A stretch of 34,088 nucleotides of DNA from an uncultured Alphaproteobacteria bacterium. Its GTDB lineage: Bacteria > Pseudomonadota > Alphaproteobacteria > Thalassobaculales > Thalassobaculaceae. Both the position numbers and the translations under genes were made by a program. Location of the stretch: positions 1 through 34,088 of the forward strand of contig CACHDV010000016.1 in the NCBI GenBank assembly GCA_902578675.1, written 5' to 3'. Of this stretch, positions 1 to 34,088 are shown one piece after another. The notes beneath the pieces were generated by a model. The model was not told the origin of the DNA and did not search any database. It saw only the letters and a list, made by a program, of their open reading frames with translations. Within the stretch, counting starts at the first letter, position 1, and each line of letters starts with the position of its first letter.

Positions 1-2
1 AT

Positions 3-875
3 TATAATGCAGGACCAAAAAAGAGTTTTTCAAAAACGAAAACAGTCAAAGTAGAAAAGGGCGAGACAGTATATTCTATTGCAAAAAGCAATGGGATAGC
101 TATCCGCGACTTAATTTTACGAAATGGATTGGTCGCGCCTTACAAGATCTTGGTCGGCCAGAAGTTAATCATTCCAATTCCTAATTATCATACTGTTTTC
201 ACGGGTGAGACCGTTTTTGCAGTCTCACGAAAGTATAATGTGGATATGAGGACGTTGGTCGAATTAAATAATTTGAAGCCACCTTATCAGCTTAAAAGAG
301 GACAAGCATTAAAAATCCCCAACTCAACCAGTGGCAAAGCAAATCCTGCAGAAAAGAATCTAAGAACCGTTTTTAGCGCGCAAAACGCATTTGTTTTTTC
401 ACCCTTTCCCAAACCACGGCCAATCGAACGAACTCGTCTCGAAAAAAAGAGAACACGCAAAAATAATACCTTTTTACCTAAGCCTTCCGGACGAGGTGGG
501 AAGTATTTTCTTTGGCCTGTTCGTGGAACAATAATATCCCGATTTGGTCCTCGTAGAGGGGGATTGCATAATGATGGTATTAATATTGCCGCTCCACGGG
601 GTGCGCCGGTTTTTGCATCGGAAAATGGCGTTGTTGCATATGCAGGAAATAGTATTAAAGGGTTTGGTAATCTTTTATTAGTCAGGCACTCAGACGGATG
701 GACAACTGCCTATGCCCATATTGATAAAGTTTTAGTTAGGAAAGGTGATACGGTTAAGCGGGGGGAGACTATAGGAACAATAGGAACTAGCGGTAAGGTA
801 AATAGGCCCCAACTCCATTTTGAAATAAGAAAAGGCTCGCAAGCGATTGATCCGATGACGGAATTAGCGGCATGA
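3..875 (+). CDS. LysM-LytM (M23) envelope protein, NlpD/DipM-like, 5' end outside window
   Basis: The reading frame is open from base 3 to the stop at 873-875, so the gene begins left of the window; the TTG at 129 is not the start. About 290 residues are visible. Two LysM repeats lie at about residues 15-58 and 63-108 (both contain GETV and end in IIP or KIP), followed by a basic linker and a C-terminal LytM/M23 domain. Proteins of this architecture (NlpD, DipM) bind septal peptidoglycan in the periplasm and usually activate amidases. The first metal-site motif reads HNDGIN where active M23 enzymes have HxGxD. The later YAH and LHFEIR motifs are kept. An activator role is therefore as likely as hydrolase activity. 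It lies 136 bases ahead of yajC, as in many alphaproteobacteria. Confidence 0.85.
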   Translation, partial: YNAGPKKSFSKTKTVKVEKGETVYSIAKSNGIAIRDLILRNGLVAPYKILVGQKLIIPIPNYHTVFTGETVFAVSRKYNVDMRTLVELNNLKPPYQLKRGQALKIPNSTSGKANPAEKNLRTVFSAQNAFVFSPFPKPRPIERTRLEKKRTRKNNTFLPKPSGRGGKYFLWPVRGTIISRFGPRRGGLHNDGINIAAPRGAPVFASENGVVAYAGNSIKGFGNLLLVRHSDGWTTAYAHIDKVLVRKGDTVKRGETIGTIGTSGKVNRPQLHFEIRKGSQAIDPMTELAA

Positions 876-910
876 TTTCATTTATAAATTACTAATTACT
901 TAGATTAGTG

Positions 911-939
911 ATTACTTTTCGTTGTCTTGCGAGTATAAT
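911..939 (+). promoter_or_regulatory. Possible promoter for yajC-secDF
   Basis: A perfect TATAAT lies at 934-939, 72 bases before the yajC ATG. The matching -35 position (911-916, ATTACT, 17-base spacer) is a weak match, so the call rests mainly on the -10 hexamer and its place in the gap between genes. Confidence 0.4.
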
Positions 940-1011
940 CCGGCGATAAAAATAAAATCGATAAACTAACGTAATAAAGCTCGTTATTGTCGGTTGTACA
1001 GGAGAAGTAAA

Positions 1012-1332
1012 ATGTTAATTTCTACGGCTTATGCACAAGGTGCCGGCGCGGGGGGTGGTTTCGACCTCATGGCTTTAGCGCCATTAGTACTTATTTTTGT
1101 TGTTTTCTATTTTCTACTAATCCGCCCTCAACAAAAAAGGGCAAAAGAGCATAAAGAAATGCTCTCTAAAATACGGCGTAATGACCGAATTGTTACAAAC
1201 GGCGGCTTAATGGGAAAAGTAGCAAAGGTTAACGACGACCGGGACGAGATTGAATTGGATATAGCTGAAAACGTCAGAGTTAAGGTAAGGCGAGGGATGG
1301 TTGCAGAGGTGACGTCTAAAGGTGAGGGTTAA
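1012..1332 (+). CDS. yajC: Sec translocon accessory subunit YajC
   Basis: A 106-residue protein with one membrane segment (about residues 22-41) followed directly by the family hallmark RPQQKRAKEHKEM and a basic cytoplasmic domain containing RIVTNGGL. YajC associates with SecDF-YidC in the inner membrane. The ATG at 1012 is preferred because an AGGAG ribosome site lies at 1000-1004; an in-frame TTG at 994 would place that site inside the gene. secD starts 42 bases downstream and secF follows, giving the standard yajC-secD-secF operon. Confidence 0.95.
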   Translation: MLISTAYAQGAGAGGGFDLMALAPLVLIFVVFYFLLIRPQQKRAKEHKEMLSKIRRNDRIVTNGGLMGKVAKVNDDRDEIELDIAENVRVKVRRGMVAEVTSKGEG

Positions 1333-1374
1333 TTTTACAGCTAAGTATCTTTTTAAGTAAACGGAAAACAAATT

Positions 1375-2946
1375 ATGTTGCAGTTTCCCGCCTGGAAAAT
1401 GACTTTAGTAGTCGTGATATGTTTAATTGGCACAGTATATGCCGTCCCAAACTTTTTAAAGACAGAGATTAACGAAAACTGGCCAAATTTTGCACCAGGA
1501 AAGCGTGTTAGCTTGGGATTAGATTTGCAAGGCGGGTCTTACTTATTGCTTAGAGTGGATCTAGACGTTGTGATTAAAGAATATCTTGAGGAGATTTCAA
1601 CAGACGTTCGGAAAAAGCTACGAAAAGCAAGGATTGGTTATTCTAAACTTGGTTCAACTGAAACCAGCGTTTCAGTTAAAATCCGAAAAAAGGAAGACTT
1701 TCCTGCATCAAAGGACTTATTGACTAATGTAGATCTAAAAAGCGACGTTGAGTTTGATAGTAATGGCTTTGTAAAAATCACTCCGCGAGATGAGGCTTTA
1801 GAAGAGCGCAAATTACTGGCACTGCAGCAGTCTATTGAGATAGTGCGAAGACGCATCGATGAGACTGGTGTTAGAGAGCCTACAATACAGCGCCAAGGCA
1901 CTGATAGAATTTTGGTTCAGTTACCGGGGGTCGATGATCCAGATAGAATCAAGGCACTGCTGGGTCAAACAGCTAAGATGGTTTTTCGGCTTGTCGATCT
2001 AAGTAAATCGGTAAATGAGGCAGTTGCAACCAGGGTTCCTTCTGGATCAGAGCTCTTGGCTCCTTTAGTGGAGAGTGCAAGCGAGCCTTCCTTATATCTA
2101 GTAAAAAAACGGGTTATGGTAAGCGGGGAGCATTTAATTGACGCACAGGCGACATTTCAAGATGGTCAACCAGTAGTTAGTTTCCGTTTTGATACAAATG
2201 GATCTAAACGTTTTGGTAAAGTGACAAGTGAAAATGTAAACCGACCATTTGCTATTATACTTGACAACAAGGTTATAAGTGCGCCGGTTATTCGGGAACC
2301 TATTTTAGGTGGCTCTGGCATTATTTCTGGTAGCTTCACTGTAAAAACTGCTAATGATTTGGCTCTTCTACTAAGAGCCGGTGCGTTACCAGCCCCTCTG
2401 ACAGTTCTGGAAGAGCGAACAGTTGGGCCCGGGTTAGGCTTTGATTCTATAGAGGCCGGCAAACTAGCAAGTATAATTGGTTTGTGTCTTGTGATTATCT
2501 TTATGGTTGTCGCTTACGGTTTGTTTGGAATTTTTGCGAATTTAGCTCTGTTTTTTAATATCGTCATTATCTTGGGCGCCTTATCAGCTCTACAAGCGAC
2601 CCTCACTCTTCCGGGAATAGCCGGAATTGTTCTTACTATCGGTATGGCAGTCGATGCGAATGTGCTCATTTTTGAACGAATCAGGGAAGAGGTTTTATTG
2701 GGTCGCACACCGATATCAGCGATAGATGCAGGATATAAAAGAGCATTAACCACGATCATTGACTCAAATTTAACTACTCTATTTGCTGCAATTTGCCTTT
2801 ATTCTTTTGGTTCCGGGCCAATCAAAGGATTTGCTGTAACGCTAGCTATTGGAATTCTTACGTCAATGTTTACATCGATTATGTTAACAAGATTTTTGAT
2901 TGTTCTGTGGTTGCGAGGCAAGCGACCTAGTTCTTTACCTATTTGA
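1375..2946 (+). CDS. secD: Protein translocase subunit SecD
   Basis: A 523-residue inner-membrane protein. It has an N-terminal membrane segment (about residues 8-24), the GLDLQGG motif at 48-54, a large periplasmic P1 region, and five C-terminal membrane segments from about residue 360. The conserved AVDANVLIFERIREE motif lies in the C-terminal part. SecD works with SecF to use the proton motive force for late steps of protein export. Length is normal for the short alphaproteobacterial form. No strong ribosome site is visible before the ATG, so translation may depend partly on coupling with yajC. The stop is 16 bases before secF. Confidence 0.97.
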   Translation: MLQFPAWKMTLVVVICLIGTVYAVPNFLKTEINENWPNFAPGKRVSLGLDLQGGSYLLLRVDLDVVIKEYLEEISTDVRKKLRKARIGYSKLGSTETSVSVKIRKKEDFPASKDLLTNVDLKSDVEFDSNGFVKITPRDEALEERKLLALQQSIEIVRRRIDETGVREPTIQRQGTDRILVQLPGVDDPDRIKALLGQTAKMVFRLVDLSKSVNEAVATRVPSGSELLAPLVESASEPSLYLVKKRVMVSGEHLIDAQATFQDGQPVVSFRFDTNGSKRFGKVTSENVNRPFAIILDNKVISAPVIREPILGGSGIISGSFTVKTANDLALLLRAGALPAPLTVLEERTVGPGLGFDSIEAGKLASIIGLCLVIIFMVVAYGLFGIFANLALFFNIVIILGALSALQATLTLPGIAGIVLTIGMAVDANVLIFERIREEVLLGRTPISAIDAGYKRALTTIIDSNLTTLFAAICLYSFGSGPIKGFAVTLAIGILTSMFTSIMLTRFLIVLWLRGKRPSSLPI

Positions 2947-2962
2947 GTGTATTGGATTTATA

Positions 2963-3901
2963 ATGCTCAAACCTATTCGTTTTGTGCCTGCTGGAACAAA
3001 CATCCGATTTGTCAATAAGCGGGGTTTTGCTTTTACGTTATCCGCTATAATCCTTCTAGCATCTGTTTTTTGTTTAACCTCCCTAGGGTTAAATTTTGGA
3101 ATTGATTTTAGAGGGGGCATCTTGATGGAAATCCGTTCGTCTAATGCTGTAAACATTCCGCAGATAAGAGACAGGCTATCCACTTTAGGACTTGGCGAAG
3201 TGACCATTCAAGAATTTGGCAAGGAAACAGATGCTCTTGTAAGGATCCAACGGCAAGATGGTGCAGAAAAAGAGCAGATGGCTGCCATCAATAAAGTTAA
3301 GGATCGCCTTGGCAGTGAGTTTGAATATCGCAGAACAGAATTTGTTGGCCCGACGGTGGGCAAGGAATTGAAAGAGGCCGGAATAATTGCGATCTGCTTA
3401 GCTCTCTTATCCATATTAATTTATATCTGGTTGCGCTTCGAGTGGCAGTTCAGTTTAGGAGCTATTGCTGCTCTGTCGCATGATATAGTGAGCACAGTTG
3501 GTTTATTTGCTTTATTACAGTATGAGTTTAATTTAGCCACTGTAGCAGCCATACTTACAATAGCAGGATATTCTATAAACGACACTGTAGTAGTATACGA
3601 CAGAGTGCGAGAGAATTTGCGCAAGTACAGACAGTTAGAATTATCCGAAGTATTTAACATGTCGATTAACGAAACTTTGTCCAGAACTACGATGACATCG
3701 GTAACTACCCTACTTGCATTGTTTTCGATATTTTTCTTTGGTGGTGCTGTTTTAGCCGATTTCGCTCTAGCTATGATCTGGGGCGTTTGCATAGGTACGT
3801 ATTCATCGATATTTATAGCTGTTCCTATACTACTTTACGTTAAATTGAAGCGAGGTGATGGCGACCAAAGCGGTTTGCAGGCTCCTGAAGACGAGAGGTA
3901 A
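2963..3901 (+). CDS. secF: Protein translocase subunit SecF
   Basis: A 312-residue inner-membrane protein with the SecF signature NFGIDFRGG near residue 50, a periplasmic domain, and a C-terminal five-helix region containing SINDTVVVYDRVREN. It pairs with SecD in the export complex. The ATG at 2963 is chosen because it gives the usual N-terminus (MLKPIRFVP); a longer in-frame start at 2900 would overlap secD by 47 bases and add a segment unlike SecF. The Mth938-like gene begins 9 bases after the stop, so the operon continues. Confidence 0.97.
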   Translation: MLKPIRFVPAGTNIRFVNKRGFAFTLSAIILLASVFCLTSLGLNFGIDFRGGILMEIRSSNAVNIPQIRDRLSTLGLGEVTIQEFGKETDALVRIQRQDGAEKEQMAAINKVKDRLGSEFEYRRTEFVGPTVGKELKEAGIIAICLALLSILIYIWLRFEWQFSLGAIAALSHDIVSTVGLFALLQYEFNLATVAAILTIAGYSINDTVVVYDRVRENLRKYRQLELSEVFNMSINETLSRTTMTSVTTLLALFSIFFFGGAVLADFALAMIWGVCIGTYSSIFIAVPILLYVKLKRGDGDQSGLQAPEDER

Positions 3902-3910
3902 AAATTATTA

Positions 3911-4288
3911 ATGGATGTGACGCCTCTTGTCTCTAAAGGTCGGCAATTAATAGAAAGTTATGGCGATGGAGCCTTTAAAATATCGGGGGTGGTTTATACC
4001 GCTCCTATTATTGTATTTCCTGAGTCCTGTTTTTCTCCCGAAAATTTTGAGGCTGATGAGAGTAGTTTCCGATTATTGCGCGAAGTTTTCCAAACGGGCT
4101 ATAGTCCATCAGTATTGCTTTATGGAACTGGAAAAAATATAAGCCTGATACCAGAAATAGAGAAGGAATTCGTCCGGCAACAAAATTGCGTATTGGACAT
4201 AATGAATACAGGTGCCGCGTGTCGTACATTTAATGTTCTGTGTGCGGAGGACAGAAGGGTGGCGGCCGTTTTGTTTCCAGTTGATTAA
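3911..4288 (+). CDS. Mth938-like (DUF498) protein, NDUFAF3 family
   Basis: A 125-residue soluble protein with the family pattern: N-terminal strand region with FKISGVVYTAPIIVFP, central SVLLYGTGKN, and the strongly conserved MNTGAACRTFNVLCAEDRRVAA near the C-terminus. The Mth938/DUF498 family includes human NDUFAF3, a complex I assembly factor; the bacterial role is not settled. Its position directly after secF (9-base gap) fits a job at the membrane during insertion or assembly of proteins. The next gene overlaps its end if the TTG start at 4281 is used, which suggests translational coupling. Confidence 0.85.
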   Translation: MDVTPLVSKGRQLIESYGDGAFKISGVVYTAPIIVFPESCFSPENFEADESSFRLLREVFQTGYSPSVLLYGTGKNISLIPEIEKEFVRQQNCVLDIMNTGAACRTFNVLCAEDRRVAAVLFPVD

Positions 4289-5198
4289 ACCTAAAGAAGT
4301 CAAGGCAGGCATAGCAACGTGTCGTTTGGTTGCAAAAAAAGCTAATGCTAACTTCTTTTATGCCTCGCAAATTCTCAACACTCCTAGGAGAGAATTTTTT
4401 TATGCGACGTATGCAGCGATGCGCATAATCGACGATGTAATTGACGAAGATTTTTTAAAACTTGATGCGAAAGGTCGGAATAAATTAGAGGCTAGCTTCG
4501 AAAGAAAACTTTCTAGATGGTTACAACAGGTTTTGCAGCTAGAGACAGGTGGAGGACCTTTGTCACCGGGAATAATTCATGCTCTCAAATATACTATTGG
4601 TAGAAGCGATTTAACACAATCCGTTTGGAGGGATCTCGCTGCGTCACTGGCAATGGATATTAAGGGGTCGGATATGCAGTCTTGGGATGATTTTTTACAT
4701 TATTGCAAGGGCGCTACAATCGCTCCAGCTTCGATATACATTTATTTACTTGCCGCCACTTATACCAAAGAAAAGCATTTTGAATACAAGTTGCCTCATG
4801 AATTGAGTTACTATGCTCGTGATTTGGCAATTTATTGCTATATAGTGCACATTGTACGAGACCTAACAAAAGATGCTATCGCATCGCCAAGATTAATCAC
4901 CATTCCCAATGAACTATTATTCGAGAATGGTTTGTCACGATCGACACTTTCATCGTCGTTAAAAAACAAAGACCCGGCTATTGTAAATTTAGCAAACAAC
5001 TTAATCCAAAGAGCGGAGCCATTTTATTGTAATGGGCACGAGGTTCTGTTTGAACTTAACAAGTTACTTGGGTTTTCTGAAAAAATTGCCCTAAATAAAT
5101 TGATTGGTGTCTACGATCAATTATATAGAGTAGCGCAAGATAATGTTCAAATTCTTATAGAGCGAGGGCAGGCCCTTGAAGAAAAATTTCGAATCTGA
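4281..5198 (+). CDS. Squalene/phytoene synthase family protein with catalytic Asp motifs
   Basis: About 305 residues from the TTG at 4281, which overlaps the previous stop by 8 bases; a GTG at 4212 is also in frame but would overlap 77 bases. It belongs to the trans-isoprenyl diphosphate synthase (head-to-head) family. The first Asp-rich motif DDVIDE is at residues 51-56 and a second DLTKD at about 194-198, both placed where the enzymes bind the Mg-diphosphate of their substrates. It may therefore make squalene- or phytoene-type products, but no carotenoid or hopanoid gene is near. The neighbour downstream is a family member lacking these motifs. The context (secF, Mth938-like) is more like an assembly-factor cluster than a terpenoid operon. 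Confidence 0.75.
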   Translation: MIKPKEVKAGIATCRLVAKKANANFFYASQILNTPRREFFYATYAAMRIIDDVIDEDFLKLDAKGRNKLEASFERKLSRWLQQVLQLETGGGPLSPGIIHALKYTIGRSDLTQSVWRDLAASLAMDIKGSDMQSWDDFLHYCKGATIAPASIYIYLLAATYTKEKHFEYKLPHELSYYARDLAIYCYIVHIVRDLTKDAIASPRLITIPNELLFENGLSRSTLSSSLKNKDPAIVNLANNLIQRAEPFYCNGHEVLFELNKLLGFSEKIALNKLIGVYDQLYRVAQDNVQILIERGQALEEKFRI

Positions 5199-5213
5199 AC
5201 TAGGTGACTGACC

Positions 5214-6059
5214 TTGGGCAGTTTATTAATTGCTAATAGAGACTTGGTTAAAAAAGCCGACCCAGATAGATATGTATGTACCTTATTTGCTGATCGCGAT
5301 GTTCAAGAACTTTTGTTTGCGATTTACGCCCTATATAATGAGCTGGCAGCTATACCATTTCGGACGCAAGAAGCGAACCTCGGGGAAATACGTTTGCAAT
5401 GGTGGAGAGAAACTTTGCTGGCGTCAAAAACTGAGATTAATTTATCAAGCGACCCAATTATGCAAGGAATTTACAAATTAAATCGTCAGCCAAAATTCAA
5501 TCGGGAATTAATGCTATCGATCATTGACGAACGGGAAAATGACTTATTAAAAAGGCAACCCAAAACGATCGAGGAATTAGAAAGGTATATAAAAAATACA
5601 TCTGGAGCCATAACATGTATAGCCTTGGATTTGATGGATGTAACAGACAAGCATATCCGGCAAGCGTGTCAAGATATTGCTCTTGCTTATGGTTTGATAG
5701 GCGTACTAAGGTCCACTCGTTTTTTACTGAATTATGATCGTATTCTTGTTCCCAAAAGTTTGTTAGATAGATGTGAAGTTTCTCAAGAAATTTTCAAAAA
5801 TGGGAAAGAAAATCAATCTTTAAGGTCAATTGGAGTAGCAATTACAGAAATTGGTGAAAGCCTCCTTTTAAAAGCCCGTAAAACTGAACAAAATATAGAG
5901 AGGGGGTCTATGCCTTGCTTATTACTAGCAAGTTTGACCGGTTTGTATATTAAACAACTGAAAAGACTTAATTACGACCTTTTTGATCTTCGGTTGAGCC
6001 AACCAACGAACTGGGGCGTTTGGGTACTTGCTTTTAACTATTGTTTCAAAAAGTTTTGA
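5214..6059 (+). CDS. NDUFAF6-like squalene/phytoene synthase fold protein, probable pseudoenzyme
   Basis: A 281-residue protein from the TTG at 5214, which has AGGTG at 5202-5206 upstream; no in-frame ATG exists near the N-terminus. The pattern DRYVCTLFADRDVQELLFAIYA followed by LGEIRLQWWRETL is typical of the NDUFAF6 (C8orf38) branch of the squalene/phytoene synthase family. Where active enzymes have DDxxD it reads ELAAIPFRTQE, and the second motif region reads RSTRFLLNYDRILVP, also without the Asp pair. Catalysis is therefore unlikely. Human NDUFAF6 helps assemble complex I. It is the last gene of the + strand run and faces trmFO with a 12-base gap. Confidence 0.75.
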   Translation: MGSLLIANRDLVKKADPDRYVCTLFADRDVQELLFAIYALYNELAAIPFRTQEANLGEIRLQWWRETLLASKTEINLSSDPIMQGIYKLNRQPKFNRELMLSIIDERENDLLKRQPKTIEELERYIKNTSGAITCIALDLMDVTDKHIRQACQDIALAYGLIGVLRSTRFLLNYDRILVPKSLLDRCEVSQEIFKNGKENQSLRSIGVAITEIGESLLLKARKTEQNIERGSMPCLLLASLTGLYIKQLKRLNYDLFDLRLSQPTNWGVWVLAFNYCFKKF

Positions 6060-6071
6060 TATAAAACATTT

Positions 6072-7431
6072 TTAATTAGAATTAATCCAAGCATTTAAAT
6101 CATTTAGTGCTCTCTCTGAAAGGGCCTTTTTTTTCTCAGTGCCCTTTAAACGTAGTGTTTTGCCCTTATGATTTATCTTGTTTGGCAACTCTGGGAATAA
6201 TCCAAAGTTTATGTTGGTTGGTTGAAAATTATCTTGATGCTCTGCATTTGTGATATGAGAGAGCAATGACGCCAAAGCGGTATTTTTCGGTGGTATTTGT
6301 GGCTCGCTGCCCAAAATTTCATTAGAAAAAAACATGCCTGCTAATAATCCGATAGCAGCGCTTTCTAAATAGCCCTCAACGCCTGTTATTTGTCCTGCAA
6401 ATCGTATTCGTTCTTGTCGTTTGAATCGTAAAGTTGCATCCAATAGGCGTGGGGAGTTAATAAATGTATTTCTGTGCAGCCCCCCCCAGTTTAGCGAATT
6501 CTGCATTCTCTAAACCAGGTATTCTTCTAAAAAGTTGTTTTTGATTGCTGTGTCGAGTTTTGGTTTGAAAGCCTACCATATTATATAACGAGGCTGCCTG
6601 GTTATCTTGGCGAAGCTGCACAACAGCATGAGGCTGCTCGTCTGTATGAGGATTGGTTAAGCCAACTGGTTTCATAGGACCAAATCTAAGAGTTTCTCGT
6701 CCTCGACGGGCCATTTCTTCTATAGGCATACACCCTTCAAAATAAGGTGTCTCTTTCTCCCAGCTCTTGAATTCAATAGTTTCCTGGGACGTTAAATCGT
6801 CGATAAAATCATCATACTCCTTTTTGTTTAATGGGCAGTTTATGTAGTCCCCGGAACTATTTAATTCAGTGTTTTTGTCGTACCGTGATTGATACCAGGC
6901 TTTCGAGAAATCTATACTTTCTGTGTATACGACAGGAGCAATCGCATCAAAAAATGCCAGAGATTCTCTTCCACTCAAGATAGCAATTTCATCTGATAGT
7001 CGAGAGGAGGTAAGGGGGCCAGTTGCAATTATCACATTGGCATCTGCGGATAGCTGGCTTAAGGTCATTTCTTTACGTTCTAAATTGATCAATTTTTCTT
7101 CAGTGATTGCTTCCTCTACGCTCTCAGAGAAAAGGTGTCTATCTACTGCCAGTGCACTTCCGGCGGGAAGGCGAGCGGTGTCGGCGGCCTTCATTATTAG
7201 TGAATCACATCGACGCATTTCCTCGTGTAGAACGCCTACGGCGTTTGCTGTGCTATCGTCTGATCGGAACGAATTTGAACACACCAATTCTGCTAGGTTT
7301 GATGTCACGTGTGCTTCAGTCATAATTTGAGGACGCATTTCGTACAAAATACATTCAACATTTCGTCTAGCAAGCTGCCAGGCGGCTTCACAACCAGCTA
7401 AACCTCCACCGATTATATGAATATGTCTCAT
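6072..7431 (-). pseudogene. trmFO: trmFO, methylene-THF-tRNA (uracil-5-)-methyltransferase, split by a frameshift
   Basis: TrmFO makes 5-methyluridine at tRNA position 54 using FAD and methylene-tetrahydrofolate. The N-terminal part (start 7431) has the FAD motif [11 protein letters not shown], the [13 protein letters not shown] motif with Cys51, and [14 protein letters not shown] with Cys234, matching the two functional cysteines of the family. The frame breaks after AKLGG near 6487; the rest ([18 protein letters not shown] onward, with FAGQITGVEGY) continues in another frame to 6072. Removing one G from the G8 tract at 6480-6487 joins the two into about 452 residues, the normal length. Everything else looks intact, so the break is either recent, a sequencing error, or switchable. 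It lies 60 bases downstream of uvrA on the same strand. Confidence 0.85.
6480..6487 (-). repeat. trmFO: G8 homopolymer inside trmFO, site of the frameshift
   Basis: Eight consecutive C on the + strand (G8 in the coding direction). The expected reading is ctg-ggg-ggg-ctg-cac (L-G-G-L-H), which needs seven G. The eighth moves the frame and ends translation about 8 codons later. A run this long stands out in such AT-rich DNA and is prone to slippage and to sequencing error. Confidence 0.85.
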
Positions 7432-7464
7432 TATTTTAAAATCCAGAATAGTTTATCCGGTTGT

Positions 7465-7480
7465 ATCTCAATATTGAGAT
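7465..7480. repeat. Perfect 16-base palindrome between uvrA and trmFO
   Basis: The sequence ATCTCAATATTGAGAT is identical on both strands. It sits 12 bases after the uvrA stop and 34 bases before the trmFO ATG. It could be a protein-binding operator for trmFO or a small mRNA hairpin; there is no U-run to make it a terminator. Confidence 0.6.
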
Positions 7481-7491
7481 GAGTGTTAATT

Positions 7492-10362
7492 TCAAATAGC
7501 CTTAGAAAATACCTTACCTTGTCGTTCTGTTAATAATTTAAGGTAAAAACCAGTCTGACTTTCTCTAACGTTAATTATATCCTCTGGAGTGCCTTCGGTA
7601 ACAATTGAACCGCCTAAGTTGCCCCCATTTGGGCCAATATCTATGATCCAGTCTGCTGTTTTAATTACATCTAAATTGTGTTCTATGACGACTACGGTAT
7701 TCCCCTGGTCCACCAGTGTGTGCAAAACGTTTAGCAGTTTCTTAATATCATCAAAATGAAGCCCGGTAGTTGGCTCATCTAATATATAGAGTGTTTTGCC
7801 GGTAGCCCGCCTAGCTAATTCTTTAGAAAGCTTTACTCGTTGAGCTTCCCCACCTGAAAGTGTGGTAGCAGGTTGCCCAATATTTATGTATCCTAAACCA
7901 ACACGTTGCAGGGTAATTAATTTTTCTCGAATTGATGGAATTGCTTTAAAAAAATCAACACCCTCATCGACAGTCATTTCTAAAACGTCAGCTATCGACT
8001 TGTTCTTATATCGAACATCAAGAGTTTCTCTATTATAGCGTTTACCTTTACACGTTTCACATTGGACATAAACGTCCGGTAAGAAGTGCATCTCAATTTT
8101 TATCACGCCGTCACCTTGGCACGCCTCACATCTACCACCCTTCACATTAAATGAAAAACGTCCTGGACCGTATCCGCGCACCCTAGCCTCTGGTAGTCCA
8201 GAGAACCATTCTCGTATGGGTGTAAAAGCGCCGGTGTAAGTTGCTGGATTAGATCTTGGAGTTCGCCCGATCGGCGATTGATTGATATCGACTACTTTAT
8301 CCAGAAATTCTAGTCCTTCAACAGTCTCGTATGGTCCTGGAAGTAACCTACTAGAATGCAAAACACGCGCCGCTATTTTCCAGATGGTTTCGATTACTAA
8401 AGAGGATTTTCCACCCCCAGAGACACCTGTTACGCAAGTAAATGTGCCGAGTGGAATACTTGCTGTGATATTTTTAAGATTATTAGCTTGGGCACCGGTT
8501 ACTCTAAATTTACGTTCTTCTGAGATGGGCCTCCTGACTCTTGGGGTTTCTATTTCCAGAACTCCAGAAAGGTATTTTCCAGTAAGACTTGCTGGGGATT
8601 GTATAATCTCCTCTGGTAAACCTTCGGCTACTACTGTTCCACCGTGTTTTCCTGCTCCAGGTCCCATATCTAGAACATAGTCGGCGCTTCTAATGGCGTC
8701 TTCATCATGTTCCACAACTATAACTGTGTTACCTAAATCCCTAAGTCTCTGCAATGTCTTTAGAAGGCGTTCGTTGTCACGTTGATGCAGTCCTATAGAA
8801 GGTTCATCAAGGACGTAAAGCACGCCAGTCAACCCTGACCCTATTTGCGACGCTAGTCTTATGCGTTGGCTCTCTCCCCCCGACAAGGTACCCGAAGTTC
8901 TCGAAAGCGTTAGGTAATCTAAACCTACGTTTTTCAGAAAGCCTAGCCTCTCTCTAATTTCTTTTAAAATGCGTTCCGCTATCGTAACTTGCTTTGGTTT
9001 AAGAAATGCTTCAATTTCTTCAAACCAATCGACAGCTTCCGAAATTGAGAAATTAGTGACATCAGTAATGGTTGAACCGTGTATTTTCACAGCAAGTGCG
9101 GCTGGCTTGAGGCGTTGTCCTTCACACGTCTCGCAGTTTGCAGCCGATTGGTATCGGCTTAGTTCCTCTCTTAATCTATTGGAGTCAGTCTCTCTAAATC
9201 TGCGTTCTAGATTTGGCACTAAACCTTCAAATGGCTTTTGGGTGGTGTAAGAGCGAGATCCATCATCATATGTCATTTCAACTGGCGTTCCACCGGTTCC
9301 AAACAACAAAGCGTTCTGAAAATCAAGGCATAAATCTTCAAAAGGGGTGCTCATGGATGCAGAAAAGTGAACGCAAAGGCTTTTTAGTGTTTGGTTATAA
9401 TACTTTGAAGGTGATGAAGCCCAAGGTGCCACGGCGCCTTGCTGAAGACTTAGCTTACAGTTTGGTATAATGAGGTCTTTGTCAAAATATAACTTGGTGC
9501 CAAGACCCTCACAATCGGGACACGCTCCAAAGGGATTGTTAAAGGAAAACAATCTTGGTTCAATTTCCTCTATCGTAAAGCCTGATACTGGGCAAGCAAA
9601 CTTGGCCGAAAAGGTGGCTTGTTCAGCTGTATCCGCATTTTCAGCAATCAGCAACCCGTCAGATAGATCAAGAACTGTCTCAATAGAATCGGCTAACCTT
9701 GCTTCAAGGCCCTCGCGTACCACAACTCGATCCACCACGACTTCTATATCATGCTTTATGTTTTTATCTAAAGCCGGTGTGTCATTTAAATCGTAAACCT
9801 CACCATCAATCTTTACTCTTTGAAAACCTTTTTTTCGATATTCTGCAAAGTCCTTTTTAAATTCACCCTTCCGTCCTCGAATTACGGGCGCAAGTATTAA
9901 TAATCTTGTCTCGGCAGGTAACGCTAAAACCGCATCCACCATTTGGCTAACCGTCTGACTTTCAATGGGTTTACCCGTTGTTGGCGAATAGGGTATTCCT
10001 ATCCTAGCAAACAGTAACCTTAAATAATCATAAATTTCAGTAACAGTACCCACTGTAGATCGGGGATTCCTAGAAGTAGTTTTTTGCTCTATTGATATGG
10101 CTGGGGAGAGACCTTCTATCATATCAACTTCGGGCTTTTGCATTAGCTCCAAAAACTGCCGAGCATATGCTGATAGGCTTTCTACGTAGCGCCTCTGCCC
10201 TTCGGCGTAAATTGTATCGAAAGCAAGCGATGATTTACCAGAGCCGCTTGGCCCGGTAATTACAACAAGACTATCTTTTGGCAGTGTGGCGTTCACAGCC
10301 TTTAAATTGTGAGCGCGTGCGCCACGAACTATGAGCTTGTTAATACTTTGATTGTGGGACAT
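7492..10362 (-). CDS. uvrA: UvrABC excision nuclease subunit A
   Basis: A 956-residue DNA-damage recognition ATPase of nucleotide excision repair. It has two ABC ATPase modules: Walker A GPSGSGKS at residues 37-44 and GVSGGGKS near 646, with ABC signatures LSGGESQR near 490 and LSGGEAQR near 834. Zinc-binding cysteines are visible as CPDCEGLG in the first half and CEACQGDG ... [10 protein letters not shown] in the second. The [16 protein letters not shown] insertion is present as [17 protein letters not shown]. Length matches the family. It is divergent from ssb, an arrangement common in Proteobacteria. The leader carries a terminator-like hairpin (10387-10413). Confidence 0.98.
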
Positions 10363-10386
10363 AGCTATTGTTCACAAAATTAGCGA

Positions 10387-10413
10387 TAAAAAGACCTACA
10401 TTAAGTAGGATCT
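10387..10413 (-). terminator. Terminator-like hairpin in the uvrA leader (possible attenuator)
   Basis: Read on the minus strand, AGATCCTAC and GTAGGTCT form an 8-pair stem with one bulged T and a 5-base loop, followed by TCTTTTTA. It lies about 25 bases ahead of the uvrA ATG, so a transcript starting further upstream would meet it before the gene. No gene ends upstream on this strand that would need a terminator. Confidence 0.35.
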
Positions 10414-10597
10414 AATGGCAAATAAGAAAAGGTATTTTAATAAAAGACAGCTAGATGGTCAGAAATTATTTTTCGAATTTTGTAGATACAGTAAGGTCGA
10501 GATAAAGAAAATAACATACAATTCAGACCTTCTTGCTAGTTAAAATGGATAAATTGTGTAAACATAAAATACTTTCAAATTTGGGCGAGTGGTGAAC

Positions 10598-11080
10598 ATG
10601 GCAGGAAGCATAAATAAAGTCATTTTAGTAGGAAATTTGGGTCGCGACCCGGAAGTAAGGAGTATGCAAGATGGAGGAAAAATAGTTCAACTGTCTTTAG
10701 CAACTTCGGAAACCTGGAAGGATAGAAACTCAGGCGAGCGCCGGGAACGCACGGAATGGCATCGAGTCGTAATTTTTAATGAAGCACTGGGTAATATAGC
10801 CGAACAATATCTTAGAAAAGGTTCAACTGTTTATATCGAAGGGCAATTACAAACCCGGAAATGGGGCGAACCAGGGCAGGAAAAATACACGACAGAGGTG
10901 GTGTTACAGCGGTATAGAGGAGAGCTAACTATGCTAGGTAACCGTCAAGATCAAGGCTCGGCTGGAAATTACATCTCGCCAGATCCCGGTTTTGATGGTG
11001 GTTCATCTCAAAATATGGTTGAGAATTCTAATGACGCCGGAAGTAAATTCGAAGATTTGGATGACGAAATACCGTTCTAA
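10598..11080 (+). CDS. ssb: Single-stranded DNA-binding protein
   Basis: A 160-residue protein. The N-terminal OB fold starts with the typical [20 protein letters not shown], and [23 protein letters not shown] and [11 protein letters not shown] follow. A Gly/Ser/Asn-rich linker leads to the acidic tip DLDDEIPF, the docking site for repair and replication partners. The ATG at 10598 gives the canonical N-terminus; two GTG codons at 10589 and 10592 are in frame but would add only MVN. It is divergent from uvrA and 216 bases ahead of gyrA, which has its own promoter. Confidence 0.97.
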
Positions 11081-11177
11081 AAAAGCGTCTTGTAGAAATT
11101 AGAAGAAATTTTATTGATAAACTCTTTTCAGGTTACTTCTATACGAGGTTACCGTTCTTGCGAGTTCCAAGGTGCGT

Positions 11178-11206
11178 TTGTTACTGGCTGGTATATATGT
11201 TATAAT
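11178..11206 (+). promoter_or_regulatory. Promoter for gyrA
   Basis: TTGTTA at 11178-11183 and a perfect TATAAT at 11201-11206 are separated by exactly 17 bases. This is the best sigma-70-type match in the window. Transcription would start near 11213, giving a leader of about 84 bases before the gyrA ATG. Confidence 0.7.
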
Positions 11207-11296
11207 AGGGGTGGAATATTGATATTAAAATTTAGTCTTTAACCAATTGAATTTAATAAATAAAATTGTATTTTTCGCCGATAGATCCTTGAGAAA

Positions 11297-14023
11297 ATGA
11301 CTGATTCGGAACAAGATTTACCAGATATAAAAGGGGTTTCAATCGAAGGCGAAATGAAACGCTCATATTTGGATTATGCGATGAGCGTTATAGTCTCTCG
11401 GGCGCTTCCGGATGTCCGTGACGGACTTAAGCCAGTTCATCGAAGAATTCTTTACGCTATGAAAGAGGGTGGGTACGATTGGACCCGTCCTTATAGGAAA
11501 TCAGCGAGAATCGTTGGGGATGTAATGGGGCAGTTTCATCCGCACGGTGATAGCCCAATATACGACTCTATGGTCAGAATGGCTCAAGATTTCTCTATGC
11601 GGTTGCCGTTTATCGACGGCCAAGGAAATTTTGGCTCGATGGATGGCGATCCGCCAGCTGCACACAGATATACAGAAGCTCGTTTGGCTAAATCGGCAGA
11701 AGGTTTGCTGCGAGATATTGATAAAGACACTGTAGATTTTGTTGCAAATTATGACGAAACATCTGAAGAACCTTCGGTATTGCCGGCAGAATTCCCAAAT
11801 CTACTAGTAAATGGTGCTGGGGGTATTGCGGTTGGCATGGCAACCAATATTCCTCCTCATAACCTGGGGGAAGTTATTGATGGATGTCTTGCACTTATAG
11901 AAAACAGAGAATTAACTATAGAGGAACTTCTAAATGTCATTCCCGGTCCTGACTTCCCTACTGGAGGTATCATCCTAGGTAAAACGGGAATAAGAGACGC
12001 TTACATGACTGGGCGTGGTTCCATCGTTATGCGTGCTAAAGCAGAAATTCAGGAAATCAGAAAAGATAGAATGGCAATCGTAGTTTCTGAGATCCCCTAC
12101 CAAGTGAACAAGGCGCGATTGCTTGAGAGAATAGGCGAGGTAGTAAGAGATAAGGTTATTGAGGGCATAGCTGATCTTCGAGATGAGAGTGATCGCGATG
12201 GCGTCCGCATGGTTATTGAGCTCAAACGAGACGCTGTAGGGGAAGTTGTATTGAGCCAACTTTATCGTCATACGTCTATGCAGAGTTCATTTGGTGTAAA
12301 TATGTTAGCTTTGAATGGTGGCAGACCTGAACAGCTAAATTTAAAAGATATTATCTCTGCATTCGTTGCTTTTAGAGAGGAAGTTGTCACTAAACGAACA
12401 ACATTTCTTTTAAGGAAGGCGCGTGAGCGCGCGCATATTCTTGCAGGACTGTTGGTAGCATTGAATAATATTGAAAATATAATTATCCTTATCAGAGCAG
12501 CTGCCGACGCTGGTGAAGCAAGAAAAGGATTGAGGGAGACAGATTGGCCCGCGGCAGACGTTGCTGAATTTATTGAGATTATAGATGACCCGGAGCACGA
12601 TGTTATCGATGGTAAATACAGACTATCGGATGCTCAAGCACGCGCTATACTCGAACTTAGGCTCCAGCGCTTGACGGGTATGGAGCGGAGCAAACTTGTC
12701 GACGAAACAAAAGAACTCTCAGAACAAATTAATTATTACCTAACTATCCTCCAATCGAGAGACAAGTTGATCCAAGTGGTAAAAGAGGAATTGCTGGAAG
12801 CGAAAGAAAACTTCGCTGATGACCGCCGCACAGTTTTAGAGGAAAACGAATTCGAACATGATATAGAAGATCTAATACAGCGCGAAGATATGGTTATAAC
12901 GGTTAGCTTGAAAGGTTATATCAAACGGGTTCCGCTTTCGACATACAAGGCGCAACATAGAGGAGGTAAAGGGCGTTCGGGGATGTCGACACGTGATGAA
13001 GACGTAGTTGATCGCCTCTTTGTTGCCAATACACATACACCAGTCTTATTTTTCACTTCCCGGGGAATGGTATATCAAATGAAGGTATACAGGCTCCCAT
13101 TGGGAACGCCCCAAGCTCGCGGTAAGGCGATGGTAAATTTATTGCCTTTAGAGGAAGGTGAGTGGATACAAACTGTTATGCCCATGCCGGTGGACGAAGA
13201 TACCTGGGATGATTTACAGGTTATGTTTGCCACGTCGGCAGGCACAGTGCGGCGGAATGCGCTTTCCGATTTCACAAATATTAAGCGTAATGGAAAGATA
13301 GCCATGAAGCTTGAGGAGGGCGAGCGGTTAATTAGTGTACAACCATGTAGCGAAAAGAATGATGTTCTTCTCGTAACCCGAGACGGTAAAGCTATAAGAT
13401 TTGGTGTTTCTGATGTCAGGGTTTTTAGAAGCCGCGGATCAATGGGAGTTCGTGGAATAAAACTTATCAATGGTGATGCTATTGTTGGTATGTCTATATT
13501 GGTGCGTGTCGAACACGAGACCCCCGAAGCAGCAGAAATTTCAGAAAGAGAAATCTATTTAAAGCAGACCTCCTATCTCAGACGATCCACAGTCACTGAT
13601 CAGGAAGGCGAAGTTGAAAAGCCTGATATAATGCTTTCAGATGAGAGACTAGCATATTTGGGTGGAGCAGAAGAATTTATTCTAACTGTGACAGAAAAGG
13701 GAATTGGGAAACGGACCTCTGCTTACGAGTACAGAACAAGTAATCGGGGAGGGCAAGGCGTTTGGAATATCGATGTTACTGAAAGGTCTGGTCAGGTCGT
13801 TGCCGGTTTCCCTGTGAATAACTCTGATCAGATTATGCTTGTGACAGATAGCGGCCAACTTATACGTTGTCTAGTTGATGAAATCGGAATTACTGGGCGA
13901 AGAACCCAAGGGGTATGGATTTTTAGAGTTGAGGATGGGGAAAAAGTCGTATCTGTAAGTTTGATTGGCGATGATATGAATGGTGAAAGTGAAACACCTA
14001 GCTCTAATGAGCAGCCAGATTAA
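11297..14023 (+). CDS. gyrA: DNA gyrase subunit A
   Basis: A 908-residue type II topoisomerase subunit that, with GyrB, introduces negative supercoils. The N-terminal breakage-reunion domain has [19 protein letters not shown], the quinolone region [13 protein letters not shown] (Ser86, Pro87, Asp90) and the catalytic tyrosine in AHRYTEARL (Tyr125). A coiled-coil region follows. The C-terminal beta-pinwheel carries the GyrA box QHRGGKG near residue 553, which marks it as gyrase rather than topoisomerase IV. The C-terminus is acidic. Pro follows the QRDR Ser where E. coli has Ala; whether this is lineage-normal cannot be judged here. It has its own promoter. Confidence 0.98.
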
Positions 14024-14108
14024 GATAAGAACCAAATAAAACTTGATATTCACTTAAAGGCTTGGTTATTTTTCGTGCACCTGAAATTGAGTGACGATGG
14101 AGGTTCTT

Positions 14109-14621
14109 GTGCGCATAGCGGTATACCCGGGGACGTTTGATCCCATAACGAATGGACATATTGATATTATACGTCGAGCCAGTAAAGTTGTTGACAAGCT
14201 TATTGTTGCTGCAGCGGAGAACATCGGTAAAAGTCCAATGTTTAGCTTGGACGAGCGTAGAGATATGGTGAACCAAGAAATTGGACTCATAAAGGCAGAT
14301 AATGAAGCTCGAGGTTATCAGAGTGAGATTGAGGTCACATCGTTTAACTCGCTATTGATGCACTTTGTTGATGAACACAACGCTAAATTTGTGATTAGAG
14401 GACTACGAGCCGTTTCGGACTTTGAATACGAATTCCAAATGGTGGGAATGAATGCACGCCTTAACCCTGACGTTGAAACGCTGTTTCTTATGTCTTCGGA
14501 ACGCCATCAATTTATCTCCTCTCGATTGGTGAAAGAAATAGCTATTTTAGGTGGAGAAATAGACGATTTTGTATCTCCTAGGGTCAAAGAACGAATGATG
14601 GCTAATATAAATAAAAAATAA
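14109..14621 (+). CDS. coaD: Phosphopantetheine adenylyltransferase
   Basis: Penultimate enzyme of coenzyme A synthesis; transfers AMP from ATP to 4'-phosphopantetheine. It has the nucleotidyltransferase motif GTFDPITNGH (His17), FVIRGLRAVSDFEYEFQM in the middle, and ISSRLVKEIA near the C-terminus. The GTG at 14109 is chosen as start because TGGAGG at 14098-14103 lies 5 bases before it and it gives the typical MRIAVYPGTFD. In-frame GTG 14091 and ATG 14097 would bury that ribosome site. The predicted length is 170 residues, slightly above E. coli. It lies 85 bases after gyrA and just before tRNA-Lys. Confidence 0.95.
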   Translation: MRIAVYPGTFDPITNGHIDIIRRASKVVDKLIVAAAENIGKSPMFSLDERRDMVNQEIGLIKADNEARGYQSEIEVTSFNSLLMHFVDEHNAKFVIRGLRAVSDFEYEFQMVGMNARLNPDVETLFLMSSERHQFISSRLVKEIAILGGEIDDFVSPRVKERMMANINKK

Positions 14622-14635
14622 ATTTAAACCTGTAG

Positions 14636-14663
14636 TTGACCAAAAGTTGAAATAATATATATA
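14636..14663 (+). promoter_or_regulatory. Promoter for tRNA-Lys
   Basis: TTGACC at 14636-14641 (five of six matches to the -35 consensus) and TATATA at 14658-14663 are 16 bases apart, ending 9 bases before the mature tRNA 5' end. Confidence 0.55.
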
Positions 14664-14672
14664 CGGAGGTGT

Positions 14673-14748
14673 GGGCGCGTAGCTCAGTTGGTAGAGCAGT
14701 TGACTTTTAATCAGCGGGTCACAGGTTCGATCCCTGTCGCGCTCACCA
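14673..14748 (+). tRNA. tRNA-Lys (anticodon UUU)
   Basis: A 76-base cloverleaf. The acceptor stem GGGCGCG pairs with CGCGCTC (one G-U pair), the D arm is GCTC...GAGC, and the anticodon stem GTTGA pairs with TCAGC around the loop CTTTTAA, giving anticodon TTT. The T arm is ACAGG-TTCGATC-CCTGT, the discriminator is A, and CCA is encoded at 14746-14748. It decodes AAA and AAG. Confidence 0.97.
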
Positions 14749-14776
14749 CTTTAGTGTAGTCAAAGCGCTAAAGTGG
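14746..14776 (+). terminator. 11-pair inverted repeat sharing the tRNA CCA end
   Basis: CCACTTTAGTG (14746-14756) and CGCTAAAGTGG (14766-14776) pair over 11 positions with one G-U pair and a 9-base loop. The left arm begins with the encoded CCA of tRNA-Lys. There is no immediate U-run (CTTTTTAT comes about 12 bases later), so it is either a poor terminator or a 3' processing structure. Confidence 0.45.
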
Positions 14777-14936
14777 AGGCGATACTTAACTTTTTATCAC
14801 TCAAACGCCCAGTTAATAGTGCCATCACAATCATTATAGTGGTGAGACTTGAAAGATTCATATAGCAACTAAAATCATCGTGATGTTGGGGAAATACCAT
14901 AGGTTTTGCTTTTCCACGATCTTTACTGGTATTGAT

Positions 14937-14960
14937 GGAAAAGGCACCTTCTAGGGTGTC
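14937..14960 (-). terminator. Probable terminator of the MOSC gene
   Basis: On the minus strand GACACC and GGTGCC form a 6-pair stem (one G-U) around CTAGAA, followed by TTTTCC. The hairpin overlaps the last codons and stop of the MOSC gene. A competing 8-pair stem (14909-14916 with 14936-14943) uses part of the same bases. Confidence 0.4.
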
Positions 14961-15397
14961 ATCGCTATATTATCCCCAACGGATATTGTTCCAGCTTTAA
15001 GAACGTTACAACACACCCCACCACGCCAAAACGGAGAAAGTGCGTTCTGAAGTCCTTGACGTTCCTTGTCCATTAAATCGCAAGGTTCCGTCTCTAGTTT
15101 GACTTCCAGCTCTACATTAGAAATTGTTATTATTTGGCCACTTTTCTGAGGGGCTCTCATCCCGGATACAAATAAATTTGCTCTCCTCGTGAGCCAGGGG
15201 AGAACAGCTCCCAGCTCACTACAAGCGTCAGCCCAATCATCTTCAAAAAGGATACTTATTTGTCTATTTCGCTTTTTCCCACGAGCATCTCCTTTTATTC
15301 CGGCTTCAATTGATATCTCCGCGCTCTTTATCTCTTCCATGGGTGCCAGAATTTTTGGGGTGATTGCTATTCCGATAAGATTGGGCATTGAATTCAT
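14951..15397 (-). CDS. MOSC domain protein
   Basis: A 148-residue single-domain MOSC (molybdenum cofactor sulfurase C-terminal) protein. Family marks are IEAGIKGDARGKKRNRQISIL near residues 30-50 and the conserved cysteine in ETEPCDLMD (Cys106), thought to handle sulfur or bind the molybdenum cofactor. The C-terminal RGGVCCNVLKAGTISVGD is also typical. Stand-alone MOSC proteins have roles such as YiiM-type N-hydroxylated compound reduction, but no partner reductase or molybdenum gene is close, so the substrate is unknown. It is divergent from the CMD-like gene. A second in-frame ATG (15388) is an alternative start. Confidence 0.8.
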   Translation of the reverse strand: MNSMPNLIGIAITPKILAPMEEIKSAEISIEAGIKGDARGKKRNRQISILFEDDWADACSELGAVLPWLTRRANLFVSGMRAPQKSGQIITISNVELEVKLETEPCDLMDKERQGLQNALSPFWRGGVCCNVLKAGTISVGDNIAMTP

Positions 15398-15491
15398 CCG
15401 TGGGAAGTTTATCGACTCTGAAAATTATATTAACTAATGTTGGTTTTTATTGCGAGAACTATGTGGCTAAACCTTCAGGGAGGCATTCTAA

Positions 15492-16073
15492 TTGAAACAA
15501 GCAGCATGGATATCAATGGTGGAAGACGAAGAGGCCGATGACCAGTTAAAAAAATTTTTTGATGTAGCCAGAACTCCGCACGGGACTTTGGACAATGTAA
15601 TGCGAATCCATAGTTTGCGACCTGCTTCAATGATTGGCCACGTAACGCTTTACAAGAGCGTCCTCCACAGTGATGAAATCACCTTACCACTTTGGTTTTT
15701 AGAAGTAATTGCAGCCTATGTGAGCATATTAAACTCTTGTGAATATAGTCTGACGCATCATTGGAATAATGCAGTAAGGTTAATTGCTAATGCACAGAGA
15801 GTAGAAGTAATTCACGATGCATTGCGGTCGCAGAGTTTTGATAATACTTTCAACGAAAAAGAAATAGCCATCTTACATTACAGTAAGAAACTTACATGCG
15901 ACGTTGGAAATCTGAAAAAAGTTGATGTTATCAAATTAAAACAAGCAGGGTGTAATGATGGGGAAATTCTCGAGGTGAATCAAGTAATCGCGTATTTTAA
16001 TTATTCAAACCGCGTTTTAAATGGACTAGGTGTGTCTCTTGATGGCGACAGGATTGGTTACTACAGTTCCTAA
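15492..16073 (+). CDS. Carboxymuconolactone decarboxylase / AhpD-like (peroxidase-related) protein
   Basis: A 193-residue all-helical protein with the layout of peroxidase-related CMD enzymes: Glu71 in LEVIAAYVS, then NSCEYSLTHH at 81-90, then FNEKEIAILHYSKKLT and NQVIAYFNYSNRVLNGLGVSLD. AhpD-type members use a CxxC pair plus His; here only Cys83 is present and the second position is Ser86, while the His pair is kept. Disulfide chemistry of the AhpD kind is therefore doubtful. The TTG at 15492 is well supported as start by GGGAGG at 15478-15483, 8 bases upstream. The gene is alone on its strand between MOSC and the oxygenase operon. Confidence 0.75.
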   Translation: MKQAAWISMVEDEEADDQLKKFFDVARTPHGTLDNVMRIHSLRPASMIGHVTLYKSVLHSDEITLPLWFLEVIAAYVSILNSCEYSLTHHWNNAVRLIANAQRVEVIHDALRSQSFDNTFNEKEIAILHYSKKLTCDVGNLKKVDVIKLKQAGCNDGEILEVNQVIAYFNYSNRVLNGLGVSLDGDRIGYYSS

Positions 16074-16114
16074 GCGAATAGTTTAGCTCTAAAGACATAA
16101 TACTCGCAGATATT

Positions 16115-17116
16115 TTAAGGATTATTTTTACCTTCGTGGCTTGCTCGGATTTTCTCTGCGATGTGTTCGCCAGCCCTTATTGGAGCAAATTCGGCTACTG
16201 TTCCTCTTGCTATACACGACGGTATTACTTCTATTAAAGCATCAAAATCTGGATGCATAAAATATCCCAGGGTTTGACGGTGAGAGTGAATACTGTTTAA
16301 GTTTTGCGGATTTGCGACCCGATGAAGAGTGGATTTCCAAAGTCCGTTGGTCCACCGGTTCATCATGTCGCCTAAATTCACTACAAGGCATCCATCTGGG
16401 GGATTGACTCCTAGCCAATGGCCATCTGGCATCAAAACTTCAAGACCGCTCTCGTTGCCTTTAATTGCTAATATAGTAATAGCACCAAAGTCCGTGTGTG
16501 CGCCTGTCCGTAGCTGATCCTTTTTTGGACTTTTGGTAAGGGGAGGATAGTTGTGGCTAGATAATATACTGAAGTGTCGTTTTGCAAGTTTTAAAAAATA
16601 ATCTTCATGAACATCTAATCCCAGAGCGAAGACTTTTAATAATATTGCTGATAGATCTTCAAATGACCGATAAAGATTTATCAATCGTACCCCTAAATCA
16701 ATTTCATCACCTGGTAGAATGTTGGGAGCGTAAGCCTTCTGGGCACTAACAACGTCTTGAAAGTGCCTTGAATGATCGTCGATCGGCCCCATAAAATAAG
16801 TCTCCCGAAGGTCAGGTGGCGTGTCCTCGCCAAGGGTATATGATAACCCCCGTGTGGCGAAAGCGTGGTAACCTCTTTGAAGTGATGGTTCATTCGGATG
16901 CCATTTATTTTTGATGTTCTGAGGCAGATCAAAAAAACTTTTCGAAGCATTAAAAGCGTCATTTATCACTGTCTCTTCTATCTCGTGCCCTTTAATGATT
17001 AAGAAACCAATTTCTTTGCATGCTTCTATCACTTGATCTGCAACATTTCGTCTTGCTGAGCCATTGATAAATGGTTGTATGTCAATAATTGGTAAGCTTT
17101 TGTATGTTTGGTTCAT
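16115..17116 (-). CDS. 2-oxoglutarate/Fe(II)-dependent oxygenase, isopenicillin N synthase family
   Basis: About 333 residues from the ATG at 17116, 4 bases after the stop of the upstream gene; an ATG at 17146 would overlap it by 26 bases and add ten residues. The N-terminal LPIIDIQPF and GFLIIKGHEI are the usual DIOX_N features. The iron site is HTDFGAITIL (His207, Asp209) with His265 in STLHRVANP, and the 2-oxoglutarate contact is RQT at 280-282 (family RxS/T). Such enzymes hydroxylate or desaturate small molecules; in bacteria most of this branch is uncharacterised. Pairing with an NMT1-like protein in one operon suggests both act on the same compound. Confidence 0.85.
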   Translation of the reverse strand: MNQTYKSLPIIDIQPFINGSARRNVADQVIEACKEIGFLIIKGHEIEETVINDAFNASKSFFDLPQNIKNKWHPNEPSLQRGYHAFATRGLSYTLGEDTPPDLRETYFMGPIDDHSRHFQDVVSAQKAYAPNILPGDEIDLGVRLINLYRSFEDLSAILLKVFALGLDVHEDYFLKLAKRHFSILSSHNYPPLTKSPKKDQLRTGAHTDFGAITILAIKGNESGLEVLMPDGHWLGVNPPDGCLVVNLGDMMNRWTNGLWKSTLHRVANPQNLNSIHSHRQTLGYFMHPDFDALIEVIPSCIARGTVAEFAPIRAGEHIAEKIRASHEGKNNP

Positions 17117-17120
17117 AGGA

Positions 17121-18029
17121 TCAGTCTGCTTTTGATAAGTTTTCATCGATCACTTCATCGTAGGGTATATCAAACTGTATTAAATTACCCGATAACAAGG
17201 CAGCCTTTAGTTTCACAAATGCCGATGCTGGAAGGTCGGTTTTCGTTGGCCATACTTTTGAAGCCTTGTATCCCTCGATAATGCTCGCAAGGCTGTTGCT
17301 ACTTAATTCTGGAAAAAAGCTTGGTCGGATGATTTTAGCTATTTCAACGCTGCTCATATGGTTAATTGTGTTGAGTGCTCGATTGATTACCCTCACTAGA
17401 GCCTTGCATGTTTCCCTTTGATTTATAGTAAAAGATTTCAACGCATAAAAAGTAGTGAATGCGATATCTCCTCTTGATGCGAAGCGATGCCAAACATGTG
17501 CTCCTGCCTCTTTAAGCTCCTGAGCAAATGGTTCAAAAAGTTGCACCAAGTCTATTTTCCCATCTTTAAAACGATCTACGTTTTCGGACATCGTCACATC
17601 AGGATATCGTAAAATAGAATTTGGATCGATATTGGCGCGGGACAAATCATCTTGAAGTGTCATCCAAGGGGTAGGAACGTCCACAGCAACGGCTAATTTG
17701 TGATCCAATAAATCCTGAAAAACGAAATTATCGTTAGGTTTTCTGCCAAGCAGAATAAAAGGGTCGCGCGCAACAACTTGCGCAAAGCAAACGAGTTCCG
17801 ACGTTGTTTTACTTAATCTTGCTTGGTTGTGATGCAGCAACACTCTCATAGGTCCCCCAAATGAAACATCTGCCCTTCCATCAATCAAACCTTGCGCTGT
17901 TTCTGAGGTTGAAGGCGATAGTATTAAAGAAACGTCAAGACCTTCATCTGAAAACATGTTTTCCATCTGGGCGAGATAAAACGGCGTGTAACTGCACGCA
18001 CGTAAATTTTCGTATAATCTAATTTTCAT
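17121..18029 (-). CDS. NMT1/THI5-like substrate-binding-fold protein without signal peptide
   Basis: About 302 residues if started at the ATG at 18029 (MKIRLYENLRACSYTPFYLAQ); a longer frame from 18137 adds 36 residues with no proper signal peptide. The fold marks are ENMFSDEGLDVSL near the N-terminus, GLIDGRADVSFGGPMRVL, and VPTPWMTLQDDLSRANID in the middle, as in periplasmic binding proteins of the taurine/nitrate/THI5 type. No ABC permease or ATPase is near. Without a signal it would be cytoplasmic: a THI5-like enzyme, a sensor, or a misassigned binding protein. It lies directly upstream of the 2OG oxygenase in one operon and is divergent from the TRAP operon. Confidence 0.75.
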   Translation of the reverse strand: MKIRLYENLRACSYTPFYLAQMENMFSDEGLDVSLILSPSTSETAQGLIDGRADVSFGGPMRVLLHHNQARLSKTTSELVCFAQVVARDPFILLGRKPNDNFVFQDLLDHKLAVAVDVPTPWMTLQDDLSRANIDPNSILRYPDVTMSENVDRFKDGKIDLVQLFEPFAQELKEAGAHVWHRFASRGDIAFTTFYALKSFTINQRETCKALVRVINRALNTINHMSSVEIAKIIRPSFFPELSSNSLASIIEGYKASKVWPTKTDLPASAFVKLKAALLSGNLIQFDIPYDEVIDENLSKAD

Positions 18030-18046
18030 TTTCAATCTATCCAAAA

Positions 18047-18056
18047 GAGATATCTC
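18047..18056. repeat. 10-base palindrome in the divergent region before dctP
   Basis: GAGATATCTC is a perfect palindrome 18 bases upstream of the probable NMT1-like start and about 180 bases before dctP. It could be an operator for the divergent pair, but it is short. Nothing else firm was seen in the gap 18030-18227. Confidence 0.25.
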
Positions 18057-18239
18057 AAGCCAAAGCCACAATCTTCTTATGTTAAGATAAAGACAATCCA
18101 GATTAGATAAAGAGAAAACCTTTTTATCGTCGATCAAAATTTATCGAAAAAACAATTTGTTTGTTTGTGCGTTGATTAAAGTAGACGAAGCTAACATTTA
18201 TATCGTTAAATACTTTTAAACGAAAAATAGGAGTAAAAT

Positions 18240-19262
18240 ATGAAAACATCCTTTTCCCGACTGCTCAAATTGACAGTTTTAGCCGGGGCATTTGCGGGGG
18301 TATCTTTCGCCGCAAGTGCGCAAGAGTTTAAATTACGTTGGGGGCACTATTTACCCAATAGCCCTTTCGTTCAGGTAGAAAAAGATTTTGCCAAGAAAAT
18401 TGAAGAAAGAACAAACGGACGGGTAAAGATCGATATAACATTTGCAGGTGGCCTGGGCAAAGGTAACGAGGTTGCCCTTTTGGCAGGGCGCGGTGCTATA
18501 GATATGGCATCAGTTGCAATGGGTTATTATCCTGACCAACTTCTGTTCTGGAAAGCATATCAAATCCCTTTTATTTTTGATGACCCGGTACAAGCCATCA
18601 ACATAGTTCACAAGTCATACAAAGAATTTCCTATATTCAAACAAGAATCAGACAAAATAAATGTAAACTACCTTTTCCAGCAGCCGTTGGGTTCCTACTA
18701 CATGACAGGTCCTAGTCCAAACTGTACGTCGGTCAAAGACCTAAAAGGTAAAAAAATTCGTAGCTTTGGCGCTGACCTTCCGAAGATGCACAACGCTATT
18801 GGAGCAGTTCCTGTTACAGTACGTCCAACAGAAGTCTACGAGGCGCTGCAAAGAGGCACTATCGACTACTCGTTTCTAAATGCTGGTAACGTTGAAAGCC
18901 TGAGATTATACGAGCCGGGTAAATATAGCTGTGGTACCGCAATGACGATTGCTGGACACATGATTGTTATAGGCAAACGAACCTGGGCAAAACTACCGGC
19001 CGATATCCAAAAAATCTTTATGGACCAAGCTGAAAAAAGCCAGAAAGATTATCTAGACTGGTTGGTAACTGGTACAGAGAAATCCATTGCTAATATTAAG
19101 AAGGCAGGGGGTGTGTTTAAAGAATTTCCCGCTTCTGAACTTGCAAAGTGGAAAGCTGCTACACCAGATTTATTACAAGGTTGGGCAGATAATATGAAAA
19201 AGAGAGGCTTCGGAAAAGAGGCTGCAGAAGTTGCAGCAGCATGGCGTGCTTGGACGAAATAA
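18240..19262 (+). CDS. dctP: TRAP transporter solute-binding protein DctP
   Basis: A 340-residue periplasmic protein. A signal peptide covers about residues 1-27 (Lys/Arg start, hydrophobic LTVLAGAFAGVSFA, cleavage after ASA). The mature part begins FKLRWGHYLPNSPFVQVEKDFAKKIEERTNGR, typical of DctP. The ligand-binding arginine region is GKKIRSFGADLPKM near residue 169, with PVTVRPTEVYEALQRG after it, suggesting a carboxylate ligand. The ATG is supported by AGGAG at 18229-18233. dctQ and dctM follow, giving a complete three-gene transporter. A strong hairpin separates dctP from dctQ. Confidence 0.93.
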   Translation: MKTSFSRLLKLTVLAGAFAGVSFAASAQEFKLRWGHYLPNSPFVQVEKDFAKKIEERTNGRVKIDITFAGGLGKGNEVALLAGRGAIDMASVAMGYYPDQLLFWKAYQIPFIFDDPVQAINIVHKSYKEFPIFKQESDKINVNYLFQQPLGSYYMTGPSPNCTSVKDLKGKKIRSFGADLPKMHNAIGAVPVTVRPTEVYEALQRGTIDYSFLNAGNVESLRLYEPGKYSCGTAMTIAGHMIVIGKRTWAKLPADIQKIFMDQAEKSQKDYLDWLVTGTEKSIANIKKAGGVFKEFPASELAKWKAATPDLLQGWADNMKKRGFGKEAAEVAAAWRAWTK

Positions 19263-19289
19263 AGTCGATCTAAAATCATTTTTCTAAAC

Positions 19290-19325
19290 ATCCGGTCATT
19301 TGTATTAGTTTACGAATGGCCGGAT
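19290..19325 (+). terminator. Long hairpin between dctP and dctQ
   Basis: ATCCGGTCATTTGT (19290-19303) pairs with ACGAATGGCCGGAT (19312-19325) over 14 positions, two of them G-U, with an 8-base loop. It is followed by TTTAGTT. It probably acts as a partial terminator or protects the 3' end of dctP mRNA, giving more binding protein than membrane subunits. Confidence 0.7.
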
Positions 19326-19342
19326 TTAGTTAACTAAATATT

Positions 19343-19912
19343 ATGAAAATAATACGCAAAATCATAGAACCAACGGCATTAATCGTCCTCCTTGTTGGAG
19401 GGTTCGGTATGTTGGCGTCTACGTTTTTAGGAACCGCCGATGTGATTGGAACCCAAGTTTTTGGTCAACCCGTGCATGGAGCTTTAGAGCTAACCGAAAG
19501 CACGATGGTTGTAATTGTTTTTGGCGCACTCACATATGCGCAAATACGACGGAACCATATCCGAGTAGAACTATTTTACACGCGTGTTGGACCACGAGCC
19601 CAAGGTTTGATGGATGTTTTTTCTGATCTAATGGCCCTTGTTTTTTTTGGTCTTCTCTTCTGGCAAGCATCTTTTGAAGCAATGTTTAGTTGGGGCATCG
19701 ATGAATCGACTTTTGGTTTGATAAGAATACCGCTTTGGCCCGCGCGGTTTATTTTAGCAGGTGGCACTGCTCTGCTTATTATTCAATTGTTATATGACTT
19801 AGTAATTGATGTTCAAAAAGTTTTGTCCGGTGGCGTACACGTCACTGCAAATGATGTTTTAATGAGGGAAATTTCTGAAGCGGAAAAATATCTCGATGAT
19901 GAAAGACTTTAG
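19343..19912 (+). CDS. dctQ: TRAP transporter small membrane subunit DctQ
   Basis: A 189-residue inner-membrane protein with four predicted helices: about residues 11-30, 45-65, 92-112 and 130-152. The pattern ALELTESTMVVIVFGALTYAQIRRNHIRVELF is the usual DctQ signature. DctQ bridges the binding protein DctP and the large transport subunit DctM. The C-terminal tail is charged and cytoplasmic. The gene ends 2 bases before the dctM start, so the two are translationally coupled. Confidence 0.92.
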   Translation: MKIIRKIIEPTALIVLLVGGFGMLASTFLGTADVIGTQVFGQPVHGALELTESTMVVIVFGALTYAQIRRNHIRVELFYTRVGPRAQGLMDVFSDLMALVFFGLLFWQASFEAMFSWGIDESTFGLIRIPLWPARFILAGGTALLIIQLLYDLVIDVQKVLSGGVHVTANDVLMREISEAEKYLDDERL

Positions 19913-19914
19913 CT

Positions 19915-21225
19915 TTGCTTGAAACCGGCACCACTGGAATTATCGTTTTAGTAGCCCTTTTTTTTATGTTGGGCGTTGGGGTTCATATTGGCGTAGCGCT
20001 TGGTTTATGCGGAATTATCGGCACCTTTTTGGCGATTGGTCCAGATGCGGCTTGGGCTCATTTAGCTACCATACCCTTCAGTACAACTAACTCATTTACC
20101 CTTGCCGTCATCCCTTTATTCATTTTGATGGGATCCCTAGCAACGCAGGCGGGATTGACGAGAGATTTATATAAAGCCGCTTACAATTGGCTGGGGCGGT
20201 TACCTGGTGGACTGGCGATGGCCACTACGCTTGCCTCGGCAGCATTTGGTGCAGCAAGTGGATCAACCGTTGTTAATGCGGCAGTTTTCACAAAAATTGC
20301 ACTCCCGGAAATGACAGCTTTTGGTTACGATAGAAGGCTAAGCGCGGGTTGTATTGCTGCTTCAGGTACGCTTGCATCACTGATCCCTCCCAGTATCATT
20401 ATGGTCATTTATGCCATTCTGACAGAACAATCTGTGGCACTTTTACTTATGGCAGGCTTAGTGCCAGGCTTACTGTCTGCAGCCATGTATATGGGTGGTA
20501 TATATACGATAGCGAAGGTTCGCCCGGATATGGCCCCGCAATCTAAAATTGCCATAAATTGGAATGAACGTATAAGCTCTTTAAAAGGTGTTTGGGGAAT
20601 TGGGTTTTTATTCTTATTGGTTATAGGAGGTATTTATACTGGTTTCTTTGTTCCAACATATGCAGGTGCGGTAGGTGCTTTCGGTGCTTTTTTGATTGTT
20701 GTGGCAAAAAGAAGGCTGACCAAAGCTACCACACTGAATACTTTCAAAGATGCTGGTGTCACGACCTCGGTCATTTTTATAATTGTAATTGGGGGCATTA
20801 TTTTTGCTCGATATCTCACATACACTGGGATCATTTCCGATGTTTCGCAATTTCTTTTGTCATTAGAGTTGAACAAGTATACGTATCTTTTTGCTTTTGC
20901 GGTAATTTATCTAATTTTAGGGATGCTAATTGATCCAATTGCAATTATGGTAATAACGCTTCCGGTTATGTATCCCATTTTAATAGGTGTTGGTTTTGAC
21001 CCAATTTGGCTTGGTGTAATAGCCATTAAATTGGCTGAAATTTCACTAATTACGCCTCCAGTTGGTTTAAATGTTTACGTTGTGAGAAGTGCGTCTCCTG
21101 TTCCATTAAGCTTGGAAGATGTCTTTTCAGGAGTTATGCCATTTCTGATTATAGACATACTCACTCTTCTTTTATTGATTTTCATACCAGAAATTACTCT
21201 GACCCTACCCAAGTTAATGATGTAG
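19915..21225 (+). CDS. dctM: TRAP transporter large membrane subunit DctM
   Basis: A 436-residue inner-membrane protein with about a dozen hydrophobic segments. Signature stretches are FILMGSLATQAGLTRDLYKAAYNWLG, SAAFGAASGSTVVNAAVFTKIALPEM, IAASGTLASLIPPSIIMVIYA, and near the end LAEISLITPPVGLNVYVV. It is the sodium-driven transport subunit of the TRAP system. The TTG at 19915 follows the dctQ stop by 2 bases; the next in-frame ATG (19966) would cut into the first helix. It ends 7 bases from the convergent MmgE/PrpD gene. Confidence 0.93.
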   Translation: MLETGTTGIIVLVALFFMLGVGVHIGVALGLCGIIGTFLAIGPDAAWAHLATIPFSTTNSFTLAVIPLFILMGSLATQAGLTRDLYKAAYNWLGRLPGGLAMATTLASAAFGAASGSTVVNAAVFTKIALPEMTAFGYDRRLSAGCIAASGTLASLIPPSIIMVIYAILTEQSVALLLMAGLVPGLLSAAMYMGGIYTIAKVRPDMAPQSKIAINWNERISSLKGVWGIGFLFLLVIGGIYTGFFVPTYAGAVGAFGAFLIVVAKRRLTKATTLNTFKDAGVTTSVIFIIVIGGIIFARYLTYTGIISDVSQFLLSLELNKYTYLFAFAVIYLILGMLIDPIAIMVITLPVMYPILIGVGFDPIWLGVIAIKLAEISLITPPVGLNVYVVRSASPVPLSLEDVFSGVMPFLIIDILTLLLLIFIPEITLTLPKLMM

Positions 21226-21232
21226 GACGATT

Positions 21233-22612
21233 TTATTTCTGTATTATATCTTTCCAGTTAGCGTTCAAATAATCATCTTTCAAGTTAAGAATATTTACGA
21301 GAGGTTCCAGTAAGTAATTTGGGTTGCCGACTACAAGATTTCTCAATTTTTTTTCGATGTCGGCAGACTTAAATGGAAAATCAGGACCACCTTTAGCGCT
21401 TAGACATTCATTAACAAGGACTTTTCCGTCTGTAAGCTCAATTTTTAATCTCGCAGGGCGGTCGTTGGGCCATTCCAACTCAGGCTCAAAGGTAATAAGA
21501 CTTATTTTTTTTCTAAGCCTTTCAATGTCTGGATCAAAAAGCGAGTTTTCATTGAAAGCTTCTGTGCCAGCGTTACCGTTTTTTAGCGTGGTCGCTACAA
21601 TGTGTTCCATTGAGAATTTCCCGGCTAACGTTGTTTGTGGTGACGGGTTGCTCAAGAGTTTTCCGCGCCAGTGGGTTTCTAAGGTGGCTGAATTGATATT
21701 TGACACGCAGAGAACACCGTGATTTTCAATAATATTTCTAGCGGCCTCGACGGCGGAATGGCTATATTGGCAACAAGCATGTTCTTTGTGATAAGACGCT
21801 TCTATCTCCCAGGTTTCATTCAGATTATATTTAAGAGTTTCTGGGTCACATCTTGCTCCAAAAATATCTTTATATATTTGATAAATAGAAGTCTCTGTGG
21901 CGATAACTTCCATCTCCACCCAATCTACCGCCCTTAACCCATTTGACGCAGCTAGACCCGGCCATGTATTCCTTATTAACGCTCCTTTTACAGCATGATC
22001 AAAAGGGCCCGGGTTAACCAATGTTGAAGCGGAATTAACGGCCTGAAAGATCATTTCAGGCGTATGCTTTCTAAGAGTGCTGATTGCAGCAGCAGCTCCT
22101 ATTGCTGCTAAACTCGCATGTCCATGAAGTTTTAAATTTTCGTATTTAAAACATTTTGCGAGTTTTGCAATAATTTCATAACCTATCAGTAGAGCTCGCA
22201 GAACATCTTTAACTTGTGCGTTCAAAGCTTCGGCTTCGGCAATAAGGGCAGGGATACAATATAAACCGCCATGACAAAGGGCATGCCGATATCCACCATC
22301 GAGTTCGCACCAATCACCGGCTGTACCATTTGCGATGACAGCAGAGTGCTTATCTATTTTTGCTCCTGTGCCATTAAGAAGCGTAATGCCGTTAATGCTT
22401 TCGTGCTCCGTTAATTTACGAACGATTTTTTTTACGGTTTCGTCATTATGACCAGAAATAATAGCTGATATATCGTCGCAAAATACCATAGCCACTTTCT
22501 GATGTATTTTTTCTGATAAACTATTCCAACAAGTCTCAGAAAGATTATTAATTAATAAAGTGAGGTTTTCTCTAAAATGTACTTTTTCATCATGAGAGGT
22601 TTCATTTGTCAT
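21233..22612 (-). CDS. MmgE/PrpD family protein
   Basis: About 459 residues from the ATG at 22612; an in-frame GTG at 22669 would add 19 residues. MmgE/PrpD proteins include 2-methylcitrate dehydratase and cis-aconitate decarboxylase, acting on small tricarboxylates. Visible family features are ANGTAGDWCELDGGYRHALC, LHGHASLAAIGAAAAIS and SASTLVNPGPFDHAVKG, with the C-terminal LTDGKVL and GGP segments. The CELDxGYR variant marks a branch apart from true PrpD, and no methylcitrate synthase is near, so the substrate is unknown. It is convergent with the TRAP operon and may process the imported compound. Confidence 0.85.
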   Translation of the reverse strand: MTNETSHDEKVHFRENLTLLINNLSETCWNSLSEKIHQKVAMVFCDDISAIISGHNDETVKKIVRKLTEHESINGITLLNGTGAKIDKHSAVIANGTAGDWCELDGGYRHALCHGGLYCIPALIAEAEALNAQVKDVLRALLIGYEIIAKLAKCFKYENLKLHGHASLAAIGAAAAISTLRKHTPEMIFQAVNSASTLVNPGPFDHAVKGALIRNTWPGLAASNGLRAVDWVEMEVIATETSIYQIYKDIFGARCDPETLKYNLNETWEIEASYHKEHACCQYSHSAVEAARNIIENHGVLCVSNINSATLETHWRGKLLSNPSPQTTLAGKFSMEHIVATTLKNGNAGTEAFNENSLFDPDIERLRKKISLITFEPELEWPNDRPARLKIELTDGKVLVNECLSAKGGPDFPFKSADIEKKLRNLVVGNPNYLLEPLVNILNLKDDYLNANWKDIIQK

Positions 22613-22760
22613 GTTACTGGTACTTTTCGAAAATGCAGCCTTGGTAAAGAGTGTAGAACAATTGACCACACGATGAGTAATGTCTGTATAACGATAATTT
22701 ATAGTTTATAATTTCTAAATTCGATCACTTCATTAAATAACGGTATTTAGGGGATTAAAA

Positions 22761-23249
22761 GTGACTAGTGATAAATTCGCTGCCAAAACCGAAAAAAGAA
22801 CCATAGACCAAGTCATTAAATGGCGCGAATTAGGTAAGAAAATTGGGTTTACAAATGGATGCTTTGACCTAATACATCCCGGACATATAGCTTTACTTGA
22901 AAATTCAAGAACACACTGTGACATCCTAGTAGTCGGACTGAACAGCGACAGATCTGTTGCAAAGTTAAAGGGCAGCGCAAGACCGATACAAGACGAATTA
23001 TCTCGGAAGACAATTTTAACAGCATTAAAAACGGTATCGGTTGTTATCATCTTCGATGAAGATACGCCAGAAAGATTAATTAAACAGCTGAGGCCAGATA
23101 TAATCATTAAGGGAGGCGATTATAACATTCAAGATATTGTTGGTGCTGATTTTGTAAGGTCCTATGGGGGAGAAGTATTAACTATTCCTTATTTAGAAGG
23201 AAATAGTTCATCTAATATAATAGATAAAGTTAAGCGCAGTTTAGCATGA
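22761..23249 (+). CDS. rfaE2: D-glycero-beta-D-manno-heptose 1-phosphate adenylyltransferase, stand-alone
   Basis: A 162-residue cytidylyltransferase-fold enzyme: GFTNGCFDLIHPGHIALLE (HPGH at residues 39-42), ARPIQDELSRKTILTALK, and the C-terminal GNSSSNIIDKV corresponding to the ISSTxxI loop. It attaches AMP to heptose 1-phosphate on the way to ADP-heptose for lipopolysaccharide core. In many bacteria this is the C-terminal half of HldE; here it is separate and the kinase half is not in the window. The GTG start is supported by AGGGGA at 22749-22754. Confidence 0.88.
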   Translation: MTSDKFAAKTEKRTIDQVIKWRELGKKIGFTNGCFDLIHPGHIALLENSRTHCDILVVGLNSDRSVAKLKGSARPIQDELSRKTILTALKTVSVVIIFDEDTPERLIKQLRPDIIIKGGDYNIQDIVGADFVRSYGGEVLTIPYLEGNSSSNIIDKVKRSLA

Positions 23250-23436
23250 AAAATCTCAAGTGGTTGATCGATTTATACAAAATTTAAAACGATTAAAATG
23301 ATAGAATTTGCGCCGTTTTATTTAAAAAGACATTACGGTTATTTTGTATTGACATAAATTTATTTACCAAAACAGCCGATTCGTATAAAATGTTTGGGTT
23401 TTTATTTGGTTATATTCTAAATTTGGAGTGTATCAG

Positions 23437-23757
23437 ATGGGGGTCTTCGATTTTATTAAAACAAAGCAAACACCAAAAGTATCAAATGTTTCTGTCAATA
23501 GCCCAAGGCCGAATGCAAATTCTAGAGGAACAGTTACGGTTGATAAATTTACCTTTAATGTTCGTGATTACAGCTTAAAAGGTTTTATATTGGAGCCGTA
23601 TGATGAAAAAATACTTGCAAAAGGTCAAAAATTTAAGTGCAGTGTTAGCTTATCAAAGGATGGACATTCTTATAACGGTCGGGCTGAAGCTATGGTCACA
23701 AAAATAACATCTGGAGCGCTCGCTGCAACGTTTACAATAAAACCATCGTCTAACTGA
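23437..23757 (+). CDS. PilZ-like domain protein
   Basis: A 106-residue protein from the ATG at 23437 (GGAG at 23425-23428); an in-frame GTG at 23428 would use up the ribosome site. The segment VRDYSLKGFIL fits the PilZ DxSxxG motif (residues 44-49), and beta-strand-like stretches follow (KFKCSVSL, YNGRAEAMVTKI, LAATFTI). The upstream RxxxR motif needed for cyclic di-GMP binding is not clear; only R24 and R30 lie near. It could be a c-di-GMP receptor or a degenerate PilZ fold. The next gene starts at its stop codon, so the two are cotranslated. Confidence 0.55.
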   Translation: MGVFDFIKTKQTPKVSNVSVNSPRPNANSRGTVTVDKFTFNVRDYSLKGFILEPYDEKILAKGQKFKCSVSLSKDGHSYNGRAEAMVTKITSGALAATFTIKPSSN

Positions 23758-23766
23758 TTGTTTAAA

Positions 23767-24078
23767 ATGTTTTTTTTTAAATCTAAAGCTCAAAAAGTTA
23801 AGAATAAAACAGCCGCAAAAAAGAAAGCAGTGTCGCTTGAGGATTTAGATGAAAAACAGAAAATATTATTAATGATTAGGAAAATGCGGAAGCGTATTTC
23901 GCCGGACGTGTTGAATAGAGCGGAACAACTCGCTTTTAGTCAGATTGGTGTAGAGCCACCGGTTCCGCCAGAAAATGAAGCATCGCGCCTTTTTAAAATC
24001 GCAATGGCTAATAATGGAGAACGAAGGGCGGAGATCCTTGCTCTGGTCGAACGACGGGTAAACAAGCGTCTTCATTGA
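23767..24078 (+). CDS. Small conserved-looking protein of unknown function
   Basis: About 103 residues from the ATG at 23767 (or 106 from the TTG at 23758 touching the previous stop). I do not recognise it. The N-terminus is very basic (Lys/Ala-rich, about residues 5-22), followed by a helical segment with DEKQKILLMIRKMRKRISPDVLNRAEQLAF, a Pro-rich turn PPVPPENEASRL, and a helical end with AEILALVERRVNKRL. No membrane segment or signal peptide. Coupling to the PilZ-like gene suggests a shared function, possibly as partner or regulator, but this is inference. Confidence 0.6.
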   Translation: MFFFKSKAQKVKNKTAAKKKAVSLEDLDEKQKILLMIRKMRKRISPDVLNRAEQLAFSQIGVEPPVPPENEASRLFKIAMANNGERRAEILALVERRVNKRLH

Positions 24079-24192
24079 TATGCTTTTTTAAATAAATAGA
24101 CCAAACTTAATGCATGTAGTAGAGATGGTAGCTGTATCTCTATATACGCAATCTCTCATAACGGCTTTTTAGCTGCTTGACGGAGTTTTCTA

Positions 24193-24903
24193 GTGGCTAA
24201 AAGAGTATCAAAACGTAGATTTATTCATCCCAAAAGGACTTTCTTTGGGCGTATGCGCGCCTATTTTTTTGCTGGAATATTGATTACGGCTCCAATAGGC
24301 ATATCCCTTTGGATTGCCTGGGGAATAATTAATTTCTTCGACAACAATGTGGTGAGCTTATTGCCACATAAATATAATCCTGAAAGTTATTTGCCTATAC
24401 AAATACCAGGTTTAGGTCTTGTTTTAACGATTTTAACTCTTACTGTCATTGGCTGGTTAGCGGCCGGGTTAATGGGACGATGGGTAGTCCGCATGACAGA
24501 AAATCTTATGGCTCGGATGCCTGTTATAAGTAATATTTACGGTGCAATTAAACAAATAATGGAGACGGTGCTATCTCAAAAATCTAATTCTTTCCGTTAT
24601 GTTGTCTTATTTGAGTATCCCAGAAAAGGAATTTGGACAATGGGGTTCGTTACGGGGACCACAAAAGGAGAAGTTCAAAACGTGATCGACGAAGAAATGA
24701 TAAACGTGTTTGTCCCGACCACACCAAACCCAACATCGGGCTTTCTGCTTTTTGTGCCTAAAAGTGATTTACATTATTTGTCTATGTCGCCAGAGGAGGG
24801 TTTTAAAATGCTCGTTTCCACAGGTATTGTAACTCCAGCAGACCAAAGAAGCCCCGAGAAAATAGAGCAACCGACGATTATTGTGGGTAATAACAAAATT
24901 TAG
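24193..24903 (+). CDS. DUF502 family membrane protein
   Basis: A 236-residue inner-membrane protein with two helices (about residues 22-46 and 74-96) in a basic N-terminal half, then a soluble domain. Family marks are FFAGILITAPIGISLWIAW, MARMPVISNIYGAIKQIMET, VVLFEYPRKGIWTMGFVT and VFVPTTPNPTSGFLLFVP. Function is unknown in the family. The GTG start has GGAG at 24182-24185, 7 bases upstream. It is convergent with recG; DUF502 next to recG, sdhE and mfd is a recurring alphaproteobacterial arrangement. Confidence 0.9.
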   Translation: MAKRVSKRRFIHPKRTFFGRMRAYFFAGILITAPIGISLWIAWGIINFFDNNVVSLLPHKYNPESYLPIQIPGLGLVLTILTLTVIGWLAAGLMGRWVVRMTENLMARMPVISNIYGAIKQIMETVLSQKSNSFRYVVLFEYPRKGIWTMGFVTGTTKGEVQNVIDEEMINVFVPTTPNPTSGFLLFVPKSDLHYLSMSPEEGFKMLVSTGIVTPADQRSPEKIEQPTIIVGNNKI

Positions 24904-24960
24904 TAAACAATAATGATGAGTAGGCGTCTTTACTTATTCCTCTGAATTTGTCGGGGAACA

Positions 24961-27042
24961 TTAACCACTGTTTAAATACTGAACAGCCGTATCTCTCTCA
25001 AAAAGATATAAAAGCGTTCTTAGTGCGGCGCCTCTCTTTGTCTTTAAAAGTGGATCCAAAGACAAAATGTCTTCTGCATCTTTCTGAGCCTTTGTTAGTA
25101 AGTCATAGTGTATGTCTAAGTTGGCTATTCTCATTTCTGGTAGGCCACTTTGTCGCGTTCCCAGCAGTTCCCCAGAGCCCCGCAGTTTTAAGTCTTGTTC
25201 AGCTATAGCAAAACCATCGTCGCTATCTCTAATAGTCTGAATTCGTAGCCGTGCTGTTTCGTTTAAAGGGGGATGATATAGTAAAAGGCAGGTTGATGGT
25301 GATTTGCCCCGACCTACTCGTCCGCGTAATTGGTGAAGCTGAGATAAACCAAACCTTTCGGCATGTTCTATCACCATTATTGTGGCGTCAGGAACATCTA
25401 CCCCTACTTCAACAACGGTTGTAGAAACCAGTATATCTTTATCTCCAAGTCGAAATTCATTCATGATCGCATCTTTTTCCGATGACTTCATCCGGCCATG
25501 AACCCAACCGACTCTTCCTGCAAAAATGCTTTCCAGGTGTTGGAAACGTTCTTCTGTAGCAACTAATGCATTTTCTTCGTTATCTTCTATCAAAGGGCAA
25601 ATCCAGTAAGCTCTTGCTCCTTTTTTTATTGCTCGACTTATACCTTCGATAACTTCTCCTATCCGTTCTGAAGAAATTGCTTTTGTTTTAATGGGAATTC
25701 TGCCCGGTAATTTACTTGTTAAGTAGGATATATCTAGATCGCCATAACCGATCATCGTTAGCGTTCGTGGGATAGGAGTCGCTGTCATAATCAGAATATT
25801 GGTTCCTGCTCCTTTATCCCCCAACGCCAATCTCTGATTAACGCCAAATTTATGTTGCTCGTCTATTACCGCGTACCCAAGGTTTTTAAATTTCACCTCA
25901 TTTTGGAATAAAGCGTGGGTGCCTATTAATAAATTAGTCGCACCGGTCTCTAATTTTTCGAGTATTAAAGCTCTTCTACTCTTCGTGTCTTTTCCCGTGA
26001 TTATATCAACCGAAATACCTATTTCACTGGCGATTGGTTTTAAGAACTCGAAATGTTGTCTTGCAAGAATTTCGGTTGGTGCCATAAAGGCACCTTGGAA
26101 GCCGGCTTCTACAGTAGAGATCAGTGTCAGAAAGGCGACGATTGTTTTTCCGCTTCCTACATCCCCTTGAAGTAATCGTAGCATTTTATCTTCGGAAGCA
26201 AGGTCATTATCGATTTCTCTTATAACAGCGATCTGACCTGACGTTAAATCATAGGGGAGAATATTAATAGCGAGATTACGTAATTTGTTATAAGGTTTTA
26301 TAACTTTTCCAAGATGCTTCTTTTGTCTGTTGCGTATTAATCCAAGAGCAAGCTGGTTCGCTAATAATTCATCATAGGCTAGTCGGCTACGCGCAGTTGA
26401 GTTTGGTGAAAGTTGGGTTTCTGCTTTCGGGTTGTGGGCTTCAACCAACGCATCTTTCCATGATTTCCATTTGTGTCCTGTCAATGTATCTTGATTGAGC
26501 CATTCTGGCAGATTTGGAGCTAATCGAAGAGCTTGACTAATATATCTGCGAAGAACTTTGTTTGATAAATTACTGGTTAACGGATATACCGGCTCTATGC
26601 CACAAACTGTTTCGCGCGCATCTTCTGATACGATGTAATCAGGATGCGTTATTTGATATCTGCCGCGGAAAAATTCAAGACGTCCACTGACAAAGCGAAC
26701 TTCATCAACTGGAAGCATCTTAAGAAGATAATCTTTTTTCCCGTTAAAAAAAATTAAACGAAGTGGCTCATCATAAACCATGCAGTCTACCGTGTACGGT
26801 TGGCGACGATTGTAGGCTGCTTTATGCGCTAAAACTTTTACTTTAAGGGTGGCGATTTCACCTTTTGGTACCAACACAAGCTTTTCAAATAAGGTGCGGC
26901 TCACAATGTTAATTGGAAGTAGCCAAAGTAAATTTACGACATGTGGACCCGTAATTTTTTCAGTTAATAGCCGTGTACGTGGCCCGATACCGCTTAAAAT
27001 TGTTTGTGGAGAAAAAAGCTTGAATAGGATTTCTGGCCGCAT
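24961..27042 (-). CDS. recG: ATP-dependent DNA helicase RecG
   Basis: A 693-residue helicase that remodels stalled forks and branched DNA. It has an N-terminal wedge/OB domain (residues about 60-145), then superfamily 2 motifs: Walker A GDVGSGKT at 293-300, DEQH at 394-397, TATPIPRT, and the helicase C motifs including STTVVEVGVDVPDAT and QLRGRVGRG. The RecG-specific C-terminal SGELLGTRQSGLPEM is present. Length is normal. It is divergent from sdhE-mfd. Confidence 0.97.
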   Translation of the reverse strand: MRPEILFKLFSPQTILSGIGPRTRLLTEKITGPHVVNLLWLLPINIVSRTLFEKLVLVPKGEIATLKVKVLAHKAAYNRRQPYTVDCMVYDEPLRLIFFNGKKDYLLKMLPVDEVRFVSGRLEFFRGRYQITHPDYIVSEDARETVCGIEPVYPLTSNLSNKVLRRYISQALRLAPNLPEWLNQDTLTGHKWKSWKDALVEAHNPKAETQLSPNSTARSRLAYDELLANQLALGLIRNRQKKHLGKVIKPYNKLRNLAINILPYDLTSGQIAVIREIDNDLASEDKMLRLLQGDVGSGKTIVAFLTLISTVEAGFQGAFMAPTEILARQHFEFLKPIASEIGISVDIITGKDTKSRRALILEKLETGATNLLIGTHALFQNEVKFKNLGYAVIDEQHKFGVNQRLALGDKGAGTNILIMTATPIPRTLTMIGYGDLDISYLTSKLPGRIPIKTKAISSERIGEVIEGISRAIKKGARAYWICPLIEDNEENALVATEERFQHLESIFAGRVGWVHGRMKSSEKDAIMNEFRLGDKDILVSTTVVEVGVDVPDATIMVIEHAERFGLSQLHQLRGRVGRGKSPSTCLLLYHPPLNETARLRIQTIRDSDDGFAIAEQDLKLRGSGELLGTRQSGLPEMRIANLDIHYDLLTKAQKDAEDILSLDPLLKTKRGAALRTLLYLFERDTAVQYLNSG

Positions 27043-27232
27043 TTTTATCTTTTTTTAATAAAACAAAGAATTCAAGATTGGCTTCATGATAATGAATAAT
27101 ATATTAAGTATTTTTAAGAAGCGACGCTAGTAATAGCTCTTGTATTTTTGATTTTGCTATAGAAATGCTGCTGTGTTTGTATCCAGCTACTATTTTGGAG
27201 GGGCGCAAAATCTGAATGTTAAAGGTAAAAAG

Positions 27233-27508
27233 ATGATTGAGCAGATTGATCGTATAAAACGGCTAAAGTATAGAAGCTTTTATACTGGCACAAAGGAAAC
27301 CGATCTAATTCTAGGCAACTTTGCCGAAAAGTATCTGGACACACTAGAATTAGAACAATTGGACGATTATGAAGAACTATTAAAAATTGAGGATCCAAGA
27401 CTGTATAAATGGATAACCGGCATGGAGGTTGCCCCAACTACTTTCCAAACTACCGTATTAGAGTTGATAAAAGAATTTAATCTATCCGAATATCTTAATG
27501 AAAAATAA
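27233..27508 (+). CDS. sdhE: FAD assembly factor SdhE (succinate dehydrogenase flavinylation)
   Basis: A 91-residue protein from the ATG at 27233, the best start: AAGGT at 27221-27225 precedes it and the protein then begins MIEQIDRIKRLKYRSFY. Family features are KETDLILGNFAEKYLDTL, the acidic DDYEELLKIEDPRLYKWI, and the C-terminal helix. SdhE helps attach FAD covalently to SdhA. The usual RGxxE motif reads TGTKE: the Gly and Glu are kept but Arg is Thr. The stop TAA shares one base with the mfd ATG (27508). A 6-codon open frame overlaps its start (27216-27236). Confidence 0.88.
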   Translation: MIEQIDRIKRLKYRSFYTGTKETDLILGNFAEKYLDTLELEQLDDYEELLKIEDPRLYKWITGMEVAPTTFQTTVLELIKEFNLSEYLNEK

Positions 27509-30500
27509 TGGCCACTAAGATTACAGGTATATCAAATGCCGTTTCTGGCTGGGATGGAAAATTACTTTCCGAGTTGGTGGAAAAGCATAATCGGATTATT
27601 CATATATGCCGCGATGATGCAAGAATGGATGATCTTGAAGGATATGTTAAGTTCTTTGCACCAGATCTGGAGATATTGAAAATTCCTGCTTGGGATTGTT
27701 TGCCATATGATCGTGTCTCACCAAACTCTGGGATTACTAGCCAGAGGTGTTTTGCTTTGAGCAGAATAGCAGAACTAGACGCAGCTCATACTTGTCTAAT
27801 CTTAATAACAGTTAATGCATACCTGCAAAGACTGCCTCCATTAAGTTTTTTTAGAGGCATGTCGGTAAATTTAAAATTAAACAAAAGCTATCCGTTGTCG
27901 GAACTTTTACTTACTTTAGAAAATGGTGGATATTTCCGCACTGATACGGTCAGGGAAGCAGGAGAATTTGCTGTACGGGGCGGAATAATCGATATCTACC
28001 CTGCTGGGCGCGACGAGCCGTTGCGGCTCGACTTTTTTGGAGATGATTTAGAAAGTATAAAACGTTTTGATCCTATAACCCAAAGATCAATAGACAGTAT
28101 AGAATTTGCAAAGCTCAGTCCTGTCGCAGAAATCATTTTGAACTCAGAAAGCATAAATCGATTTAAAAGCTCCTACAGAGAAGCCTTTGGCGCTAAAGCA
28201 TCCAATGATCAAATATACCAGACAATCGCTGAAGGAAGGTATTATGTTGGTATGGAACATTGGCTCCCATTTTTTTACAATAGATTAGATACACTAGAAG
28301 TGTATGCGAAATCAAATTTTGTATCACTTGATAGTGAAGTGGAAGCAGTCGCTCAAACAAGATTTGAGTTGATAAACGAATATTTTGAGGCTCGTAGCTC
28401 ATTGTCTAATTCAACAGCCGCTGACGACATGGCTGTTTATAGGCCGTTAACGCCCAATTCCCTCTATATCACGCCCGAGGAATGGTCTAAAAAAAACGAG
28501 AAATTTAACGTTATCCAGTTTCATCCACTTAATCTTATTTTACCATCAGATAGCAATAACATTTTAATTGATTCAAATATCGCTCCAGGGATCGATCTTA
28601 CAGAAATACGACAACGACAAGCTAGTAATGTTTACGATGAGTTAATTAAGAAAATTCAAAAGACACAGGTAAATGGAAAAAAAGTTCTGATTTGTGCTTT
28701 TTCACACGGGTCGGCTGAGCGTATTGAAAAGATATTGCTAGAACGGTCTGAACTGATGGTTGAAGCCGTTCATAATTATAATGAAGTGTCATCGCTTTCT
28801 ATAGATAAAATCGGGATAGCAATTCTTCCGATTGATAAAGGATTTGATAGTCCAGACGTTCTATTTGTATCGGAGCCGGATATATTAGGTGAACGATTAG
28901 CTCGGCCGTCAAAGCGGAGAAAAAAAAGAGGCGAAGATTTTTTGCGCGAAGTGTCCGCACTCTCAGATGGAGATTTTGTCGTTCATTTGGAGCATGGGAT
29001 TGGGCAATTTAAGAAATTAGAAACCCTAGAAATAGGTGGAGCACCGCATGATTGTCTAACTATTGAATATAGTGGCGGCGATAAATTGTTTCTTCCTGTC
29101 GAGAATATTGATGTTTTAACGCGGTACGGTTCAGAAGACTCAGGGGCAGTGGTAGATAAACTGGGAGGTATAGCCTGGCAATCACGAAAAGCTAGAGTAA
29201 AAAAACGTTTGAAAGACATGGCCGATCAATTAATTAGGACGGCAGCCGAGAGGGAACTTCAGATAACAGAAAAAATTGAGGTTCCCAGCCTAAGTTACGA
29301 GGCATTCTGTTCGCGATTTAAATATAATGAGACAGAAGATCAATTAAAATCAATCTCCGATACTTTGCAAGATCTTGCAAGAGGTCGGCCTATGGACAGA
29401 TTAATTTGTGGAGACGTCGGCTTTGGTAAAACAGAGGTTGCACTACGAGCTGCGATGGTCGCAGCGTCCCAGGGATTGCAAGTTGCTATCGTTGTGCCCA
29501 CAACACTTTTGTGTCGGCAGCATTATCAATTGTTCTCAGAGCGTTTCTCAGGTACTCCCATTAAAGTTAGACAACTATCGAGGTTGCTCACGTCCCAAGA
29601 ACTCTCAGAAGTAAAGTCAGAAGTTAATAGCGGCGAGTGTAATATCGTAATTGGGACACATGCTTTGCTTGGAAAGTCGATTGAATTTAGTAATTTAGGA
29701 TTACTGATCATCGACGAAGAGCAGCATTTTGGTGTGGCGCAAAAAGAAAAGTTGAAACAAATTAGAGGCGATATTCATGTCTTAACGTTGACAGCCACTC
29801 CAATACCAAGAACCTTGCAATTAGCTATGTCGGGAGTAAGAGATCTATCCCTAATAGCCTCGCCACCGGTAGATCGCTTAGCGATTAGAACATTCATAAT
29901 GCCTTATGATGGGTTGGTAATTAGAGAAGCTATTCAAAGGGAGCGGCATCGTGGTGGCCAGGCGTTTTATGTTTGCCCGAGGATAGAAGATCTCTCAAGG
30001 GTATACGAGCGTTTGATCAAACTCATCCCTGATTTAAAAATAGCTTCGGCTCATGGTAGAATGTTGCCTTCGGATCTTGAAGATATAATGGCTGCTTTCT
30101 GCGATGGATCATATGATGTTTTGCTGAGTACACACATCATAGAGTCTGGTTTAGACATTCCCAACGCAAACACAATTATCATCCATAATTCGGACAAATT
30201 CGGCTTGGCGCAATTGTATCAGTTAAGAGGCCGTGTTGGGCGATCCAAGACAAGAGCCTATGCTTATTTAACTACCCATCCAACTAAACAGCTTACCCCA
30301 AATGCGAAAAAGCGACTGGGAGTTATGCAAACGCTGGACAGTTTGGGGGCGGGGTTCAGCCTTGCCAGTCATGATATGGATATTAGAGGTGCTGGCAATC
30401 TATTGGGTGAAGAACAGTCCGGCCAGGTCAGGGAAGTGGGTATAGAATTATACCAGCATATGCTTAAAGAAGCTGTATTAGCCGCGCGCGATAAAGAAAA

Positions 30501-30972
30501 GATGGATGAGACATCGGATAATGAGTGGACGCCACAAATATCGATAGGTAATCCTGTATTAATACCCGACAGTTTTATTCCGGATTTAAATGTTAGGCTG
30601 AGTATTTACCGACGGATAGCGGATCTGCAGGGCACTGATGAAATAGACTCTTTCGCCGCGGAACTTTCTGATCGATTTGGGCGCTTGCCTGCCGAGGTAA
30701 ATAATTTATTTCAAGTTATCTTGCTTAAAAATTTATGTCGATCCGCAAATGTTGAGAAAATTGATGCAGGACCAAAGGGCGCTGTAATTGCGTTTAGAAA
30801 TGATAGTGTAAAGAATCTTGAAGGTTTGCTTAATCTATTAGAAAAAGAAAAAAATACTGCCCATATTCGCACAGATCATAAGTTAGTTTATAAACGAAAT
30901 TGGCAGAAGTCGTCTGATCGAGTTAACGGCTTAACGCGAATAATGCGAGATCTGGCGGCTATTGCAGCTTGA
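27508..30972 (+). CDS. mfd: Transcription-repair coupling factor Mfd
   Basis: A 1154-residue translocase that removes stalled RNA polymerase at DNA lesions and recruits UvrA. The N-terminal UvrB-like region contains KIPAWDCLPYDRVSPN. The RNA polymerase interaction domain begins near residue 488 (DGDFVVHLEHGIGQF). The RecG-like motor has Walker A GDVGFGKT near residue 635, DEEQHFG near 737, TATPIPRT and QLRGRVGRS. A C-terminal TRCF domain follows. Length is normal. Translation is probably coupled to sdhE by the overlapping TAATG. uvrA, its partner, is elsewhere in the window. Confidence 0.98.
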   Translation: MATKITGISNAVSGWDGKLLSELVEKHNRIIHICRDDARMDDLEGYVKFFAPDLEILKIPAWDCLPYDRVSPNSGITSQRCFALSRIAELDAAHTCLILITVNAYLQRLPPLSFFRGMSVNLKLNKSYPLSELLLTLENGGYFRTDTVREAGEFAVRGGIIDIYPAGRDEPLRLDFFGDDLESIKRFDPITQRSIDSIEFAKLSPVAEIILNSESINRFKSSYREAFGAKASNDQIYQTIAEGRYYVGMEHWLPFFYNRLDTLEVYAKSNFVSLDSEVEAVAQTRFELINEYFEARSSLSNSTAADDMAVYRPLTPNSLYITPEEWSKKNEKFNVIQFHPLNLILPSDSNNILIDSNIAPGIDLTEIRQRQASNVYDELIKKIQKTQVNGKKVLICAFSHGSAERIEKILLERSELMVEAVHNYNEVSSLSIDKIGIAILPIDKGFDSPDVLFVSEPDILGERLARPSKRRKKRGEDFLREVSALSDGDFVVHLEHGIGQFKKLETLEIGGAPHDCLTIEYSGGDKLFLPVENIDVLTRYGSEDSGAVVDKLGGIAWQSRKARVKKRLKDMADQLIRTAAERELQITEKIEVPSLSYEAFCSRFKYNETEDQLKSISDTLQDLARGRPMDRLICGDVGFGKTEVALRAAMVAASQGLQVAIVVPTTLLCRQHYQLFSERFSGTPIKVRQLSRLLTSQELSEVKSEVNSGECNIVIGTHALLGKSIEFSNLGLLIIDEEQHFGVAQKEKLKQIRGDIHVLTLTATPIPRTLQLAMSGVRDLSLIASPPVDRLAIRTFIMPYDGLVIREAIQRERHRGGQAFYVCPRIEDLSRVYERLIKLIPDLKIASAHGRMLPSDLEDIMAAFCDGSYDVLLSTHIIESGLDIPNANTIIIHNSDKFGLAQLYQLRGRVGRSKTRAYAYLTTHPTKQLTPNAKKRLGVMQTLDSLGAGFSLASHDMDIRGAGNLLGEEQSGQVREVGIELYQHMLKEAVLAARDKEKMDETSDNEWTPQISIGNPVLIPDSFIPDLNVRLSIYRRIADLQGTDEIDSFAAELSDRFGRLPAEVNNLFQVILLKNLCRSANVEKIDAGPKGAVIAFRNDSVKNLEGLLNLLEKEKNTAHIRTDHKLVYKRNWQKSSDRVNGLTRIMRDLAAIAA

Positions 30973-30986
30973 TTTTAGAGAGGTTT

Positions 30987-31622
30987 CTAGAATTCCTGTT
31001 CCGCTTTTAGATCAAGCAAAGGTAGAAAGGCTTCTGGTTCCTGTGCCCCAGTAATCGCAAATTGTTTGTTGAAAATAAAATACGGAACACCAGTGATGCC
31101 ATTCCCTATTGCAAATCTGGTGTCTGCCTTGACTTGATTTAAACCTTCGTCACTCTCAAAGTAATCATCGAATTCGTCGGTATCCATTTCTAAATCAAAC
31201 GCAATCTCTCGCAGTGTTTCAATTAAACCAATGTTACGTCCTTCAACAAAATACGCTATGAATAGTTTTTGGACGGTTTTTTCCGATTTTTTTAACTTCT
31301 TTGACCAGTCGATAAAACGATGAGCCAGAACTGTATTTGGGGTATGGGAAATCTTATCAAAATTAAATATTAAGCCCTCTAGCTCTCCCGCCTTTTGTAT
31401 ATTTGAGTATATGGAAGCTGCTCTTTCTTTATTACCAAATTTAAGAGCTAAATACTGCTGTCTTGGTATACCTTCTCTTGGCATTTCAGGATTTAATTGG
31501 AATGCTCGCCAATTAATTTTTATTTCCAAGTCTTCTCGGGTTTCTAGTGCTCGTTTTAAACGAGATCGCCCTATATAGCACCATGGGCAAATGATATCAG
31601 AAAATAAATCAATTTGGATCAT
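30987..31622 (-). CDS. DsbA/FrnE family thioredoxin-fold oxidoreductase
   Basis: A 211-residue protein beginning IQIDLFSDIICPWCYIGRSRLKRAL, with the redox motif CPWC at residues 12-15. The middle has HTPNTVLAHRFIDWS and the end has GITGVPYFIFNKQFAITGAQEPEAFL with the cis-Pro. These are the features of FrnE and 2-hydroxychromene-2-carboxylate isomerase relatives. No signal peptide is present, so it acts in the cytoplasm, likely as a disulfide or glutathione-linked oxidoreductase. It is convergent with mfd (14-base gap) and divergent from the acyl-CoA synthetase. Confidence 0.85.
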   Translation of the reverse strand: MIQIDLFSDIICPWCYIGRSRLKRALETREDLEIKINWRAFQLNPEMPREGIPRQQYLALKFGNKERAASIYSNIQKAGELEGLIFNFDKISHTPNTVLAHRFIDWSKKLKKSEKTVQKLFIAYFVEGRNIGLIETLREIAFDLEMDTDEFDDYFESDEGLNQVKADTRFAIGNGITGVPYFIFNKQFAITGAQEPEAFLPLLDLKAEQEF

Positions 31623-31713
31623 TGCGTTTCAATCTGAATAAGCCTTAAAATCACAAAAAACTTATAGTGGTTCTAGTTCATTATAAATATCTAGTTTGGC
31701 GAAAAGAATATAA

Positions 31714-33336
31714 ATGACGATATATGAAAATGGCTTAAGCGCCAACCGAGCAAATTATGCTCCTTTAACTCCTGTAGACTTTCTAGAAAGGGCGGCCACA
31801 ACATGGCCTCAAAAGGTTGCGATTATACATGGAGATATTAGGTGTACATACCTAGAGTTTAATCGTAGATGTAGGCAAATGGCCTCGGCTTTGAATAGAA
31901 GGGGGATTCAAAAAGGGGATGTTATTGCCATAATCGCACCCAATACACCTGCTATGCTGGAAGCACATTACGGCGTTGTGATGGCAGGGGCAGTATTAAA
32001 CGCTTTAAATTATAGATTAGACCCCGCAGCAATAGCCTTTATCTTGGAACATGGTGGAGCCAAAATTCTCTTCGTAGACAAAGAGTTTTCCGAGGTAATA
32101 GAGCAAGCCGTTGCAATGATGAAAGCGCCTCCAGTTTTGATTGGTATAGATGATGCTCTGGTGCCTGGGCTGAGATTATTAGGAGATAAAGACTACGAAG
32201 AATTCTTGGCTGAGGGAGACCCTAATTATGAATGGCCACAAGTTGACGATGAATGGGACTCGATGGCTTTAAACTACACCTCTGGTACTACGGGTAATCC
32301 TAAAGGTGTTGTTTTTCATCATCGCGGGGCATTTTTAAATGCTATGGGGAATGCAATCGCGTTTGGCCTAGATTCCTCTTCATGTTATTTGTGGACTTTG
32401 CCAATGTTTCATTGCAACGGGTGGACGTTTACATGGGCGGTCACAGCTGTGGGCGGCACGCACGTTTGCTTAAGATCCGTTGATCCAGTTTTGATATTTG
32501 AACTTATCGATCAGCACAAGGTGAGCCATATGTGCGGTGCACCTATAGTCTTGAATATGCTTGTGCATGCTCCTAACGAGGTTAAAAAAGAATTTGGACA
32601 TCTAGTTCAAATTGCTACTGGCGGTGCGGCACCTCCGAGTGCAGTGATAGCGTCGATGGAAAAGTTAGGTTTTAAAGTACTTCACCTTTATGGGCTTACC
32701 GAAACCTATGGTCCTTCCGGTATATGTGCTTGGCCCCCGGAATGGGACGACCTGGAGTTAGAATTAAAAGCCACAAGGATGGCAAGACAGGGTGTAGGTT
32801 ATCCAACTTTGGAAGGGTTTCGAGTAGTAAATCCAGACACTCTTCAGGATGTTCCCGCAGACGCAACTACAATTGGGGAAATTTGGATCCGGGGTAATAC
32901 GGTTATGAAGGGATATTTGAAGAATCCGTCCGCTTCTGAAGAGGCGTTTAAACATGGTTGGTTTCACAGCGGTGATCTGGCTGTAATGCATCCTGACGGT
33001 TATGCGGAAGTCAAAGACAGATCCAAAGACATAATTATTTCGGGGGGAGAAAATATTTCGTCGTTAGAAGTCGAAGAAGCTCTATACAAACACCCTAGAA
33101 TAATGGAAGCGGCTGTTGTGGCGAGGCCAGATGAAAAGTGGGGTGAAACGCCCTGCGCGTTTATAACCGTGGCGCCAGGGCAAATTGGATTGACCGAGAA
33201 TGAAGTGGTAAGCTGGTGCAGGGAAAACCTAGCAAGTTATAAGATCCCAAAAACCGTAGTTTTTTGTGACCTTCCAAAGACGTCAACAGGTAAAATTCAG
33301 AAATTTGTTTTACGCGATCGCGCCTCAAATCTTTAA
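31714..33336 (+). CDS. Acyl-CoA synthetase (AMP-forming), short/medium-chain type
   Basis: A 540-residue adenylate-forming enzyme. The N-terminus NGLSANRANYAPLTPVDFLERAA is that of the bacterial acyl-CoA synthetases related to plant acyl-activating enzymes. The AMP-binding signature YTSGTTGNPKGVV lies near residues 188-200, LYGLTETYG in the middle, the hinge KDRSKDIIISGGENISS near 430-447, and the catalytic lysine in TSTGKIQK near the C-terminus. It makes acyl-CoA from a carboxylate, ATP and CoA. The chain specificity cannot be read from sequence. No obvious ribosome site precedes the ATG. It is convergent with the P1 peptidase. Confidence 0.9.
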   Translation: MTIYENGLSANRANYAPLTPVDFLERAATTWPQKVAIIHGDIRCTYLEFNRRCRQMASALNRRGIQKGDVIAIIAPNTPAMLEAHYGVVMAGAVLNALNYRLDPAAIAFILEHGGAKILFVDKEFSEVIEQAVAMMKAPPVLIGIDDALVPGLRLLGDKDYEEFLAEGDPNYEWPQVDDEWDSMALNYTSGTTGNPKGVVFHHRGAFLNAMGNAIAFGLDSSSCYLWTLPMFHCNGWTFTWAVTAVGGTHVCLRSVDPVLIFELIDQHKVSHMCGAPIVLNMLVHAPNEVKKEFGHLVQIATGGAAPPSAVIASMEKLGFKVLHLYGLTETYGPSGICAWPPEWDDLELELKATRMARQGVGYPTLEGFRVVNPDTLQDVPADATTIGEIWIRGNTVMKGYLKNPSASEEAFKHGWFHSGDLAVMHPDGYAEVKDRSKDIIISGGENISSLEVEEALYKHPRIMEAAVVARPDEKWGETPCAFITVAPGQIGLTENEVVSWCRENLASYKIPKTVVFCDLPKTSTGKIQKFVLRDRASNL

Positions 33337-33351
33337 TCCAAAAACTTATTA

Positions 33352-34088
33352 CTAGTTCTCGTCGTTATCTTGAAGATCTTGGTAACTTGATATTTTGCCA
33401 AGTGTTTCTGCTTCGTAGACAGCACGAGCAACCGATCGCCCCAAACAATTGGCAGCATGAGCTCCAAGTGTACCAATCTTTGTTACTTTACCGTCTATAT
33501 TTTTTTCTCCGGTCGATATAGCAAAGACGATGTCTCCATCTAAAGGCGTGCTAGAAGGACGAATGGCGCGGCTTAGACCGTTTTGGGAAATTATAGCTAA
33601 CCGGCGGGTCTCAGACTTTGTTAAATTTGCGTCGGTAGCGACAACAGCTAGTGTTGTGTTTTCATGGAGTGAGCTATGTTTGGGAACTGCAATAATTGCT
33701 TTATCAAAATTTTCTGGAGGCAGTATGCCACCAAATTCGTTTTCCAGTTCCATATCCCATGCATAAAAAGCCTTAGTGCCGGGTATTAATACGGAACCTG
33801 CTGAGTTTACTGCCGCTATGGCCCCGACCGTGATATCCAGCTCAGGAACGTAAATCGACGCACTGCCAAGTCCTCCCTTAATATTACCCGCTATAGCGCC
33901 ATACCCGGCGCCGTTATTGCCAAGTTTAAAGTTCTTTTTTGGGTTCGAAGCGGCTTCATATCCCAATTGCCAGTAGGGCGGCTGGCCGGCCCAATCTTTA
34001 TTGCCGCCGTTCAATAAATCAAAAAGTATTGCTTGTGGAACAATTGGGACCTTTATACCTTTAATTGGTAGGCCTTTACCTGTTTTCT
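33352..34088 (-). CDS. P1 family (S58, DmpA-like) peptidase, 5' end outside window
   Basis: The frame stays open to the right edge, so the gene begins beyond 34088; the TTG at 34014 is internal because GLPIKGIKVPIVPQAILFDL, which precedes it, is a family motif. About 245 residues are visible. Others are GNNGAGYGAIAGNIKGGLGSAS, VGAIAAVNSAGSV, NTTLAVVATDANLTKSETRRLA and TPLDGDIVFAISTG. DmpA-type enzymes are self-cleaving N-terminal nucleophile aminopeptidases; the NTT before LAVVATD is the likely cleavage and nucleophile site, with Thr in place of the Ser of DmpA. The substrate is unknown. Confidence 0.85.
   Translation of the reverse strand, partial: KTGKGLPIKGIKVPIVPQAILFDLLNGGNKDWAGQPPYWQLGYEAASNPKKNFKLGNNGAGYGAIAGNIKGGLGSASIYVPELDITVGAIAAVNSAGSVLIPGTKAFYAWDMELENEFGGILPPENFDKAIIAVPKHSSLHENTTLAVVATDANLTKSETRRLAIISQNGLSRAIRPSSTPLDGDIVFAISTGEKNIDGKVTKIGTLGAHAANCLGRSVARAVYEAETLGKISSYQDLQDNDEN

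Follow-up and report, generated by a model that had tools for sequence, protein, structure and literature searches.

The closest described counterpart of the locus analysed here is a gene neighbourhood in which Saada et al. 2009 (AJHG 84:718) reportedly tied NDUFAF3 to SecF, SecD, YajC and C8ORF38 (NDUFAF6), and from which they are said to have drawn the same suggestion about complex I. Neither the neighbourhood of secDF, DUF498 and an NDUFAF6-like gene nor the complex I idea is therefore new. Our locus resembles that reported cluster in both respects and adds to it a further gene, SQS1, together with evidence from co-loss with the nuo genes. What is new is a natural experiment within the order to which our DNA belongs, in which DUF498 and the NDUFAF6-like gene SQS2 were lost or decayed along with an apparent loss of nuo while SQS1 was spared.

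Human NDUFAF3, NDUFAF4 and NDUFAF6 are required for ND1 synthesis, and NDUFAF3 remains on the Q module (PMC6056720). It co-evolves with NDUFAF6 (PMC3436739). Both DxxxD motifs are missing from NDUFAF6 proteins (PMC8007014), and the motif positions in the human and Arabidopsis proteins read AxxxD and A/SxxxH (PMC12470011).

The gene run behind secF

We analysed a stretch of 34,088 nucleotides (the window, G000:C16) from an uncultured marine alphaproteobacterium whose 1.67-Mb assembly is rated 62% complete. Near one end lies a tight run of six genes, closed by a convergent trmFO and then by uvrA, also on the opposite strand:

994..1332, + strand: yajC (PF02699 1e-30; TIGR00739 above cut-off)
1375..2946, + strand: secD (TIGR01129 488 bits, above cut-off)
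about 2963..3901, + strand: secF, from a putative ATG start (TIGR00966 326 bits, above cut-off)
3911..4288, + strand: DUF498, a Mth938 family protein of 125 aa and bacterial relative of NDUFAF3 (PF04430 1.3e-24)
4281..5198, + strand: SQS1, SQS_PSY fold with both Asp motifs present, IDDVID and RDLTKD (PF00494 4e-25)
5214..6059, + strand: SQS2, a predicted NDUFAF6-like pseudoenzyme of SQS_PSY fold, with AAIPF and STRFL at the DxxxD motif positions (PF00494 2e-35)

The open reading frame of secF as listed begins at TTG 2900. Only 9 bp separate secF from DUF498 and 15 bp separate SQS1 from SQS2, and DUF498 and SQS1 overlap by 8 bp. The most likely start of SQS1 is TTG 4281, so that its first codons overlap the stop of DUF498; in support, the corresponding frame in the related genome G144 opens just two codons upstream. 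No strong internal promoter stands out within the run. The preliminary description had placed NDUFAF3-like and NDUFAF6-like genes in one run behind yajC-secD-secF, and the open reading frames and Pfam matches confirm this without gaps. It had, however, merged two genes into its single synthase-fold gene: the interval holds three genes, and the second of the merged pair, SQS2, is the NDUFAF6-like one.

DUF498 scored 86.7 bits against PF04430, for which the curated cut-off is 33. Its relatives of solved structure are 2fi9, 2fvt and human C11orf67 (2ab1), the last a weak match. Like human NDUFAF3 (C3ORF60), it has a PF04430 domain above cut-off, and its gene shares a neighbourhood with secDF and a gene like NDUFAF6; the window protein is bacterial, and its likeness to NDUFAF3 is one of family, through the PF04430 profile match.

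The linkage extends across the class. In a survey of 142 genomes, about one per alphaproteobacterial family, DUF498 was present in 75; in 69 of these, judged by position, no more than about 1.5 kb separated it from secF. The adjacency is thus ordinary in the class and not due to chance. Among the matches listed, an NDUFAF6-like gene was found downstream of DUF498 in many class genomes, and it adjoined secF even in some genomes that lack DUF498.

In the window, trmFO (6072-7431, − strand) is split by a single extra G in a run of Gs (eight, compared with seven in relatives), and nuoH on contig G000:C21 carries the same kind of change. Both look like homopolymer errors of assembly or recent slippage. 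We considered whether the nuoH frameshift marked a loss of complex I and rejected this, because trmFO shows the same kind of change; the frameshift comes from a single G added to a run of Gs, and the rest of the gene is nearly identical to that of G146.

Apparent loss of nuo with DUF498 and SQS2 within the order

We sampled 36 genomes of the window's order and judged the absence of nuo through searches for NuoH and NuoD only. Most genomes contained both. In genus g150, however, searches for NuoH and NuoD found neither in any of five genomes (71-91% complete), and searches for DUF498 and SQS2 were likewise negative in all five. The four g150 loci that could be read across the junction were directly joined as secF-SQS1-trmFO(−)-uvrA(−), where the window has secF-DUF498-SQS1-SQS2-trmFO. 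Since SQS1 stands directly behind secF with trmFO and uvrA adjoining, DUF498 and SQS2 are cleanly missing from this locus.

A second case came from the genus of the window itself, in which the sister species G145 and G147 gave no NuoH or NuoD match. SQS2 is a pseudogene in both, with six and five in-frame stops, respectively, plus frameshifts. The two copies have no lesion in common, which suggests that they probably decayed independently. Between these species, omega was 0.65 for SQS2 and 0.51 for DUF498; the values were lower for SQS1 (0.10) and for uvrA, ssb and trmFO (0.06-0.12). Differences fell almost equally on the three codon positions of DUF498 (24/28/27) but mostly on the third position of SQS1 (23/17/85; p = 3e-6 for the difference between the genes). 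By comparison, the nuo-bearing pair G000 and G144 have open frames for both DUF498 and SQS2, with a DUF498 omega of 0.14. The complete 1.5-Mb genomes G162 and G163 retain NuoH, NuoD and DUF498 together with a single SQS_PSY gene, which is of the SQS2 type; SQS1 is absent.

The nuo-negative genomes are 68-91% complete, and the joint chance that incompleteness alone explains seven of them is about 3e-5, a figure that supposes the genomes to be independent and accepts their completeness estimates as they stand. Two genomes count against the pairing with complex I. G148 (70% complete) gave no NuoH or NuoD match, yet its DUF498-SQS1-SQS2 run is intact; conversely, nuo is present in G142 (96%), but searches there found no DUF498 or SQS2, perhaps through the absence of one stretch of DNA. 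The independent loss events number only two or three. In the 1.5-Mb genome G162, a gene for dCTP deaminase separates DUF498 from SQS2 (L150:4565-5752); in G161, SQS2 and DUF498 flank an inserted HpnC/HpnD-like pair that runs on the other strand (L151:4217-5925).

Because DUF498 and SQS2 were lost or decayed together with the apparent loss of nuo and are kept in 1.5-Mb relatives that bear nuo, we regard them as a probable ancestral alphaproteobacterial pair for the biogenesis of complex I, presumably acting at NuoH and the Q module, with a separate role for SQS1. The preliminary description had hinted at an ancestral module for a membrane complex such as NADH dehydrogenase; a link to complex I is supported for DUF498 and SQS2, which follow nuo, but not for SQS1, which remains under purifying selection where nuo was not found.

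An unlikely but not negligible alternative is that DUF498 and SQS2 are general helpers of Sec-dependent membrane insertion or of the envelope, and that genome reduction merely removed them along with nuo. The position of DUF498 beside secF in 69 of 75 genomes would fit such a role, as would its absence from most small genomes, with and without nuo alike, and the lack of a significant association once genomes are matched for size. Against it, complete nuo-bearing genomes of 1.5 Mb keep both genes, and the larger g150 genomes, in which nuo was not detected, lack both. Moreover, only DUF498 and SQS2 disappear from the run, leaving secDF and SQS1 intact.

At the level of the class, DUF498 occurred in 62 of 101 good NuoH-positive genomes and in none of 14 NuoH-negative ones (p = 7e-6), but where genome size was at most 2 Mb the counts were 7 of 33 and 0 of 14 (p = 0.09). 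We therefore rejected co-occurrence across the class as proof of a complex I role, as it is mostly an effect of genome size; the correlation with nuo sought in the preliminary description is strong inside the order but, across the class, weakens when small genomes are compared with small. DUF498 was missing from the other 39 of the 101 NuoH-positive genomes, so it is not universally needed for complex I and is dispensable in those alphaproteobacteria.

Two synthase-fold genes with different motifs

We aligned 91 proteins. All five key aspartates (D51, D52, D55, D194 and D198) were kept in 34 of 34 SQS1 homologues, as they are in HpnC, HpnD and CrtB. None of 24 SQS2 proteins had Asp at positions 51, 52 or 194, and a single one had it at 198. 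SQS2 is thus predicted to be a pseudoenzyme that can no longer perform metal-dependent prenyl transfer. Like NDUFAF6 (C8ORF38), it combines the SQS_PSY fold with loss of both DxxxD motifs, and some of its relatives carry A/SxxxH: the SQS2 proteins of L074 and L179 match the AxxxD and A/SxxxH pattern exactly (AKTRD/SVPFH), and those of L131 and L234 nearly do. The SQS2 of the window, with AAIPF and STRFL, has diverged further.

In a maximum-likelihood tree of non-eukaryotic sequences, SQS1, SQS2, HpnC and CrtB each formed a separate clade with full support (100/100 for SQS1 and for SQS2). HpnD formed a single group except for one long row, and SQS2 leaned weakly towards it (63/88). The preliminary description had raised the prospect that the synthase-fold proteins would group with carotenoid or hopanoid enzymes, and the placement of SQS2 in a clade of its own, apart from HpnC, HpnD and CrtB, speaks otherwise. 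Structural models were confident for both SQS1 (pLDDT 94.5) and SQS2 (pLDDT 92.5; TM 0.85 to the CrtM-like 8is6), and the best structural matches of both were CrtM-type enzymes. SQS2 scored 123 bits against PF00494. We rejected the idea that both genes are NDUFAF6-like, as motifs and tree leave SQS2 alone in that position.

SQS1 has the fold and both Asp motifs of the head-to-head prenyl synthases HpnC/HpnD and CrtB/CrtM. It differs from them in two respects: ahead of motif 2 it has invariant Y and H residues, where HpnC, HpnD and CrtB mostly have Q and N, and it lacks the VAGxVG stretch that HpnD and CrtB contain. Judged by its motifs, it is a catalytically competent-looking relative of prenyl synthases, with a role that is probably enzymatic and separate from that of the complex I pair. 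That SQS1 has a role of its own follows from its retention without SQS2 in g150, Thalassospira and Magnetococcales.

It is improbable that SQS1 and SQS2 work as a single unit, an enzyme with its pseudoenzyme, which would bring SQS1 into the complex I module. The two genes are often in tandem, including away from secDF-DUF498 in several lineages, as one would expect of such a unit. However, SQS1 is strongly constrained where SQS2 and nuo have been lost, is absent from G162 and G163, which keep SQS2 and nuo, and stands without SQS2 nearby in Thalassospira (beside pgk) and Magnetococcales (beside bamD). About as improbable is a scheme in which SQS1 would be an active head-to-head prenyl synthase of a kind not yet described and SQS2 would bind its product, which would tie complex I biogenesis and, by descent, mitochondrial NDUFAF6 to an isoprenoid ligand.

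A further and very unlikely reading, that both are ordinary carotenoid or hopanoid enzymes behind secDF by happenstance, draws on their shared PF00494 domain, the metal-binding aspartates of SQS1 and a top NCBIfam match to HpnD for both, albeit far below cut-off (for SQS1, 68 bits against 278.6), but SQS2 lacks the catalytic motif, neither protein groups with HpnC, HpnD or CrtB, and the phytoene synthase of the genome lies elsewhere. For the last reason we also rejected SQS1 as the phytoene synthase of this genome: CrtB sits in a rhodopsin-retinal cluster on another contig (L161, G000:C14, 5152-11345), with rhodopsin, a polyprenyl synthase/GGPPS, a CrtI-like protein, the lycopene cyclase CrtY and Blh.

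The SQS1 clade also includes genes from assemblies that bear the labels Verrucomicrobiales, unclassified bacterium or Candidatus Eisenbacteria (L216, L217, L220 and L221), by possible transfer or mis-binning. In three metagenome assemblies (L218, L230 and L234) SQS1 is split into two frames, as is SQS2 in L218, through sequencing error or decay.

A possible route to complex I

Under the reading that we favour, in which DUF498 and SQS2 serve complex I biogenesis, SQS2 would retain the synthase fold without prenyl transfer and may act as a chaperone associated with the membrane. SQS2 and DUF498 together would help newly inserted NuoH (ND1) to mature and to dock with the Q module; NuoH and the Q module are proposed as clients by analogy with human NDUFAF3 and NDUFAF6. 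Membership in the yajC-secD-secF run would allow SQS2 to be made together with the insertion machinery, and the gene order suggests that DUF498 and SQS2 may cooperate physically with SecDF.

The order of the window thus supplies natural knock-outs, in which DUF498 and SQS2 vanish with the nuo genes and SQS1, wedged between them, stays. What gene order had only suggested becomes, through this co-loss, a specific prediction for cultivable alphaproteobacteria. The co-loss also singles out SQS1 as an uncharacterised synthase subfamily, and it is relevant both to human disease genes and to how the assembly factors of mitochondria arose.
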